This document shows, in pieces, positions 1 through 64,000 of a stretch of 64,000 bases of DNA (position 1 is the stretch's first letter; each line of letters begins with the position of its first letter). The position numbers were made by a program, and so were the translations under genes. The stretch is from positions 1,302,001 to 1,366,000 of the forward strand of contig NZ_CP117268.1 of NCBI RefSeq assembly GCF_007000325.2. The letters run 5' to 3'. A model generated the notes under the pieces. The model saw nothing but the letters and a program-made list of their open reading frames with translations, was not told where the DNA came from and ran no database searches. Source of the DNA: Rhizobium rhododendri. Lineage in GTDB: Bacteria > Pseudomonadota > Alphaproteobacteria > Rhizobiales > Rhizobiaceae.

Positions 1-1
1 C

Positions 2-334
2 GACACCAACCCGACCACGGCTCCGCGCGAATCGAAGCCGACGGCCGAGCGTCTGATCTCCGGCGATCCGTCCTTCAAGACCTGGCCGCAGGACGCCTCG
101 CGCGACGACAGCGTGCTGACCGGCGTATGGGAAGCGACCCCCGGCGAGACCCATTCGATCAAGGGGACGACCTACGAGTTCTGCCACCTCATAACCGGCG
201 TTGTTGAAATCGTCGAGAAGGACGGCGAGACCTATACCTATCGCGCCGGCGACAGTTTTGTCATGAAGCCCGGCTTCGTCGGCATCTGGCGTACGATCGA
301 GACCGTCCGCAAGATCTACGTCACCGTCAACTGA
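2..334 (+). CDS. Cupin-domain protein (3' part)
   Basis: The last 110 codons of a gene that begins before the window. The visible part is a small beta-barrel cupin of the DUF861/EutQ-like kind: a G-E-T-H segment, a glutamate-rich strand (YEFCHLITG, VVEIVEKDG), the G-D-S-F turn and a final G-I-W-R strand. Members bind small molecules or metal and often sit beside amine and ureide catabolism genes. The next gene, an aldehyde dehydrogenase on the same strand, starts 192 bases downstream, so membership of the same transcript is possible but not shown. The specific substrate cannot be told from this fragment. Confidence 0.75.
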   Translation, partial: DTNPTTAPRESKPTAERLISGDPSFKTWPQDASRDDSVLTGVWEATPGETHSIKGTTYEFCHLITGVVEIVEKDGETYTYRAGDSFVMKPGFVGIWRTIETVRKIYVTVN

Positions 335-526
335 ATTTTCCCCTGCGGGACAGCATCTCTCGCCAGTGCGCGCGGCACGATATCGCCGCGCTCAAAGCCG
401 CCGAAGAATGCGCTGCGAACGCACCGGTAAACGGGAGATTCCATCGCCGCCCGGGCCACAGTCGACGCAAACTGCGCGGCAATGACCGCTAGTTTCGGTG
501 GTCTGCCAACGCCCAGAGGAAATGCC

Positions 527-1990
527 ATGTCGCTGAGCTTCAATCCCGATTCCGTGCAGCTTCCCCACGGACATTTCATCGGCGGGCGGATGATCGCGGC
601 AAAGGGTGAAATCGCCATGCACCGCCCCTCCGACGGCGCCGCGTTCGCCGATTGCCCCATAGCCGGGGCTGATCTTGTCGACGAGGCCGTTCAGGGCGCA
701 AAACGCGCGTTGAAGGAAAGCGGCTGGGCAGATGTGAGGCCGCGCGAACGCACGCGGATGATGCATCGCTGGGCCGACCTGATCGAGGCCGAGGCGGAAA
801 CATTGGCAAGGATTGAGGCAATCGCCTCGACGCGCCCCGTCGGCCACCTCATCCAGGGCGATATCGCCATCAGCGCCGAACAGATCCGCTTTTTTGCCGA
901 GTTCGCCGACAAGGAGGGCAGCGATCTCGTGCCGACGAGCAAGGACAGCCTCGGCATGATCATGTCCGAACCCTATGGCGTGGTCGGCGCGATCACCCCC
1001 TGGAACTTTCCCCTGTCGATGGCCGCCTGGAAACTCGGGCCGGCGCTGGCTGCGGGCAATGCCGTGGTGCTCAAACCATCCGAACTCACGCCGTTTTCGG
1101 CGCTCTATCTTGCCGAGCTCTCGGTGCGCGCCGGCCTGCCCGCTGGCCTTATCAACATCGTGCTCGGCGATGGCGCGACGACCGGGACTGCAATCACCGG
1201 CCACCCGGAGATCGGCAAGATCAGCTTCACCGGCTCGACAGCGGCCGGACGTGCCATCATGGCCAACATCGCTCGAACGGGCATCAAACCGATGACGCTC
1301 GAGCTCGGTGGCAAGAGCCCGCAGCTGGTCTTTGCCGATGCCGACATTGCCCGCACCGCAAAGGCCGTGGCGCAGGGCATCCTGTCGAATGCCGGGCAGG
1401 CCTGCGTCGCCGGATCGCGGCTGATCGTCCACCAGTCGGTGGCGGCTCAGCTGGTCGATGCGCTGACATCAGCCATGGACGACATTACCCCAGGCCCGAC
1501 ATGGGACGAAAAGACGCAATATTCGCCGATCATTTCCGAGCGCCAGATCGGCCGCATCGACAGCATCGTCCGCGCATCGGTCGCCGAGGGTGCCGAATGC
1601 CTGCGTGGCGGCCAGATGCTGGAGCGCGACGGATATTTCTATGCACCGACACTGATCGCAGGCGTCACCCCATCCTCCCCTGCCGTGACCGAGGAAATCT
1701 TCGGCCCGGTGCTGACGATCCAGACATTCGTAGAAGAGGAAGAGGCCTTGGCGCTCGCCGACCACCCGACCTACGGGCTTGCGGCCGGCGTTTTCACGAC
1801 CGACCTGTCGCGAGCAATCCGGGTGACGAAGCGACTGCAGGCCGGTACGATCTGGGTGAATCGCTACGGGCGTTCGCGCGACCACATCCTTCCGACAGGC
1901 GGCTACAAAAGCTCCGGCATCGGCAAGGATCTCGGCCGCGATGCTTACCTCGCCAATCGGAAATCCAAAAGCGTCCTGATCGACCTGTAA
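527..1990 (+). CDS. NAD(P)-dependent aldehyde dehydrogenase
   Basis: A 487-residue cytosolic aldehyde dehydrogenase that oxidises an aldehyde to its acid. The whole family fold is present: the PWNFP cofactor-site segment, the FTGST turn, the general base in LELGGKSP (Glu259) and the nucleophile in GQACVAGSR (Cys293), 34 residues apart as usual. The start at 527 is preferred over an upstream in-frame ATG at 482 because an AGAGGAAA ribosome site precedes it and family N-termini begin here. The tartrate-type dehydrogenase starts 11 bases after the stop, so the two are cotranscribed. Its substrate is probably an aldehyde produced from an amine or amino acid, by inference from the neighbouring oxidases. 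Confidence 0.9.
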   Translation: MSLSFNPDSVQLPHGHFIGGRMIAAKGEIAMHRPSDGAAFADCPIAGADLVDEAVQGAKRALKESGWADVRPRERTRMMHRWADLIEAEAETLARIEAIASTRPVGHLIQGDIAISAEQIRFFAEFADKEGSDLVPTSKDSLGMIMSEPYGVVGAITPWNFPLSMAAWKLGPALAAGNAVVLKPSELTPFSALYLAELSVRAGLPAGLINIVLGDGATTGTAITGHPEIGKISFTGSTAAGRAIMANIARTGIKPMTLELGGKSPQLVFADADIARTAKAVAQGILSNAGQACVAGSRLIVHQSVAAQLVDALTSAMDDITPGPTWDEKTQYSPIISERQIGRIDSIVRASVAEGAECLRGGQMLERDGYFYAPTLIAGVTPSSPAVTEEIFGPVLTIQTFVEEEEALALADHPTYGLAAGVFTTDLSRAIRVTKRLQAGTIWVNRYGRSRDHILPTGGYKSSGIGKDLGRDAYLANRKSKSVLIDL

Positions 1991-2001
1991 AGGAAAAATC
2001 C

Positions 2002-3045
2002 ATGAAGACCTATTCCATAGCCCTGATCCCCGGCGACGGCATCGGCGTTCCCGTCATCGACGCCGCCTGGCAGGTGCTGGAGGCAGCCTCGAAGCAGGCG
2101 GGCTTCAAGCTGGAGGGCACGACCTTTCCTTGGTCCTGCGCCTTTTACAAGGAAGCCGGCGCGATGATGCCCGCAGACGGTATCGAGACCCTTCGCAAAC
2201 ACGATGCCATCCTGCTGGGTGCCGTCGGCTGGCCGGCGGAGGTGCCCGATTCCGTATCGCTGCACGGCCTGCTGCTGCCGATCCGCAAGGCCTTCGTGCA
2301 ATATGCCAACATCCGTCCGCATCGTCTTCTACCGGGCGTCGAAGGTCCGTTGAAGTCGACGGGCTTCGATATCCTCTGCATCCGCGAAAACACCGAGGGC
2401 GAATATTCCGGTGCCGGCGGCCGCGTGCATGTCGGCACGCCCGACGAAGTCGCCGTCGAGACGTCGATCTTCACCCGCAAGGGTGTGGAGCGCATCCTGC
2501 GCTTCGGCTTCGAGCAGGCCCGCCTGCGCCGCAAGATGCTGGCCTCCGTCACCAAGTCGAATGCGCAGAAATACTCGATGGTGTTCTGGGACGAAGTGAC
2601 TGCGCAACTGTCCGCCGAGTATCCGGATGTCGAGGTGAAAAACTATCACATCGATGCGATGGCGGCGCGCATGGTGATGGCACCGGACAGTCTCGATGTC
2701 GTCGTTGCGTCCAACCTGTTCGGCGATATCCTGACCGATCTCGGCGCCGCCATCCAGGGCGGCCTCGGCTTTGCAGCCTCCGCCAACATCAATCCCGATC
2801 GCACCGCGCCATCGATGTTCGAGCCGGTGCATGGATCGGCGCCCGATATCGCCCATCTCGGCATTGCCAACCCGATTGCCACCATCTGGTCGGCGGCAAT
2901 GATGCTGGAGCATCTCGGCGAGCCCGCCGCGGCAGCCGGGATCATCAAGGCCATCGAAACTGCGACCGCAAGCGGCATCGGCACAAGGCCGGGCCGCGAC
3001 AAAACCGACGCGATCACTGCCGCTGTGCTTTCGACGCTTTGCTGA
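2002..3045 (+). CDS. Tartrate/D-malate dehydrogenase family (beta-decarboxylating)
   Basis: A 347-residue member of the isocitrate/isopropylmalate dehydrogenase superfamily, closest by eye to the TtuC/DmlA branch (tartrate dehydrogenase/decarboxylase, D-malate dehydrogenase). Seen: the N-terminal IPGDGIG motif, the substrate-loop arginines and RENTEGEYSG, the SVTKSNAQKYSM segment, and the metal/NAD signature SNLFGDILTDLGAAIQGG followed by EPVHGSAPDIAHLGIANP. These enzymes use NAD and Mn or Mg to oxidise and decarboxylate 2-hydroxyacids. The start at 2002 has an AAAGGAAAAAT ribosome site 11 bases after the upstream stop; a long upstream in-frame extension runs inside the previous gene and is rejected. 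Exact substrate is not resolvable from sequence alone. Confidence 0.88.
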   Translation: MKTYSIALIPGDGIGVPVIDAAWQVLEAASKQAGFKLEGTTFPWSCAFYKEAGAMMPADGIETLRKHDAILLGAVGWPAEVPDSVSLHGLLLPIRKAFVQYANIRPHRLLPGVEGPLKSTGFDILCIRENTEGEYSGAGGRVHVGTPDEVAVETSIFTRKGVERILRFGFEQARLRRKMLASVTKSNAQKYSMVFWDEVTAQLSAEYPDVEVKNYHIDAMAARMVMAPDSLDVVVASNLFGDILTDLGAAIQGGLGFAASANINPDRTAPSMFEPVHGSAPDIAHLGIANPIATIWSAAMMLEHLGEPAAAAGIIKAIETATASGIGTRPGRDKTDAITAAVLSTLC

Positions 3046-3062
3046 CGAGAAGGAACGCCAAA

Positions 3063-4520
3063 ATGGACACTCTGAAGGACAACAACCTCTTCCGGCAGCA
3101 ATGCGTCATTGACGGCATCTGGCGCAACGCTGCCTCCGGTTCGTCGGTGCCGGTCACCAATCCGGCGACGCAAGGTATTATCGGGCACGTTCCCGATGTC
3201 AGCGGCGATGAAACACGCGAGGCAATCGCAGCAGCGCGGGCAGCCTTCGCCCCCTGGAAGGCCAAGACCCATGCGGCACGGGCAGCGCTCTTGGAAGCCT
3301 GGCACCGCCTGATCCTCGAAAACGAGCAGGATCTCGCCATGATCCTGACCCTCGAGCAGGGCAAGCCGCTGGCGGAAGCGCTGGGCGAAATCCGCTATGG
3401 CGCATCCTTCGTCAAGTGGTTTGCCGAGGAAGCCCGCCGCGTCGGCGGAACGACCGTCCCATCGCCCACGGCAGATCGCCGGATCATCGTGCTGAAGGAG
3501 GCCGTCGGCGTCTGCGCCATCATCACGCCGTGGAATTTCCCGAACGCCATGATTACCCGCAAGGTCGCTCCAGCGCTTGCGGCCGGCTGCACCGTGGTCG
3601 TCAAGCCTTCTGAATTCACGCCATTTTCCGCGCTGGCCCTTGGCGTGCTGGCCGAGCGTGCCGGCATCCCGGCAGGTGTCATCAATATCGTCACGGGCAT
3701 GCCGGCCGAGATCGGCAATGAGATGATGGCGAACGAGATCGTGCGCAAGATATCCTTCACCGGATCGACCCGCGTCGGCTCGCTTTTGATGCGGGGCGCC
3801 GCCGACAGCATCAAGCGCCTCAGCCTGGAACTCGGCGGCAACGCGCCGTTCATCGTCTTTGACGATGCCGATATCGATCTGGCGATCGACGGCGCGCTTG
3901 CGTCCAAGTTCCGCAACGGCGGGCAGACCTGCGTCTGCTCCAACCGCATTCTCGTGCAATCCGGCATCTATGACACGTTTGCCCAAAAGCTGGCGGCCCG
4001 GGTCTCCGTCATGAAGGTCGGCCCCGGGGCCGGCGAACCCGTGGATATCGGACCGATGATCAACAAGGCGGCCATCGACAAGATCGATCGCCATATCGAG
4101 GATGCACTTGCCAAGGGCGCTCGCATCATTTCCGAGAGACCTGCAATGCCAGATGGCAAGCAATATGCCGTCCCTGTCGTGCTTGGTGGCGCCACAACGG
4201 ACATGCTGCTGGCCAACGAGGAGACATTCGGTCCAGTCGCTCCTCTGTTCCGGTTCGACACCGAAGAGGAAGCCATCGAAATCGCCAACGCCACCCCGTT
4301 CGGCCTGGCGTCCTATTTCTACACCGAGAGCCTGCGACGCTCATGGCGGGTGGCGGAGGCGCTCGAATTCGGGATGGTTGGCCTCAACACCGGCTCCGTC
4401 TCGATGGAGGTCGCGCCCTTCGGCGGCGTCAAGCAATCCGGCATCGGCCGCGAGGGCGGACAATGCGGGATCGAGGAATATCTCGAAATGAAGAGCTTCC
4501 ACATCGGTGGACTTGGCTGA
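3063..4520 (+). CDS. Succinate-semialdehyde dehydrogenase-type aldehyde dehydrogenase
   Basis: A 485-residue aldehyde dehydrogenase resembling the GabD family, which oxidises succinate semialdehyde to succinate in GABA and polyamine breakdown. Seen: LTLEQGKPLAEA near residue 100, PWNFPNAMI, FTGSTRVG, the base in LELGGNAPF (Glu256) and the nucleophile in GGQTCVCSNR (Cys290), plus the C-terminal PFGGVKQSGIGREGG. The CVC doublet at the active site is typical of GabD-like enzymes. The ATG at 3063 lies 17 bases after the upstream stop behind AGAAGGAACG. It is the last gene of the rightward set and meets the leftward FAD oxidase at a hairpin terminator. A glutarate- or other semialdehyde role is possible. 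Confidence 0.85.
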   Translation: MDTLKDNNLFRQQCVIDGIWRNAASGSSVPVTNPATQGIIGHVPDVSGDETREAIAAARAAFAPWKAKTHAARAALLEAWHRLILENEQDLAMILTLEQGKPLAEALGEIRYGASFVKWFAEEARRVGGTTVPSPTADRRIIVLKEAVGVCAIITPWNFPNAMITRKVAPALAAGCTVVVKPSEFTPFSALALGVLAERAGIPAGVINIVTGMPAEIGNEMMANEIVRKISFTGSTRVGSLLMRGAADSIKRLSLELGGNAPFIVFDDADIDLAIDGALASKFRNGGQTCVCSNRILVQSGIYDTFAQKLAARVSVMKVGPGAGEPVDIGPMINKAAIDKIDRHIEDALAKGARIISERPAMPDGKQYAVPVVLGGATTDMLLANEETFGPVAPLFRFDTEEEAIEIANATPFGLASYFYTESLRRSWRVAEALEFGMVGLNTGSVSMEVAPFGGVKQSGIGREGGQCGIEEYLEMKSFHIGGLG

Positions 4521-4528
4521 CACGGACG

Positions 4529-4564
4529 CGAACAGGGGCGGAGATCACTCTCCGTCCCTGTTCG
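4529..4564. terminator. Bidirectional hairpin terminator between convergent genes
   Basis: A 15-base arm at 4529-4543 pairs with 4550-4564 with one mismatch around a 6-base loop. It lies in the 57-base gap between two convergent stops (4520 on + and 4578 on -), so it can serve both transcripts. There is no long T run, so it may act with Rho or as an mRNA 3' protector. Confidence 0.65.
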
Positions 4565-4577
4565 TGAGATCTTTGGT

Positions 4578-5861
4578 TTACTGGAACCGGTCGAGCGTCT
4601 TGTAGTAGAGCCCGACCATCGGCAGGAACCATGGCTTGCCGAAATGGCCGGCGATAGCGGGCCATTCAAGACCGGAGACTGGGTTACGGTCGGCTTTGCC
4701 CATGATCGCGTCGGCGATGACGATCCCCATGTGGCTTGCCATCTGCGCTCCGTGGCCGGAATAGCCCATGGCATACCAGACACCGTCGGCAAAGCCGGCG
4801 CGCGGGAAGCGATCCTTGGTCATGTCGACGAGGCCACCCCAGCAATAATCGATCTCGACCTGACCCAGCTGCGGAAAGATCTGGCGCAGGCTCGCCTTCA
4901 GGATGGCGCCGCTCTTGTCGTCTGAGCGTTGATCCGACGATGCCGAAAACCGGGCACGGCCGCCGAAGATCAGCCGCTGGTCCGGCGACAGGCGGAAGTA
5001 GTTGCCGATGTTGAGCGAGGTGACGCAGGTGCGGTTGCCCGGCATGACGTCGGCGACCTCGGCATCGGTCAGCGGCCGGGTGGCCAGCAGGAAGCTTCCA
5101 ACCGAGACGATGCGGCGCCGGAAATAGCCGAAGGGACCGGAGGTATAGGCACCCGTTGCCACAAAGACTGCATCGGCGGTGACGCTGCCACGCGCTGTGG
5201 TCAGCGTATGCCTGGCGCCTGCCACCTTGCGGTCCGTCACCGCGGCATTCTCGAAGATCACCGCGCCATGGCGCACGGCGGCGTTGGCAAGCCCCGCGAC
5301 GTAGCGGCCCATGTGCATCATGGCGCTCTTTTTCGACAGCATGGCGCCGTGGAAGGCATTCGAGCCGATCTCGTGCCGCAGGTCAGTCGCCGTCAACAGG
5401 GCCGTGTCGGGATCGACGTCTCGGTTGACGAGCTCGAAATTGGCGGCGATCGATTTGAAATGCTCCGGCTTCGAGGCGAGCTTCAGCTTGCCGGCACGGC
5501 GAAAATTGCAGTCGATGCCCTCCTCCGTAACGATGCGCTCAATGGTATCGATGGAAGCGTCGAAGGCGCGGTAGAGCGCCTTCGCCCGTTCCGCCCCGAG
5601 TTCATTCCGGGCAGAGGCAAAACCGTGGGCGATGCCGTTGTTGAGGTGTCCACCGTTGCGACCCGATGCGCCCGCGCCGACATGGGCCGCCTCGAGGACG
5701 ACGACCTTGACCCCGGCCTTCGCCAGGTGCCGGGCTGCCGACAGGCCACCGAAACCGCCGCCGATCACGGCCACATCGTAATGGCCTTCGACCGGGCCTT
5801 TGCTGGCGGCCGCGAAAGCGGGCGCTGTATCGTGCCAGTAGGACTTGAACTGCATCGCCAT
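4578..5861 (-). CDS. FAD-dependent amine/amino-acid oxidoreductase (DAO family, PuuB-like)
   Basis: A 427-residue flavoprotein of the DAO/glycine-oxidase family. The dinucleotide-binding GGGFGG is at residues 34-39, followed by the acidic strand end VVVLEA and GAGASGRNGG, a stretch seen in gamma-glutamylputrescine oxidases and related amine oxidases. The C-terminal FAD site reads YAMGYSGHGAQMASHMG. It likely oxidises a secondary or primary amine to an aldehyde and ammonia; the adjoining aldehyde dehydrogenases and the class III aminotransferase fit such a route. It starts 5 bases after the HAD gene stop, so the two form one leftward operon; ATG at 5855 is an alternative start. Substrate is inferred, not shown. 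Confidence 0.82.
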   Translation of the reverse strand: MAMQFKSYWHDTAPAFAAASKGPVEGHYDVAVIGGGFGGLSAARHLAKAGVKVVVLEAAHVGAGASGRNGGHLNNGIAHGFASARNELGAERAKALYRAFDASIDTIERIVTEEGIDCNFRRAGKLKLASKPEHFKSIAANFELVNRDVDPDTALLTATDLRHEIGSNAFHGAMLSKKSAMMHMGRYVAGLANAAVRHGAVIFENAAVTDRKVAGARHTLTTARGSVTADAVFVATGAYTSGPFGYFRRRIVSVGSFLLATRPLTDAEVADVMPGNRTCVTSLNIGNYFRLSPDQRLIFGGRARFSASSDQRSDDKSGAILKASLRQIFPQLGQVEIDYCWGGLVDMTKDRFPRAGFADGVWYAMGYSGHGAQMASHMGIVIADAIMGKADRNPVSGLEWPAIAGHFGKPWFLPMVGLYYKTLDRFQ

Positions 5862-5866
5862 CCCCG

Positions 5867-6535
5867 TCAGAGCCCGACGACGCCGGGCAGGCCCGAAATG
5901 TCCTTGATCTCGGTATATTCATAATAAGGATTGGCCGGCTCATGGCCACGGTTGACCCAGACCTTGTTCTTGATGCCGAGATCGTGGGCCGACATCAGAT
6001 CGTAGCGGAACGACGACGAGCAATGCAGAACATCTTCCGGACCGCAGCCGAGCATGTCGAACATATATTCGAATGCCTGGAAGCGCGGCTTGTAGGCATT
6101 GGCCTGCTCAGCGGTGTAGACCGCATGGAATGGCGCGCCGAGCTTTTCGACGTTCGACATGATCTGCTCGTTCATGGCGTTCGACAGGATAACCAGCGGA
6201 ATTTCCTTGGCAACCTTGGCAAGGCCAGCCGGAACGTCGGCGTGCGGTCCCCAGCTCGGCACTGTCTCGTAGATTGAGCGCGCATCCGCATCGTTGAAGG
6301 CGACGCGGTTCCTCTTGCAGGTGCGCTCGACGGCATTGTGGATGACTTCGTTGTAGGGCTTCCAGTCCCCGAGGATCTCGTCGAGGCGATAGGCGGCGAA
6401 ATTCTTGATGAACTGCTTCATGGCGGCGGCTTCGAGTTGGCCGCCATAGATCTTCTCGGCCGCCTCCGCCATCTGGAAATGGGTCAGCGTTCCGTAGCAG
6501 TCGAAGGTGATGTATTTGGGCCGAAACTGGGACAT
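5867..6535 (-). CDS. HAD-superfamily hydrolase, haloacid dehalogenase type II
   Basis: A 222-residue HAD enzyme. Motif I is FDCYGTL near the N-terminus with the nucleophilic Asp, motif II is the LSNA segment in PLVILSNAMNE, motif III is the Lys in YKPRFQAF, and motif IV lies in SSSFRYDLMSAHDLG. This architecture matches (S)-2-haloacid dehalogenases and related phosphatases. The start is placed at ATG 6535; the longer in-frame start at 6544 is a TTG lacking a better ribosome site. It is the first gene of the leftward operon with the FAD oxidase. True dehalogenation is doubtful in this context; a phosphatase or unknown hydrolase role tied to amine breakdown is equally likely. Confidence 0.82.
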   Translation of the reverse strand: MSQFRPKYITFDCYGTLTHFQMAEAAEKIYGGQLEAAAMKQFIKNFAAYRLDEILGDWKPYNEVIHNAVERTCKRNRVAFNDADARSIYETVPSWGPHADVPAGLAKVAKEIPLVILSNAMNEQIMSNVEKLGAPFHAVYTAEQANAYKPRFQAFEYMFDMLGCGPEDVLHCSSSFRYDLMSAHDLGIKNKVWVNRGHEPANPYYEYTEIKDISGLPGVVGL

Positions 6536-6881
6536 CGCTCTCAAATTCCTTACTGGTTTTGGGCTGGTGACGGGATATTGGCGCCAGTGCCCGGCGCCTT
6601 GTTGACCCGATCATAGTCGCGTCCCGGATATGTCGTTGACCGCAATTGCTGTGACTGAAAGCAGATTGTTGCGTATCTCAATAGCCGTTTGGCAGAGAGT
6701 TGCGCCGGCTGTCCCGGCCGGTCGTCCCTGTCGCCCGGCATGGCTCGACCCACGGCATAAGATGCGGCGCCCCTCCGGAAAGACGATGCAAACATGTTGC
6801 CGCCAACCCCATGGTCAGGAGGTTCTACCTGCACGCCGGCGCTATCAATGAAGACAGGACAGGATTATCCGGAACAAGAGA
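6536..6881. other. Divergent intergenic region (346 bp), promoters expected
   Basis: This gap separates the leftward HAD/oxidase operon from the rightward acetyltransferase/aminotransferase genes and must hold both promoters. A TTGACC box occurs near 6634 for rightward transcription, and GGCGCC is repeated around 6581-6599, giving a short hairpin. No open frame with convincing coding character, RNA gene or strong palindrome was found here. Confidence 0.4.
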
Positions 6882-7748
6882 ATGCCGCCAGACCAGATCG
6901 ACCCCAGCCACATCGACCCAAGCCACATCGACATCGTGAAGTTTTCTGCCGACCATCTCGAAGGCGCGCTGACGCTCTCGCGTCAGGCCGGCTGGCCGCA
7001 CCGCCTGGAAGACTGGGCGATGGTGCTCTCGCTCAGCGTCGGCTTCGTGGCCATCGAGAACGGGCGCGTGGTCGGCACCACGTTTGTGACCCTCTACGGG
7101 GCTGCGGCCGCCACCATCAACATGGTCATCGTTGACGAGGCGATGCGCGGCCGTGGCATCGGACGGCGGCTGATGGATATGGCGCTCGCCGAATGTGGCG
7201 ATCGCGAGTGCCGCCTGAACGCCACAAAGGAAGGCCTGCCGCTCTACACCAAGCTTGGCTTCAAGGAGACCGGCCGGATCCTCCAGCATCAGGGCGCCCT
7301 GGGTGCTGGAAATGGTGAAGCCAGCGTTGACTGGGCAAGTGTCGAAGACCTTGCCGATTGCGCAACGCTGGACCAGTCAGCCTCCGGCCTCGAACGCTTC
7401 GACCTTATAGAGGCGCTGCACCAGGCCGGCCGGATCGCCGTCCTGCGCCCCGCCGGCAAGATCACCGCCTTTGCCGCCCTGCGCGCGTTCGGTCACGGCG
7501 AGGTCATCGGTCCCGTGGTGGCCGCACATGCTGACGAGGCCAAGACCCTGATCGCCGGTCTCATCGAAGCCCGCCACGGGCAATTCGTCCGGGTCGACAC
7601 CACAAAGGTCTGCGGTCTGGCATCGTGGCTGGAGGCGCAGGGCCTTGCCAATGTCGGCGGCGGCATCGCCATGCGGCGCAGCGCCAAGCCTTCCACCGGG
7701 ACATCCGCGTTTCAAACCTTTGCCCTTGCAAGCCAGGCGCTTGGCTAA
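6882..7748 (+). CDS. GNAT N-acetyltransferase with C-terminal second domain
   Basis: A 288-residue acetyltransferase. The first half is a standard GNAT fold: the acetyl-CoA pyrophosphate loop is in DEAMRGRGIGRRLMDMAL, followed by LYTKLGFKETG. The second half (from about residue 150) is a divergent acetyltransferase-like domain seen in the YitH-type GNAT family. The N-terminus contains a short tandem repeat (IDPSH twice). A GGAACAAGAG ribosome site precedes the ATG. It lies 14 bases upstream of the class III aminotransferase, whose transcript it shares. It may acetylate an amine or amino acid in the same pathway; the acceptor is unknown. Confidence 0.82.
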   Translation: MPPDQIDPSHIDPSHIDIVKFSADHLEGALTLSRQAGWPHRLEDWAMVLSLSVGFVAIENGRVVGTTFVTLYGAAAATINMVIVDEAMRGRGIGRRLMDMALAECGDRECRLNATKEGLPLYTKLGFKETGRILQHQGALGAGNGEASVDWASVEDLADCATLDQSASGLERFDLIEALHQAGRIAVLRPAGKITAFAALRAFGHGEVIGPVVAAHADEAKTLIAGLIEARHGQFVRVDTTKVCGLASWLEAQGLANVGGGIAMRRSAKPSTGTSAFQTFALASQALG

Positions 7749-7762
7749 ATCAGGAGACGACC

Positions 7763-9136
7763 ATGCTGAGCAACTCACTCATCGAACTCGACCGAGCCCA
7801 TCTCGTCCATCCGGTCGCGTCCTACAGGACCCACGAGAAAATCGGCGTGCGGGTTCTGAAATCCGGCAAGGGTGCGACGGTCACGGATGCCTCGGGCCAT
7901 CAGCTTATCGATGGTTTTGCCGGCCTGTGGTGCGTCAATGCCGGCTACGGCCAGGAAAGCATCGTCGAGGCCGCCGCGCAGCAGATGCGCGAGCTGCCCT
8001 ACGCCACCGGCTATTTCAGCCTCGGTTCAGAACCCGCCATCCGTCTTGCCGCCGAACTTGCCGATCGGACGCCCGGCGATCTCAACCATGTCTACTTCAC
8101 GCTCGGCGGATCCGATGCCATCGACAGCACGGTGCGTTTCATCCGCTATTATTACCATGCCAAGGGCACGCCCGCGAAAGACCAGTTCATCTCCGTCGAA
8201 CAGGGCTACCACGGTTCATCGACGGTCGGCGCCGGGCTGACGGCCCTGCCGGTGTTTCATGCAGGCTTCGGCATCCCGTTCGACTGGCAGCATAAAATCC
8301 CGTCGCATTACGCCTATCGCAACCCGGTCGGCAGCGACGATGCGGCGATCATTGCCGCGTCGACAGCTGCACTACGTGCCAAGGTCGAGGTCCTCGGCGC
8401 GGACCGCGTCGCTGCATTCTATGTCGAGCCGATCCAGGGGTCCGGAGGCGTCATCGTGCCGCCGAAAGGCTGGATCAAGGCGATGCGCGATCTCTGCACC
8501 GAACTCGACATTCTGTTCATCGCCGACGAAGTCATCACCGGTTTCGGCCGCACCGGACCGCTGTTTGCCTGCAGCGAGGAGGACATCGTTCCGGATTTCA
8601 TGACCGTCGCCAAGGGGCTGACCTCAGGCTATGTGCCGATGGGCGCCGTATTCATGACCGACAAGATCTACCAGACCATCGCCGACGGCGCCGGCAGCGC
8701 TGCAGTCGGACATGGCTATACCTATTCCGCCCATCCGGTCAGCGCCGCCGTCGGCCTCGAAGTCTTGCGTCTCTATGAGGGCGGGTTGCTGGACAACGGC
8801 CGCAAGGCCGGTGCCCGCCTGATGGAGGGCCTGCACAGCCTCGCCAGTCATCCGCTGGTCGGCGAGGTCCGCGGTCGCGGAATGCTGGCGGCGCTCGAAC
8901 TTGTCACCGACAAGGAGCGCAAGACCCCGCTGCCGGCAGCGGCGGACCCGTCGCGCCGCATCTTCGACCGCGCCTGGGATAACGGGCTGGTCGTGCGCGC
9001 CTTCGGCAACGGCATTCTCGGCTATGCGCCGCCGCTCTGCTGCACGGAGGCCGAAATCGATGCCATCGTCGAGCGTACGCGCAAAACGCTGGACCAGACG
9101 CTGGAAGATCCGGATATCCGTGCCGCCATGGCGTGA
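7763..9136 (+). CDS. Class III pyridoxal-phosphate aminotransferase
   Basis: A 457-residue omega-aminotransferase of the class III fold. Seen: the aromatic-rich N-terminal substrate region (GFAGLWCVNAGYG), the YHGSS cofactor-phosphate turn, the aspartate in LFIADEVITGFGRTG, and the PLP lysine in TVAKGLTSGY (Lys284). Such enzymes transfer amino groups from omega-amino acids, diamines or beta-alanine to pyruvate or 2-oxoglutarate, giving semialdehydes that the nearby aldehyde dehydrogenases could oxidise. A strong AGGAGA ribosome site is 7 bases before the ATG. Gene order suggests cotranscription with the acetyltransferase; the 268-base gap after it ends the unit. Confidence 0.9.
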   Translation: MLSNSLIELDRAHLVHPVASYRTHEKIGVRVLKSGKGATVTDASGHQLIDGFAGLWCVNAGYGQESIVEAAAQQMRELPYATGYFSLGSEPAIRLAAELADRTPGDLNHVYFTLGGSDAIDSTVRFIRYYYHAKGTPAKDQFISVEQGYHGSSTVGAGLTALPVFHAGFGIPFDWQHKIPSHYAYRNPVGSDDAAIIAASTAALRAKVEVLGADRVAAFYVEPIQGSGGVIVPPKGWIKAMRDLCTELDILFIADEVITGFGRTGPLFACSEEDIVPDFMTVAKGLTSGYVPMGAVFMTDKIYQTIADGAGSAAVGHGYTYSAHPVSAAVGLEVLRLYEGGLLDNGRKAGARLMEGLHSLASHPLVGEVRGRGMLAALELVTDKERKTPLPAAADPSRRIFDRAWDNGLVVRAFGNGILGYAPPLCCTEAEIDAIVERTRKTLDQTLEDPDIRAAMA

Positions 9137-9404
9137 GATCACCGGTTCCCCATGAGCGAGAATCATGCGGGCCGAAATACCGCGGTGGCTGAATATTCGG
9201 AATTTTCTGCCGTGGCACTTCCGTCTTTAAGCGCATTCGGTGCCCGTTAACTGAGACACTGTCCTTCAACCGGCGGTCAAAAGCCGCAAACAAAGCGATC
9301 AGGCAGTCTCAACAGGGTCGTATCGCCTGAAATGCACACAGCATATCGTTCTGTTAGGACGCTGCAGAGGAGGACCAAGGGTCCACCGAGAAAGGACTAG
9401 AGGC

Positions 9405-10121
9405 TTGGAAAAGACATTTGAAAGCTTCAAATATCTGACCTTCGACGTGGTCGGCACGCTGATCGACTTCGAGGGCGGGCTGATCGGCTGCCTGCAGGAA
9501 ATTGCCGCCGAGAACGGCAAGTCCGTCGATGGCGAAACGGCGCTCAGCCTTTATCGCAATGCCCGCTACATGCCGGATGTCGGGCTTTTCCCGGATGATC
9601 TCGTGCGTGTCTACATGGTCATTGCACCGGCGCTCGGACTGCCGGCGGAGGCCCGGTTGGGTGAGCGGCTGCGTGACTCGGCAAAGACGTGGATGGCATT
9701 TCCCGACAGCGCCGATGCAATGGCCCGCCTCGCCAAGCGCTTCAAGCTCATCGCCATGACAAATGCCCAGCGCTGGGCGTTCGAGTGCTTTTCGCAAGCG
9801 CTCGGCAATCCGTTCTTCAAGGGTTTTACCGCCGACGACACGGGCACGGAAAAGCCAGACCCGGCATTTTTCGAGCATGTCCTCGCCTCCATAACGTCCG
9901 AAGGCGGCTCCCGCGCCGACATCCTGCATGTCGCGCAGAGCCAGTATCACGACATCGGGATCTCCAGGCAGCTTGGCATAGCAAACTGCTGGATCGAGCG
10001 ACGCCACGCCCAGAAGGGCTATGGCGGCACGATCGAGCCTGTAGCCTTCACCAAGCCGGATTTCCACTTTACCTCCATGGCAGCGCTTGCGGATGCCGTG
10101 GAACAGACGAACGCCGCCTGA
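9405..10121 (+). CDS. HAD-superfamily hydrolase with TTG start
   Basis: A 238-residue HAD protein related to the type II haloacid dehalogenase at 5867-6535 but clearly divergent. Motif I is FDVVGTLIDF (nucleophile Asp kept, a Val in place of the usual aromatic), motif II is in IAMTNAQRWAFE, and motif III is the Lys of EKPDPAFFEHV. No ATG or GTG precedes motif I in frame; TTG at 9405 follows an AAAGGACTAGAG ribosome site and is the only sensible start. It lies 64 bases upstream of the binding-protein gene of the peptide-type ABC operon and is probably cotranscribed with it. Confidence 0.78.
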   Translation: MEKTFESFKYLTFDVVGTLIDFEGGLIGCLQEIAAENGKSVDGETALSLYRNARYMPDVGLFPDDLVRVYMVIAPALGLPAEARLGERLRDSAKTWMAFPDSADAMARLAKRFKLIAMTNAQRWAFECFSQALGNPFFKGFTADDTGTEKPDPAFFEHVLASITSEGGSRADILHVAQSQYHDIGISRQLGIANCWIERRHAQKGYGGTIEPVAFTKPDFHFTSMAALADAVEQTNAA

Positions 10122-10185
10122 GGCTTCAACGAGCCCCGGACGGACACGGCAATGCCTTCACACAATCAATAAAAGGGGAATGCGC

Positions 10186-11799
10186 ATGTCTGACAATAAA
10201 TTTTTAAACTGGACGTCTTCCGACGATGCCATGGTCGAGAACGCCATTCGCCGTGGTGCAAGCCGCCGCGATCTTCTGAAGATGATGATGGCCGGAGGCC
10301 TTGCCGCCACTGCCGGCAGCCTGATCCTCGGCCGCGCCAATAGCGCGATTGCCGCCACGCCTGTTTCCGGCGGATCGCTGAAAGCAGCCGGCTGGTCGGC
10401 TTCGACGGCAGATACGCTCGACCCGGCCAAGGCATCGCTGTCGACCGACTACGTCCGTTGCTGCGCCTTCTACAACCGGCTGACATTCCTCGACAAGGCC
10501 GGCGTAACGCAGATGGAACTTGCCGAGAGCGTCGAAAGCTCGGACGCAAAGGTTTGGACCGTCAAATTGCGCAAGGGGGTCACGTTCCACGACGGTAAGA
10601 CGCTGAAGGCCGCCGACGTCGTCTACTCGCTGAAGCGCCACCTCGACCCGGCCGTCGGATCGAAGGTCAATTCGATCGCCAAGCAGATGACCGGTTTCAA
10701 GGCCGTCGACGACCTCACCGTAGAGATCACGCTCGCCAGCGCCAATGCCGACCTGCCGACCATTCTCGCCATGCATCACTTCATGATCCTGGCCGACGGC
10801 ACGACCGATTTCTCCAAGGCAAACGGCACCGGCGCGTTTGTTTGCGAAGTTTTCGAGCCCGGCGTGCGCTCCCTTGCAACCAAGAACAAGAACTACTGGA
10901 AGCAGGGCGGCCCGCACCTCGACAGCTTCGAGTTCTTCGCCATCTCCGACGATAGCGCCCGCGTCAATGCGCTGATTTCCGGCGACATCCAGCTCGCAGC
11001 CTCGATCAATCCGCGCTCCATGCGCTTGCTCGAAACCCAGCCCTCCGTCGCCATCTCCAAGACGACATCGGGCAACTACACCAACCTCAACATGCGCCTC
11101 GACATGAGCCCGGGCAACAAGGCCGACTTCGTCACCGGCATGAAATACCTGCTCAACAGGGAGCAGATCCAGAAATCCGTGCTGCGCGGCCTGGCCGAGA
11201 TCGGCAACGACCAGCCGATTTCCCCGGCCAGCATCTATTACAACGCCGATCTGAAGCCGAAAGCCTTCGACCCCGAAAAGGCCAAGTTCCACTTCCAGAA
11301 GGCCGGCGTGCTGGGACAATCGATCCCCGTCGTGGCCTCGGATGCGGCCACCTCGTCGATCGACATGGCCATGGTCGCCCAGGCAGCCGGCGCCGAGATC
11401 GGCATGAAGCTCGACGTGCAGCGCGTTCCCTCCGACGGCTATTGGTCGAACTACTGGCTGAAGGCGCCGATTCATTTCGGCAACATCAATCCACGCCCGA
11501 CGCCGGATATCCTGTTCTCGCTCCTCTATTCCTCCGACGCCCCTTGGAACGAGAGCCAGTACAAGTCGCCCAAGTTCGACACGATGATGATCGAAGCGCG
11601 CGGCATGCTGGACCAGGCCAAGCGCAAGGAAATATACAATGCGATGCAGGTGATGATCGCGGAAGAGGCCGGCACCGCCATTCCCGCCTTCATCTCGAAT
11701 GTCGACGCCATTTCCTCCAAGCTCAAGGGGCTGGAATCCAATCCGCTCGGCGGCATGATGGGATATGCGTTCGCAGAGTATGTCTGGCTCGAGGCCTAG
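10186..11799 (+). CDS. Tat-exported ABC solute-binding protein, family 5
   Basis: A 537-residue periplasmic binding protein of the oligopeptide/dipeptide/nickel family (SBP_bac_5). The N-terminus has a twin-arginine signal (SRRDLLK, then a hydrophobic stretch and an ANSAIA cleavage region), so it is exported folded. Conserved family features include KLRKGVTFHDGKTLKAADVVYS and the central NLNMRLD region. Start ATG 10186 is chosen over 10180 for spacing from AAAAGGGGAA. It is the first of four consecutive ABC genes (binding protein, two permeases, double ATPase). The ligand is probably a small peptide, opine or amino-acid derivative, by inference from the oxidase genes around it. Confidence 0.9.
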   Translation: MSDNKFLNWTSSDDAMVENAIRRGASRRDLLKMMMAGGLAATAGSLILGRANSAIAATPVSGGSLKAAGWSASTADTLDPAKASLSTDYVRCCAFYNRLTFLDKAGVTQMELAESVESSDAKVWTVKLRKGVTFHDGKTLKAADVVYSLKRHLDPAVGSKVNSIAKQMTGFKAVDDLTVEITLASANADLPTILAMHHFMILADGTTDFSKANGTGAFVCEVFEPGVRSLATKNKNYWKQGGPHLDSFEFFAISDDSARVNALISGDIQLAASINPRSMRLLETQPSVAISKTTSGNYTNLNMRLDMSPGNKADFVTGMKYLLNREQIQKSVLRGLAEIGNDQPISPASIYYNADLKPKAFDPEKAKFHFQKAGVLGQSIPVVASDAATSSIDMAMVAQAAGAEIGMKLDVQRVPSDGYWSNYWLKAPIHFGNINPRPTPDILFSLLYSSDAPWNESQYKSPKFDTMMIEARGMLDQAKRKEIYNAMQVMIAEEAGTAIPAFISNVDAISSKLKGLESNPLGGMMGYAFAEYVWLEA

Positions 11800-11814
11800 C
11801 ACCGCCATGAAGCC

Positions 11815-11841
11815 GGCCGGAGATCCATCGTGTCTCCGGCC
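11815..11841 (+). terminator. Intercistronic hairpin after binding-protein gene
   Basis: Nine-base perfect arms (11815-11823 and 11833-11841, GGCCGGAGA pairing with TCTCCGGCC) around a 9-base loop, 15 bases after the binding-protein stop and before the permease gene. Such hairpins commonly protect the upstream message and lower downstream expression, giving more binding protein than membrane parts. Confidence 0.65.
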
Positions 11842-11891
11842 CCCCTCCATGCTACAGTGCTTTGAAAGCACCGTCCCCCTGCGGAGCGCCC

Positions 11892-12842
11892 ATGAACCTC
11901 CACGTCCTCGTGTTGGTGATCAACCGATTGCTCGTGGCTGTCGTCACCTTGCTGATCGTGTCCTTCACCGTGTTTTTCGCAACCGAGATGCTGCCGGGCG
12001 ATGTCGCCCAGATCCTTCTCGGTCAGGCAGCGACACCGGAAGCCGTGGCGGGTTTGCGGACCGCGATGCATCTCGACGACCCTGCATTCTACCGGTTCAT
12101 CCACTGGCTCGGCGGTTTCGTCACCGGCGATCTCGGCATCTCCTATGCCAACAACATGCCCATCGCAAAGCTGATCGGTCCGCGCTTCCTCAGCACGCTG
12201 AAACTGGCGACTGCCACTGCCCTGTTCTCCGTGCCGCTGGCCCTGACACTGGGCATAACCTCGGCGATTGCACGGGGCTCGATCTTCGACCGGATCGTCA
12301 CCACGGTGACCATAGCCGTTATTTCCGTGCCCGAATTCATGGTCGCGACGTCAGCCGTACTCGTCTTCGCGGTGTATCTGAAGTGGCTTCCGGCGCTCTC
12401 CTTCGCCAATGAGGTCCACAGCTTCGGCGAGCTTCTGCGGGTCTTTGCCATGCCGGTGATCACGCTGAGCTTCGTCATCTCGGCGCAGATGATCCGCATG
12501 ACGCGGGCAGCGGTGATCGAAACGCTCGGAACGCCCTACATCGAAATGGCGCTTCTGAAAGGGGCCTCGCGAACGAGGATCGTGTTGAAGCACGCGCTTC
12601 CCAACGCGCTAGGACCGATCGTCAATGCCGTCGCGCTGTCGCTGTCCTACCTGCTCGGCGGCGTCATCATCGTCGAGACGATTTTCAACTATCCCGGCAT
12701 TGCCAAGATGATGGTGGATGCGGTGGCGACGCGCGACCTCCCGCTCATCCAGACCTGTTCGATGATCTTCTGTTTCGGTTACCTGATCCTGATCACGATT
12801 GCCGACATCATCGCCATCATGTCCAACCCGAGGCTGCGCTGA
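11892..12842 (+). CDS. ABC transporter permease, DppB/OppB type
   Basis: A 316-residue inner-membrane permease with about six hydrophobic segments. The N-terminal LVINRLLVAVVTLLIVSFTVFF helix is followed by the family periplasmic region (GDVAQILLG, RTAMHLDDPAFYRF). The EAA loop contacting the ATPase reads MALLKGASRTRIVLKHALPNALGPI. It pairs with the DppC-type permease that begins 3 bases after its stop. The start at 11892 (GGAG ribosome site) is preferred; the in-frame upstream start at 11862 lies in the leader just after the hairpin. Confidence 0.9.
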   Translation: MNLHVLVLVINRLLVAVVTLLIVSFTVFFATEMLPGDVAQILLGQAATPEAVAGLRTAMHLDDPAFYRFIHWLGGFVTGDLGISYANNMPIAKLIGPRFLSTLKLATATALFSVPLALTLGITSAIARGSIFDRIVTTVTIAVISVPEFMVATSAVLVFAVYLKWLPALSFANEVHSFGELLRVFAMPVITLSFVISAQMIRMTRAAVIETLGTPYIEMALLKGASRTRIVLKHALPNALGPIVNAVALSLSYLLGGVIIVETIFNYPGIAKMMVDAVATRDLPLIQTCSMIFCFGYLILITIADIIAIMSNPRLR

Positions 12843-12844
12843 CC

Positions 12845-13687
12845 ATGGCAAATTTCTCCGTATCCCCGGCACGTTTCGGCTACCGCTTCAACATCGTCGG
12901 CGTCCTCGGGCTGACCATCATCCTTACCTGGTCACTGGTCGCTATTTTCGCGCCCCTGCTGATCCCCTATTCTATCGCCGATATCGTCGACTACGACTAC
13001 TTCGGACCGATCTCCGCAAAATTCCTGCTCGGCACCGATTATCTCGGCCGAGACATCCTGTCGCGTATCTTGATGGGCGCGCGCTACACTGTGGGCATAT
13101 CGCTTGCCGCCGTGGCTGTCGCCTGTTTCACCGGCGTCGCGCTCGGCATGAGTGCCGCCGTTGCCGGAGGATGGTTCGACACGTGCCTCTCCCGATTTCT
13201 CGACGCCTTGAGCTCCATTCCGAGCAAGCTCTTCGGGCTCGTCGTCGTTGCCGCTGTCGGCTCCTCCATACCGGTGCTCATCGTCACCCTGGCCGTGATC
13301 TACACGCCAGGCGCCTATCGCTTCAGCCGGGCGCTCGCCGTCAACATCAATACGATGGACTATGTCACTGTCGCCAGGGCCCGCGGCGAGAAGACCATCT
13401 ACCTGATTGGTTCGGAAATCCTGCCGAACATCCTCGGCCCCGTGCTTGCCGATCTCGGCCTGCGCTTCGTGTTTATTGCCCTGCTGCTTTCGGGCCTGTC
13501 CTTCCTCGGCCTCGGCGTTCAGCCGCCGAACGCCGACTGGGGCGCGCTCGTGCGCGAAAACATCGGCGGCCTGCCTTTTGCATCCCCTGCGGTGATCTTT
13601 CCGTCGATCGCCATCGCCAGCCTCACCATCAGCGTCAATCTTCTGATCGACAACCTGCCGCATAAGATCAGAGACCGGAGCATGTGA
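12845..13687 (+). CDS. ABC transporter permease, DppC/OppC type
   Basis: A 280-residue inner-membrane permease, the partner of the DppB-type subunit. The N-terminal helix is followed by the family signature LLGTDYLGRDILSRILMGAR, then TM segments and an EAA loop with TVARARGEKTIYLIGSEILPNILGP. The C-terminal region has SFLGLGVQPPNADWG, diagnostic of this permease branch. Its stop codon overlaps the ATPase start (TGATG at 13685), indicating translational coupling. Confidence 0.9.
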   Translation: MANFSVSPARFGYRFNIVGVLGLTIILTWSLVAIFAPLLIPYSIADIVDYDYFGPISAKFLLGTDYLGRDILSRILMGARYTVGISLAAVAVACFTGVALGMSAAVAGGWFDTCLSRFLDALSSIPSKLFGLVVVAAVGSSIPVLIVTLAVIYTPGAYRFSRALAVNINTMDYVTVARARGEKTIYLIGSEILPNILGPVLADLGLRFVFIALLLSGLSFLGLGVQPPNADWGALVRENIGGLPFASPAVIFPSIAIASLTISVNLLIDNLPHKIRDRSM

Positions 13688-15348
13688 TGGCAAACCTTGT
13701 CGAAGTCCGCAATCTCGAGGTCGAGGCAAAGACCGATGCCAACCGCACCGTGGCAATCATCCGCGATGTCAGTTTCGATATCGCCGAGGGCGAAATCGTC
13801 GCGCTGATCGGCGAAAGCGGCTCGGGCAAGACGACGATTGCCCTGACGATGATGGGCCATACGCGTCCGGGCTGCCGCATCAGCGGCGGTTCGGTCCTAT
13901 TGTCCGGCAACGACATGGCCGGCCTGCCCGAAAAGCGCCTCGCCAGCCTGCGCGGCACGCAAGTCGCATACGTGCCGCAAAGTGCTGCCGCAGCCTTCAA
14001 TCCGGCGCAGACGATCATAGATCAGGTGATCGAGGTCGTGCGCATCCACAAGCTGATGTCCATCGACCAGGCCCGTTCGCGGGCGGTCGAACTGTTCAAG
14101 GCGCTGGCCCTGCCCGACGCCGAGACCATCGGCGCGCGCTATCCGCACCAGGTCTCCGGCGGCCAGTTGCAGCGGCTCTCGGCCGCCATGGCGCTGATCG
14201 GCAATCCGAAGCTGGTGATCTTCGACGAACCGACAACGGCGCTCGATGTCACGACCCAGATCGACGTGCTCAGGGCCTTCAAGTCGGTCATGAAAAAGGG
14301 CGGCCTTGCCGGCGTCTATGTTTCCCACGACCTCGCCGTCGTTGCCCAGATCGCCGATCGCATCGTCGTTCTGAAGGAAGGTGAAATCCAGGAAATCGGC
14401 AAAACGGCGCAAATCCTGGCATCGCCGCAGCACCCCTACACGCGCCAACTCGTGGCAGCCTTCAAGCCGACCCTGCGGATCCCACCGGCCCCAGTGGAGC
14501 AGGCGGCGCGACAGCCGCTGCTGGAGGTGGATGCGTTGTCGGCCGGCTATGGCCCGATCCAGCCGAATGGATTGCCGCTGGCTCTGGCGCTGAAATCCGT
14601 CAGCCTGAAACTCGACTACGGCCAGAACCTCGGCATCGTTGGGGAATCCGGCTGCGGAAAGTCGACACTGGCCCGGGCAATTGCCGGCATCCTGTCGCCG
14701 GCGTCCGGCCATATCATTTTCGACGGCAAGGAACTTGCACCAAACGCTGCCAGCCGCCGTCGCGACGAATTGCGCAAGCTGCAGATCGTCTTCCAGTTCG
14801 CAGACACCGCGCTCAACCCGTCCAAATCGATCTCGGACATTCTGGAGCGACCGCTTGCCTTCTATCACGGCATGGCGAAGGGCCAGCGGCAAGCCCGCAT
14901 CGATCAGCTGCTCGACATGGTGCATCTGCCGCGCAGCGTGAAATACCGGCGACCTGCCGAATTGTCGGGCGGGCAGAAACAGCGCATCAATCTGGCAAGA
15001 GCGCTTGCGGCCGAGCCCAAACTCATTCTTTGCGACGAGATCACCTCGGCCCTCGACACGGTCGTGGCTGCGGCGATCATCGATCTGCTGAAAGAGCTGC
15101 AGACCGAACTCGGGCTGTCCTACATCTTCATCAGCCATGATCTCTCGGTCGTGCAGGCGATCTGCGACGAGATCGCAGTGATGTATGCCGGCGAAAAGAT
15201 CGAACAGATGGCGCCGTCCGACTTCGGGAATCCCGGCGGACATCCCTATTCGCGGCTGCTCTATTCCTCGGTGCCGAAGCTCGATCCCACCTGGCTCGAC
15301 AGCCTCGAGCGGGACCCTGAACTCGTTGCGGCCTTTGCAAAGCGCTGA
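13687..15348 (+). CDS. Double ABC ATPase (fused DppD-DppF type)
   Basis: A 553-residue protein with two complete ATPase cassettes, equivalent to the separate DppD and DppF of other systems. First cassette: Walker A GESGSGKTT, signature VSGGQLQRLS, Walker B LVIFDEPTTALD. Second cassette: Walker A GESGCGKST, signature LSGGQKQRINLARAL, and LILCDEITSALD. The HPYTRQL and HPYSRLL segments that follow each cassette are typical of oligopeptide-type ATPases. Both sites look catalytically complete; the second Walker B has ITSALD where the first has PTTALD. It closes the four-gene operon, ending 3 bases from the convergent Lrp gene. ATG 13687 is preferred to the overlapping GTG at 13684. Confidence 0.9.
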   Translation: MANLVEVRNLEVEAKTDANRTVAIIRDVSFDIAEGEIVALIGESGSGKTTIALTMMGHTRPGCRISGGSVLLSGNDMAGLPEKRLASLRGTQVAYVPQSAAAAFNPAQTIIDQVIEVVRIHKLMSIDQARSRAVELFKALALPDAETIGARYPHQVSGGQLQRLSAAMALIGNPKLVIFDEPTTALDVTTQIDVLRAFKSVMKKGGLAGVYVSHDLAVVAQIADRIVVLKEGEIQEIGKTAQILASPQHPYTRQLVAAFKPTLRIPPAPVEQAARQPLLEVDALSAGYGPIQPNGLPLALALKSVSLKLDYGQNLGIVGESGCGKSTLARAIAGILSPASGHIIFDGKELAPNAASRRRDELRKLQIVFQFADTALNPSKSISDILERPLAFYHGMAKGQRQARIDQLLDMVHLPRSVKYRRPAELSGGQKQRINLARALAAEPKLILCDEITSALDTVVAAAIIDLLKELQTELGLSYIFISHDLSVVQAICDEIAVMYAGEKIEQMAPSDFGNPGGHPYSRLLYSSVPKLDPTWLDSLERDPELVAAFAKR

Positions 15349-15351
15349 GGT

Positions 15352-15828
15352 TTACATCGGGAAGAGGCTGGTGAGCGGCATATGCGACCGTGTGATCGGC
15401 GATTTCAGCACGACGAAGCTAAAATATTTGTCGATGCCGATATCCATGTCGATGAGGCGTTCCATGATCGTCTGGTATTCGGTGATGCTGCCGGTGACGA
15501 ACTTGATGAGATAATCGTATCCGCCCGAGACCAGATGGCACTCGATGACGGAATCGACCTTCTCGATGGCCGCCAGAAACCGGGCGAAATCGATCTGCCG
15601 ATGGTTCTTCAACGTCACTTCCGTAAAGACCGTCAGGGTCTGCCCGAGCTTGGCAACGTTGATCTGTGCCGAGTAGCTGACGATATAGCCTTCCGCCTGC
15701 AGCTTCTTGACCCGCATCAGGCAGGGACTGGGCGACAGGTTGACCAGATCCGCCAGCTCTACATTGGTGATGCGGCCGTTCTTCTGCAGTTCGGAGAGAA
15801 TCTTGATGTCGATCCGGTCGAGTTTCAT
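15352..15828 (-). CDS. Lrp/AsnC family transcriptional regulator
   Basis: A 158-residue feast/famine regulator. The N-terminal helix-turn-helix (KLDRIDIKILSELQKNGRIT, VELADLVNLSPSPCLMRVKKL) is followed by the RAM ligand-binding domain (VIECHLVSGGYDYLIKFV). The ATG at 15828 has a GGAG ribosome site nine bases upstream; an in-frame ATG at 15855 gives an atypical extension. It is divergent from the FAD oxidase gene at 16067, the usual arrangement for Lrp-type control of amino-acid dehydrogenases such as DadA and PutA, and convergent with the ABC operon. It probably senses an amino acid handled by these genes. Confidence 0.9.
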   Translation of the reverse strand: MKLDRIDIKILSELQKNGRITNVELADLVNLSPSPCLMRVKKLQAEGYIVSYSAQINVAKLGQTLTVFTEVTLKNHRQIDFARFLAAIEKVDSVIECHLVSGGYDYLIKFVTGSITEYQTIMERLIDMDIGIDKYFSFVVLKSPITRSHMPLTSLFPM

Positions 15829-16037
15829 CAGCGCTCCATGACGTCCGGTGCTCATTCACCGCGCTTGCTGCAGCATATTATGCGGAATGAAAAATGCATC
15901 AAGCCGGGCAAGGCCGCTCTCGCCCTGCAAATCGCGCAATTGACAAGTTAAGCAGAATAATCTTCCAGCGACGGCAGTCACGCCATGAAATGCTGATTGG
16001 CCATGCTCTGCGGCAAACGCTAGCGCAAGCCTCTGGC

Positions 16038-16043
16038 TATAAT
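16038..16043 (+). promoter_or_regulatory. Candidate -10 box for the FAD oxidase gene
   Basis: A perfect TATAAT lies 23 bases upstream of the ATG at 16067 in the Lrp-oxidase divergent gap (15829-16066). No good -35 box is found at the right distance, as expected for an activator-dependent promoter. The rest of the gap has no clear repeat that I could assign as an Lrp site. Confidence 0.35.
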
Positions 16044-16066
16044 TATGTCTTCATTGGAGAAATCGC

Positions 16067-17392
16067 ATGCCCGCGCCGCTTTTGAAGATCGAGACAACAC
16101 CGGATTTGCCTGCGGAAGCGGATGTCGTCGTTATCGGCGGAGGCGTCGTCGGCGTCTTCTCGGCATATTATCTCGCCCGCCGCGGCTTTCGCGTCGCACT
16201 TGTCGAAAAGGGCTACGTCGGCGCGGAGCAATCCAGCCGAAACTGGGGATGGTGCCGCCAGCAAAATCGAGATGCCCGCGAATTGCCGATGGCGACGAAA
16301 AGTCTCGCCCTGTGGGACAAGCTTGCCGGCGATCTCGGCGAGGACGTCGGCTTCACCAAGTGCGGGCTGCTTTATCTGAGCGACAACGAAGCCGAGATAG
16401 CCGGCTGGGCCCGCTGGCGCGATTTTGCGGCAACCGTCGGGGTCACGACGCACGTGCTCACTGCCGATGAGGCCACGCAGCGCGGACAGGCAACTGGCAA
16501 GCGCTGGAAAGGCGGCGTATTTTCGCCGAGCGACGGCATCGCCGACCCGGCCCGTGCGGCACCGATCGTGGCACGCGGCATCATCGCTGCCGGCGGTTCC
16601 GTCCACCAGCTCTGTGCTGCGCGGGGTGTTGAAACCGAGGCCGGGCGCGTCAGCGGCGTGATCACAGAGGCCGGCACCATCCGAACAAAGACCGTTGTGC
16701 TGGCCGGCGGCGCCTGGGCCTCCTCCTTCTGCCGCCAGCTCGGCATCCGCTTTCCGCAAGCCTCGGTCCGGTCGTCGATTCTGTCGGTGGGACCGGGCGC
16801 CGAAGGCATTCCAGATGCGCTTCACACTGCCGAGGTTTCGGTGACGCGCCGGGGCAATGGCGGTTACACGCTGGCCATCAGCGGCCGGGCGCGTGTCGAT
16901 CCGACGGCGCAACAGGTGCGCTTTGCCCGCGAGTTCGTGCCGATGTTTGCCAAGCGCCGCCGCAGCCTGGCGCTGGGCGGGGCCGAGGGATGGCGATCAG
17001 GACACGAGAGCGTCACGAAATGGCGGCTCGACGCCCCCACCCCGATGGAGCGCAATCGCGTCCTCGACCCGACGCCGGATCAATCGCAGATCGACGAGAC
17101 GCTGCGGCGGGCCCGAAAGCTTCTGCCGGGACTAAAGGATATCGGCCAAGAGAGCGCCTGGGCCGGCTACATCGACAGCACGCCGGACGGGGTTCCCGCC
17201 ATCGGCGAAATTGCGAGCCTCCCCGGGCTGATCCTCGCGGCCGGCCTCAGCGGCCATGGCTTCGGCATCGGACCGGGCGCTGGCCATCTGGTGGCTGATA
17301 TCATTGCCGGAACGCCGCCGCTGGTAGACCCGGTACCTTACGACCCCGCGCGGTTGAGCAAATCGGTCTGGGGCAAGGTTGCCGACTTCTGA
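16067..17392 (+). CDS. FAD-dependent amino-acid oxidase/dehydrogenase (DadA-like)
   Basis: A 441-residue DAO-family flavoprotein. The FAD fold starts with VVVIGGGVVGVFSAYYLARRG and the acidic strand end VALVEKG, followed by QSSRNWGWCRQQ, a motif of D-amino-acid, hydroxyproline and opine oxidase subunits. The C-terminus has the second FAD contact LILAAGLSGHGFGIGPGAGHLV. GGAGAAATCGC precedes the ATG. Its place opposite an Lrp gene and beside an opine/peptide-type transporter suggests oxidation of an imported D-amino acid or N-alkylated amino acid. It has no signal peptide, so it acts inside the cell or at the inner membrane face. Confidence 0.85.
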   Translation: MPAPLLKIETTPDLPAEADVVVIGGGVVGVFSAYYLARRGFRVALVEKGYVGAEQSSRNWGWCRQQNRDARELPMATKSLALWDKLAGDLGEDVGFTKCGLLYLSDNEAEIAGWARWRDFAATVGVTTHVLTADEATQRGQATGKRWKGGVFSPSDGIADPARAAPIVARGIIAAGGSVHQLCAARGVETEAGRVSGVITEAGTIRTKTVVLAGGAWASSFCRQLGIRFPQASVRSSILSVGPGAEGIPDALHTAEVSVTRRGNGGYTLAISGRARVDPTAQQVRFAREFVPMFAKRRRSLALGGAEGWRSGHESVTKWRLDAPTPMERNRVLDPTPDQSQIDETLRRARKLLPGLKDIGQESAWAGYIDSTPDGVPAIGEIASLPGLILAAGLSGHGFGIGPGAGHLVADIIAGTPPLVDPVPYDPARLSKSVWGKVADF

Positions 17393-17423
17393 GCATGCCG
17401 ACGCCACGGGGCGCCGGTGACGC

Positions 17424-18452
17424 TCAGCGCGACGCGACCCAGTTCTGCCACTCGCCGCCGCTGCCGTGGAACACGTTGAGGTCGATCTTGCCACGCACGC
17501 CGTCCGTCAGGCCGGAGCCGGAATATTGCCAGAACAGCCATTTGCGCCCGGGATAGAGTTCCGACGGATGAGCGGCAACGGAGCGCAGCCAGAAGGGATA
17601 ATCCAGCAGTTCGCCCTGCAGGTTGTCGCGATAGAAATCCGGCGCTGTGTAGATGATCGGCCGGCGGCCATAATGGCGCTCCAGTTTCTCGGCGAAGACC
17701 TGGATCTTTTCGAGCACTTTTGCCCGTGAAATCCGCTGCTTGCAGGCCGATTGGCCGTTCCATTCGACATCGATGACGGGCGGCAGCGCATTGGCCTCGC
17801 GGGGTACGTTGCGGATGAACCAGTCTGCCTGCTCGCCGGCCGTGCGGCACCAGTAGAAGAAGTGGTAGGCGCCGCGGCGCACGCCGGCTTCCTTGGCCTT
17901 GCGCCAGTTGGTCTTGAACATCGGGTCTAGATGGTCGCCGCCATCGGTGGCCTTGATATAGGCGAAGTTCGCCCCTTGCGTGCGCAGCCGGTCCCAGTCG
18001 ATATCGCCCTGCCAGCGCGAAACGTCGACGCCGTGGACCTCGAGCTTGCGCGGGTTGGATCGCCCGAAATTCATCGGCTTGGCATCCCTGAACCGATGGC
18101 CGTAGATCTGCCCGGCGGAGCGTGCGGCGGAAGGCATCTCCGGCATCGCCATCGCCACTTGGAGCGCGGGCCGCGAGCCCGGCACTGGCAGGCCGATGTT
18201 GCCGGAAGGAGAGGCAAAGCCCAATGGTTCCGGCATTGCCCCTGCCAAATTCGACTGGCCGCGCGCGGCCACGACTTTCGGCGCGGACTGCCCGACATTG
18301 GCCGGCGGCACCACGGCCGATGGTCGGGTGATCGAACCCGTCGTCTCCTGTGAGGGGACAGCGGCGGCGGCAGCCTCGGGCGCCGAACGCGATGTGCAGC
18401 CGGACAAAAGCACGCAGGCCGAGACGATTGCTGACAAAATGAATGAACGCAT
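17424..18452 (-). CDS. GH25 lysozyme-like lipoprotein
   Basis: A 342-residue predicted lipoprotein: signal peptide MRSFILSAIVSACVLLSGC with the lipobox cysteine at residue 19, then about 110 residues of Ala/Pro/Ser-rich linker, then a glycosyl hydrolase family 25 (Chalaropsis-type muramidase) domain. GH25 features: HGVDVSRWQGDIDWDRL with the first catalytic Asp, FAYIKATDGG, GAYHFFYW and the central PPVIDVEWN with the acid pair, then PIIYTAPDFY. It likely cleaves peptidoglycan in the periplasm or at the outer membrane. The start at 18452 gives the complete signal; an in-frame extension upstream would bury it. It is a single gene convergent with the FAD oxidase. Confidence 0.9.
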   Translation of the reverse strand: MRSFILSAIVSACVLLSGCTSRSAPEAAAAAVPSQETTGSITRPSAVVPPANVGQSAPKVVAARGQSNLAGAMPEPLGFASPSGNIGLPVPGSRPALQVAMAMPEMPSAARSAGQIYGHRFRDAKPMNFGRSNPRKLEVHGVDVSRWQGDIDWDRLRTQGANFAYIKATDGGDHLDPMFKTNWRKAKEAGVRRGAYHFFYWCRTAGEQADWFIRNVPREANALPPVIDVEWNGQSACKQRISRAKVLEKIQVFAEKLERHYGRRPIIYTAPDFYRDNLQGELLDYPFWLRSVAAHPSELYPGRKWLFWQYSGSGLTDGVRGKIDLNVFHGSGGEWQNWVASR

Positions 18453-18673
18453 GAGAACCCGTACGCAAGACAATCGCCCATGGAGACGGGCGAATGACCG
18501 CGCCGGCGCCAATTACTAACACCAGATTAGCAAAAAAGACTGAATGCGATCTTTACGCAGCAGACATTTGCATTTTTCCTCGCACCGCAAAGCGAGGTAT
18601 CTCGTTCAACATTCCGTCATCCGCCGGACAATGCCCTCCGTTTCGATATTCGTGCCCGAAAGTTTGCAGGTCG

Positions 18674-19852
<1,179 letters not shown>

Positions 19853-20122
19853 TCAAAACAGACGACTCGGCTGGTCAGCCTAAGGATGGCCCATAAACTT
19901 TCAACATAATTACACTGGGGAGCAGAAAAGGGTACCGATCGAGAGGCAGATAGCGGGTTGGAAAGGAAGCAGCGCGTTTGAGCCTCTCCTCGCCGGACAA
20001 TGGCCATAGGCACGCCCTGCCCTTCACTGCACGGGTTACCTTTTCTGACATACCCCCTCCTTTGACCCTCGGTTTTGCAATGACAGGATCTTTATAGTAA
20101 GGGTTCGGTCTGAGCCTGGAAC

Positions 20123-20374
20123 TTGCCCGTTGCGGGCGACATGGTGCGCGCCCTCGTGAGCCTGGCGGAGCACGCCTTGGGGGGTCTGGACGGCATCACC
20201 ATGCTGCTCCCGCGCCAGGAGCTATTCCTCTATATGTATGTGAGGAAGGACGCGGCCCTCTCGTCCCAGATCGAGCGCACGCAATCGACCCTTTCGGACC
20301 TGCTCTGCTTCGAGACCGAGGCGCAGACCGGCTGCCCTTCGGCAGGACCCTTTAGCGACCTGGTGAGCTCCTGA
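20123..20374 (+). pseudogene. Remnant of a Fic-family protein gene (N-terminal part)
   Basis: The frame reads LDGITMLLPRQELFLYMYVRKDAALSSQIERTQSTLSDLLCFE, which I recognise as the N-terminal region of bacterial Fic (AMP-transferase) proteins. The inhibitory-helix-type SSQIEGTQSS motif is altered to SSQIERTQST. The frame stops at 20374 and no HPFxxGN catalytic motif follows, so the gene is broken. The surrounding gap (19832-20533) shows no other convincing gene; the bases after the stop up to 20530 look coding-like but I cannot assign them. Likely a decayed horizontally acquired gene. Confidence 0.6.
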
Positions 20375-20533
20375 ACGCGGCCGAGGCGGATGTCCTCGTC
20401 TCGCATGTGCTTTTCGAAAGCCACCTACCGGGCTACTCGAACTTGTCGATCATGAGCTTGCTGATCTCGCTTTCGGAGAAGCGCTGCAGGCCGGTGTCCG
20501 TGCTCGTGCGGAGGCTTTCTTAACCGGTCGAAC

Positions 20534-21442
20534 CTATCGTTCTGCAACGCTGTGTATTTCACTGATATAGCCTCCTGGAAACTCCACCATCGCTGCCTCC
20601 CGTCCGTTGGCTGCGAATGGCGGGACGAGGGTTGTCGCACCCGATGCCGTCGCTTTCCCAAGCGTTGCCTCAAGGTCGGTCACCTCGTAGCCTGTCGTCT
20701 CCCGGCCGAAGGGGTAAGGCAGATGACCATCGGTCACCAGCACCGTCACTGTTCCAAAGGCCGATTCCAGCTGGATGCGGCGATACGTGTCGGCGCGGTC
20801 ACGGCCGATGTCGGTACCCGCCGCGTCACTGGTATCGGACACTACCCTGCCTTGCGAGAATTTTACGAAATCCGCGACAAAGACATCCGCAACGTCTGGA
20901 GACAGGTAGACGCGATTCTCGGGAACGGTTTGAAGCGGCGCATAGGCAGGTGCCTTGGTATGCCAGTAAAGCTGCATGTTGACGCCACCCGGCCATTGAA
21001 CGATGGCATCCCGGCCAATCGGATCGGGATAACTGTCGACAACGACGGCGGCGCCTGCTTTCCGGGCCGCGGCAATGGCGCTGTCGAGATCCTTGACCAG
21101 ATAGCCGGTCCGCTCGGTGCCGAATGGATAGGGTATCGGCGTCTTGAAGCCGAAAAGAGAAACCAGCCCTGCCGGTGTCTGGATCAGCTGCGATGTCGTG
21201 GAGCTCGGCGTCGGCGTTACCGTCGCGACCACCTGCTTCGTCGATGTGCCGCCAAATGTCGCCGTGAAGCTGGCAATGAAACGATCGACGTCACCAACGT
21301 CGAGATAGACGTGGGTCGTGTCGTATTGCGGACCTACGGCAACGCCGGCGTCGGCAGCAAAAGCCGCTAAGGGAGGCAAGGCAAGCATTGCCACAGCCAC
21401 AGTCAGTCGCAGGGCCCGAGCTCTTGTCGTTTGCATGCACAT
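20534..21442 (-). CDS. Exported protein with two VOC (glyoxalase-like) domains
   Basis: A 302-residue protein with a signal peptide (ARALRLTVAVAMLALPPLAAFA) and two glyoxalase/bleomycin-resistance (VOC) domains in tandem: about residues 37-155 (THVYLDVGDVDRFIASF to VQWPGGVNMQLYWH) and 160-300 (NRVYLSPDVADVFVADF to VEFPGGYISEIH). The two halves align (PYPFGTERTGYLVKDLDSAI with PYPFGRETTGYEVTDLEATL), showing an internal duplication. Start ATG 21442 follows AAGGAAATTTCCC; ATG 21436 is an alternative. It lies 66 bases downstream of the alpha/beta hydrolase on the same strand and may be cotranscribed. A periplasmic location is unusual for VOC proteins; ligand unknown. Confidence 0.8.
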   Translation of the reverse strand: MCMQTTRARALRLTVAVAMLALPPLAAFAADAGVAVGPQYDTTHVYLDVGDVDRFIASFTATFGGTSTKQVVATVTPTPSSTTSQLIQTPAGLVSLFGFKTPIPYPFGTERTGYLVKDLDSAIAAARKAGAAVVVDSYPDPIGRDAIVQWPGGVNMQLYWHTKAPAYAPLQTVPENRVYLSPDVADVFVADFVKFSQGRVVSDTSDAAGTDIGRDRADTYRRIQLESAFGTVTVLVTDGHLPYPFGRETTGYEVTDLEATLGKATASGATTLVPPFAANGREAAMVEFPGGYISEIHSVAER

Positions 21443-21508
21443 GGGAAATTTCCTTGATAGGATTGGAATGCCATCGTGGCTCAGAAGGACCCAAGATGGC
21501 ATCGGGGA

Positions 21509-22336
21509 TCAGCTCCGGACGAAGGCCAGCAGATCGGCATTGATGACATCGGCATGGGTCGTTGGCATGCCGTGCGGATAACCGGCATAGGATTTGAGGA
21601 CGGCGCCCCGAACGATCGAAGCCGAGATCTTGCCGGTCGTAGCAAACGGCACGACCTGGTCGTCCTCGCCATGCATCACCAACGTCGGCACTGCCATCTT
21701 CTTTAGGTCTTCGGTGAAATCGGTCTCCGAGAAGGCCGCAATGCCCTGGTAGTGGGCGAGCACGCTTCCCATCATGCCCTGCCGCCACCAGTTGCGACGG
21801 ACGCCTTCCTTCACATCGGCACCCTCGCGATTGTAGCCGAAAAACTGCATCGTGAAATCGTAGAAGAACTGCGAACGATTGGTGGCCGTCTGGTCGCGAA
21901 CGAAGTCGAAGACATCCATGGGCACGCCATCCGGATTGCGGTCCGTCTTGACCATGATCGGCGCAACAGCGCTGATAAGGACAGCCTTGGAGACGCGCCC
22001 GGCCTTGGCATTGGCCACATAGCGGGCAACCTCGCCGCCACCCGTGGAATGGCCGACATGGATGGCATCTTGTAGGTCGAGGGCATCGGTGAGCGCCATG
22101 ACGTCGGCAACGTAGGTGTCCATAGTGTGGCCGGTGCCGATCTGCGAGGAGCGTCCATGGCCGCGGCGGTCGTGGGCGATGACCCGGTATCCCTTGTCGA
22201 GGAAGAACATCATCTGCCCATCCCAGTCGTCTGAGGAGAGCGGCCAGCCGTGGTGGAACATGATGACTTGGGCATCCCGAGAACCCCAGTCCTTGTAGAA
22301 GATTTCGGTTCCGTCCTGTGTGGTGATCGTGGGCAT
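21509..22336 (-). CDS. Alpha/beta hydrolase, non-haem chloroperoxidase type
   Basis: A 275-residue hydrolase matching cofactor-free haloperoxidases/arylesterases. Seen: FHHGWPLSSDDWD (oxyanion region), DRRGHGRSSQ, the nucleophile in HVGHSTGGGEVARY, the Asp in HGEDDQVVP and the His in GYPHGMP. These enzymes hydrolyse esters and perhydrolyse short acids. ATG 22336 follows TTGGAGACGACC; the 22348 in-frame start is a TTG within the ribosome site. It is transcribed away from the LysR gene, the classic regulator-target layout, and the operator-like palindrome at 22469-22485 lies in the shared gap. Confidence 0.88.
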   Translation of the reverse strand: MPTITTQDGTEIFYKDWGSRDAQVIMFHHGWPLSSDDWDGQMMFFLDKGYRVIAHDRRGHGRSSQIGTGHTMDTYVADVMALTDALDLQDAIHVGHSTGGGEVARYVANAKAGRVSKAVLISAVAPIMVKTDRNPDGVPMDVFDFVRDQTATNRSQFFYDFTMQFFGYNREGADVKEGVRRNWWRQGMMGSVLAHYQGIAAFSETDFTEDLKKMAVPTLVMHGEDDQVVPFATTGKISASIVRGAVLKSYAGYPHGMPTTHADVINADLLAFVRS

Positions 22337-22468
22337 GGTCGTCTCCAATGTTGGGGTTTCAGATGATGATGTGCTCGGGTCGTTGGCGGCCGGGCGGCGG
22401 GTTAGGAACCGCGTTTTTCCGACACCCTGAAGATGACCTTGATTTCCACTTGACGAAATAGAAACATT

Positions 22469-22485
22469 GGAAACATATTGTTTCC
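22469..22485. promoter_or_regulatory. Perfect palindrome overlapping the LysR-gene promoter
   Basis: GGAAACATATTGTTTCC has 7-base perfect arms around a 3-base centre. It overlaps a candidate -10 (CATATT, 22474-22479) placed 18 bases after TTGACG at 22450-22455, and ends 4 bases before the LysR ATG. The position fits autoregulation of the LysR gene, and possibly control of the divergent hydrolase. Confidence 0.6.
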
Positions 22486-22489
22486 TGAA

Positions 22490-23425
22490 ATGACAATGAA
22501 AACGCGACTCCCCGATCTTGAAGCCTGGGCCATCTTCGCCAAAGTCGCCGAACTCGGTTCATTCTCGCGGGCGGCGGAAGAGCTGGGCCTGTCGAACCCG
22601 ACCGTCTCAAAGGCGATTTCCCGGCTGGAACAGCGGCTGGGTTTCTCGCTGTTCGCCCGCACGTCCAGGCGTCTTTCGGTCACCCAGGCCGGGCGGTCGT
22701 CGCTCGAACGTGCGACCCGCATCCTTCATGAGGCCCGGGCGCTGGAAGAAGAGGCGTCGGAGCAGACGGATATGCCGCGCGGCCTCGTGCGGGTCAGCGC
22801 ACCGCTGTCGTTCGGCACGGCGTATCTCGGGGCGACCTTGCCGCCCCTTCTAAAAGCCTATCCGGAGATCACGCTGGAATTCTCGCTGAGCGATCGCAAG
22901 GTCGATCTGATTGCCGAGGGCTACGATCTCGCACTCCGCATCGCCAGCCTGGAGGATTCGTCGCTGCTTGCCAGACGCCTTGCCACCGTGCGGATCCTTT
23001 TGGTGGGGTCGCCGGACTATTTCGACAGATACGGACGCCCCAAAACTCCCGGCGAGCTTGCAGACCATCGGGCGCTTGCCTATACGGGCGGCCCCTCCAG
23101 AGGGGTTTGGAAATTCACGCATCCCGTCCTTGGCGAGCAGATCGTCGCGCCGTCGGTCTCCATGTGGACGGATAATGTCGACATCTTGAACCCCGCCCTG
23201 CTGGCCGGCCAAGGGCTCGCCCTGCAGCCGGATTTCATGGTGTGGCGCGACCTCGAGGCGGGCAAGCTCGAAACAGGCCTGCCGGAGTGGTCGGCGACAT
23301 CGCTGGGTCTCTACCTCGTCACTCCGCCCAGCCCCTTGCGGCCTCTCAGGGTCAAGGCCGTGATCGAGCATTTCACGCGCGAGTTTTCCCGCGCGCAGTG
23401 GACTGAGCCCACAGTCAGATCCTGA
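22490..23425 (+). CDS. LysR-family transcriptional regulator
   Basis: A 311-residue LysR regulator. The winged helix is PDLEAWAIFAKVAELGSFSRAAEELGLSNPTVSKAISRLEQRLG, followed by LFARTSRRLSVTQAG, then a periplasmic-binding-like effector domain. It resembles the large LysR group that controls quinone/oxidoreductase and hydrolase genes. Either ATG 22490 or ATG 22496 may be used; no strong ribosome site is present, and the promoter at 22450-22479 would give an almost leaderless message. It is divergent from the haloperoxidase-like hydrolase gene, its likely target. Confidence 0.9.
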   Translation: MTMKTRLPDLEAWAIFAKVAELGSFSRAAEELGLSNPTVSKAISRLEQRLGFSLFARTSRRLSVTQAGRSSLERATRILHEARALEEEASEQTDMPRGLVRVSAPLSFGTAYLGATLPPLLKAYPEITLEFSLSDRKVDLIAEGYDLALRIASLEDSSLLARRLATVRILLVGSPDYFDRYGRPKTPGELADHRALAYTGGPSRGVWKFTHPVLGEQIVAPSVSMWTDNVDILNPALLAGQGLALQPDFMVWRDLEAGKLETGLPEWSATSLGLYLVTPPSPLRPLRVKAVIEHFTREFSRAQWTEPTVRS

Positions 23426-23461
23426 GGCTGCGGCCTGGACGACGGGACGTTACACCAGCAT

Positions 23462-24391
23462 CTACTTTGTCGAAGCAAGCAGCGCCTCGATCTCGCTGCG
23501 CGTCGGCATGGCGGGCGCCGTTCCGCGTCGCGTCACCGCGATGCCGGCGGTGGCGCAGCCGAAGCTGACGGCATCGAGCGGCGCCGAACCGCGCGATATC
23601 GCGGCAGCAAAACCGCCGACGAACGCATCGCCTGCGCCCGTTGTGTCGATCACCGGTCCGTAGTTCATGGCCGGAACATGCACGGATGTGCCTGCGTCAT
23701 GGTAATAGACGCCACGCCCGCCGAGCGTAATGACGGCGGCACCGACACCGCGCGCGACCAGCGCTTCGCCGGCCCGCTTCGCATCCGCGATCGTGTCGAG
23801 GGAAAAGCCGACGAGGGCTGCAGCCTCCGTCTCGTTCGGGATGATATAGTCGCACAGGTCGAGCATCGCCTCGGGAAAAGTTTCGGCGGGTGCCGGATTG
23901 AAGATCGTTGTGACGCGGGCAGCGCGGGCAATCGCAAGGGCATGCAAGGCGGCGACGGCCGGCTGCTCGAGTTGCGTGACAAACACGGCCGACTGGCGGA
24001 TCGCCTCGCGCGCCGCCTCGACATCATCGACCCCGATGGTCCCGGCAGCGCCCGGATAGACGATGATGGCGTTGTCGCCGGTGCTGTCGTTGACATAGAT
24101 GAAGGCCGCGCCCGTCGGCTCGTCGTCCATGATCACCAGCAGCGGCTTAACCCCGGCATCGGCATAGGTTTTCTGCGCAAGATCGCCGAATGTATCGCGG
24201 CCGATCTTGGAGATGAACGAGACCTCGGCACCGGCCTTGGCGGCCGCGACCGCCTGGTTCGAGCCTTTTCCGCCGGGGCCGACGGCAAAGCCGCTGCCCT
24301 TGATGGTTTCGCCGACATCCGGCATCCGGTGTGCCAGATAAGCTGTGTCGGCCACAAAGATGCCGAGGATCGTAACGCCTGTTCCCACCAT
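23462..24391 (-). CDS. Ribokinase-family sugar kinase
   Basis: A 309-residue PfkB/ribokinase-family enzyme. Seen: the N-terminal GPGGKGSNQAVAAAKAG substrate motif, the NETEAAALVG segment, and the C-terminal DTTGAGDAFVGGFAAAI with the catalytic base and anion hole. These enzymes phosphorylate ribose, deoxyribose or related sugars with ATP. The ATG at 24391 is preceded by AAGGGGTGG; the upstream in-frame GTG is rejected. It is the last gene of the leftward operon with the MalFGK-type transporter, 88 bases after the permease stop, so it probably phosphorylates the imported sugar. A second, only distantly similar ribokinase lies at 30246-31133. Confidence 0.88.
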   Translation of the reverse strand: MVGTGVTILGIFVADTAYLAHRMPDVGETIKGSGFAVGPGGKGSNQAVAAAKAGAEVSFISKIGRDTFGDLAQKTYADAGVKPLLVIMDDEPTGAAFIYVNDSTGDNAIIVYPGAAGTIGVDDVEAAREAIRQSAVFVTQLEQPAVAALHALAIARAARVTTIFNPAPAETFPEAMLDLCDYIIPNETEAAALVGFSLDTIADAKRAGEALVARGVGAAVITLGGRGVYYHDAGTSVHVPAMNYGPVIDTTGAGDAFVGGFAAAISRGSAPLDAVSFGCATAGIAVTRRGTAPAMPTRSEIEALLASTK

Positions 24392-24479
24392 GACCACCCC
24401 TTGTCGACGTTCAGTGTCTGCGCCGGATCATATCCGTCCTATCGCCCGTCTCGCAACTGCCAGCTTCGACGCAAACCGG

Positions 24480-25412
24480 TTACTTGACGGCACCTGCCGT
24501 CAGGCCCTTGACGATGTAGCGCTCGAGGAAAATACCGATGAGGATCAGCGGCAGGATCGCGGCGGTCGAGATGGCGGCCATCGACCACCAGTTGATCCCC
24601 TGCGACCCCGTCTGGCTCGCCACCATGACCGGCAGGGTCTTGGCGCTGGAACTGGTCAGCAGGGCTGCAAAGAAATATTCGTTCCAGCAGAGAATGACGG
24701 ACAGGATGAAAGCCGCCACCATGCCGGGCAACGCAATCGGCAGGACGATGCGCACGAAGGCGCCCCAGATGGAGCAGCCGTCGACCAGGGCTGCCTGTTC
24801 CAGCTCGACCGGGATCGTGTCGAACTGGTCGCGCATGATCCAGATGACGATCGGCAGCACCATCAGCGTATAGATGAGGATGAGGCCGACCAGCGTGTCG
24901 AGCAGCATCAGGTGCTTGTAGAGCACGAGGAAAGGCATGGCGAGAACCACCGGCGGCAGGATCAGCTGCGACAGGAAGAAGAAGGAGATATCCTTGTTGC
25001 GCATCCAGAGAAACCGGTAGGAAAACCGGCTGAGCCCATAGGCGGCGAGCGAGCCGATGATGACCGCAAGCAGTGCCCCGCCGGACGATGCGATGATGCT
25101 GTTCAGGAACCGCATCATGAACTCGTCGCGCACGGTCGACTGCACGAAGATCGTGTCCGGCGACAGGCCGAGCGAGCGCCAGCCTTTCCAGTCCGGGGTG
25201 AAGTCGACGAAGGGGATCATATTGCCCTGCGTCACATTCACAGCTGTCTTGAACGACGTGGTGATGGTCCAGTAGATCGGAAAGAGTGAGATGAATGCCC
25301 AGAACACCAGTGCGGCATAGATCAGAAGGCTGCTGGTAAGAAACGCCGGGCGCCGAGCCCAGAGGCCGGGCTGCCTTTCGGTGGGCGCGTGAAGGGGTTG
25401 GCTTGTCGACAT
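24480..25412 (-). CDS. Sugar ABC transporter permease, MalG type
   Basis: A 310-residue inner-membrane protein with about six transmembrane helices and the MalG-like C-terminal EAA loop EQAALVDGCSIWGAFVRIVLPIALPG. The N-terminal helix (LLIYAALVFWAFISLFPIYWTITTS) starts around residue 30. ATG 25412 follows TTGAGGGCAG and begins 10 bases after the MalF-type stop; a GTG at 25433 would overlap that gene. It pairs with the MalF-type permease. Confidence 0.88.
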   Translation of the reverse strand: MSTSQPLHAPTERQPGLWARRPAFLTSSLLIYAALVFWAFISLFPIYWTITTSFKTAVNVTQGNMIPFVDFTPDWKGWRSLGLSPDTIFVQSTVRDEFMMRFLNSIIASSGGALLAVIIGSLAAYGLSRFSYRFLWMRNKDISFFFLSQLILPPVVLAMPFLVLYKHLMLLDTLVGLILIYTLMVLPIVIWIMRDQFDTIPVELEQAALVDGCSIWGAFVRIVLPIALPGMVAAFILSVILCWNEYFFAALLTSSSAKTLPVMVASQTGSQGINWWSMAAISTAAILPLILIGIFLERYIVKGLTAGAVK

Positions 25413-25422
25413 CGGTCTGCCC

Positions 25423-26532
25423 TCAATTTGCACGTTGCATCCACCGGCTCGCCAATTTCAGGATCAGCGAGACGAAGATGATGATGACGACGAGGTAGAA
25501 TTCCGCGAGCATCGTGCCGTAGCCGACATTCGAGCGATCCCGGTATTCGCGGAAGATGAAGCTCGAGACCGTATCGGTGGCGCCGCCCGGCCCGCCCGCG
25601 GTGACATTGATGACGATATCGGCGAGCTTGAGTTCGAAGATGACGCGCAGGATGACGACCGTCAGGCTGACCGGCAGCATTAGCGGAAAGGTAATTTCCT
25701 TGAAGCTTTGCCAGCCCGAGGCGCCATCCACCTTGGCCGCTTCCTTGACCTCGGATGGCAGGGCCTGGAGGCCAGCCAAAAGCAGGATCATCATGAACGG
25801 GATGGAAACCCATCCATCCATCGCCATGATCGAGGCGCGGGCCAGCGCCGGGGTCGAGAAGAAGGCGGGATTTTCCCAGCCGAGATGACGCGCCAGCGTT
25901 GCCGCCGGGCCAAAGCGATATTCCATCAGCGATTTGCCGATCATCCAACTGACGGCAACCGGGCTCAGCATCAGTGGCAGCAGGAACGCGACGCGGAAAA
26001 ACTTGCGAACCCGGATCTCGGCATTGAGCAGCAGCGCCAGTCCGAAGGCGATCGTGTACTGCACCAGCACGGAGAGAACATAATAGACCATGTTCAGCAG
26101 CGCATTCCAGAAATAGGCATCCGCAAACAGGGTGCGGAGGTTGTCGAGGCCGTTGAACTGTCTGCCGTTCGCAGCGCTGAGGTTCCAGTCGGTGAAGGCG
26201 ATGTAGAGGCCGAAAACCGTCGGGAAGATCACCATCGCCACGGTGAACAGGACGGCCGGAAGCACGAATGCGGCCCGTTGTCCGGCTTCGCCACGGATCA
26301 TCACCTGGGCTGCACAGAGCGCCACCGACCAGACGACATAGGCATAGACCAGCGGTCGCCAGCTGACGAGCCCAATGGCCGTCACGCCGGACGCATCGAG
26401 GATCTGCAGGATGAGCACGGCCACAAGCAGGACGCTCGCCCCGATCAGCAGAAGGCGGCCCTGCCGCGCGGCCGGGCTTGGCGCCCCCACCGGCTCGATC
26501 GTGCCGATAACCGGCATATTCGCATGCGACAT
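25423..26532 (-). CDS. Sugar ABC transporter permease, MalF type
   Basis: A 369-residue permease with eight or so hydrophobic segments: two or three extra N-terminal helices (RLLLIGASVLLVAVLILQIL, then PLVYAYVVWSVALCAAQ) precede the usual six. The EAA loop is KEAAKVDGASGWQSFKEITFPLMLP. ATG 26532 follows AGGGATGTGCTT. It is the third gene of the leftward operon, separated from the binding-protein gene by two hairpins. Confidence 0.88.
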   Translation of the reverse strand: MSHANMPVIGTIEPVGAPSPAARQGRLLLIGASVLLVAVLILQILDASGVTAIGLVSWRPLVYAYVVWSVALCAAQVMIRGEAGQRAAFVLPAVLFTVAMVIFPTVFGLYIAFTDWNLSAANGRQFNGLDNLRTLFADAYFWNALLNMVYYVLSVLVQYTIAFGLALLLNAEIRVRKFFRVAFLLPLMLSPVAVSWMIGKSLMEYRFGPAATLARHLGWENPAFFSTPALARASIMAMDGWVSIPFMMILLLAGLQALPSEVKEAAKVDGASGWQSFKEITFPLMLPVSLTVVILRVIFELKLADIVINVTAGGPGGATDTVSSFIFREYRDRSNVGYGTMLAEFYLVVIIIFVSLILKLASRWMQRAN

Positions 26533-26571
26533 AAGCACATCCCTGGCTAACCCGGACAAATTCTGCAGCCG

Positions 26572-26625
26572 GCCGGACTCCGGTCCGGCAGTCCGTCAGG
26601 CAACGCACGCAGCGGCGCCTGACGG
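26572..26625 (-). terminator. Two intercistronic hairpins after binding-protein gene
   Basis: One stem of 7 base pairs with a 4-base loop (26572-26589) and a second of 9 base pairs (26593-26601 with 26617-26625, CCGTCAGGC pairing GCCTGACGG). Both lie between the leftward binding-protein stop (26646) and the MalF start (26532). Their position suits message stabilisation and partial termination, lowering permease expression relative to binding protein. Confidence 0.6.
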
Positions 26626-26645
26626 CGTAGGCTTCTCCGGCGAAA

Positions 26646-28307
26646 TCAGACGCCGAGCGAGGCCTTGTAGAGCGCGATCTGTTTTTCGCGCCCGAGCTGG
26701 TCGGTGATCTTCTCCCACGCCGCCGCGATCGCATCGGCGCCGTCCTGAGGCTTCACCTGACCGGCGAACACCTTGGCCAGCTCATCTTCCGCAACGCTGT
26801 AGTACTGGAAGATGCCGGGAATGCGGGGTTCGATTGCCGCATTCGGGTGGTTGTAGGAGTTCGACTGCGAGGCGAGGTAGTTGGAGATGTAGGCCTCCTC
26901 GTAGCCGGCCGCGACCCATTCCTTGATGTCGAACTGACTCTTGCGGTAGCACTGGAAGCCGGAAGGATAGGCGGCGGTCCAGAGTGCCAAGTCCTTGCCG
27001 CCGAGATGGGCAGCAGCGCTCCAGGCGGCCTTCTTCTTCTTCTCGTCGCTGTCCACCCGGGCCATCACGTAGACGCCCCAGCCGAGATAGGCCATGTTCG
27101 GCGCATAGTTCGGCCCGCTGGCGAGTTTGTCCCATGTGCCGGTCTTGGCGTTGTAGACATCGTCCGATCCGGGCAGGATGTCGAAGGCGACCGTCGTGCC
27201 GACCACGGAACTGTCGCTGGTCTGCGCGCTCTGGCCGACGTCGCCCCACCAGGAGATCATCGAGCCGGTGCCGGCAAGGAACTGCTGGAAGGCCGTCGTG
27301 CCTGGATCGGCGTTCAGCTGGTCGCCCGATTCGGATGGCAACGCATCGACCACGTCCTGGATTGCGCGCACCCAGGCCGGGTTGTTGATGCGTGGCTTCA
27401 TCGTGTCGATGTCGAACAGCCAGGCCTTGTCGTCCGGGTGCTTGGCATAGGCGGTGGCGCGGCTGCCGAGGAAGTAGAAGCCGAAACCGCCCCACGCCTT
27501 GGGCGCATCGAGGTAGCCGATGGCATCGGCGCCGGCGATCTTCTTGCCCTTCAGGAACTTGGTGACTTCTTGGACCTTCTGCCAGGTCTTCGGCACGCCC
27601 CACTCGCCTTCATGGCCTTCGCTTTTCCAGGCCTTGGCAAGGTCGGCGTCGGTGAAATAGTCGGTGCGGTAGTTGAAGTTGTGGCAGTCGCCGTCGACGG
27701 AGACGCGGTAGGTCTTGCCATCCCAGGTGCCAACCGGCGCCTTTAGATAGTCGACGTAATCGTCCATGTCGATCTGCGCCTTGACCCAGTCGGGCATGAC
27801 GGAGGCAAGGCCCTTGCCGCAGACGTCACCCTCGAACGGTGCGCCCATTTCGAGAATGTCGAAGTCAACGGTGCCGGTGGCAATCGCCTGCTGCAGGCGC
27901 GGATTATAGTCGGCCTGCGCAAGGTCGATCCAGGTGATCTTGGCGCCGGTATAGTCTTCCCAGGGCTTCAGGAAGCCGCGGAAGAGGAGGTTGTGGAGGT
28001 TTTGGTTGTTGAGCCCCATGAAGGAGAGCTGGACACCGGCGAACTCACCCTGCTTGACGTTGGCCTTGGTCGCATCGAGGCACATCTGGCCGACCTTCTG
28101 CCAGTCGGCATCGGTCGGCGACCCCTTGCCGACACCCGGCACCTGCAGGATCTGCGAGCGCAGCGACGCGTCGGCCGCAAAGGCATTGCCGAATGGTGCA
28201 AGCACGCTGCCAGCGGCAGCAAGTGCCCCAAGGCCCGCGCTGGTTTTCAAAATGGCGCGGCGGCTCAGCGCCATGGCCATCATTCGTTCGTAATCGCCAA
28301 CTTTCAT
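26646..28307 (-). CDS. Tat-exported sugar ABC solute-binding protein (large, family 1-like)
   Basis: A 553-residue periplasmic binding protein, longer than the usual 400-450 residues of maltose-type proteins. It carries a twin-arginine signal (LSRRAILKTSAG, hydrophobic stretch, then AFAADA). Inside are typical family 1 segments (GKTYRVSVDGDCHNFNYRTDYF, and the C-terminal alpha-helical region with NSYNHPNAAIEPRIPG). It lies 74 bases after the ATPase gene and 113 bases before the permease genes, so it belongs to the MalFGK-type operon. ATG 28307 follows GAGAGAGAAATG-type purines. The sugar is unknown; the operon ribokinase and the shared operator with the RbsBAC-type system suggest a pentose or a polyol. 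Confidence 0.85.
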   Translation of the reverse strand: MKVGDYERMMAMALSRRAILKTSAGLGALAAAGSVLAPFGNAFAADASLRSQILQVPGVGKGSPTDADWQKVGQMCLDATKANVKQGEFAGVQLSFMGLNNQNLHNLLFRGFLKPWEDYTGAKITWIDLAQADYNPRLQQAIATGTVDFDILEMGAPFEGDVCGKGLASVMPDWVKAQIDMDDYVDYLKAPVGTWDGKTYRVSVDGDCHNFNYRTDYFTDADLAKAWKSEGHEGEWGVPKTWQKVQEVTKFLKGKKIAGADAIGYLDAPKAWGGFGFYFLGSRATAYAKHPDDKAWLFDIDTMKPRINNPAWVRAIQDVVDALPSESGDQLNADPGTTAFQQFLAGTGSMISWWGDVGQSAQTSDSSVVGTTVAFDILPGSDDVYNAKTGTWDKLASGPNYAPNMAYLGWGVYVMARVDSDEKKKKAAWSAAAHLGGKDLALWTAAYPSGFQCYRKSQFDIKEWVAAGYEEAYISNYLASQSNSYNHPNAAIEPRIPGIFQYYSVAEDELAKVFAGQVKPQDGADAIAAAWEKITDQLGREKQIALYKASLGV

Positions 28308-28381
28308 TTCTCTCTCCTCCCGTGAAGTTGCCACGCATCGTGGCGTCTGGCGCTCCCCCCTCGGAGCGCATTCCTGAAAAC

Positions 28382-29443
28382 TCAGTCGAGACGCAAGCCG
28401 CTCTGCGCATCGAAAAGATGCACCATCGCCGGATTGGGCGTCATCGCAAAGGGCTGGCCGGATGCAGCCTCGACGCGGTCGCGAAAGACGCCGATGATCT
28501 TCTGCTGCCCGAGCCGTGCAAAGACCTGCGTCTCGGAGCCGGTTGATTCAACAATGGTGAGATCAGCCCTGACGTCGCCGCCGAGCACGAAATGCTCCGG
28601 TCGGATCCCGTAATAGGCAGGCTTTCCATCGGACGCTGCCGGTGCCCCGGAAAGCGGAAGCCGGATGCCCTCGTCGGTTTCGAAGAACGGCGCTGCGCCC
28701 GAGCGGATATGGCCCTCGACGAGGTTCATCGACGGCGAGCCGATGAAGCCGGCAACGAAAGTGTTGGCTGGCTTGTCGTAGAGCGTCAGCGGCGAGCCGA
28801 TCTGCTCGACCCGCCCATCCCGGAGGACGACGATGCGGTCGGCCATGGTCATGGCCTCCACCTGGTCGTGGGTCACGTAGATCATCGTCGTCGCAAGGCG
28901 GCGCTGCAGTTCCTTGATCTCGGCGCGCATCTGGACGCGCAGCTTGGCATCGAGGTTGGAGAGCGGCTCGTCGAACAAAAACACCTTGGGATCCCGCACG
29001 ATGGCGCGTCCCATGGCCACACGCTGCCGCTGGCCGCCGGAAAGCTGGCGCGGATAGCGGGAAAGATAGGGCACAAGATCGAGGATTTCGGCTGCTTTGC
29101 GGACGCGGGCGTCGATATCTGCCTTGCGCTCGCCGCGCATCTTCAGCGCGAAACCCATATTGTCGGCCACGGTCTTGTGGGGATAGAGCGCGTAGCTCTG
29201 GAACACCATGGCGATGTCGCGATCCTTGGGCGGCAGGTTGTTCACCACCTTCCCGTCGATCTCGATGTCACCGAAGCTGATGGGCTCAAGGCCAGCGACC
29301 ATGCGCAACAAGGTCGATTTTCCGCAGCCGGACGGCCCGACCAGAACGACGAATTCGCCGTCCGGGATTTCAACGGAAACGCCGTGGATCACCGTCAGGC
29401 TACCGTAGGCCTTACCGACATTGACGATATTCATCGATGCCAA
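28382..29443 (-). CDS. Sugar ABC transporter ATPase, MalK/UgpC type
   Basis: A 353-residue ATPase. Walker [13 protein letters not shown]-loop FQSYALYPH, signature [15 protein letters not shown], Walker [13 protein letters not shown] and the switch YVTHDQ are all present, followed by the C-terminal TOBE regulatory domain (YGIRPEHF). The ribosome site AGGAG is 8 bases from a TTG at 29443 giving [14 protein letters not shown], and 17 bases from the ATG at 29434, so TTG is the better start. It is the first gene of the leftward five-gene operon; its promoter region contains the operator-like motif at 29581-29610. Confidence 0.88.
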
Positions 29444-29580
29444 AAACAAATCTCCTGCCCATTGCGCCCGCGCTCTCCCCGCAGCATGCGATCGGCCTCC
29501 GCTACCTGCGGTGGCGAGTGCCGGATCACCGACACCCGCCCCGTGCAGTCTGCCCTGGGAGGCTCAATCACATAGCCAAA

Positions 29581-29610
29581 ACTTCACATGTAAAATTCGA
29601 ACTGTAAAGT
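29581..29610. promoter_or_regulatory. Shared operator motif, copy 1
   Basis: ACTTCACAT, 13 bases, then TGTAAAGT. The outer halves form an inverted repeat with one mismatch. The same sequence with the same 13-base spacing occurs at 36745-36774 before the second sugar operon. The surrounding 365-base gap (29444-29808) separates the leftward MalK-type operon from rightward rbsD and is AT-rich in its right half; a longer inverted repeat, CCAAAACTT (29576) with AAGTTTTGG (29614), brackets the motif. Confidence 0.6.
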
Positions 29611-29808
29611 AAAAAGTTTTGGTGACTTGAGTTTATTGCCTAAATGTCTCTATTGAAAAGGTTCTTTTGTCGATCTTAACCTCATTACAGATGCAGGAAA
29701 ATGGATAACCTGGATTTCACTGCGGTGCACACTGGGCCCGGATTGCATGCATCACGATTATTGTGTAATTCGTGAAGTCATGGAGAGCTTTTTCGGGAGG
29801 AAACAGCC

Positions 29809-30249
29809 ATGCTCAAAGGCATAGATCCGGTCATCAGCGCGGAACTCATCCACGTTTTGATGCTGATGGGTCACGGCGATACGCTTGTCGTCTGCGATAT
29901 CAACCATCCGGCCCAGACGATCGCACGGCAGACGACCCATGGCCAGTTGCTGAACATATCGGGATGCGGTCTGGCACGGGCGACTGAAGCAATTTTGACG
30001 CTGATGCCGCTGGATACTTTCGTCGATGCCCCCGTCAAGCGCATGCAGGTGGTCGGCGATCCCGACGGTCAGATGCCGATCTTTCCGGTGATGCAGGCAG
30101 TCTTCGATGCGGCGCAAGGCCGGCCCATCACCGTCGAGGCGCTGGAGCGATTTGCGTTCTATGATGTCGCCAAGCGCGCCTTTGCCATCGTCAGGACGTC
30201 CGATCCCGGACCTTACGGCTGCTTTATCCTGACCAAGGGCGTCATCTAG
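29809..30249 (+). CDS. rbsD: RbsD/FucU family sugar mutarotase
   Basis: A 146-residue cytosolic enzyme of the RbsD/FucU family, which interconverts sugar anomers or furanose/pyranose forms before phosphorylation. Seen: ELIHVLMLMGHGDTLVVCDINHP (with the conserved His and Asp), RMQVVGD, and the C-terminal YGCFILTKGVI. The FucU-like length and AFYDVAKRAFAIVRTSDPGPYG fit fucose/ribose mutarotases. GGGAGGAAACAGCC precedes the ATG. It is divergent from the MalK-type operon, and its stop shares the tetramer CTAG with the stop of the convergent ribokinase. It probably serves one or both ribokinases nearby. Confidence 0.9.
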   Translation: MLKGIDPVISAELIHVLMLMGHGDTLVVCDINHPAQTIARQTTHGQLLNISGCGLARATEAILTLMPLDTFVDAPVKRMQVVGDPDGQMPIFPVMQAVFDAAQGRPITVEALERFAFYDVAKRAFAIVRTSDPGPYGCFILTKGVI

Positions 30250-31133
30250 CCCCGCTCGCTCTCGGGCGTCGAGACCAGCAAAGCGGCCGCCTCGTTGGCA
30301 TGACGCAGCGCGATCTCGATGTCATTGCCCGACGCCATGCCTGCGGCCAGCACGCCGATGAATTCGTCGCCCGCACCGTGAGTGCTCTCGACCTTGATCG
30401 GCAAGCCAGCCATGAATGCCTCCTTGCCATCGGCGTCGGCATAGGCAACCCCTGCTCCGCCGGCGGTCACCACCGCCTGCCGGTAGCTTTTCGACAAGAG
30501 CCGCGCGGCGGCGAGAGCGCCTTCCAGTGTCTCGACCACCGGCACGCCTGCCAGCATTTCCGCCTCGATCCCGTTGACGACGATGACATCGACAAGAAAC
30601 TGGAGCTCGTCCGACAGGGCGCGCGCCGGGGCTGCATTGAGGAGCACCAGGCCGCCCGCATTCCTGACGGCCCGCGCTGCAGCGACGTTGGCCGCATCCG
30701 GCACCTCGTTCTGCAGGACCAGGATCGTTGTCTTTTGCAGCACGTTTGCAGCAGCGGCAATATCGTCATCGCCGAGCGTCAGATTGCTGCCGGATACGAT
30801 GACGGCACCGTAGTCGCCCTCGGCGTCGAAGATGGCGACACTCATGCCGGTGGACAGCGACGCTTTTCGCCGTACGAACCGGGCGTCGACCTTTTTACGC
30901 TCGAGGTTGGCAAGCAGCGCATGGCCGAAATCGTCATCGGCGACAGCGCCGATCATGGCGGTCGCAACGCCGGTGCGGGCGGCTGACACCGCCTGGTTGC
31001 CCCCTTTGCCGCCGCTCTTCGGGTGCCACGACACGCCTGTGATGGTTTCGCCCTTGCGCGGTCGCGCAGGTCCATTCACGGCGATATCGTAATGCAGGCT
31101 TCCGAACACGGTCACGAGGGGCAAAGACGTCAT
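30246..31133 (-). CDS. Second ribokinase-family sugar kinase
   Basis: A 295-residue PfkB/ribokinase-family enzyme with PKSGGKGGNQAVSAARTG, the mid-chain VVNGIEAEMLAG and the C-terminal THGAGDEFIGVLAAGMA. The usual DTTGAGDAF is changed to ESTHGAGDEF; the catalytic Asp of GAGD is kept. The ATG at 31133 overlaps the RpiR stop by four bases (ATGA), showing translational coupling, and a long upstream in-frame extension is therefore rejected. It closes the leftward isomerase/RbsBAC/RpiR operon. The altered motif suggests a substrate other than ribose. Confidence 0.87.
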   Translation of the reverse strand: MTSLPLVTVFGSLHYDIAVNGPARPRKGETITGVSWHPKSGGKGGNQAVSAARTGVATAMIGAVADDDFGHALLANLERKKVDARFVRRKASLSTGMSVAIFDAEGDYGAVIVSGSNLTLGDDDIAAAANVLQKTTILVLQNEVPDAANVAAARAVRNAGGLVLLNAAPARALSDELQFLVDVIVVNGIEAEMLAGVPVVETLEGALAAARLLSKSYRQAVVTAGGAGVAYADADGKEAFMAGLPIKVESTHGAGDEFIGVLAAGMASGNDIEIALRHANEAAALLVSTPESERG

Positions 31134-32005
31134 AAAGGTCGCTCTTTCCGTTTGGATGTAACTGCGGACATGGTCCGGTCGAGGTTTCGTTCGGCAGCCT
31201 GATAATCGCGTTGGGCGACCGACACGAAGATGGCGTCGAGGATATTCAGCTGCGCTATGCGGGCTGCAGCATTTTCGCCCATCAGGGGCGAACCCTGGGC
31301 GGTCGAACACAGCACCACGTCTGCGGATTGCGCCAGGGCAGAAGAATTGTAGTTGGTGATGGCAATCGTCCGGGCGCCGTTGCGGCGCGCAAGCTGGATC
31401 GCCTCGATCACTGCCGTCGTATTTCCCGAATGGGAAAACCCGATGGCGATATCGCCGTCGCCGAGCAACGATGCCGACATCAGCATCATGTGGCTGTCGT
31501 CGAACATATTCGCCCGCACGCCGATCCGCAGGAATTTGTGTGCGACATCCCGGGCAATCTGTGCCGATCCGCCGACGCCATAGAAATCGCGCTGTCTTGC
31601 GCGGTGTATGAGGTCGGAGGCCCGGTCAAACGCCTCCATGTCCAGGATCGACAGCGTTTCCTCAAGCGCATTAATGGATGTGCGGAACACCTTCTGGACA
31701 ATTTCCTGAGACGTATCGTCTGCCGACAGTTCCTGATGCATCTCGGCCGTCGGCTGGCGGTTGTACTGGCTAACAGCGGTGCGGAAATCGCGGTATCCTG
31801 CAAATCCGAGCTTCTTGGTGATTTTCACCACCATGGCTTCCGAGACGCCGGCATCGTCGGCGATCTGCTTCAGCGACGTGCTGTCGCTGAAGTCACGGAG
31901 GGCGAAGACGGTATCGACGACCTTTGCTTCGAGTGGTGTCAGCAGCGGCATCATCATCCGGATGCGTGGGCCAACAGCCTTAGTATCGAAGCTTTCGGTA
32001 TTCAT
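31130..32005 (-). CDS. RpiR/MurR family transcriptional regulator with SIS domain
   Basis: A 291-residue regulator: N-terminal helix-turn-helix (SLKQIADDAGVSEAMVVKITKKLGFAGYRDFR) and a C-terminal SIS sugar-phosphate-binding domain (DFYGVGGSAQIARDVAHKFLRIG, AIGFSHSGNTTAVIEA). Such proteins sense phosphosugars. Its start overlaps the permease stop by four bases (ATGA at 32002-32005) and its stop overlaps the ribokinase start, so it is made within the operon it likely controls. The motif shared by 29581-29610 and 36745-36774 is the best candidate for its operator, which would make both sugar transporters one regulon. Confidence 0.9.
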   Translation of the reverse strand: MNTESFDTKAVGPRIRMMMPLLTPLEAKVVDTVFALRDFSDSTSLKQIADDAGVSEAMVVKITKKLGFAGYRDFRTAVSQYNRQPTAEMHQELSADDTSQEIVQKVFRTSINALEETLSILDMEAFDRASDLIHRARQRDFYGVGGSAQIARDVAHKFLRIGVRANMFDDSHMMLMSASLLGDGDIAIGFSHSGNTTAVIEAIQLARRNGARTIAITNYNSSALAQSADVVLCSTAQGSPLMGENAAARIAQLNILDAIFVSVAQRDYQAAERNLDRTMSAVTSKRKERPL

Positions 32006-32982
32006 CCTCGTCCCCTTGTGGCGCGATCGATCATCATTGCCACAAGGATTATAAGGCCAGTGGCGAGCAGTTGATAGAAGGCCTGCACATTCATCAGGGT
32101 AAGACCGTTGCGCATCGCGCCGAGGATGATCGCCCCGAGGATTGTCCCAAGCACGCTCCCCTTGCCGCCCATCAGCGAAGCGCCGCCAATGGCAGAGGCC
32201 GCAATCGCGTCGAGTTCCCAGAGATTGCCGAGGATCGGTTCGGCAGCACCGAGGCGGCCGACAAGGATCAGGGCAGCCAGTGCCGCAAGCGCGCCGGAAA
32301 TGACATAGGCGGTGATCTTGGTGCGGGCGATGGGGACGCCGGCGACGTAGGCTGCTTCCTCGTTGCCGCCAACGGCCAGGAGATATTCGCCGATCGGCGT
32401 CTTTTTCAACAGGACCCATGCCGCAACTGCCACGACTGCGACGATCCAGACAGGCGTCGGCAAGCCCAGGAGGTTGCCATTGAACAGGCTGCGGAAGCCG
32501 ACAGGAATGCCGAGCACGGGATTGCCGCCGGTGTAGATCAGCGCAATCGCCCTGTAGGTGCTGAGCGTACCGAGCGTGACGATGAACGGCTGCAGCCCGA
32601 CATAGGCGACAAGCACGCCGTTGATGAAACCGCAGACGGCGCCGATGCCGATGCCGGCAAGGATCGCCAGCGGGATCGGAACGCCCGAAAGCAGCATTGT
32701 TGCCGATATAACAGCCGCGATGGCAGCCGTCGGGCCCACCGAAAGATCGATGCCGCCGGAGATGATGACCAGGGTCATGCCGAGCGCGAGGCAGGCATTG
32801 ATGCTGGACTGCTGCAGGATATTGACGAGGTTGCGTTCGGAGATGAAGCCCGGGACGATCGCTGCAAACACCGCCAGAATGACGATCAGTCCGATCAGGG
32901 TGCCGGCGTCACGCAGCGAAAAGGAGAAGCGGCCGAACCCGGAGGAAAGCTTTGTCGCATCGGCGGGTGACGTATGGTTCAT
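32002..32982 (-). CDS. Sugar ABC transporter permease, RbsC type
   Basis: A 326-residue permease of the ribose/xylose (BPD_transp_2) class with roughly ten hydrophobic segments. Family hallmarks: NLVNILQQSSINACLALGMTLVIISGGIDLSVG near the N-terminus, GLQPFIVTLGTLSTYRAIALIYTGGNPV, and the cytoplasmic-loop region YVAGVPIARTK. The C-terminal GASLMGGKGSVLGTILGAIILG is characteristic. It starts 25 bases after the ATPase stop. Confidence 0.92.
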   Translation of the reverse strand: MNHTSPADATKLSSGFGRFSFSLRDAGTLIGLIVILAVFAAIVPGFISERNLVNILQQSSINACLALGMTLVIISGGIDLSVGPTAAIAAVISATMLLSGVPIPLAILAGIGIGAVCGFINGVLVAYVGLQPFIVTLGTLSTYRAIALIYTGGNPVLGIPVGFRSLFNGNLLGLPTPVWIVAVVAVAAWVLLKKTPIGEYLLAVGGNEEAAYVAGVPIARTKITAYVISGALAALAALILVGRLGAAEPILGNLWELDAIAASAIGGASLMGGKGSVLGTILGAIILGAMRNGLTLMNVQAFYQLLATGLIILVAMMIDRATRGRG

Positions 32983-33007
32983 GATGAGCTCCTATACTTT
33001 TCAGCGC

Positions 33008-34531
33008 TCACGCAGCCGGAGCTGACATGGGGGATTGACTGACGCCGGGAATGGCATGGGCGACGATGGCGCTTTCGGACAAATCGGCGCGCTCGATCTC
33101 TGCGGCAATCCGCCCCTCGCGCATGACAAGCACCCGGTCGGAGAGACGAATGACTTCTGGCAGCTCGGAGGAGACAACGATGATCGAGTGACCGTCGGCG
33201 GCCAGGGCCTCGATCAGCTGGTAGATTTCCGACTTCGCTCCGACATCGATGCCGCGCGTGGGTTCGTCGAACAACAATATCTGCGATTTGGCCGCCAGCC
33301 AGCGCGCAATGATCGCCTTCTGCTGGTTGCCGCCGCTGAATAGCCGGATGGGCCGGTCCAGCTGGAAAGGCCGCAGGTTGACACGGCGCAGCAGGTCGGT
33401 CGCTGTCGCCCGAAGCTTGCCATTGCGGATGATACCCGCCTTTGAAAAGCTGCCCAAGGACGCAAGCGCCATATTGTTGGTCACCGAGCGACCGGGAATG
33501 ATGCCTTCGCGCTTGCGCTCTTCTGGCACAAGGCCGATGCCGGCAGCGATGGCGTCGCGCGGGCTGCGCAGAGGAAGCGGCTTCCCGTCGATTTCGACCG
33601 AGCCCGAGATGATACGGTCAACGCCGGCGAGCAGGCGCAGCAGTTCGGTGCGTCCGGAGCCGACGAGCCCGGCCACGCCGAGCACTTCGCCCCGGTGCAG
33701 CCGAAACGAGGCATCGCTAATCTTGGTCGCCGAAGACAGGCTCTTGGCCTCGAGCTTCACCGTGGTCGTGGCATGCGACACATGCTTTTCCTGCATCAGC
33801 TGGCGGCCGACCATCATGGTGATGACATCCTGGTGGGATGCCGTGCGGATATCGACGCGACCGACCAGCTTGCCATCGCGCATGACGCTGGCGCCCTGAC
33901 AGATCTGGAACACTTCGTCCATCTTGTGCGAGACGTAGATGATCGAGACGCCGGTCGCGGCAAGATTGGCGATGACCTCGGCGAGCTTTTCGAACTCGCT
34001 GGGTGTCAGGCTCGAAGTCGGTTCGTCCATTGCGATGATCTTGGCGCGGTCGAGCAGCGCACGGCCGATCTCGACGATCTGGCGCTGGGCGACCTTCAGC
34101 GTCGATATCGGCGCTGCCGGATCGATGGTCGGGTCGATCATCGCCAGCGCTTCGGCGGCCCTGCGTTCCTGCTCGTGCCGTGCGACGAAAATGCCGCCGG
34201 CCTTGGTCAGGGGATGGCCGAGAAACATGTTCTGGGCGACGCTGAGATGCGGCACCTGCTGCAGTTCCTGGTGGATCATGGCAATGCCGGCCAGGCGGGC
34301 GTCGGACGGGTTGCGGAAGGAGACCGCCTCGCCATCAACGAATACGCTGCCGCTGGTTGGCCGGAACACGCCGGACAAGATGCGAAGAAGCGTGGATTTT
34401 CCGGCGCCGTTTTCCCCGAGAAGCCCGTGGATTTCGCCCGGCGGAACATCGAAGGATATGTCCGACAGGGCAAGGACGCCGGGGAACGACTTGGATATGG
34501 ATTCAAATCTTAGTCTGGGCGTCTGCGTCAT
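33008..34531 (-). CDS. Sugar ABC transporter double ATPase, RbsA type
   Basis: A 507-residue ATPase with two cassettes as in ribose/xylose importers. First: Walker A GENGAGKSTLL, signature LKVAQRQIVEIGRAL, Walker B IIAMDEPTSSLT. Second: a degenerate Walker A (GLVGSGRTELLRLLAG, no lysine), signature SGGNQQKAIIARWL and ILLFDEPTRGIDVGAKSEIY. The loss of the second P-loop lysine is normal in RbsA. The ATG at 34531 comes after the hairpin at 34556-34581; the in-frame 34567 start would begin inside that hairpin. Confidence 0.9.
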   Translation of the reverse strand: MTQTPRLRFESISKSFPGVLALSDISFDVPPGEIHGLLGENGAGKSTLLRILSGVFRPTSGSVFVDGEAVSFRNPSDARLAGIAMIHQELQQVPHLSVAQNMFLGHPLTKAGGIFVARHEQERRAAEALAMIDPTIDPAAPISTLKVAQRQIVEIGRALLDRAKIIAMDEPTSSLTPSEFEKLAEVIANLAATGVSIIYVSHKMDEVFQICQGASVMRDGKLVGRVDIRTASHQDVITMMVGRQLMQEKHVSHATTTVKLEAKSLSSATKISDASFRLHRGEVLGVAGLVGSGRTELLRLLAGVDRIISGSVEIDGKPLPLRSPRDAIAAGIGLVPEERKREGIIPGRSVTNNMALASLGSFSKAGIIRNGKLRATATDLLRRVNLRPFQLDRPIRLFSGGNQQKAIIARWLAAKSQILLFDEPTRGIDVGAKSEIYQLIEALAADGHSIIVVSSELPEVIRLSDRVLVMREGRIAAEIERADLSESAIVAHAIPGVSQSPMSAPAA

Positions 34532-34555
34532 GTCTCGGCACCTCTTGTACTCGGA

Positions 34556-34581
34556 GACGCCGGCCATTGCTGGCCGGCGTC
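34556..34581 (-). terminator. Intercistronic hairpin after binding-protein gene
   Basis: Ten-base perfect arms (GACGCCGGCC at 34556-34565 with GGCCGGCGTC at 34572-34581) and a 6-base loop, in the 70-base gap between the leftward binding-protein stop and the ATPase start. Expected to favour binding-protein message over downstream genes. Confidence 0.7.
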
Positions 34582-34601
34582 GGATAACTGGCCGCTGAAT
34601 G

Positions 34602-35666
34602 TCAGGGAGCCTTGGCCGCGTCTTCCATCAGGACGGCGCGGATGGCGGTGTCGTCACCCTGGTAGCGTGCGATGTTGTCCTTGGTGATCAGCGCCTGGGG
34701 CGTTGCGACGACGCGCGGAACCTTCTGGCCGGCAACAAGCCGCAGGGCGGTTTCCAGAGCGACTTCGCCGGTTAGAACCGGGAAGCTGTCGACGGTGCCG
34801 GTGAGTTCGCCGGCCTTGATCGACTTGTAGGCGTCCGAAATGCCGTCGGTGCCGAAGACTGCGACCTTGCCTTGGAGACCGGCCGACTTGACGGCCTCGA
34901 CGATGCCGAGCGCCATGCCGTCATTGTTGGCATAAAAGCCGATCAGATCGGGATGCTGCTGCAGGATGTTGGTGGCAGCGTCGTAGGACGTCTGGCGATC
35001 CCAGTTGCCTGGAACGCTGGCAACCACCTGGAACTTGCCGTTCTGGGTGATCGTCGACTTGAAGCCGTCGGTGCGCTGCACGGCAGCGTAGACACCGGCC
35101 TGGCCTTCGACGATGGCAACCTTGCCACCTTCAGGGCGGTTCTCGATGAACCACTTGGCGACGCGGGCGCCGTTATCGCGCTGGACGTTGCCGACATAGT
35201 GTTCCGCCTGTGGAATGACGGCATCGTTGACGTTGACCACTGGAACATTGGCCGCTTTTGCCTGCTCCATTACCGGCTGCAGGTTGGCATCGGTCTGGGG
35301 CGATACCAGCAGCACGTTGAAGCCCTGCGTAATCAAGCCTTCGGCAATCGTCAACTGGCCGAGCTGGTCACCCTCGCTCTGGGCTGCCTGGTAGGCGACG
35401 GAAACGCCCATCTTTTCGCCGAACTTCTTGTAGCCATCGCCGAGCGAGCGCCAGTATTCGTTGGTCAGCGTCTTGGAGACGGCGCCAGCCTTGGTGCCAG
35501 CGGCTGGCTTGGGCAGCGGGCCTAGCTTCGCATCGAGCTGCGACCAGTCGATGCGGTCCTTCTCGGTGTCCGAATTCAAGGGCGCCAGTTCCTGTGCCAT
35601 GGCGGCGCTGAACAGCAAGGTCGCCGCCAAACCGCCGGCAAGCGTGGTTTTCAGAAAAGTCTTCAT
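34602..35666 (-). CDS. Sugar ABC solute-binding protein, RbsB-like
   Basis: A 354-residue periplasmic protein of the ribose-binding (Peripla_BP_4) type. Sec signal peptide MKTFLKTTLAGGLAATLLFSAAMAQ, then a 50-residue N-terminal extension absent from classical RbsB, then the binding fold: LTIAEGLITQGFNVLLVSPQTDANLQPVMEQAKAANVPVVNVNDA, VAIVEGQAGVYAAVQRTDGFKS and FYANNDGMALGIVEAVKSAG. It lies between the isomerase gene (55 bases upstream) and the RbsA-type ATPase. The extended N-terminus and the TIM-barrel isomerase partner suggest a less common sugar. Confidence 0.9.
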   Translation of the reverse strand: MKTFLKTTLAGGLAATLLFSAAMAQELAPLNSDTEKDRIDWSQLDAKLGPLPKPAAGTKAGAVSKTLTNEYWRSLGDGYKKFGEKMGVSVAYQAAQSEGDQLGQLTIAEGLITQGFNVLLVSPQTDANLQPVMEQAKAANVPVVNVNDAVIPQAEHYVGNVQRDNGARVAKWFIENRPEGGKVAIVEGQAGVYAAVQRTDGFKSTITQNGKFQVVASVPGNWDRQTSYDAATNILQQHPDLIGFYANNDGMALGIVEAVKSAGLQGKVAVFGTDGISDAYKSIKAGELTGTVDSFPVLTGEVALETALRLVAGQKVPRVVATPQALITKDNIARYQGDDTAIRAVLMEDAAKAP

Positions 35667-35721
35667 CGGTTCCTCCCGAATATGAAATGGAAACAGCAGC
35701 GTCTGCGCTGCGGAGATTGCG

Positions 35722-36711
35722 TTATGCTCCCGCGCCGAACATCAATTCCTGGATGACGGCTTGAGCGGAAACAGCATCCTGTCGGTCAATCGCGCCGGAC
35801 AGGCGATTGTCCTGCTCGAGGCGATCCACGACCTTCAGCATCCGCTGCACGGTCTGGATATTCACCTCGCATTCGTGAACCGGATCGAGCCCGGTCATGT
35901 CTGGGAACGTGTCGAAATAGATGGCGCCGTCATAGCCGTCCTTGCGGATCTGGCGCAGCAGCTCGATGGTCTGCAGCGTATGAACCGCGCCCACCATCAG
36001 GCCGTCGTCGCGCTTGGCGTAGCCATCGTTCAGGTGCACACCGAGCACGCGGCTGTAGCGGGCGATCAATGCTGCCGCGAAGGCCGGCTGCTCGTCGGCA
36101 TAGAGCACGTGGGCGAAGTCGAGCGTGACGCCGAGGTTTGGCATATCGACGTCCTTGATCGCCAGCAGCGTCGTCGCGCAGTCGGGCATCAGGCTATAGG
36201 AACGGGGCTCGTTCGGCTTGTACTCGATGCTGATCAGGCAATCCTTGTCATGCTCGCAGACTTCACGAATACCGTCCAATTCGTATTTCCACAGCGTGGC
36301 GTAGTCGGCCTGGAACGCGTAGTCGAAACCGTCCTGGCCAAGCCAGATGGTCATCAGGTTGCTACCGGCTTCACGCGTTGCGTCGATGCCTTTTTTGGTC
36401 AGTTCGATCGCTTCACGACGGACCGCAGCGTCAGGATTGGTGAAAGCGCCGATCTTGAAAGCCGGGTTGGTATAGTAGCGCATAGCAAAGCCGTTGATGG
36501 AAAGGCCGAGATCGTTGATCTTTTTGGCCAGCTCGCGGGGATTTTCCGAAACGTGGTCGGGGTAGTTGAGATCCAGATCCGTCAGGCCCTTCACCTTCGC
36601 GGCCCGGGCGACCATCTGCGAAACGGTTGGCTTGCCGGAAAGGTCCGGCCATTCCGCCTGCGGCCGGGAAGCAAATGAATTGAGGCGGGTGGCGAATTTC
36701 AACTGGGTCAC
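35722..36711 (-). CDS. TIM-barrel sugar isomerase/epimerase
   Basis: A 329-residue xylose-isomerase-like TIM-barrel protein (AP endonuclease family 2 fold). Metal-binding side chains expected in this fold are seen in SIEYKPNEPRSY (Glu), TLDFAHVLYADE (Asp, His), GVHLNDGYAKRDD (His, Asp) and AIYFDTFP (Asp). Members isomerise or epimerise free or phosphorylated ketoses, for example L-rhamnose isomerase relatives. No ATG is available near the N-terminus; GTG at 36711 gives the full first strand. It is the first gene of the six-gene leftward sugar operon, right behind the operator motif at 36745-36774. Together with RbsD and ribokinase it suggests import, isomerisation and phosphorylation of one sugar. 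Confidence 0.85.
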   Translation of the reverse strand: MTQLKFATRLNSFASRPQAEWPDLSGKPTVSQMVARAAKVKGLTDLDLNYPDHVSENPRELAKKINDLGLSINGFAMRYYTNPAFKIGAFTNPDAAVRREAIELTKKGIDATREAGSNLMTIWLGQDGFDYAFQADYATLWKYELDGIREVCEHDKDCLISIEYKPNEPRSYSLMPDCATTLLAIKDVDMPNLGVTLDFAHVLYADEQPAFAAALIARYSRVLGVHLNDGYAKRDDGLMVGAVHTLQTIELLRQIRKDGYDGAIYFDTFPDMTGLDPVHECEVNIQTVQRMLKVVDRLEQDNRLSGAIDRQDAVSAQAVIQELMFGAGA

Positions 36712-36744
36712 TGGACTACGCTCGCATCGTTATCGACCGCGTTT

Positions 36745-36774
36745 ACTTCACATATTTATATTTTTTTGTAAAGT
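36745..36774. promoter_or_regulatory. Shared operator motif, copy 2
   Basis: ACTTCACAT, 13 bases, TGTAAAGT, identical in both half-sites and spacing to 29581-29610. It sits 34-63 bases upstream of the isomerase GTG in a very AT-rich stretch that must hold the operon promoter. The spacer here is nearly all A and T and differs from copy 1, so only the half-sites are conserved, as expected for a protein-binding site. Confidence 0.6.
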
Positions 36775-37812
36775 TATGAAATGTTGTGCTGTGCAACAAA
36801 TCGCTCTTGCGCCGCCGCGCGGCGTGCTTCTTCTCAATAGGCGTTCACAAATGTCATCCTGCACGCGGAGCATTTGGCCCTTAGCTGAAGTCTTCTGTCG
36901 AAGGGCTTGCCCGGTCCTGTGTGGTCGCTGGGGACGTTTTGACAATCGGCGCCCTTCCAAGTCTTCGACTTCTGGACGGGAACGTGGCACTCCGCATGCC
37001 GGTCGGCTTCTGCGCCGGGAACCACGCGTCCTGCCGCGCCTTCCTGCGGGGTTAGCATCGAGATTGCCGTCACGACAAGGGAAGCGAAAACTTGCATACT
37101 CTGGAGGACAAGGCGGCGGAGCTTGACGAGTACAGGCTGCCTAAGGATTCCAAGCTGCCGTTCAATCCCTTGCATCCGGTTCACACGGTCCAGAAGCACG
37201 GTGTCAGCCGACGGTTCCTCGAAGACAGCGTTTGCAAGGGCGGCGACGGCAGCCTCGTGCTCTTGCCTCTCAACGCGCCGAGCCAGCGTTCGGGCGAGGA
37301 CCGGCAGCGGGCAGACCCGCTATCGGCGGCTGACGCCTGGAACTTGGGATACATGAAGGCAGCCTCCCGCGACCTGAAATTTAGCTCCACGTCGCCTGCA
37401 TAGCAGGCCGGACTACGTCGTGGGATCGACGCGGGTTCTGGTTACCTCGGCCAGGAATGCTACCAGACCTTCGATCCTGGGTTCGGTATCGACATCTGAC
37501 TTCCAGACGGGGCGCCTCAGACAGGTGATCGCCTTCTCATGCCGAGGGTGACGCTGAGCATGAAGATGGAAACGTTCTTGAATCTCAGATTCGTCGACAC
37601 AAACACCTCATTCGCTTCAGATCGATGCCGGAGAGGTGACACGCACTGAACCGAAGGAGGATGATCCACCTGAAAGGCCGTGTTGAATTTTCTTATCACC
37701 AGGACAGAAATCGGGCACGATCGCTGTTTGGATGGCGCCCATAGTGCTAGCCGACCCGAAAGCTCGGTGTTTTGGCTACCTCTATGGCCGGGCTTGTTTT
37801 TGTATTTAAGCC
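36775..37812. other. Non-coding or decayed stretch with short unassigned frames
   Basis: About 1 kb without a gene I can support. A leftward frame at 36834-37199 (121 codons, open upstream to about 37319) has a hydrophobic stretch and several cysteines (KGADCQNV, AKCSAC) but no recognisable family. A leftward C-terminal-like frame at 37413-37538 (RPVWKSDVDTEPRIEGLVAF) may be the end of a lost regulator or enzyme gene. Together with the transposase remnants to the right this looks like genomic debris. Confidence 0.4.
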
Positions 37813-37837
37813 GGAACCCATCAGACCTTCGCCCGTT
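37813..37837 (+). promoter_or_regulatory. Candidate EcfG-type general stress promoter
   Basis: GGAAC (37813-37817), 16 bases, CGTT (37834-37837). This matches the -35/-10 consensus of the alphaproteobacterial extracytoplasmic general stress sigma factor (EcfG/RpoE2). It points at the small ORF at 37963, leaving a leader of about 120 bases. Confidence 0.55.
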
Positions 37838-37962
37838 GGGCTTAGCGCGTTCTAGGCGTTGAGCCGAGCGCGATGCACTCGCCGAACGACCTTCATCACT
37901 CTACCACGTGCCGAGCGTTCGCTCGACAAGGCGGAAATTCCATCATTGCGGAGCAGATTCAG

Positions 37963-38160
37963 ATGTCCGAAGAACGAGACCTAGAAATTGCAAAAGAATA
38001 CAGATCGCGAGGCGGCGTAGGCCGATTAATGGAAGATGGTGAAACAATAAGCAGAGACGAGGGCTTGGACCCACCGGAAGCAGACCAATATTGGGAGGAA
38101 TTTATCAATCCCCGCGTGGATGCGGGGGATCACCATGGCATTTTCCAGCACTTGCGCTGA
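37963..38160 (+). CDS. Small hydrophilic protein behind a stress-type promoter
   Basis: A 65-residue, highly charged frame beginning MSEERDLEIAKEYRSRGGVG. ATG 37963 has a GGAG ribosome site 9 bases upstream; a longer frame from 37873 is possible but lacks one. I recognise no family. The last 17 codons run through a hairpin-forming dyad (38108-38133), so the original 3' end may have been replaced when mobile DNA inserted. The EcfG-type promoter upstream is the best argument that the gene is, or was, expressed. Confidence 0.45.
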   Translation: MSEERDLEIAKEYRSRGGVGRLMEDGETISRDEGLDPPEADQYWEEFINPRVDAGDHHGIFQHLR

Positions 38161-38292
38161 CGGGCGTCGCTGAGGCGCGAACCCACACCCACATTCGTAG
38201 CGATCGTGTCCCCCACCGTGGTGTCGCTGACGAGGCGCCAGTGTGTTCCGTTAGGGTCGGGTTGCTTAGAGCCAACCTGAAGGATACCACTG

Positions 38293-38844
38293 ATGGGCCT
38301 GCGGGGCGTGAAGCTGGCCGTCTCCGATGCGCACGAGGGTATCAAGGCAGCCGCGTCGAAGGTGCTCTCCGCCACTTGGCAGAGGTGCCGTCTTCCACTT
38401 CGTGCGTAACGCCCTGGCCAATGCCGGAAAGAGCGGACGGCGTGTCGTGTCCGCCTTCATCGCAACGGCCCTTGCCCATGACACTCCCGAAGCTGCAAGC
38501 ACCAGTGGCGCAATGTCGCCGACCAGATCAGGTCGAAGGTGTCGAAAATGTCCAATATCATCGATAGCGCTGAGCATGACGTGCTCGCCTACATGACCTT
38601 TCCCAGACAGCATTGGGCAAAGCTTCATTCGACAAACCCGATCGAGCGCCTCAATGGTGAGATCAAACGGCGCACTGAGGTCGTCGGCATCTTCCCCAAC
38701 ACGATGCCATCGTCAGATTGGTCGGTGCCCTTACTGCTTGAGCAAAATGACGAGTGGGTCGTTCAGCGATCCCGATACATGACACTTGAGACCATCGCCA
38801 CAATGAGCGATGATCCGCTCATTAGCCTGCCAGACGCAAGCTGA
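38293..38844 (+). pseudogene. Decayed IS256-family transposase (C-terminal half)
   Basis: Read across frames, this stretch gives GLRGVKLAVSDAHEGIKAA, then (after a one-base shift near 38390) VHFVRNALANAGKSGRRVVSAFIATALAHD, then (shift near 38503) QWRNVADQIRSKVSKM, then the intact frame 38539-38844 with VLAYMTFPRQHWAKLHSTNPIERLNGEIKRRTEVVGIFPN and LLLEQNDEWVVQRSRYMTLET. These are hallmark IS256 mutator-type transposase segments. A compensating pair of shifts occurs near 38700-38735. The N-terminal half and the inverted repeats are not seen. It is non-functional. Confidence 0.85.
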
Positions 38845-38898
38845 TCCATTCCCGGCTCTGTCCGGAAGGCACGGCGACAGCCGGAGCTACACCACAAC

Positions 38899-39030
38899 AT
38901 GGGACACGATGTTCGTAGTGGCACGTCGCAGCTGTTTGCTGCGTTGGACGTTGCCACTAGCGCTGTGATTGGCCAGTGTTACAAACACCACCGAGCGAGC
39001 AAACTCCTCGACTTTCTGAATGCGGATTAA
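38899..39030 (+). pseudogene. IS630-family transposase fragment
   Basis: A 43-codon frame, GHDVRSGTSQLFAALDVATSAVIGQCYKHHRASKLLDFLN, matches the DDE-domain segment of IS630-type transposases that contains the first catalytic Asp (here in AALDVAT). Neither the N-terminal domain nor the later catalytic residues follow. It lies 54 bases after the IS256 remnant, so the region has been hit at least twice. The rest of 39031-39253 holds nothing I recognise. Confidence 0.7.
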
Positions 39031-39253
39031 TGCTGACGGATAGAAGGGATGCCGACTGTTCCCATTGCTTCTGATGTTTAAAAAAACTCTGGTGCTGCGG
39101 TCGCTCGATAATCCCTCTGACGCACGCAGCCACACCGTTATGGCGGGCATAGCTCAACGTCGGCCTGCAAATTTGCTTAATGAATTAAAGCTATGATGCA
39201 TATATCCTTGCCGAATAAATGCCGCCTTGCCGAAATTGTACTAGGACTTCTGA

Positions 39254-40000
39254 ATGAAACTGGACTGGACGCCAACCGGCTGGACGCGGGTCATCGCTGG
39301 CACGATCTCCATCACACTGGCGTGCGTAGGCATTTCAGTGTTCGTTGACTCGTTCAATTTCGTGAACTTGACGGACGAGGCAATAAACCGCTCGCTTGTC
39401 GTGGATATCCTTCTGCCCGTATGCTTGGCTGGCCCATTGCTTTTTCTCTTGTTGAGGAAAGTTCAGCAACTCGCAATCTCCCACCGCGAACTGACCATCA
39501 CAGCATCGACAGACAGCTTAACAGCGGTCCTAAACCGAGGCGCATTCACTCTTCTGGTCGAAAGCTATCTGGCAAGAGCCGAGGAGCAGGTTACGCTGCG
39601 TTCCGGTTCACTCCTCTTGATAGACGCCGACCATTTCAAAGCTATCAACGATACTTTCGGGCATCAAAAGGGCGACGAAGCTCTGAAGATCATCTCGCAG
39701 AGCATTAAGCTTTGCCTCGGACCAGCGGACCTTGTCGGCAGGGTTGGCGGCGAGGAGTTCGGCGTTTTTCTGCCAGGTGCGGCGGTGACGGAGGCATCCA
39801 AGATCGCCGAGCGTATTCGGTCGACAATCCGAAACGCCCAGTTTCCCGCCGGAAACGACACAAACCCGCTTTCGGTGAGCGTCGGAGGCGTCACCTTCCA
39901 ACGCCCCGCTTCGTACGACGAACTGTTTTCCATTGCGGACCAACACTTGTACCTCGCCAAGGCTAGCGGCCGAAACCGGGTCAATATTGTAACCGGGTGA
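39254..40000 (+). CDS. Membrane-anchored diguanylate cyclase (GGDEF)
   Basis: A 248-residue protein with two transmembrane helices (about residues 12-35 and 47-68), a short coiled linker (VQQLAISHRELTITASTDSLT) and a GGDEF domain with the active-site GGEEF at residues 165-169 and the substrate Asp in LLIDADHFKAINDTFGHQKGDEAL. It should make cyclic-di-GMP at the membrane. The RxxD inhibitory site is absent (LGPAD at that place), so product feedback is not expected. It is a single gene just right of the transposase remnants. Confidence 0.9.
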   Translation: MKLDWTPTGWTRVIAGTISITLACVGISVFVDSFNFVNLTDEAINRSLVVDILLPVCLAGPLLFLLLRKVQQLAISHRELTITASTDSLTAVLNRGAFTLLVESYLARAEEQVTLRSGSLLLIDADHFKAINDTFGHQKGDEALKIISQSIKLCLGPADLVGRVGGEEFGVFLPGAAVTEASKIAERIRSTIRNAQFPAGNDTNPLSVSVGGVTFQRPASYDELFSIADQHLYLAKASGRNRVNIVTG

Positions 40001-40083
40001 ATACCAGTGTGCGCAATCGAACGCATCGCTGCCTCCGTCCGGTCCGGGCAACTTGGCGAATGCAAGCGCCCCAAACCCAGCCG

Positions 40084-40326
40084 TTAACCCCTGAACTTAC
40101 CTTCGTTCATGTCGGCGGGGTCATAGTTCAGCTCCCAGTCTTTCTTCCGCTCCTTGCCATCGGGTGCCTTGTTGACCGTGGCGTCGTCCGAGCCCGTGAG
40201 GACACGCGGCTTGGCACTTGCGACACCATTGTTGTCGCTTGATTTGATGAGCTTGCGGTATTGGCCGGCGGCGTCTTCTTGGACATCGGCAGCCTTGGCT
40301 TTGCTTGGGTTGTCCGGGTTGGCCAT
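40084..40326 (-). CDS. Small hydrophilic protein, probable stress gene
   Basis: An 80-residue, lysine- and aspartate-rich protein (MANPDNPSKAKAADVQEDAAG) with no hydrophobic segment; family unknown to me. GGAGGTAAGAG directly before the ATG is a near-ideal ribosome site, supporting a real gene. Its upstream DNA holds an EcfG-type promoter (40366-40390 on the minus strand), so it is likely induced in the general stress response together with the divergent DUF2934 gene. Confidence 0.7.
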   Translation of the reverse strand: MANPDNPSKAKAADVQEDAAGQYRKLIKSSDNNGVASAKPRVLTGSDDATVNKAPDGKERKKDWELNYDPADMNEGKFRG

Positions 40327-40365
40327 CTCTTACCTCCATCGTGTCCACAGCAATTACACAGCTCC

Positions 40366-40390
40366 AACCTGTGTTCTGCCCAATGGTTCC
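40366..40390 (-). promoter_or_regulatory. Candidate EcfG-type stress promoter (leftward)
   Basis: On the minus strand GGAAC (40390-40386), 17 bases, GTT (40368-40366), directing transcription into the 80-residue gene starting at 40326. The layout mirrors the rightward promoter 11 bases away. Confidence 0.55.
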
Positions 40391-40401
40391 CCAGTCCTCC
40401 G

Positions 40402-40426
40402 GGAACTGAAACCACAGTTGCTGGTT
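40402..40426 (+). promoter_or_regulatory. Candidate EcfG-type stress promoter (rightward)
   Basis: GGAAC (40402-40406), 17 bases, GTT (40424-40426), 26 bases before the DUF2934 gene ATG at 40452. It is back-to-back with the leftward promoter, so one 61-base stretch would serve both small stress genes. Confidence 0.55.
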
Positions 40427-40451
40427 GATTCTGGCCAAGGAGGAGGAGAGG

Positions 40452-40688
40452 ATGAATATCGACAGGGACGGATGGATCAGCAAACGCGCTTACGCCCTCT
40501 GGGAGGAGGCCGGCAGACCGAAAGGCAGGGATCACGAAACGTGGTGCAAGGCTGTTGCGGAATACGAAATGATGATGAAAACGCGGGCATCAGTTGACGG
40601 AGCAGAGATTCTGCAGTTTCGCGCGCGCGCCAGGACCGGACATTCGGGAACCCGGTTCAGATCGCAGCTGGGTGCAACCGGACGATAA
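40452..40688 (+). CDS. DUF2934-domain small protein
   Basis: A 78-residue protein whose N-terminal half matches the DUF2934 pattern, RAYALWEEAGRPKGRDHETWCKA. DUF2934 proteins are common, often plasmid-borne, small proteins of rhizobia, several of which are stress-induced; their function is unknown. The ATG follows AAGGAGGAGAGG, an excellent ribosome site. An upstream in-frame start at 40425 would place the promoter inside the gene and is rejected. Confidence 0.8.
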   Translation: MNIDRDGWISKRAYALWEEAGRPKGRDHETWCKAVAEYEMMMKTRASVDGAEILQFRARARTGHSGTRFRSQLGATGR

Positions 40689-40752
40689 TGCGACGTCCCA
40701 GCCGCATGCTCGTTCCGAGCCCCCATTCACTGGGGGCTTGCGTCTGTCAACG

Positions 40753-40998
40753 TCAGTGCATCATAAAGCTCGGCTCATTGTCCTTTCGGACCATGTCGGA
40801 GTAGAGAAGCGAGCGGATACGTTCGAGCTCTCGCACCTTGATGCGTTCCTTGTGCAAGACATCAGCCGTGACATCGCGCCAGCCGCTGCTGTCCTCCCCC
40901 GTCATCACCCGTCCCCCCGCGTCAAGGAATTCGCAAAATTTCGCTGCCGACACGATGCGGCCTGACAGTTCGGCATAATGATTTGCACGGCGGCTCAT
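40753..40998 (-). CDS. Small protein of unknown function
   Basis: An 81-residue basic, non-membrane protein (MSRRANHYAELSGRIVSAAKFCEFLDAGGRVM). The C-terminal half is predicted helical (KERIKVRELERIRSLLYSDMVRKD). A GAGGTCTCC ribosome-like stretch precedes the ATG. No family recognised. It is convergent with the DUF2934 gene and divergent from the acetyltransferase at 41161. Confidence 0.6.
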   Translation of the reverse strand: MSRRANHYAELSGRIVSAAKFCEFLDAGGRVMTGEDSSGWRDVTADVLHKERIKVRELERIRSLLYSDMVRKDNEPSFMMH

Positions 40999-41160
40999 GG
41001 AGACCTCGATGCTGTTGGAAACGCGCTGGCGTCCCGGTGATCACTTCCTATAATGCCCTATGGTATCCATGGGACTTAGCCAAAACTTTGTTCATCATCA
41101 ATTAAGGTTAATTTTAACGGGCAGCGCATTCTACCCCGTACGCGACAAGGAATATGACTG

Positions 41161-41769
41161 ATGGAACTGAAGCCGCCGCTGCCGCCTGGCTACTCGACCG
41201 TATCGCCTGGCCAGATTGCAAGCGTCGTCACGTGTCTGGAGATGCGCCAGCGCCCGGAAATCAGCGTCCCGGAGCAAGACGGCATGTCATTTCAGCGCTG
41301 GAAATCGCCGTCCCTCGGCGAATATCGTGCACTATACCGAGCGGTCGGCGAAAACTGGCTGTGGGTATCGCGTCTCGAGATGCCGGACGACGAACTCACC
41401 GCAACCCTCGCGGATCGCGATGTCGAGACCTACTATCTCGAAGCCGGTTCGCAGAAGATCGGCTTCCTTGAACTCGACTTTCGCGAAGCGGGCCAGTGCG
41501 AAATCGTCTATTGCGGGCTTGTGGCCAGCGCTATCGGCCGAGGTGGCGGACGATACCTGATGGCCAGTGCGCTGAACGCCGCCTGGTCGAGGGACATCGA
41601 TCGCCTATGGTTGCATACCTGCCACTTCGATCATCCATCAGCTTACGCATTTTACTGTAGGTCTGGTTTTAAGCCGTTTCAATTTATGGTCGAAATCATC
41701 GCCGATCCGCGGCTTTCAGGCTCGATACCGAAAACTGCCGCTCCGCATGTCGCGCTGCTTGAAGCATAG
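41161..41769 (+). CDS. GNAT-family N-acetyltransferase
   Basis: A 202-residue acetyltransferase. The core runs from WLWVSRLEMPDDEL to ARRSGFKPF-like sequence: EIVYCGLVASAIGRGGGRYLMASALNAAW holds the acetyl-CoA loop and LWLHTCHFDHPSAYAFYCRSGFKPF the last strands. The phosphate-binding consensus is IGRGGG rather than the usual RGxGIG, which some GNAT groups share. AAGGAATATGACTG precedes the ATG. A stand-alone gene; acceptor unknown. Confidence 0.8.
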   Translation: MELKPPLPPGYSTVSPGQIASVVTCLEMRQRPEISVPEQDGMSFQRWKSPSLGEYRALYRAVGENWLWVSRLEMPDDELTATLADRDVETYYLEAGSQKIGFLELDFREAGQCEIVYCGLVASAIGRGGGRYLMASALNAAWSRDIDRLWLHTCHFDHPSAYAFYCRSGFKPFQFMVEIIADPRLSGSIPKTAAPHVALLEA

Positions 41770-41803
41770 GCGGTCTCGCAATCGCGTTTTCGGATTTGCG
41801 GCC

Positions 41804-42238
41804 CTAGAAAGCATCCAGCTCCTTGCGACACGCGACAGCGAACTCTTCGAGGACGTTCATATGACCGCTGCGAGCAAGAAGACGGAGCTCTGACAGGCTC
41901 CGGTTCGGCGTCATGTACTCGCCGACGATGGCGTCCATGACCCGCTCGCCGGCGTCGGTGACAGCCTTTGACGCCACCAGGTGCATGCGGGCGAGGATCG
42001 CATAGATCATGACGATATCGCCTATATCGTCCTTCTCGTGACTGAGAGCATCACCATATAATCTGGCAGCCTCCGACAGGAACCCTTCGAAAAGCGCTTC
42101 ACGACGGGTGCGATTGGCCTCGCGCCGTTTCTCTTTCACCTGTGACGACAGGGTGATCCAGGACGTGGTGAATGACGTGACAGAACCCACCAATGCACCA
42201 GCCAGGCCGAAAAAGGCCGAAACATAAGCAGCGTCCAC
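41804..42238 (-). CDS. Membrane-anchored protein of unknown function
   Basis: A 144-residue protein with one N-terminal transmembrane helix (AAYVSAFFGLAGALVGSVTSFTTSWITL) followed by a charged helical cytoplasmic part (KEKRREANRTRREALFEGFLSEAARLYGDAL). Similar small proteins are widespread in proteobacteria without an assigned role. AGGAGGTCCTTGTG before the ATG supports the start. It lies 41 bases downstream of the lipoprotein hydrolase gene on the same strand and may be cotranscribed. Confidence 0.7.
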   Translation of the reverse strand: MDAAYVSAFFGLAGALVGSVTSFTTSWITLSSQVKEKRREANRTRREALFEGFLSEAARLYGDALSHEKDDIGDIVMIYAILARMHLVASKAVTDAGERVMDAIVGEYMTPNRSLSELRLLARSGHMNVLEEFAVACRKELDAF

Positions 42239-42279
42239 AAGGACCTCCTATTCAAATGAGGTGCCCGCCCGCAGCGACG

Positions 42280-43401
42280 TTACCGCGGCGTCACGACGCT
42301 CGAGGCCAGTTTGAACGGGCTCGATACCGCAAAGCCTGCCGCGTCGAAGACGAATGCGCCAACCCGCGCAGCCGATGGCTTTCTGTCCAGCATTTCAAGC
42401 TGCCGACCGAACCGGGCAAGCGATGCAAACCTGTCATGTCCCACGCCGTCGGTGGCCTTCAGGGAGCTCAGGTCGACAACCCGGATGTGGTTCTTGACGG
42501 CCTCCTGCTGAATAATCGGATCGCTGATATCCAGCCGTCCGATCCGCGGTCGCTCAGCACCCAGAAGGCTGGATACCTCAAGGGCGCGGTCGTCCTTGGA
42601 GATCAGCAGGGTGAGCGGAGAAGGCAGTTTGCCGATCTCCTTCATCTGCGACTTGAAGACGTCGAGGTCGATGTCGGGCGAGGCAAGCACCACCTGCAAC
42701 TTGGCGATGACGTCCTCACGATGCTCGAGCCTCAATTGGCGCACAACCTCCATGACGAGAAAGCCGCCCATGCTGTGGCCGAAAAGAACGATGCGCTTGA
42801 CTTTGTCTGCCGATGAAAGGGCTTTGACGACAGTTTCAAGATCATGCCGGGAATAGAGCACAGCGTCCTTGTCAGCCACATATCCGACGACCGATGCCTG
42901 CGACGGCCAAGAAAACATGATGGGACTGTCGAGCCCTGAATCGGTAATCATTTGTGCTTCCCGATAAAGCGCTTCCTGGAAAGAATTATTGTAGCCATGA
43001 ACATAGACTTCGACGCTTCCGTCGCTGCCGACGGAACGAGCCGCAGCGGCGGTGAAATCGCCCTCGGACAGGTCTTGACGTTTCGTCACCACGAATTGCT
43101 TTTGCGGATCCGGGCGATCCGTGGGGTACTCGATCGCCGAGACCTTATGGGCTGGCGGCACCGACATCTCATAGCTCTGATAGGCGACGGTCTCGGACCA
43201 GTTGACCCCGTAACCCTTTGAAGGCCCGAGCGCGTTGCGGTTTGTCGCAGTCAAGAGAACGATGCGTTTTTGCGGGAGGTTGGTCAGCCGTGCTGGGTCG
43301 AGAACGGCGGCGGATGGCCGGGACGCACAGCCGGAAAGGCCTATAGCCATTACGACCGTCAATTGCACCGCGCGGCGGTACGATCTGTCTGGAAACATCA
43401 T
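42280..43401 (-). CDS. Alpha/beta-hydrolase lipoprotein (DUF900 type)
   Basis: A 373-residue predicted lipoprotein: signal with lipobox GLSGC (Cys25), then a DUF900-type alpha/beta hydrolase. The nucleophile serine is in RIVLFGHSMGGFLVMEV, and VEVYVHGYNNSFQEAL is the family signature around the oxyanion region. The catalytic acid would be the Asp of ASPDIDLDVF and the histidine is probably in GVGHDRF. Relatives are outer-envelope esterases of unknown substrate. It lies 98 bases after the RND permease gene, with a hairpin between, so it is probably a separate transcript. Confidence 0.85.
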   Translation of the reverse strand: MMFPDRSYRRAVQLTVVMAIGLSGCASRPSAAVLDPARLTNLPQKRIVLLTATNRNALGPSKGYGVNWSETVAYQSYEMSVPPAHKVSAIEYPTDRPDPQKQFVVTKRQDLSEGDFTAAAARSVGSDGSVEVYVHGYNNSFQEALYREAQMITDSGLDSPIMFSWPSQASVVGYVADKDAVLYSRHDLETVVKALSSADKVKRIVLFGHSMGGFLVMEVVRQLRLEHREDVIAKLQVVLASPDIDLDVFKSQMKEIGKLPSPLTLLISKDDRALEVSSLLGAERPRIGRLDISDPIIQQEAVKNHIRVVDLSSLKATDGVGHDRFASLARFGRQLEMLDRKPSAARVGAFVFDAAGFAVSSPFKLASSVVTPR

Positions 43402-43460
43402 GGAGGCACGGCCCTTGTTGGCGCGACACCGCTCTCGACGGCATCATTCGTGAGATAGGT

Positions 43461-43486
43461 GAGCGCCGACGAAAACACCGGCGCTC
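43461..43486 (-). terminator. Possible terminator hairpin after the efflux operon
   Basis: Eight-base perfect arms (GAGCGCCG at 43461-43468 with CGGCGCTC at 43479-43486) and a 10-base loop, 14 bases beyond the RND permease stop in the leftward direction. No T tract follows, so it may be Rho-assisted. Confidence 0.45.
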
Positions 43487-43499
43487 GCAGCAAAGTCGG

Positions 43500-46400
43500 T
43501 TATCCGGCGGCGGGCTCGTGCCTGGCCGGCTCTTCTTCCCGACGGATGCGGAACCAGGCCACATAGAGTGCCGGCAGGAACAGCAGCGTCAGGACGGTGC
43601 CGACGACGATGCCGCCCATCATGGCGTAAGCCATCGGTCCCCAGAAGATCTCGCGGGAGATCGGGATGAGAGCTAGGGTGGCCGCCGCCGCCGTCAACAT
43701 GATCGGCCGCATACGATGTTCGGTCGCCTCGATGACGGCAAACCATGGAGGCCGCCCCTCGCTTCTGAGGTGCTCGATCTGCACCACCAGGATGACTGAG
43801 TTGCGGATAAGGATGCCGATCAGCGCCAGGATGCCAAGGATCGCCACGAAGCCCATGGGCGAGTTGCTGATGAGCAGTGCCGATGCCACGCCGATCAATG
43901 CGGTCGGAGCGACAGCAAACACCAGGAAAAGCCGGCTGAAGCTCTGCAACTGGAGCATCAGGATAGTCGCCATGGCAAACAGCATGAGCGGTCCAACGGC
44001 AACGATCGGCCCTTGCGATTTTGCGCTCTGCTCGACGGCGCCGCCATCGACGATGCTGTAGCCGGGAGGGAGCGTCTTGCGGAATTCGTCGACCTTCCCC
44101 TTCAGATCCTGGACGATGGTCGCAGGTTGCGTCGGACCGACCACCGCTGCCTTGATGATGATTGTCGGCACACGGTCGCGCCTCCATATCTCCGGCTGTT
44201 CCAGCTCATAGTGGAAGTTGGCAACCGCCGACAGTGGAACGGAGTTGCCGCTGGTACCGGGGAGCTGAAGATTTTTCAACGTCTCGATCGAGCCGCGATC
44301 AGCACCCTGAGCCCTGCCGATGACGTCGATCAGGTAGATATCGTCCCTGATCTGCGTGGCCGAAGACCCCTGCACGACGCTGTTCAGCGCAGTGGCGATA
44401 TCGGCGGATGTCACGCCCAACTGGCGGGCCTTGTCCTGGAGAACGTCAACCTTCACCACGCGCGAGGGTTCGTTCCAGTCAAAGGTCATGTTGCTCAGCA
44501 GCGGGTGGTTGCCGACGATGCTGGCAAACCGTTGGGTGATGTCGCGCAGCTGCTGGATGTCCGGGCCGCTGACACGATACTGGACAGGCTTTCCGACGGG
44601 AGGCCCGATGTCGAGCAGCTTGACGAATGCGTCGGTGCCTGGGAACGTCTTGTTCAGATAGGCCTGCAGCTTGGTGCGCACCTGGTCGCGCACCTCGACG
44701 CTCTTGGTCACGATCACCATCTGGCCGAACGACACGTCGGGGGTCTGGACGTCAAAGGACAGGATGAAGCGCGGTGCGCCCTGGCCGACGTAGCTGGTCC
44801 AGTGCGAGATATCGGTGTTGCCGACAAGCGCTTCCTTCTCGAACTGCGCCATCTGCCTGTTGGTCTCGGAGATCGAGCTGTTATGCGGCAGGTTCCAGTC
44901 GACGACGAGTTCCGGGCGGTCTGACGACGGAAAGAATTGCTGCTGCACGATGCCCATGCCGCCGACGGAGAGTGCAAAGGCAATCACGGTCAGGCCGATG
45001 GTGATCCAGCGGAAGCGCATGGCGAGCCGCAGCAACCAGGAAAACGTGCGTGCGACGCGACCTTTGTTGTCGTGGTGGGACTTCAAGGTCTTTGGCAGGA
45101 ATGTGACGCCGAGGAGCGGCGTGAACACCACGGCGACGATCCAGGAGACCACCAGGGAAACTGCAATGACGACAAACAGGGTGAAGGTGAATTCGCCGGC
45201 AGCACTGCTGTTCAAGCCCACCGGAATGAATCCGGACACAGTCACCAATGTCCCGGTCAGCATCGGGAAAGCCGTCGAAGTGTAGACATAGGTCGCGGCC
45301 GTCTTCAGGTCGTCGCCCTCCTCGAGGCGGGCAACCATCATTTCCACCGCGATCATCGCATCGTCCACCAGCAATCCGAGGGCGATGATCAGCGCGCCGA
45401 GCGAAATTCGCTGCAGCGAGATGCCGCTGTAGGACATGACGAGGAAGGTGATCGCCAGCACCAGAGGGATCGAGATCGCCACCACCAGGCCCGCGCGGGC
45501 GCCAAGGCTGATGAAGCTGATGGCAAGAACGATGACGATGGCTTCAAACAGCGCACGTGTGAAGCCCGATACCGCTTCGTCGACGACTGCCGGCTGATCG
45601 GAAACGCGTGCCACGTCCACGCCGATTGGCAAGTCGGCGATGATGGCATCCATCTTCTGATCGAGACCCTTGCCGAACTCCAGGAGGTTGGAGCCGGCGC
45701 GCATGCCGATCGAGAGGCCGATTGCCGGCTGTCCGTTGTAGCGGAACAGGGCCGAGGGTGGGTCGACATAGCCGCGCTTGATCGTGGCAACGTCCGAGAG
45801 TGGGAAGAAGCGGTTGTTGACACGAAGATTGATGGATTTCAGGCTTTCTTCAGACGTGAACTGGCCACCGACGCGCAACGCGATCCGCTCCGGCCCGGCA
45901 TCAACGAAGCCGGACTGGGTGACAGCGTTCTGGTTGGAAAGCGTATCGATGATTGACTGGCGATCGATCCCCAATGCTGCGATCTTGCGGGTCGAGAACT
46001 CCAGGTAGACGACTTCGTCCTGCGCCCCGATGACATCGACCTTTCCGACGTTCGGGACGGTCAGGATCCTGGAGCGGGCGGTCTCGACGAGATCGCGCAG
46101 CTGCCTCTGGGTCAGGCCGTCGCCCATGAAGGCGTACATGTTGCCGTAAACGTCGCCAAATGTATCGTTGAAGGTCGGTCCCGTGACACCGGAAGGGAAA
46201 TCGCCCTTGATGTCGGCGATCATGTTGCGAACCTTGACCCAGATCCCCGCAACATCTTTGGCCTTGGTGGTATCGAGCAGATCCACGAAGACGGTGCTTT
46301 GCCCGGCTGTGGTCTCGCTACGCGTGACGTCGAGCGCATCCAGTTCTTCGAGTTTCTTCTCGATGCGGTCGGTGACCTGCCGGCTCATCTCGTCGGCCGA

Positions 46401-46571
46401 TGCACCCGGCCACTGGGCCTGGATGATCATCGTCTTGATCGTGAAGTTCGGATCTTCCTCGCGGCCGAGATTGATGTAAGAAAACACACCGGCGATCACG
46501 AAGACGATCATGAAATACCAGACGAGCGAACGGTGCTCGAGCGCCCAGTCGGAAAGATTGAATTTTTTCAC
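43500..46571 (-). CDS. RND-family efflux permease (TriC-like)
   Basis: A 1023-residue inner-membrane proton-driven exporter with the usual 12-helix, two-large-loop layout. TM1 is SLVWYFMIVFVIAGVFSYINLG, followed by REEDPNF, found in the TriC/VexF-like branch rather than AcrB. The proton-relay aspartates are in LGLLVDDAMIAVEMM. The periplasmic porter segments (TFNDTFGDVYGNMYAF, GPPVGKPVQYRVSG) match this branch. Its ATG overlaps the stop of the first adaptor (46568-46571). Two adaptor genes precede it, as in Pseudomonas TriABC, which exports triclosan and SDS. It is the last gene of the three-gene leftward operon controlled by the divergent TetR. Confidence 0.92.
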   Translation of the reverse strand: MKKFNLSDWALEHRSLVWYFMIVFVIAGVFSYINLGREEDPNFTIKTMIIQAQWPGASADEMSRQVTDRIEKKLEELDALDVTRSETTAGQSTVFVDLLDTTKAKDVAGIWVKVRNMIADIKGDFPSGVTGPTFNDTFGDVYGNMYAFMGDGLTQRQLRDLVETARSRILTVPNVGKVDVIGAQDEVVYLEFSTRKIAALGIDRQSIIDTLSNQNAVTQSGFVDAGPERIALRVGGQFTSEESLKSINLRVNNRFFPLSDVATIKRGYVDPPSALFRYNGQPAIGLSIGMRAGSNLLEFGKGLDQKMDAIIADLPIGVDVARVSDQPAVVDEAVSGFTRALFEAIVIVLAISFISLGARAGLVVAISIPLVLAITFLVMSYSGISLQRISLGALIIALGLLVDDAMIAVEMMVARLEEGDDLKTAATYVYTSTAFPMLTGTLVTVSGFIPVGLNSSAAGEFTFTLFVVIAVSLVVSWIVAVVFTPLLGVTFLPKTLKSHHDNKGRVARTFSWLLRLAMRFRWITIGLTVIAFALSVGGMGIVQQQFFPSSDRPELVVDWNLPHNSSISETNRQMAQFEKEALVGNTDISHWTSYVGQGAPRFILSFDVQTPDVSFGQMVIVTKSVEVRDQVRTKLQAYLNKTFPGTDAFVKLLDIGPPVGKPVQYRVSGPDIQQLRDITQRFASIVGNHPLLSNMTFDWNEPSRVVKVDVLQDKARQLGVTSADIATALNSVVQGSSATQIRDDIYLIDVIGRAQGADRGSIETLKNLQLPGTSGNSVPLSAVANFHYELEQPEIWRRDRVPTIIIKAAVVGPTQPATIVQDLKGKVDEFRKTLPPGYSIVDGGAVEQSAKSQGPIVAVGPLMLFAMATILMLQLQSFSRLFLVFAVAPTALIGVASALLISNSPMGFVAILGILALIGILIRNSVILVVQIEHLRSEGRPPWFAVIEATEHRMRPIMLTAAAATLALIPISREIFWGPMAYAMMGGIVVGTVLTLLFLPALYVAWFRIRREEEPARHEPAAG

Positions 46572-47647
46572 GGATTTTCACCTTGATCGATCCGGACAGC
46601 CTGGCCGTCGCTCAGTTTATGAACTCCGGCGACGACAACGCGTGCGCCAGGATTGATGCCGCCCGTGACCTTCACGGAGCCGCCGTCGACGACAGGTCCG
46701 TCAAGCGTCACCGGATGAAGGGAGACCTTGGCCGCAGCCGTATCGACGAGCCAGACATTCGGCTTGTCGTCTTTCAGCAGAATGGCCGAGGACGGCAGCA
46801 CGATGAACGGCTGGGAAGGAATGGTCGCCGACGCCGTGATCACCGAGCCGATGCGAAATGCGTCGGGCGGGTCGATGAGCGTGATTTTCGTTCGGCTTGT
46901 GCGGGTCAGCGACTCGGCCTCTGGGGCGACCTCGCGGATCACGCCTTTGGCGACCACGGTCGGATCGAGCTGCAGCGCCACTTGGAACGGGGCTCCCACG
47001 GTGAGCTTGCCGAAGCTTGCTTCCGGGATATCGATCACCGCATCGCGCTGGTCGGGGCGAGCGATCGTCACGACGCTCGATCCGGCGGAAACCACCTGGC
47101 CGACTTCGGCCGAGGTTGCCGTCACGACGCCATCGAACTCGGCATGCAGCTTGGCGTAGCCGAGTTGTTCCTGCGCCTTGTCGAGACTGGCCTGCGATTT
47201 ACCGACACCGGCAATGGCGCTCTTATAGGCCTGAACCGCCTCGTCGAGCGATTCCTGGCTTCCCGACTTGCTGGCCGCTAGAGCGCGCTGGCGCTCCTGG
47301 CTGGACGCGGCATTGGCAAGCGTTGCCTGGCTGTTTGCCAGATCGGACTGGGCGCTCCTGACCGCAAGTTCGAGCGAAATCGGATCGATCGCGGCGACGA
47401 CATCACCCTTTTTGACGAGGTCGCCGACGCTGACGTTGCGGGCGATGACCCGGCCGAGCACGCGAAAGGCGAGCTGCGTCTCGATCCTGGCTTCCACCGT
47501 GCCCGGCAGCGAAAGCGTGGACGCCTCCGAGGACTTGGCGACGATGGAGAGCACCGGACGGATGGGCTCCTGGTGGGCTTCCTGCTTTTCGCAGGATGTC
47601 AGCATGGCCAGCCCGAGAATGGGTAAGACGTAATGACGGAAATTCAT
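46568..47647 (-). CDS. RND efflux periplasmic adaptor 1 (lipoprotein)
   Basis: A 359-residue membrane-fusion protein. The signal peptide ends with lipobox MLTSC (Cys19). Order of parts: barrel-sandwich half (GTVEARIETQLAFRVLGRVI), long alpha-hairpin (about residues 95-170, SAQSDLANSQATLANAASSQERQRALAASKSG), second lipoyl half (YAKLHAEFDGVVTATSAEVGQVV) and beta-barrel. It starts by ATGA overlap at the upstream adaptor stop and ends by overlap with the permease, so all three are translationally coupled. Confidence 0.9.
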   Translation of the reverse strand: MNFRHYVLPILGLAMLTSCEKQEAHQEPIRPVLSIVAKSSEASTLSLPGTVEARIETQLAFRVLGRVIARNVSVGDLVKKGDVVAAIDPISLELAVRSAQSDLANSQATLANAASSQERQRALAASKSGSQESLDEAVQAYKSAIAGVGKSQASLDKAQEQLGYAKLHAEFDGVVTATSAEVGQVVSAGSSVVTIARPDQRDAVIDIPEASFGKLTVGAPFQVALQLDPTVVAKGVIREVAPEAESLTRTSRTKITLIDPPDAFRIGSVITASATIPSQPFIVLPSSAILLKDDKPNVWLVDTAAAKVSLHPVTLDGPVVDGGSVKVTGGINPGARVVVAGVHKLSDGQAVRIDQGENP

Positions 47648-48720
47648 TGGGCGGCGCCTTTACCGTAGGAAACGACCTGGTCGGGACGCAGGAACTTGGT
47701 GCCATCGACGACGATGATGTCGCCGGGCGCGACGCCCTTGATGACGCCGAATTTCCCCGTTCCATAAGTGGAGACATCGACGGGACGGATGGAAACTTTC
47801 GAGGATGCGGGGTCGACCACCCAGACAGCCGTATGCCCGGCCTTGGAGGCCATTGCAGACCATGGAAGCTCGATCATCGGCTCGGCCTGTGAGCGGAACG
47901 TTCCTGCAACCGGTGCTCCCAGTGGCATCGTCGGAGCATTTTCGAGGCCAACCTTGACCTTGATGGTCCCCGTCGTGGAATCGATCGTCGGCGAGATCTC
48001 GCGTATCGATGCCTCGACATGGCGGGTCGGGTCGGAGAGCAGCGTGATGGTGACCTTGTCGACGGGCTTGTTCTTCAGGAAAAGCGACTCGTAGACGTTG
48101 AACACGGCATCGCGCGGCCCGTCATGGGCAAGCGTGAAGACCGCGGATGCTGCCTGGGCGACCTGACCAACTTCGGCATTCCTTGCGGTGATCACGCCAT
48201 CGGAGTCAGCCCGCAACTCTGTATAGGAGAGAGCGTCCTGCGCTGTCTCGAGCGAGGCCTGGTCGGACTTGGTGGTCCCCTGTGCCGTCAGTAGCGTCTC
48301 CTGCGCCTGGTCGAGCGAGGCCTTGGTGGTCACCTGCGTCTTGAAGAGGTTGAGCTGGCGCTGGTAGGCGAGCTGAGCTTGCGTCTCTACGGCCTGCGCC
48401 GATTCAAGGGTGGCCTTTGCCACCGCCAGATCGGCCTTCTGCTCGGCGGGATCGATCCTTGCCAAAACCTGTCCAGCCTTGACGGCCGAACCGACGTCGA
48501 CGAGCCGCTCGATAATCTGTCCGCTCACCCGGAACGAAAGGTCGCTCTGGACGCGTGCGTCTATCTCGCCGGTAATGGAATTGCTCGCAGCAATTGGCGC
48601 GGTTGAAGCGACGACCGTCTCCACCAGCTTCGGTTTGGCCTCGCTGCTCTGCTGTTTGTCGCAGGAGCACAGCACGGCGGCAGCCGAAGCCAGCAGCGCG
48701 ATGCTAAAAACGCTTTTCAT
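47644..48720 (-). CDS. RND efflux periplasmic adaptor 2 (lipoprotein)
   Basis: A 358-residue membrane-fusion protein with signal peptide MKSVFSIALLASAAAVLCSC (lipobox Cys20). It has the same lipoyl/hairpin/barrel order as the next gene (SGQIIERLVDVGSAVKAGQVL, hairpin QAVETQAQLAYQRQLNLFKTQ, YTELRADSDGVITARNAEVGQV) but is only moderately similar, so the pair arose by old duplication. ATG 48720 follows AAGAGGCCACTTC; the in-frame extension to 48801 would run through the operator. Two different adaptors with one permease is the TriAB arrangement. Confidence 0.9.
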   Translation of the reverse strand: MKSVFSIALLASAAAVLCSCDKQQSSEAKPKLVETVVASTAPIAASNSITGEIDARVQSDLSFRVSGQIIERLVDVGSAVKAGQVLARIDPAEQKADLAVAKATLESAQAVETQAQLAYQRQLNLFKTQVTTKASLDQAQETLLTAQGTTKSDQASLETAQDALSYTELRADSDGVITARNAEVGQVAQAASAVFTLAHDGPRDAVFNVYESLFLKNKPVDKVTITLLSDPTRHVEASIREISPTIDSTTGTIKVKVGLENAPTMPLGAPVAGTFRSQAEPMIELPWSAMASKAGHTAVWVVDPASSKVSIRPVDVSTYGTGKFGVIKGVAPGDIIVVDGTKFLRPDQVVSYGKGAAQ

Positions 48721-48757
48721 GAAGTGGCCTCTTGTTATCAGTCTCCGCTTGATATAA

Positions 48758-48777
48758 TTGACTAACTCAACAGTCAA
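48758..48777. promoter_or_regulatory. Inverted repeat in the TetR/efflux divergent gap
   Basis: TTGACT, 8 bases, AGTCAA. It lies between the leftward adaptor start (48720) and the rightward TetR start (48828), where a TetR operator is expected. It differs entirely from the 23-base palindrome before the outer-membrane factor gene (49527-49549), so either could be the true TetR site. Confidence 0.5.
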
Positions 48778-48827
48778 TGGATTTTTGCGCCAAATTTCCA
48801 CAGACAGTTAAGCAGAGAGACATACAA

Positions 48828-49448
48828 ATGACTAATGAAGTAAAAATCACCCGTGCCGAGCAAAAAGCACGGCGGCCGAAGCAAATTCTCGATGCTGCTT
48901 TCGAAGAGTTTGTCGAGCGCGGCTATGTTGCGACGCGGGTTGAAGACATTGCGGAACGCGTCGGAGTTACGAAGGGGACGATATACGTCTATTTTGAAAC
49001 GAAGGAGGAGTTGTTCTCAGCCATGATCAACCACATCTCCACGCCTTTTGAAGATATACTGACAAGCGGTAGGAAGCTCGAGGGAAACTGTGAAAATCGC
49101 CTGCGGACGCTGATCGAGATCCTCTACGACAATTTTCTCGGGAGCCGGCGGATGCGGGAACTCCTGCGCTTTGTGATTGCAGAAGGCACGCGCTTTCCCC
49201 ACGTGATCGACGAGAATCACAGGCGGTTCATCGAACCGCTGATAAGCTTTGCCCAGTCCATCATCGATGAGGGCCAGCGCAACGGCGAGTTCAAGACCGG
49301 ACCTGCCTCGACGGCCGAAGTCGTGATGTCTCCCATCATGCTGGCCATGGTTTTCAGGCTGATCTTCGACGATCGACGCGCATTCGACAGGGAGACCTCT
49401 CTCGCGGCGCATTTCGACATGATTTTCAACGGATTGCTGCCCCGCTAA
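48828..49448 (+). CDS. TetR-family transcriptional regulator
   Basis: A 206-residue repressor. The DNA-binding part is ILDAAFEEFVERGYVATRVEDIAERVGVTKGTIYVYFETKEELF; the rest is a helical ligand domain of the AcrR-type with C-terminal TetR_C segment. ATG 48828 is used; an in-frame start at 48777 would cover the operator. It is divergent from the adaptor/permease operon and 121 bases upstream of the outer-membrane factor gene on the same strand, so it is well placed to control all efflux parts. Confidence 0.9.
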   Translation: MTNEVKITRAEQKARRPKQILDAAFEEFVERGYVATRVEDIAERVGVTKGTIYVYFETKEELFSAMINHISTPFEDILTSGRKLEGNCENRLRTLIEILYDNFLGSRRMRELLRFVIAEGTRFPHVIDENHRRFIEPLISFAQSIIDEGQRNGEFKTGPASTAEVVMSPIMLAMVFRLIFDDRRAFDRETSLAAHFDMIFNGLLPR

Positions 49449-49526
49449 CCCAGACACCAGACGCACGGGCGAAAAATGGCAACACGCCCGGCCTTGTCGG
49501 AACGGGCCAAACTCTATACTCGAGAG

Positions 49527-49549
49527 TCGAACCGAACGGTTCGGTTCGA
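49527..49549. promoter_or_regulatory. 23-base palindrome between promoter and efflux outer-membrane gene
   Basis: Eleven-base perfect arms around a single central base: left arm TCGAACCGAAC (49527-49537), right arm GTTCGGTTCGA (49539-49549). It follows a possible promoter (TTGTCG at 49494, TATACT at 49515-49520, spacing 15) and ends 20 bases before the outer-membrane factor ATG, an ideal place for a repressor roadblock. This is the strongest palindrome seen in the window. Confidence 0.7.
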
Positions 49550-49569
49550 TCAATTCGTGAGATAGCTTC

Positions 49570-50976
49570 ATGATTTTTCCCCGCGCGGCCTCCCCCGCCA
49601 TCCTCCTTCTCCTCGCCGGCTGCGTGAGCGGTCCTGATCACAAGCCGCCGGTGATGCCGCTGCCTCCTACTTTCTCGGAAGGGACCACGAAGGCCAACGA
49701 AGACATCGCCGGCCGCCAGTGGTGGTCGGCCTATCACGACAAGAAGCTCGAGAGCCTTGTCGCCACCGGCCTCGCCCAGAACGTATCGATCCTGTCGTCG
49801 ATCGAGGCCACGGTCGCCGCCCAGGGCGACGTCACGGTTGCCGGTGCCGGCGCCCTTCCCAGCCTTTCGGCCGATGGGTCGAACACCACCAGCGGCGAAA
49901 AAGGCAAGCTACGCACCCAGCTGGCCACCACGAACTCGACTGCCGGCGACCTGACGGCATCCTGGTTGCTCGATCTTTTCGGCCAGTATCGCCGCGCCCG
50001 CGAAGGGGCACTCGACTCGCTCGACGCCGCCTACGCCACGGTCGACGTCACGCGGCTGACCTATCTCCAGGATCTGGTGACAAGCTATATCAATGCCCGC
50101 TATTATCAGGCGCGCATTTCCATCGCTGCCGATAGTCTCGCCTCCCGCCGCAAGACGCTGGAGCTGACAAAGTTCCAGATGGTTGCGGGAGCGGCCTCGC
50201 GCCTGGACGTGGTACAGGCCGAAGGTCTCGTCAATTCGACGCTTTCCGAAGCGCCGGGCCTCGAAATCAGCTACCGACAGCAGGTCCATCACATCGCGAC
50301 ATTGCTGAACATGCCCCCGGCAACCGTCATTGCCGACATGCGCAGTGGGGGCAGGCAACCTGTCTTCCGCGGCAATGTCGCCACCGGCGTTCCCGCCGAC
50401 CTCATCCGCAACCGCCCGGACATCCGTAAGGCAGAACGGGACCTCGCAGCAGCGACGGCCCAGATCGGCGTCGCCGAAGCCAAGCTCTATCCGAGCATCT
50501 CGCTCAGCGGCTCGATTTCGCCCTCCTATGTCACATCCAGCGGATCGCATGGCAGCCTGACCTCATGGTCGTTCGGGCCGACGCTCAATCTTCCGATCCT
50601 CGACGGCGGTTCGCTACGCGCCAATGTCAAGATCGCCGAATCCAACGCTCGAGCCGACTATTTGACATGGAAGTCCACCGTGCTGACCGCCGTCGAAGAC
50701 GTGGAGAATGCACTTTCGGCTGTTCGTCGCGATGCACAGACGATCTCCGCCCTGCGTGCCCAGGTCAATTCCTACCAGGAGGCCCTGCAACTCTCGACCG
50801 ATAGCTATAAGGACGGCGCGTCGTCTCTGTTGAACGTCATCGACGCCCAGCTTTCGCTTGCGACCGCAAAGGAAAGCCTGGCTGCCGCAATCCAGCAGAG
50901 CGCCACCGATTACGTGTCTTTGAACGTTGCAATCGGCGCGGGATATGCGGGTACCGACAAGGGCCCGCGGACATAG
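49570..50976 (+). CDS. RND efflux outer-membrane factor lipoprotein (NodT/OprM type)
   Basis: A 468-residue outer-membrane channel. Signal peptide with lipobox LLAGC (Cys18), then two repeated TolC-type halves. Conserved features: WWSAYHDKKLESLVATGLAQN, LDLFGQYRRAREGA, ADLIRNRPDIRKAERDLAAATAQIGVAEAKLYPSISLSGS and the repeat ending in SLLNVIDAQLSLATAKESL. It should form a trimeric channel docking with the two-adaptor RND pump encoded 0.9 kb to the left. It begins a rightward unit followed closely by three small genes. Confidence 0.9.
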   Translation: MIFPRAASPAILLLLAGCVSGPDHKPPVMPLPPTFSEGTTKANEDIAGRQWWSAYHDKKLESLVATGLAQNVSILSSIEATVAAQGDVTVAGAGALPSLSADGSNTTSGEKGKLRTQLATTNSTAGDLTASWLLDLFGQYRRAREGALDSLDAAYATVDVTRLTYLQDLVTSYINARYYQARISIAADSLASRRKTLELTKFQMVAGAASRLDVVQAEGLVNSTLSEAPGLEISYRQQVHHIATLLNMPPATVIADMRSGGRQPVFRGNVATGVPADLIRNRPDIRKAERDLAAATAQIGVAEAKLYPSISLSGSISPSYVTSSGSHGSLTSWSFGPTLNLPILDGGSLRANVKIAESNARADYLTWKSTVLTAVEDVENALSAVRRDAQTISALRAQVNSYQEALQLSTDSYKDGASSLLNVIDAQLSLATAKESLAAAIQQSATDYVSLNVAIGAGYAGTDKGPRT

Positions 50977-51001
50977 ACGACCGCTTTTGCAGGAGCCAAC
51001 C

Positions 51002-51472
51002 ATGACTGAACTGGACCAAGGAACCGTGCTTGACGTCGCCATCGGCCTTGACCGGATAACCGCGTTGGTTGCCGGCGTTGTCTGCGACACCATCCCGTCG
51101 GCCTTCTCGGACGACAAATTCACATTTGTCGAACTCAGCGTGCTCCGCCATCTCGTCATCTCTGGCCCCACGACCTTTGATGCGCTGAAGAGAACGGCGT
51201 CGGTCACGGACGAGTTGTTGACGGAAGTCATGTGGTCGCTGTGCGACGGCGGCAGCATTGCCGATGAGAACGGCCGGCTTTCGCTCACCGAAAAGGGCGC
51301 TGAAAACCTGCGGCATCTGCAGGCCTCCACCACCAGCGCCTATGTCGATGCCCTCCAGGATGTCCCGCCCGATATCTTGAAGGGCTTGGCGAAATCGCTC
51401 GGCGAAGTGCTGAGGCATGTCCCTCCCCACCCGACGGCCAACGCCTCTGCCAGCGACAGACCCGGCTGTTAA
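51002..51472 (+). CDS. MarR-like winged-helix protein
   Basis: A 156-residue protein with a winged-helix pattern: FVELSVLRHLVISGPTTFDALKRTASVTDELLTEVMWSLCDGGSIADENGRLSLTEKGAENLRHL. This is like the DNA-binding part of MarR-type regulators (recognition helix SVTDELLTEVMWSL, wing around DENGRLSLT). AGGAGCCAACC precedes the ATG, 25 bases after the outer-membrane factor stop. MarR proteins often sense phenolics, which is notable because a 4-coumarate ligase gene lies 0.7 kb away, but a link is inference. Confidence 0.65.
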   Translation: MTELDQGTVLDVAIGLDRITALVAGVVCDTIPSAFSDDKFTFVELSVLRHLVISGPTTFDALKRTASVTDELLTEVMWSLCDGGSIADENGRLSLTEKGAENLRHLQASTTSAYVDALQDVPPDILKGLAKSLGEVLRHVPPHPTANASASDRPGC

Positions 51473-51492
51473 GACCTGCAAAGGACCAACCG

Positions 51493-51849
51493 ATGGCAAT
51501 GACCAAGTGCGGTCTGCGGCGCAACAACGGGGCAGCGCCGCGTAACCGCAAGCGCAGTTCGGCGCGGATCCTGTTGAGCACCGTGATTGTCGCTGCCGTG
51601 GCCGGCGCTGTCTTGTTCCCGGCACCGATGTTGCTTGACGTCCTCAAGAAAGCTGCGGCACTGACGGATGTTCTCTTGACGAAAGTGATGTGGTCGCTAT
51701 GGGTCGGCGGCAGCATAGCCTCAGGCGACCACAGCTCTTTCGTCAGTGATAAAGGCATCGATGAACGCCCCTTATTGCGGGTATCCGTCGAAGCGCTCAG
51801 CGGGCGCAATCAGCCGCTGGCAAGCAGCCCCGTTATCATCAGCATCTAA
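51493..51849 (+). CDS. Degenerate paralogue of the winged-helix gene with a membrane helix
   Basis: A 118-residue frame whose middle, LDVLKKAAALTDVLLTKVMWSLWVGGSIASGDHSSFVSDKG, aligns with the preceding protein (FDALKRTASVTDELLTEVMWSLCDGGSIADENGRLSLTEKG) at protein and DNA level. The first half is replaced by a basic stretch and a transmembrane helix (ILLSTVIVAAVAGAVLFPAPML). AAAGGACCAACCG before the ATG is a good ribosome site. It is a tandem duplicate that lost the recognition-helix chemistry; it may be a new membrane protein or a pseudogene. Confidence 0.55.
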   Translation: MAMTKCGLRRNNGAAPRNRKRSSARILLSTVIVAAVAGAVLFPAPMLLDVLKKAAALTDVLLTKVMWSLWVGGSIASGDHSSFVSDKGIDERPLLRVSVEALSGRNQPLASSPVIISI

Positions 51850-51869
51850 ATTCTGGAAAGGACGACCCC

Positions 51870-52058
51870 ATGGACACCGGCAAGGGCGCAAAGCCCGAAA
51901 ACGATAGGCGAAAATCGAAATGGTTGGTTGCGGGCACCTTGATGGTGGCATCAGCCGCCATCGGATGGTGGCTCGCAGGACCGACATCGGACGACAACAA
52001 TGCCTCGCAGATCCTCGCCACCGCTGCATCAGGCACGCACGCCGCGACCAATCCGTGA
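51870..52058 (+). CDS. Small single-span membrane protein
   Basis: A 62-residue protein: a basic N-terminus (MDTGKGAKPENDRRKSK), one membrane helix (WLVAGTLMVASAAIGWWLAG) and a short polar tail. GGAAAGGACGACCCC precedes the ATG, 20 bases after the previous stop, so it belongs to the outer-membrane factor transcript. No family recognised. It is convergent with the coumarate ligase gene, 70 bases away. Confidence 0.6.
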   Translation: MDTGKGAKPENDRRKSKWLVAGTLMVASAAIGWWLAGPTSDDNNASQILATAASGTHAATNP

Positions 52059-52128
52059 ATTCGTCACGGGATTGCTGCGAGAGTCTCTACCGGGCACGAG
52101 AGAAGCATCTTCCTCTCAGCCACCGGCC

Positions 52129-53349
52129 CTAGTTGCGCCAGTCCGCCGCCTTGCCGAATTCATTAACGGGCAGCGTGGCGCCGAACGTCCAGATGCGTGG
52201 GCATTCCACTTCTGAAAGCCGCTGCCTGCACCACGTCTCGAGATCGGATGAAAGTTCCTCTTCGGCACAGCTCGAAACGGGGACGACGAACGCCTTCAGG
52301 CGAGCGCCGGCCGGCATCTGCGCGACGCGCACCGACGCCGCCTGTACCTTGGGATGCTGCTCCAGCACGGCCGCGATACGCTGCGGCCAGACATTTATTC
52401 CACCGATCTGAACGGCGCCATCGCGCCTGCTGCCGACGGTAAACGCCCGGTCGGTTATCCTCTCGATGGTGTCGGGAACATCATGGACCGCTCCGTCCAA
52501 ACCGCGCAGCCTCACGCCCGCAGCGACTTCCCCGCGGTCATTTTCGAAACTCCAGTGCGGCATCAAGGTGTATCGGTCGGATGGATGCCGGCGCCAGCCG
52601 ATCCCCGCCGTCTCGCTCGATCCGTAGAGTTCGGTCATGCCGCCAAGCCCGCGATCGATCAGGGACGTCATCAGCGGAGCGGGGCATGGCGCGGTAGACA
52701 CGACACCTTCGACGTCGGCGACCCAGGTGGAGACAGTGCGATCGATTGCCGCCCACCTGTCTGGGAAGGAGACGACAAGGTCTCCCGGCAACAGCCCGTT
52801 GTTCAGAAATCGTGGAGATGAGGTCGCGCCGGAGATGACATCCACAGAAAGCCGGTCGGCGAGGAAGGCAGTCAGCAGGCAACCGTAGATGTGATGTGCC
52901 GGTGCAAGCGCAATGATGCGGCGGCGCGAGGTGAAAAGGCCGGCAAAAAATCCAGCCTCCCCGTTCAGCACAGCAGCGCCATGCACGCATCTCTTCGGCA
53001 GGCCTGTCGAGCCCGACGTCAGGAAGGTCATCTTCGAAACACCGTCCGCCCAGGCGGCCTCGATAGCATCGAGCCAATCGCCGAACGTGTCCATTGCGGT
53101 CGGATCGAGATCCTGCTCGCCTTCGTAGAGGTGAAACATCTCGTTGATGGCAGACCCGACCATCATCATTTCCAGCGAATCCAAGCCAAGGCCTGCGTTG
53201 TCGTCGCGCCCCATGGACAGGTCCTCGGACCATGACCCCGCAGTGGAGGCTCTCACGCTGCGGGCTCCGCTTGACCGGTTTCTCGCGCTCTTCACCTCCG
53301 CCTCGATCAGGCTTTGCAGAACGCGGGCAGTCGCAGCGCGGCTGAGCAT
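52129..53349 (-). CDS. pcl: 4-coumarate ligase of the PYP-activating type, with N-terminal carrier-like domain
   Basis: A 406-residue adenylate-forming enzyme, shorter than plant-type coumarate ligases (about 550) and close in length to the PYP-associated ligase family. Residues 1-100 contain a carrier-protein-like helix set with GLGLDSLE (Ser58 in the phosphopantetheine-type DSL position). Then come the AMP-binding P-loop TSGSTGLPK (111-119), YGSSETAG (242-249), the hinge-region RRDGAVQIGGINVWP and the catalytic Lys400 in NEFGKAADW. It should activate p-coumarate for attachment to the PYP cysteine. It follows the cyclase gene by 5 bases and is the last gene of the leftward pyp operon. An unrelated acyl-CoA ligase is the alternative, made unlikely by the neighbours. 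Confidence 0.82.
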   Translation of the reverse strand: MLSRAATARVLQSLIEAEVKSARNRSSGARSVRASTAGSWSEDLSMGRDDNAGLGLDSLEMMMVGSAINEMFHLYEGEQDLDPTAMDTFGDWLDAIEAAWADGVSKMTFLTSGSTGLPKRCVHGAAVLNGEAGFFAGLFTSRRRIIALAPAHHIYGCLLTAFLADRLSVDVISGATSSPRFLNNGLLPGDLVVSFPDRWAAIDRTVSTWVADVEGVVSTAPCPAPLMTSLIDRGLGGMTELYGSSETAGIGWRRHPSDRYTLMPHWSFENDRGEVAAGVRLRGLDGAVHDVPDTIERITDRAFTVGSRRDGAVQIGGINVWPQRIAAVLEQHPKVQAASVRVAQMPAGARLKAFVVPVSSCAEEELSSDLETWCRQRLSEVECPRIWTFGATLPVNEFGKAADWRN

Positions 53350-53354
53350 GAGGA

Positions 53355-54665
53355 TCAGGCCAACACGGTTTTCATAGGTGCGGATTCCGTCCGGTTGCGG
53401 CCCGCGCGCTTGGCCCTGTAGAGCGCTCCGTCGGCAGCGGCAAGCAGTGCTGCCGCACTTCCGACTGACAAGGGACCGGCTGCACAGCCGAAGCTTGCCG
53501 TAACCTTCAGCAGCGAATCTCCGACACTCACGGGCACGGAGGCAATGGCGATCCGGACGCGCTCGGCGATTTCGACCGATTCCTCCAGAGACGTGTCGGG
53601 CAGGAGGATTGTGAATTCCTCGCCGCCGATGCGCGCAAACGTGTCGCCGGGCCGCATCATTGTCTGGCATGCGTTGGCCACCGAACGCAGCACATCGTCG
53701 CCGACGCTGTGGCCGTAGCTGTCGTTGATCAGCTTGAAGTGGTCTATGTCGAACATGAGGATGGCGAAGGATCGTCCGGAGCCGCGACTTAGCACATACT
53801 CTTTTTCGGCAGCTTCGAAGAACGCACCGCGGTTGTAGGCGCCGGTGAGGTGGTCGGTTCGCAACAGCCGCTTGAGTTCCAGCATATCCGTGTCACGCCG
53901 CTCCACCTTGCGCATGATGACGGTGTATCCCTGGATCGACGTGTCGCTGCCAGCCGTTTTGTCGGCGCATACGGCGATGAGGCTCTGGCACCAGTAACGC
54001 TCGCCGTCGCGTCGCAGGCCCCAGCCTTCGTCGATATGCCAGCCGTCCCTTCGTGCGTGTTCGAGGCGACGGTCCATATAGGCCCCCTGTCCGCCCGGCT
54101 GCGGCTCGACCAGATCGCCAATCGGCATCCCCTCCAACTCGAACGCGTCGAAGCCGGTCTGCTCCAGAAGGGTGGAATTTACCGCATCGATCACGCCATC
54201 CGTACCAAGCGATGCGACGCCGAAATCCTTGACACCCTCCAGCAGCGACCCGAACCACGTCTCGGCTTCCCTCAGCCGTCGCTCCTGGCGGACCTGAAGC
54301 GACACATCGGTCAGCGTCACCACGTAACGCTCGTCCTTCAGCTTGACGATGGTGCAGTTCAGGATGCGCTGCTCGTCGGGCTTGTCGGCGGCTATCGGCC
54401 CAGCGTAAATGCGGTGGTTATCGCAAATCGTTCCCCGCCTGCCGGCAAAATCCTGGATCAGCGAGCGCAATTCGGGAGCCGTGTTTTCAAACACCGTCAG
54501 CAAGTTTGTCATGATGCCGTCTGTCGCCAGCGGTATGACGAGTTTCATGGCAAGCGGGTTCATCAGGTTTATCGCGCCGTCGCGCGCCATGTCGACAAGG
54601 CCGACGGGACATGCGTAGACGAATTGCAGAAGCTTTTCGTATTCGATCTCTTGCGACTGTTCCAT
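53355..54665 (-). CDS. PAS-PAS-GGDEF diguanylate cyclase in the pyp operon
   Basis: A 436-residue cytosolic protein: a first PAS-like domain (about residues 5-130, LLQFVYACPVGLVDMARDGAINLMNPLAM), a second PAS (135-260, FGVASLGTDGVIDAVNSTLLEQTGFDAFELEG) with a PAC segment, and a GGDEF domain. The active site reads FARIGGEEFTILLP and the inhibitory site RPGD is five residues upstream, so it should make cyclic-di-GMP under product feedback. The start is 12 bases after the pyp stop, with only 5 bases to pcl, placing all three in one transcript. It is the likely output partner of the photoreceptor. Confidence 0.9.
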   Translation of the reverse strand: MEQSQEIEYEKLLQFVYACPVGLVDMARDGAINLMNPLAMKLVIPLATDGIMTNLLTVFENTAPELRSLIQDFAGRRGTICDNHRIYAGPIAADKPDEQRILNCTIVKLKDERYVVTLTDVSLQVRQERRLREAETWFGSLLEGVKDFGVASLGTDGVIDAVNSTLLEQTGFDAFELEGMPIGDLVEPQPGGQGAYMDRRLEHARRDGWHIDEGWGLRRDGERYWCQSLIAVCADKTAGSDTSIQGYTVIMRKVERRDTDMLELKRLLRTDHLTGAYNRGAFFEAAEKEYVLSRGSGRSFAILMFDIDHFKLINDSYGHSVGDDVLRSVANACQTMMRPGDTFARIGGEEFTILLPDTSLEESVEIAERVRIAIASVPVSVGDSLLKVTASFGCAAGPLSVGSAAALLAAADGALYRAKRAGRNRTESAPMKTVLA

Positions 54666-54677
54666 GACGGTGCCCGA

Positions 54678-55058
54678 TCAGCGCAGTATCAGAATGTATC
54701 TCAGCGCCAAATCCGACCCTTTCAGCAGGCGAAGCCGAACAGGGGTGGGACGCATACGCAATGTCAGGACATAAGGAATGATGTCGTCGATCTGATCTTC
54801 GTCCTCGAACCGTTGCGCGACCAGAAAATTATTCATGCACTGGGCAATTTCATCGAAAAAGTCCGAACCCAGGACGGTTTCCCGACGAAGCCCGGCAAGA
54901 GATGATTCCGTCGCATTATAGCGTTCGACGATACCGTCTGCATTGAGGCCGACCACCCCGAATGCGAGGCTGTCGAACGTCGTGTCATCCATCTTTTCCA
55001 GAGCCAGCCCAGAAATACCTTCGAACGAAGCCGTCACCCTTGATCCCCACTCTGTCAC
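54678..55058 (-). CDS. pyp: Photoactive yellow protein (PYP) homologue
   Basis: A 126-residue PAS-fold protein that aligns with Halorhodospira halophila PYP from LEKMDDTTFDSLAFG onward with a constant offset of 5 through the chromophore site. The residues that hold p-coumaric acid are kept: Tyr47 (Tyr42 in PYP), Glu51 (Glu46) and the thioester Cys74 (Cys69, in FFDEIAQC). Tyr96 and Met102 match Tyr94 and Met100 after a 3-residue deletion. Thr50 and Arg52 are replaced by Ala55 and Leu57. The length equals the 125-residue family norm. No ATG is available; GTG at 55058 or GTG at 55037 must be used. First gene of the operon with the cyclase and ligase. Expected to be a cytosolic blue-light sensor. 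Confidence 0.88.
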   Translation of the reverse strand: MTEWGSRVTASFEGISGLALEKMDDTTFDSLAFGVVGLNADGIVERYNATESSLAGLRRETVLGSDFFDEIAQCMNNFLVAQRFEDEDQIDDIIPYVLTLRMRPTPVRLRLLKGSDLALRYILILR

Positions 55059-55262
55059 ATGGCCCCGTCGGAGCCAGCCCTGCAGAAATTAGCAGAACCT
55101 CCAAAGTGGTGGAATATCGTAAATTGACAAGAAGTGAAAACACAAACACTTAGCGGCCTCCGTGACGATCCGGGCGCCCTTAGGGATCGCGTCACAACCA
55201 TGGCAGAAACACCGGCGCGGCGCCGCGCCATCCAAGGGTGCAATTGACATCAGGGACTTGCC
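55059..55262. promoter_or_regulatory. Upstream region of pyp
   Basis: This 204-base gap between the EAL gene stop and the pyp start must hold the pyp promoter (leftward). It contains an imperfect inverted repeat, GTGACGATCC at 55162-55171 with GGATCGCGTCAC at 55184-55195 (a two-base bulge), which could be an operator for pyp or a terminator for the upstream EAL gene. No EcfG-type promoter is present. The promoter itself could not be assigned with confidence. Confidence 0.35.
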
Positions 55263-57053
55263 TCAAGCCGACCGATAAGTGTCGCCGGTGGCAGCCAGAC
55301 TCTTCTGCTGCGAATCATGCCAGCGTTCGAACTCGCGAGGCTTCAGCGGCTTTGCAAAGAGATAGCCCTGCGCCTCGTCGCAATGGATGCCGGCAAGAAT
55401 GTCCCGGGCTTTCCTGGTTTCCACACCCTCGGCGACGACGCGGTAGCCGAGGTCGTGGCTGAGGGAAATCATCGATCGCACGAGGTTGCGCTCGCGCGTT
55501 CCGTCTTCCAGGTTTCTGATGAAGGACCGGTCGATCTTGACGACGGTTGCCGGCAGCAGCTGGAGATAGGACAAGCTGCTGTAGCCGGTGCCGAAATCAT
55601 CGATGGAGAGACGGATGCCGGCCTCCGCCAGAGAGCGCAGCTTTTCCATTGCCTTTGCCGCGTCCTTCATGATCGAGCTTTCCGTCACCTCCAGCTCCAG
55701 CATCTCAACCGAAATTTCGTGGCGACGCAAAGCAAGACCGACCTGCTCGGCAAAGTCTTCCTCTTCCAGATTGGCTGCAGAGACGTTGACGGACAGCGGC
55801 ATATGCAGGCCGGTGTCCTTCCAGGCCCTTGTCTGGCGAAGGGCGGCATCCAGAACCCAGGCTGTCATTTTCCGCACATGCGGCGAATGCTCGACGATCG
55901 CCACAAACTCGCCGGGCGAGACGGCGCCAAAGTCCGGGTGGCGCCAGCGCAACAGCACTTCGGCCGCCACGCAGCGACCACTTGCAAGATCTATGCGCGG
56001 CTGGAACACGACCGACAATTGATTGTCTGAATCGAGAGCCGTGCCGAAATCCTCCAGCAACCGGAAGGCGCGTTCGTGCTTGGCGTGGCTGGAGGCCGAA
56101 AAAAGGCTGACCCGGGCCTCGATGCTACGTGCATCCTGGGCGGCACTGTTCAATTGCTGCAAAAGTTCCGCCGGGATGATTTTTCTGGCGATAAACGGCG
56201 CAACACCCATCACCGGCGTCATCACGAACCTGAGGCTCAATCCAGCTTCGATCTGCGCCAGCATAACGCCAAGTCTGGCAAGATATTTTTGTTTTCGGAC
56301 CGCTTTCGGAGCGATGAAAGCGAATTGCGTCGATGACACGTGATAGGTGGTTCTTGCGTGGCCGAGGGACAACCGGATGATCCGTCCGGCCTCCCGAATG
56401 CAGGTGTCTACATGGGCCGGACCCATCACCCGCGCGAGCGTATCGATCTGCGCGCTATCGGCAAGATCGACCAGAACGGCAAAACGTTGAAGCCCGCTGG
56501 CATCGTCCAGTACGAGGTCGGAAAGGTCGTCGAAGAACTGCACCCGGTTTGGCAGACCGCTGATCGGGTCGATCCGGCCGATGGAATGCTGCAGTTCGAT
56601 TTGCGACATTACCATCGCGGCGAGGTCCCGCAAGCCCGAAAGCTCTTCCTCCGTCGCGGTGCGCGGCTCCGTTCCAAGGACGCAGAGGGCGCCGAGGCCG
56701 TGCCCCTCGCGCGTTATCAAAGGGGCGCCGGCATAGAAGCGAATGCCGCTTTTGCCAAGAACGCTTTCCCGGTAGCAACTGTCCCCTGCCATATCCGGAA
56801 TGACCAACAGGTCCTTGGATTCCGCCACTTGCGCGCACGGCGCGCGATCCCGAGGAATGGAGTCGTGATCGACGCCGACGCGGGATTTGAACCATTGCCG
56901 ATCGACGTCTGTCAGTGACACGGCAGCGATCGGTAGATTGAAAATTTTGCTTGCCATTCGCGTTATGCGATCAAAATTTTCACTGGCTGGCGTATCGAGA
57001 AGCCCGAGATTGTATAGCGCCTCGAGGCGCTCTTGCTCTGTTGAGTTTGTCAT
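55263..57053 (-). CDS. GAF-degenerate GGDEF-EAL cyclic-di-GMP phosphodiesterase
   Basis: A 596-residue cytosolic protein: N-terminal GAF domain (about residues 20-160, FNLPIAAVSLTDVDRQWFKSRVG to GHGLGALCVLG), a degenerate GGDEF domain (165-320, the active site reduced to VSSTQFAF) and a complete EAL domain (335-580). EAL catalytic motifs are present: AAEVLLRWRHP, SVNVSAANL, LELEVTESS, IDDFGTGYSSL, VKIDRSFI, VVAEGVET and QGYLFAKPL. It should degrade cyclic-di-GMP, with the dead GGDEF as a possible GTP sensor. It lies upstream of pyp on the same strand, 204 bases away, giving the locus both a cyclase and a phosphodiesterase. Confidence 0.9.
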   Translation of the reverse strand: MTNSTEQERLEALYNLGLLDTPASENFDRITRMASKIFNLPIAAVSLTDVDRQWFKSRVGVDHDSIPRDRAPCAQVAESKDLLVIPDMAGDSCYRESVLGKSGIRFYAGAPLITREGHGLGALCVLGTEPRTATEEELSGLRDLAAMVMSQIELQHSIGRIDPISGLPNRVQFFDDLSDLVLDDASGLQRFAVLVDLADSAQIDTLARVMGPAHVDTCIREAGRIIRLSLGHARTTYHVSSTQFAFIAPKAVRKQKYLARLGVMLAQIEAGLSLRFVMTPVMGVAPFIARKIIPAELLQQLNSAAQDARSIEARVSLFSASSHAKHERAFRLLEDFGTALDSDNQLSVVFQPRIDLASGRCVAAEVLLRWRHPDFGAVSPGEFVAIVEHSPHVRKMTAWVLDAALRQTRAWKDTGLHMPLSVNVSAANLEEEDFAEQVGLALRRHEISVEMLELEVTESSIMKDAAKAMEKLRSLAEAGIRLSIDDFGTGYSSLSYLQLLPATVVKIDRSFIRNLEDGTRERNLVRSMISLSHDLGYRVVAEGVETRKARDILAGIHCDEAQGYLFAKPLKPREFERWHDSQQKSLAATGDTYRSA

Positions 57054-57316
57054 GGGAAATCTGTTCAAGCTGACGCTCCAATGCGTCTGATCACAAGCTA
57101 ACACCTGTCGATTATCGATTACAGAAGAAAGCATATCTTATTTTAACAATGTGCCAGATGAGGCGCTTCACCGGCAATTCCAAGCATTTCATCGCCTATT
57201 GGCCTTGCTCCGGCCTGTCGGCGCCGGAGCCGCCGTTCCCTCGATGTTCGATACAAACGCTTTTGCTTTGCCGACAAGGCTGCTAGAGGGCGGCGTTTTG
57301 AAGCAAGGAAAAGATT

Positions 57317-57556
57317 ATGAAAATGCTGGTTCGCCTGATCCTCGTCATCGTCATCGCACTGGTCGCGACGGTCGGTTTTCGCTGGTATCGCTACGTCACC
57401 AACACCGACAGCCCCTATGATGAAGTCGGCATCACGCTCAATTCCTCCATGCCCGCCCCGATCAACGCCTGGGGCTGCGCGCGCCTGAAGACGACGTTTT
57501 CCAACAACCTGCCCCCATACGGCTGCGCCGCTGCCGACGGCAAGAGCTGGAAGTAG
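57317..57556 (+). CDS. Small exported or membrane protein
   Basis: A 79-residue protein: membrane or signal helix LVRLILVIVIALVATVGF, then a conserved-looking periplasmic part with two cysteines (AWGCARLKTTFSNNLPPYGCAA), probably disulphide-linked. AAGGAAAAGATT is a clear ribosome site. No family name known to me. It is divergent from the EAL gene and upstream of the GntR unit. An antisense frame of 176 codons over the same DNA is judged to be a shadow. Confidence 0.7.
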   Translation: MKMLVRLILVIVIALVATVGFRWYRYVTNTDSPYDEVGITLNSSMPAPINAWGCARLKTTFSNNLPPYGCAAADGKSWK

Positions 57557-57732
57557 GCTCGGTCTTTTAAAACAAATAGTCATTTGCACCGTGCGCCCAT
57601 CCAAGCGCGCTGCAGCATCTGCCGGGGCAGCCAATCCCGGCAGCACGCTTGAGCCGACCCGGCTCGGGCACATTTGCGGCCTAAGCGCTTAGCCCAATAA
57701 TTATGCAATTTCATGGATGCACAAAAAAGCGC

Positions 57733-57783
57733 TTGACGCCTCGCTGCAACGTGGCTTGAATGGAACCAATCAAACATTGGTTC
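57733..57783 (+). promoter_or_regulatory. GntR gene promoter with perfect operator palindrome
   Basis: A promoter TTGACG (57733-57738), 17 bases, TTGAAT (57756-57761) is followed at once by an inverted repeat GAACCAAT-N5-ATTGGTTC (57763-57783, 8-base perfect arms). The repeat covers the expected transcription start, a typical autorepression layout for a GntR/FadR protein. It also decides the start codon of the next gene, since the in-frame ATG at 57760 would place the repeat inside the coding region. Confidence 0.7.
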
Positions 57784-57798
57784 GCCTTGAGCTGGAAT

Positions 57799-58530
57799 AT
57801 GACCGTGAGCAACCTGCCGGAAAATTCGACCTATGCTCTGGAACGGCTGAGAGGCCTGCTGCACTCGGGCGAGCTCGATGCAGACGGCAAGCTGCCCACC
57901 GAGCGGGCGCTGTCGGAACAGTTCGACGTCAGCCGTCGCGCCCTGCGCAGGGCTCTCGAGGTGCTGGAGGCAGAGGGTTTGATCTGGCGCAAGCAGGGAT
58001 CCGGCACCTATGCCGGACCGCGCCCCGATGGCTGGAGCGAGCACGTCGGCTCGATCGTCGCCAGCACCGATATTACGGAAATCATGGAAGTCCGCTTGCG
58101 GATCGAACCGCAATTGGCCCAGCTTGCCGCGATCCGCGCCAAGGACATTTCGATCAGGCGCATGTACGAACTGGCGCAAAAGATCTACCGCAGCGACGAT
58201 GCGGACGGTCGGGAATTGTGGGACGGCGCCCTGCACCGGCTGATCGCCCAGAGCGCCGGTAACCAGTTCTTCCTGACGATTTTCGACTTTATCAATCACG
58301 TTCGCCAGGACGAAGCGTGGCAAACCATTCGCGAATTGGCCCGCAGCAACAGCCGCACGCGGGAGCGGACCCACGATCAGCATCGGGCCATCATCGACGC
58401 GATCGCGGCACGCGACCCGATGGGCGCCGCCGAAGCGATGCGACAGCACCTTTTGCTGCTGCAGGAAAGCCTGATCCGCGTCACCTCCTTCGACGCCCAA
58501 CTGCCGGCACTGCGGCAAGAGGATGCCTGA
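57799..58530 (+). CDS. GntR/FadR-family transcriptional regulator
   Basis: A 243-residue regulator with a winged helix (LPTERALSEQFDVSRRALRRALEVLEAEGLIWRKQGSGTY) and an all-helical FadR/FCD effector domain with its metal- or ligand-binding residues (EVRLRIEPQLAQLAA, ELWDGALHRLIAQSAGN, DQHRAIIDAIAARD). Start ATG 57799 is favoured over 57760 because of the operator. It lies 69 bases upstream of the peptide transporter operon, its probable target besides itself. Confidence 0.9.
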   Translation: MTVSNLPENSTYALERLRGLLHSGELDADGKLPTERALSEQFDVSRRALRRALEVLEAEGLIWRKQGSGTYAGPRPDGWSEHVGSIVASTDITEIMEVRLRIEPQLAQLAAIRAKDISIRRMYELAQKIYRSDDADGRELWDGALHRLIAQSAGNQFFLTIFDFINHVRQDEAWQTIRELARSNSRTRERTHDQHRAIIDAIAARDPMGAAEAMRQHLLLLQESLIRVTSFDAQLPALRQEDA

Positions 58531-58599
58531 GGCAGCATTGAGAATACCACAGATGGATCCGGCCTTGACCGGACCGCGCCATAAACAGGGGAAACAAAA

Positions 58600-60108
58600 A
58601 TGAAAATCGCCAAATTTCTATCGCTCCTCTCCATCGGCACCCTCTGCGCCCTGCCGGCGCTCGGTGCCGAGCTAAAAATCGGGCTGCAGGACGACGCCGA
58701 TGTGCTCGACCCCGCCCAATCCCGTACCTTCGTCGGCCGCATCGTCTATACGGCCTTGTGCGACAAGCTGGTCGATGTGACGCCGAAGCTCGAGTTCGTT
58801 CCGCAGCTGGCGACAGCCTGGAAGTGGTCGGCTGATGGCAAGGAGCTGACGATGACGCTACGCCAGGGCGTCAAGTTCCACGACGGCACACCCTTCAACG
58901 CCCAGGCTGTCGTAGACGATATCCAGCGCAACAAGACGATGCCGGAATCGCGACGTAAGAGCGAACTCTCCTCCGTCACCAACATCGAGGCAACCAGCGA
59001 ATACGAGGTGAAGTTCACGCTGAAAGCGCCGGATGTGACACTGCTTGCCCAGCTCTCCGACCGCGCCGGCATGATGGTGTCGCCCACAGCCGCCAAGGCC
59101 GCCGGTGCAAAATTCGGAGATCATCCCGTCTGCTCCGGCCCGTTCAAGTTCGTCGAGCGGGTGCAACAGGACCGCATCGTGCTTGAGAAGTTCCAGGACT
59201 ACTGGAACAAGGACAATATCTTCATCGACAAGATTACCTATCTTCCGATCCCGGACACGACAGTGCGCCTCGCCAATCTGCGCTCGGGCGATCTCGACAT
59301 GATCGAGCGCGTTTCAGCCACCGATGTGGCGACGGTCAAGGGCGACCCCAAGCTCGCCTATGCCGACGCCGTCGGCACGGGCTGGCTCGGCATCTACGCC
59401 AACATCGGCAACGGTCCGCGCGCCAAGAACCCGATGGGTGAGGACAAGCGGTTGCGCCAGGCATTCTCGCTTGCCATCGACCGGGAGGCGGCAATGCAGA
59501 TCGTCTTCGACGGCACGGCGCTGGCCGGAAACCAGCCGTTTTCGCCCAATAGCCCCTGGTTCGACAAGGATATCCCGGTGCCCGCCCGCGATGTGGACAA
59601 GGCCAAAGCCCTGATCAAGGCGGCCGGCTTTGAGCGCGTGCCCGTAGAAATCGCCGTCACCAACGATCCCGTCACCCTGCAGATGATGCAGATCATCCAG
59701 TCGATGGTCGCCGAAGCCGGCTTCGACGTAACGCTGAAGCCGACGGAATTCGCCACCCTGCTCGATGCCCAGACGGCCGGAAACTATCAGCTCAGCCGCT
59801 CCGACTGGTCGGGACGGGCCGATCCGGATGGTAACATCCAGCAGTTCGTTACCACCGGCGCCGGACTGAACGATTCCAAGTACAGCAACCCCGAGGTCGA
59901 CAAGCTGCTGGTCGAAGCTCGCCAGTCGCAAGACGCCGCAGTCCGCAAGCAAAAATACAATGCGGCGCTCGCCATCCTCAACGATGAATTGCCGATCATC
60001 TATCTCGGCCATTCCGCCTGGATCTGGGCCTACAACAAGGCCGTCACCGGCTTTGTCCCCTCGCCTGATGGCATGATCCGCATGGTCGGCGTCAAGAAGA
60101 GCGGCTAA
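58600..60108 (+). CDS. ABC solute-binding protein, family 5 (peptide/glutathione type)
   Basis: A 502-residue periplasmic binding protein of the oligopeptide class. Sec signal MKIAKFLSLLSIGTLCALPALGAE; family segments LRQGVKFHDGTPFNAQAVVDDI and CSGPFKFVERVQQDRIVLEKF, and a C-terminal WSGRADPDGNIQQFV typical of glutathione (GsiB)-like proteins. GGGGAAACAAAA precedes the ATG. With the gamma-glutamyltransferase gene downstream, a gamma-glutamyl peptide or glutathione is the likely ligand. Confidence 0.9.
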   Translation: MKIAKFLSLLSIGTLCALPALGAELKIGLQDDADVLDPAQSRTFVGRIVYTALCDKLVDVTPKLEFVPQLATAWKWSADGKELTMTLRQGVKFHDGTPFNAQAVVDDIQRNKTMPESRRKSELSSVTNIEATSEYEVKFTLKAPDVTLLAQLSDRAGMMVSPTAAKAAGAKFGDHPVCSGPFKFVERVQQDRIVLEKFQDYWNKDNIFIDKITYLPIPDTTVRLANLRSGDLDMIERVSATDVATVKGDPKLAYADAVGTGWLGIYANIGNGPRAKNPMGEDKRLRQAFSLAIDREAAMQIVFDGTALAGNQPFSPNSPWFDKDIPVPARDVDKAKALIKAAGFERVPVEIAVTNDPVTLQMMQIIQSMVAEAGFDVTLKPTEFATLLDAQTAGNYQLSRSDWSGRADPDGNIQQFVTTGAGLNDSKYSNPEVDKLLVEARQSQDAAVRKQKYNAALAILNDELPIIYLGHSAWIWAYNKAVTGFVPSPDGMIRMVGVKKSG

Positions 60109-60116
60109 TCGAGCCA

Positions 60117-60141
60117 GCCGCGCGGGGAACTCTCGCGCGGC
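60117..60141 (+). terminator. Intercistronic hairpin after binding-protein gene
   Basis: Eight-base perfect arms (GCCGCGCG at 60117-60124 with CGCGCGGC at 60134-60141) around a 9-base loop, directly after the binding-protein stop and 25 bases before the permease ATG. Same place and probable purpose as the hairpins at 11815, 26572 and 34556. Confidence 0.65.
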
Positions 60142-60165
60142 CGATGCAAAAGGTTGGGATCGGCC

Positions 60166-61113
60166 ATGTACACCTACATCGGAAAGAGACTGCTCGTCGC
60201 CATACCGACGCTCATCATCATCTCGATCTTCGTCTTTTCGCTGCAGAAGCTTTTGCCCGGCGATCCCGTCCTTGCCATGGCGGGCGAAGAGCGGGACCCG
60301 CAGGTCATAGAATTCCTGCGTGAGAAATACCGGCTGAACGATCCCGTCGTCTATCAATACGGGTACTGGCTGGGCGCGGTGCTCAAGGGCGACCTTGGCA
60401 TCTCGCTGCGCACCAACCAGCCCGTCCTCACCCTGGTCGCCCAGAAACTGCCGGTGACCTTGCAGCTGGCCATCATGTCGATGATTTTTGCCGTCGTCAT
60501 CGGCATTCCGATGGGCATCCTCGCGGCCGTCAAGCGCAACACGATCATCGACTTTTTCGCCAACATCGTCGCGTTGTGCGGCCTGTCGATCCCGAATTTC
60601 TGGCTCGGCATCATGTTGATCCTGCTGATTTCGGTAAAGCTCGGCTGGCTGCCGGCCTCCGGCTACCAGCCCTTCTTCGACGATCCGCTGCAATCGATCA
60701 AGACGATGCTGATGCCCGCCTTCGTGCTGGGCAATGCGCTGGCGGCAACCCTGATGCGCCACACACGATCCTCCATGCTGAGCGTGCTCAGCGCCGATTA
60801 CATCCGAACGGCGCGCGCCAAGGGTCTCAAGGAATCTGCCGTGGTATTGCAGCATACGTTTCGCAATGCGCTGCTGCCGATCATCACCGTCAGTGCCCTG
60901 CTGTTCGGCGAACTGCTGGCGGGCGCGGTGCTGACCGAGCAGATCTTCACCATTCCCGGCTTCGGCAAGCTGATCGTCGATGCCGTCTTCAACCGCGACT
61001 ATGCGGTCGTCCAGGGCGTGGTGCTCTGCACCGCCGTGGGCTTCATTTTCATGAACCTCGTTGCCGACGTGTTTTCCGTCCTTCTCAATCCGAGACTAAG
61101 GGCCGCCCTATGA
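60166..61113 (+). CDS. ABC transporter permease, DppB/GsiC type
   Basis: A 315-residue inner-membrane permease. N-terminal helix LLVAIPTLIIISIFVFSLQKLLPGDPV, family periplasmic segment LREKYRLNDPVVYQYGYWLG, and EAA loop YIRTARAKGLKESAVVLQHTFRNALLPI. The ATG at 60166 replaces an in-frame TTG at 60154. Its stop overlaps the next start (ATGA at 61110). Confidence 0.9.
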   Translation: MYTYIGKRLLVAIPTLIIISIFVFSLQKLLPGDPVLAMAGEERDPQVIEFLREKYRLNDPVVYQYGYWLGAVLKGDLGISLRTNQPVLTLVAQKLPVTLQLAIMSMIFAVVIGIPMGILAAVKRNTIIDFFANIVALCGLSIPNFWLGIMLILLISVKLGWLPASGYQPFFDDPLQSIKTMLMPAFVLGNALAATLMRHTRSSMLSVLSADYIRTARAKGLKESAVVLQHTFRNALLPIITVSALLFGELLAGAVLTEQIFTIPGFGKLIVDAVFNRDYAVVQGVVLCTAVGFIFMNLVADVFSVLLNPRLRAAL

Positions 61114-61994
61114 GCACGATCAACCCCGTCGCTTCCATCCCGGTTTCAACCGCCAGCCCGCGCTCGACCAACCGCGCATGGCGCAAGCTCAAAGCCAACA
61201 AGGGCGCGCTCATTGGGCTTGTCATCATCCTGTTCTTTGTCGTCATGGCGATTGCAGCACCCCTCCTGCCCATCCCCAATCCTATCGCCACCAGCTGGTC
61301 TTCCATCCGCAAGGCACCCTCAGCGGCCCATTGGCTGGGCACCGACGACATCGGTCGCGACATCCTTTCGCGCATGATCTGGGGCGCGCGGGCGTCGCTG
61401 ATGGCCGGCATCTTCTCGGTGGCCATCGCAGTCGTCATCGGCGTGCCGCTCGGCCTTATCTCCGGCTATTTCGGCGGCTGGATCGACATGATCATCTCGC
61501 GTGTGACGGAAGCGTTTCTCGCCATGCCTTTCCTGATCATGGCCATCGCGCTTGCCGCCTTCCTCGGACCAAGCCTCACCAACGCCATGATTGCCATCGG
61601 CCTCTCCGCCATGCCCGTCTTCATCCGCCTGACGCGCGGCCAGGTGATGGCCGTCAAGACCGAGGAATATGTCGAAGGCGCCCGCTCGATCGGTCTTCGT
61701 CACTTCAGCATCATCACCCGCTACATCCTGCCCAACGTGCTCGCCCCGATCCTCGTACAGGCCACCCTAACCATCGCGACGGCAATCATTGCCGAGGCGA
61801 GCCTCTCATTCCTCGGCCTCGGCCAGCAGCCGCCGGCACCGAGCTGGGGCTCCATGCTCAACGTCGCCAAGAACTTTCTCGGCCAGGCGCCGTGGATGGC
61901 CATGTGGCCTGGAGCGGCGATCTTCCTCGTCGTTATCGGTTTCAATCTTCTCGGCGACGGACTTCGCGATGCCCTCGACCCGCGCGATGCCTGA
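61110..61994 (+). CDS. ABC transporter permease, DppC/GsiD type
   Basis: A 294-residue permease with the cytoplasmic N-terminal tail NRAWRKLKANKGALIG, then HWLGTDDIGRDILSRMIWGARASL and the EAA loop YVEGARSIGLRHFSIITRYILPNVLAP, ending with SFLGLGQQPPAPSWG. It is translationally coupled to the DppB-type gene by a 4-base overlap. The ATPase genes of this transporter are not in the window and probably lie further right. Confidence 0.9.
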   Translation: MSTINPVASIPVSTASPRSTNRAWRKLKANKGALIGLVIILFFVVMAIAAPLLPIPNPIATSWSSIRKAPSAAHWLGTDDIGRDILSRMIWGARASLMAGIFSVAIAVVIGVPLGLISGYFGGWIDMIISRVTEAFLAMPFLIMAIALAAFLGPSLTNAMIAIGLSAMPVFIRLTRGQVMAVKTEEYVEGARSIGLRHFSIITRYILPNVLAPILVQATLTIATAIIAEASLSFLGLGQQPPAPSWGSMLNVAKNFLGQAPWMAMWPGAAIFLVVIGFNLLGDGLRDALDPRDA

Positions 61995-62015
61995 TAACTC
62001 TCAAAGGACTTTGCC

Positions 62016-63803
62016 ATGAACGCTTTTACCACGCGCCCCGAGATCCTCGGCACCTTCGGTGTTGTCACATCCACCCACTGGATCGCCTCGGCGGTCGGTA
62101 TGAGCATCCTGGAAAAGGGAGGCAATGCATTCGACGCCGCTGTTGCTACCGGTTTCGTCCTGCAGATCATAGAACCGCATCTGTGCGGTCCAGGCGGCGA
62201 TCTGCCGGCGCTGATCTATTCGAAGAAGAAGGGCAAGGTGGAGGTGATCTGCGCCCAGGGTCCCGCCCCGGCCGGCGCCACCATCGAGCACTACACGAGT
62301 GAAGGCCTGACGCTCATTCCCGGCGATGGGCTGCTATCGACCGTCATTCCGGGCGCCTTCGACGGCTGGATGCTAATGCTGCGCGACTATGGCACGATGA
62401 CCGTCCGCGATGTTCTTGAGCCGGCTATTTATTACGCCGAAAATGGCCATCCAGTCCTTCCCCGGGTTTCGGCAACCATCAAGGGCCTTTCCCAATTCTT
62501 CGAAACGGAGTGGCCTACATCCCATGCCCACTGGCTTCCCGGCGGTTCTCATCCGGAGCCACATTCGAATTTTCGACAGCCGGCACTGGCCGAAACATGG
62601 CGCCGGGTTATCGCCGAGGCGGAAAGCAAGCGCGGCCGCGAGGCGCAGGTCGATGCTGCCCGAGACGCATTCTACAAAGGGTTCATTGCCGAGGCGATCG
62701 ATGGCTACGTGCGCAACAATGCGGTGATGGACGCGAGCGGAACAAGGCACAAGGGCGTACTGACCGGCGAAGACATGGCCGGCTGGTCGGCGACCGTCGA
62801 GGCGCCGCAGACGTTCGACTATCATGGCTGGACGGTGGCAAAGACCGACACCTGGGGTCAGGGACCCGTCTTCCTGCAGGCGCTGTCGCTGTTGAAAGGC
62901 TTCGATATCGCCGCGATGGACCCGGCGGGCGCCGATTTCGTCCACACCGTCACCGAGGCGATGAAGCTCGCCTTTGCCGACCGCGAGGTCTACTACGGCG
63001 ATCCCGATTTCTGCGACGTACCGCTCGACCACCTCCTGTCGGAAGCCTATGCTGCGGAACGTCGCAAGCTGATCGCACCCGAAGCCTCGATCGACCTGCG
63101 CCCCGGCAAGCTTGTGGGTTTCGAGGCCCAGTGGGACGCGACGATGGCCATGCTGGATAACTCGGCTGCCAAGTCGGGCGCCGTCTACGAGCCGACCATG
63201 TCGCATCTGACCGAAAAGCGCGGCGACACCGTGCATATCGACGTGATCGACCGCGAGGGCAACATGGTGTCCGTGACACCCTCGGGCGGCTGGCTGCAAT
63301 CGTCTCCGACCATTCCGGGCCTCGGCTTCTGCCTCAATTCCCGGGCCCAGATGTTCTGGCTGAAGCCTGGGCTGCCCTCGTCGCTTGCACCCGGCAAGCG
63401 GCCGAGGACCACCCTGACGCCGTCGATAGCACTCCACGAGGGCCGCCCGGCTCTGTCTTTCGGAACGCCCGGTGGCGACCAGCAAGACCAGTGGCAGCTG
63501 GTGTTCTTCCTGCACTACGTCCACCACAAGATGAACCTGCAGCAGGCGATCGACACGCCGCTGTTCCACACGACCCATTTTCCGAGCTCGTTCTATCCCC
63601 GCACCCGCGAGCCAGGCGGTTTGACGGTGGAGGCGAATTTCGGGTCGGAGGTGCTGGAAGCCCTGCGCGCCAAGGGTCACCGGTTGACGGTTGCGGACGA
63701 GTGGACCGTTGGCCGGCTGACTGCGGCCGGACGCGACGCCTGCGGCTTGCTCCGGGCAGCGGCCACACCGCGGCTAATGCAAGCCTATGCAGTGGGGCGT
63801 TGA
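62016..63803 (+). CDS. Gamma-glutamyltransferase family protein
   Basis: A 595-residue Ntn-hydrolase of the gamma-glutamyltransferase/cephalosporin acylase family. It begins with the family start ([23 protein letters not shown]) and cleaves itself before a threonine; the expected nucleophile is Thr405 in [19 protein letters not shown]. Other family motifs are [18 protein letters not shown] and [11 protein letters not shown]. There is no signal peptide, so unlike periplasmic Ggt it should act in the cytoplasm on imported gamma-glutamyl compounds. AAAGGACTTTGCC precedes the ATG, 21 bases after the permease stop. Confidence 0.9.
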
Positions 63804-63804
63804 T

Positions 63805-64000
63805 ATGACCTGGTCCATCGTTACCCGCGATCCCGAAACCGGCCACCTCGCCATCGCCGTCGCCACGCGTTTTTTCGCGGTCGGCAGCATCGTGCCTCAT
63901 ATACGCGGGGGTGTCGGCGCCATCGCGACGCAGGCTTTCTCGAGCCCGCTCTATGGAACGGACGGCCTGATCATGTTGGCCGAGGGCAAGACGCCGCAGC
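63805..64000 (+). CDS. DUF1028-family protein (5' part)
   Basis: The first 65 codons of a gene that leaves the window. The sequence [47 protein letters not shown] is typical of DUF1028, an Ntn-hydrolase-like family often encoded beside gamma-glutamyltransferases and peptide transporters. It starts one base after the upstream stop, so it is in the same operon. Function of the family is not established. Confidence 0.85.

Follow-up and report, generated by a model that had tools for sequence, protein, structure and literature searches.

A probable clade C photoactive yellow protein shares an operon in Rhizobium rhododendri with a diguanylate cyclase and a ligase whose N terminus looks like an acyl carrier protein

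Introduction

Does a plant-associated Rhizobium carry a blue-light sensor together with the enzyme that loads its pigment and the enzyme that would pass on its signal? The question is raised by three adjoining genes of Rhizobium rhododendri, located in a window of 64,000 nucleotides (contig NZ_CP117268.1; positions below count from the first base of the window). The original prediction took them for a self-contained sensor, built around a photoactive yellow protein (PYP) and wired to cyclic-di-GMP.

Clade C of the PYPs was defined by Xing, Gumerov and Zhulin in 2022, who noted frequent GGDEF neighbours and stated that no member had been characterised (PMC9664959). Genes for the PYP-type p-coumarate ligase (pCL) adjoin at least 30% of functional PYP genes according to the same source. 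In a 2025 survey of 113 predicted pyp operons, GGDEF is listed for 29 and pCL for 42, and operons with GGDEF, EAL and pCL are already published (PMC12826048). Since clade C–GGDEF pairs and pyp–GGDEF–EAL–pCL operons have both been described, the arrangement studied here belongs to a known type. A PYP from Rhizobiaceae was not found in the literature: the only paper listed for PYP together with this family deals with circadian clocks, and the string 'Rhizobi' occurs 0 times in the main texts of PMC9664959 and PMC12826048.

Results

Layout and genomic setting of the locus

The three genes lie on the minus strand in the order pyp, cyclase, ligase, separated by gaps of 12 bases (54666-54677) and 5 bases (53350-53354). 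Coordinates, strand, lengths and gaps were all exact in the original prediction when rechecked. The features are:

55263-57134, minus strand: GAF-GGDEF-EAL phosphodiesterase gene upstream of pyp (Pfam EAL 230 bits, GAF 56.5, GGDEF 25.4; position kept in R. tumorigenes)
54678-55058, minus strand: PYP homologue, 126 residues from GTG 55058 or 119 residues from GTG 55037 (TIGR02373, PDB matches, AlphaFold model and fold searches)
54837-54839, minus strand: codon of Cys74, counterpart of the chromophore-binding Cys69 (alignments; Cys in 91 of 91 relatives, partly by construction of the set)
53355-54665, minus strand: sensor-type diguanylate cyclase, 436 residues (conserved N-terminal region, PAS, GGDEF with GGEEF and RPGD; census of relatives)
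52129-53349, minus strand: PYP-type p-coumarate ligase, adenylate-forming, 406 residues (TIGR02372; Pfam AMP-binding and AMP-binding_C; model pLDDT 92.2)
53038-53349, minus strand: acyl-carrier-protein-like domain spanning about 104 residues at the ligase N terminus (PDB profile search, lowest E 1.3e-4; Pfam PP-binding not reached)
53176-53178, minus strand: codon of ligase Ser58, candidate phosphopantetheine site in Asp57-Ser58-Leu59 (no exception in alignments of 60 and of 55 ligases; opens predicted helix 58-71)

The PYP may start at GTG 55037 instead of GTG 55058; this codon, 21 bases downstream, matches the RefSeq start of the R. tumorigenes orthologue. In nucleotide comparisons the locus matches chromosome 2 of Rhizobium sp. 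L51/94 (L059) with 99.56% identity across 18,321 bases, and an R. tumorigenes plasmid (L049) with 90.2% across 18,375 bases. Both R. tumorigenes plasmids carry a counterpart of the GAF-GGDEF-EAL gene in the same place.

The small protein is a PYP homologue

TIGR02373 (photoactive yellow protein) matches the 126-residue protein with an E-value of 3.4e-19 and 69.1 bits, below its curated cut-off of 143.05; the model covers about 20% of PYP homologues (PMC9664959). Identity to three canonical PYPs is 27-28%, and alignments to these and to PDB sequences give Tyr47, Glu51 and Cys74 as the counterparts of Tyr42, Glu46 and Cys69. In profile, sequence and structure searches the protein resembles PYP more than any other kind of PAS domain. 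An ordinary PAS domain was considered and rejected on the TIGR02373 match, the PDB matches and the fold searches of the AlphaFold model. Thus the predicted PYP homologue with intact chromophore residues is borne out by profiles, structure and conserved gene order, and the profile and structure searches of 54678-55058 did not place it in an ordinary PAS family without PYP.

Relatives were collected by a genome scan, in which 262 were found and 80 kept, and from a plasmid collection, where 11 of 12 records with relatives were examined (one was unannotated). This gave 91 PYP open reading frames, including the own copy (L001), the near-identical L059 and the two R. tumorigenes plasmids. The pocket residues are conserved in 90 of 91 (Tyr), 91 of 91 (Glu) and 91 of 91 (Cys), the invariance of Cys being partly built in because the patterns of the genome scan included CMNN and LTLRMR; the plasmid relatives were found without these patterns. 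As for the marks of clade C, Phe92, Phe96 and Trp119 are not kept (Ile94, Leu98 and Tyr121), while Met100 is kept (Met102). Leu98 and Met102 are each present in 90 of the 91 relatives. In a tree of 87 rows, built from few columns by a quick method, a long branch with an SH-aLRT of 99 separates the divergent PYPs from the canonical and fused PYPs. Judged from its sequence, the protein is likely a light-sensing PYP homologue of the known clade C.

Five loci (L053, L054, L055, L057 and L260) hold PYP homologues that are labelled 'phosphonate transporter' in public records, a mislabelling also noted in PMC9664959. Canonical and divergent PYPs stand side by side in Indioceanicola (L056:3507-8652), Caballeronia SBC1 (L054:7001-11430) and Pandoraea eparura (L114:9010-14318); all three loci carry a pCL gene, and that of Indioceanicola also an ammonia-lyase gene.

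Gene order is conserved and the operon is rare in Rhizobiaceae

In 87 of the 91 PYP loci the next gene downstream, on the pyp strand, encodes a cyclase (exceptions L057, L071, L135 and L136), and this adjacency ruled out chance gene neighbours. An EAL gene is present in 63 of the 91 loci and a ligase gene in at least 64, a lower bound because L001 and L038 are short stretches. The order PYP–cyclase–ligase also occurs in Methylobacterium, Sphingomonas, Devosia, Salinisphaera and Terriglobus.

Among 394 sampled Rhizobiaceae genomes the operon was found in one, that of R. rhododendri itself, in addition to the two R. tumorigenes plasmids. TIGR02373 matches 24 of these 394 genomes at E<=1e-3; the 23 besides the own genome are counted as other PAS domains because they score at most 28.6 bits and lie in frames of 246 to 1,140 residues. 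At the level of the order, 10 of 397 genomes have a PYP-family match of any kind at E<=1e-8, and at that of the class 9 of 385, the own included. The ligase is also rare, with matches at E<=1e-45 in two of 398 genomes of the phylum, one being the own. From this rarity, the simplest reading is that the operon was probably acquired by transfer.

The cyclase has intact catalytic and inhibitory sites

The GGDEF domain of the cyclase scores 161.2 bits and contains the GGEEF and RPGD sites. Of the predicted PAS-PAS-GGDEF architecture, the GGDEF domain and one PAS domain (best stretches 148-256) hold, but the second PAS has no counterpart in Pfam: the N-terminal ~128 residues gave no Pfam match, and their likeness to PAS in hhalign is weak (E 0.0046 and 0.0037, Prob under 10; control 0.18). 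Residues 1-128 are strongly conserved in 85 relatives, including two cysteines; this region is a candidate docking site for PYP. The 87 adjoining cyclases of relatives carry GGEEF in 82 cases, GGDEF in one and neither in four (in the open reading frame as retrieved), and in 45 of 83 an RxxD motif occurs with the expected spacing.

Many PYP–cyclase pairs are accompanied by a small EAL protein that stands alone and has a C-x-G-C motif near its N terminus (for example L104:10012-10803 and L123:3360-4145). The 49 such proteins found, eight of them inspected as sequences, have intact catalytic motifs in nearly all cases and differ from the GAF-EAL protein of the R. rhododendri locus.

The ligase is of the PYP type

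The predicted compact adenylate-forming enzyme is a PYP-type ligase by TIGR02372 and by Pfam AMP-binding and AMP-binding_C. Its residues 2-401 match TIGR02372 (4-coumarate ligase) with E 2.8e-78 and 263.3 bits, below the cut-off of 334.7, which is exceeded in two of 50 relatives' genomes. The own genome holds one PYP match and one pCL at family strength (262.9 bits), the next best pCL match scoring 36.4 bits.

Of the 79 other kept loci, the genomes of 50 were surveyed for pCL, counted at 188 bits or more. Thirty genomes contain one, 11 have matches of only 97-143 bits, and in nine no match reaches E<=1e-25. For 22 of the 30 pCL genomes, a PYP-family search at E<=1e-8 finds the divergent PYP alone, which is therefore the only visible client of the ligase there; the remaining eight have a further PYP-family match, and in three cases this is a canonical PYP that exceeds the cut-off. 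The other 20 of the 50 genomes encode a divergent PYP with Tyr, Glu and Cys kept and no pCL of 188 bits anywhere, so that the cysteine could serve something else there. These genomes speak against a strict link between ligase and PYP.

The ligases of 97-143 bits were tried as substitutes for pCL in these 20 genomes and set aside, because those examined lack the carrier-like domain described below and two of them seem to sit among pigment-type genes. In three of the 11 (L202, L203 and L204), and in the second match of a pCL genome (L205), the pCL profile aligns only from position 108 or later. From reading the surrounding open reading frames, we take the neighbourhoods of L202 and L203 to be pigment-type genes, and the 97-143-bit matches themselves to be putative aryl-polyene/xanthomonadin-type AMP-ligases. 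Ligases of this type, such as ArcT, are also adenylate-forming on hydroxylated aromatic acids (PMC3949708); unlike the R. rhododendri enzyme, the four weaker matches examined (L202-L205) have no carrier-like domain.

The N terminus of the ligase looks carrier-like

About 105 residues precede the nucleotide-binding loop of the ligase. Asp57 and Ser58 within them are two of the 18 invariant columns in 60 aligned ligases, and are likewise invariant in the 55 of those used for the model. The consensus of the carrier-protein attachment motif is D-S-[LIM]. This motif occurs in every one of 70 full-length ligases (in 60 by pattern search, in 10 by reading the sequences), a set that includes the own copies of the R. 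rhododendri locus, takes in ligases beside canonical PYPs (L039-L042, L047, L054, L056 and L058) and leaves out three short ligases; four ligases outside the set have it too (L142, L143, L148 and L259).

A profile of the domain retrieved 103 PDB sequences up to E 10. Among the best 60 of these, E-values begin at 1.3e-4; by name they are acyl carrier proteins or mitochondrial carrier subunits, plus SDAP1, SDAP2 and one 'putative uncharacterized protein'. The three alignments inspected are in register at the serine. Aligned by hhalign to 26 carrier-protein rows (own AcpP twice), the ligase N terminus gave E 4.4e-4 with Prob 14, against E 0.46-0.9 for four controls. Pfam PP-binding (PF00550) was not reached: the R. 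rhododendri domain matched 0 families at E<=10, and six of 55 members matched, with a best E of 0.013. The whole-ligase model (pLDDT 92.2) has predicted helices at 4-25, 58-71 and 89-101, the second starting at Ser58. Fold searches with the whole chain as query listed adenylating enzymes only and no carrier protein. On these comparisons, PYP ligases resemble an acyl carrier protein over their first ~100 residues. Among six papers listed for PYP and acyl carrier proteins (of seven found), titles, abstract openings and passages of PMC3992019 describe no such domain in pCL.

Source of p-coumarate

Three ammonia-lyase relatives are encoded in the own genome. The ASG triad forms the usual ammonia-lyase cofactor, and the H-L motif marks tyrosine ammonia-lyase (TAL). 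The first relative has an S-H motif and an intact ASG, and the open reading frame in front of it is, by our reading, presumably hutI; the second has S-H and no ASG, and the third neither. The two without the triad lie at C4:272203-273645 (L140) and C1:459555-460982 (L141). The H-L motif of the TAL query is in none of the three own relatives. Matches to this one query at E<=1e-40 occur in 10 of the 30 pCL genomes, and H-L in one (L246) of 21 matched proteins from 34 genomes. In the control, four canonical-PYP genomes, the same test also missed H-L (S-H types only in three, no match in one), so that TAL was dropped as a distinguishing mark, and its lack may be only apparent. Substrate specificity is not predictable from sequence alone (PMC3992019). 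The 'self-contained' part of the prediction is thus not supported, no recognisable TAL being present in the own genome by a test whose control failed. Since a clear TAL is lacking, p-coumarate may come from outside, from plant or soil.

Discussion

We propose, with a probability of about 0.72, that this is a clade C PYP operon in which the ligase loads the PYP and blue light acts through it on the adjacent cyclase. From family likeness and motifs, the ligase would adenylate p-coumarate, perhaps of plant or soil origin, and pass the thioester to Cys74 of PYP, its presumed client. Blue light would isomerise the chromophore, as in the PYP family, and the changed PYP would act on the sensor half of the neighbouring cyclase, altering cyclic-di-GMP synthesis and with it attachment or motility. 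The upstream GAF-GGDEF-EAL phosphodiesterase is likely the counter-player of the cyclase, opposing it as conserved gene order suggests. Of the predicted wiring to cyclic-di-GMP, the genetic link is supported by conserved gene order, but control of the cyclase by PYP is an inference.

The operon resembles published systems in part. Like clade C PYPs (PMC9664959), the protein is single-domain, has the Tyr42/Glu46/Cys69 counterparts, does not keep Phe92, Phe96 and Trp119, keeps Met100 and adjoins a GGDEF gene; Burkholderiales are stressed there, whereas here a Rhizobium has its own pCL in the operon. PYP also adjoins a GGDEF protein in Idiomarina loihiensis, where light control of biofilm has been proposed, but that PYP is of clade A, and the present operon combines the divergent clade with a ligase gene (PMC9664959). 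The Halorhodospira halophila pyp–pCL–TAL operon likewise unites pyp and pCL; here the operon has no TAL, and the cyclase gene stands between pyp and ligase (PMC12826048).

Two other readings of the operon were weighed. The PYP fold and its reactive cysteine might sense redox state or another ligand in place of light; the ligase would then serve a different product or be a relic, and the cyclase would still be regulated. The 20 of 50 genomes that keep the same residues without a true pCL fit such a sensor, and redox sensing has been proposed for certain other PYP homologues in which Cys69 is lost (PMC9664959). Yet the chromophore pocket retains Tyr and Glu along with Cys, the ligase gene shares the locus in at least 64 of 91 cases, and in 22 of 30 pCL genomes no second PYP is visible that the ligase could serve; we consider a non-light sensor unlikely. 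If instead the PYP senses light but signals to something other than the adjacent cyclase, the genes would only travel together as a light-response island, as the four of 91 loci lacking a directly following cyclase would allow. Adjacency in the other 87, across several phyla, and conservation of the cyclase N-terminal region across 85 orthologues make this quite improbable.

For the ligase the choice is closer. Its N-terminal domain could be a remodelled part of the adenylating enzyme and no carrier. The ligase would then release free p-coumaroyl-CoA, which is the published view: pCL joins p-coumarate to CoA (PMC12826048), and FlxY, another bacterial 4-coumarate ligase, gives 4-coumaroyl-CoA in vitro (PMC3992019). 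Pfam PP-binding is not reached, the hhalign Prob is only 14, and VIA alignments to ordinary ligases start at residue 1 in most of the best 50 rows. Against this stand the invariance of Asp57-Ser58 in 60 of 60 ligases, the carrier-protein profile in register at the serine (E 1.3e-4) and the predicted helix pattern in which Ser58 would open helix 58-71. We put the odds of a remodelled enzyme at about even. More tentatively, at somewhat below an even chance, PYP ligases, canonical and clade C, may be self-loading: adenylated p-coumarate would pass to phosphopantetheine on their own N-terminal carrier domain (Ser58 here) and directly on to the PYP cysteine, and in this Rhizobium the acid would come from the plant, making the pigment host-dependent.

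The carrier-like domain is a more surprising point than the operon arrangement. If it is real, the accepted attachment route, from free p-coumaroyl-CoA to apoPYP (PMC12826048), would need revision across the PYP family. The operon itself, with sensor, loading enzyme and cyclase together, offers a small system in a plant-associated bacterium for testing the uncharacterised clade C.
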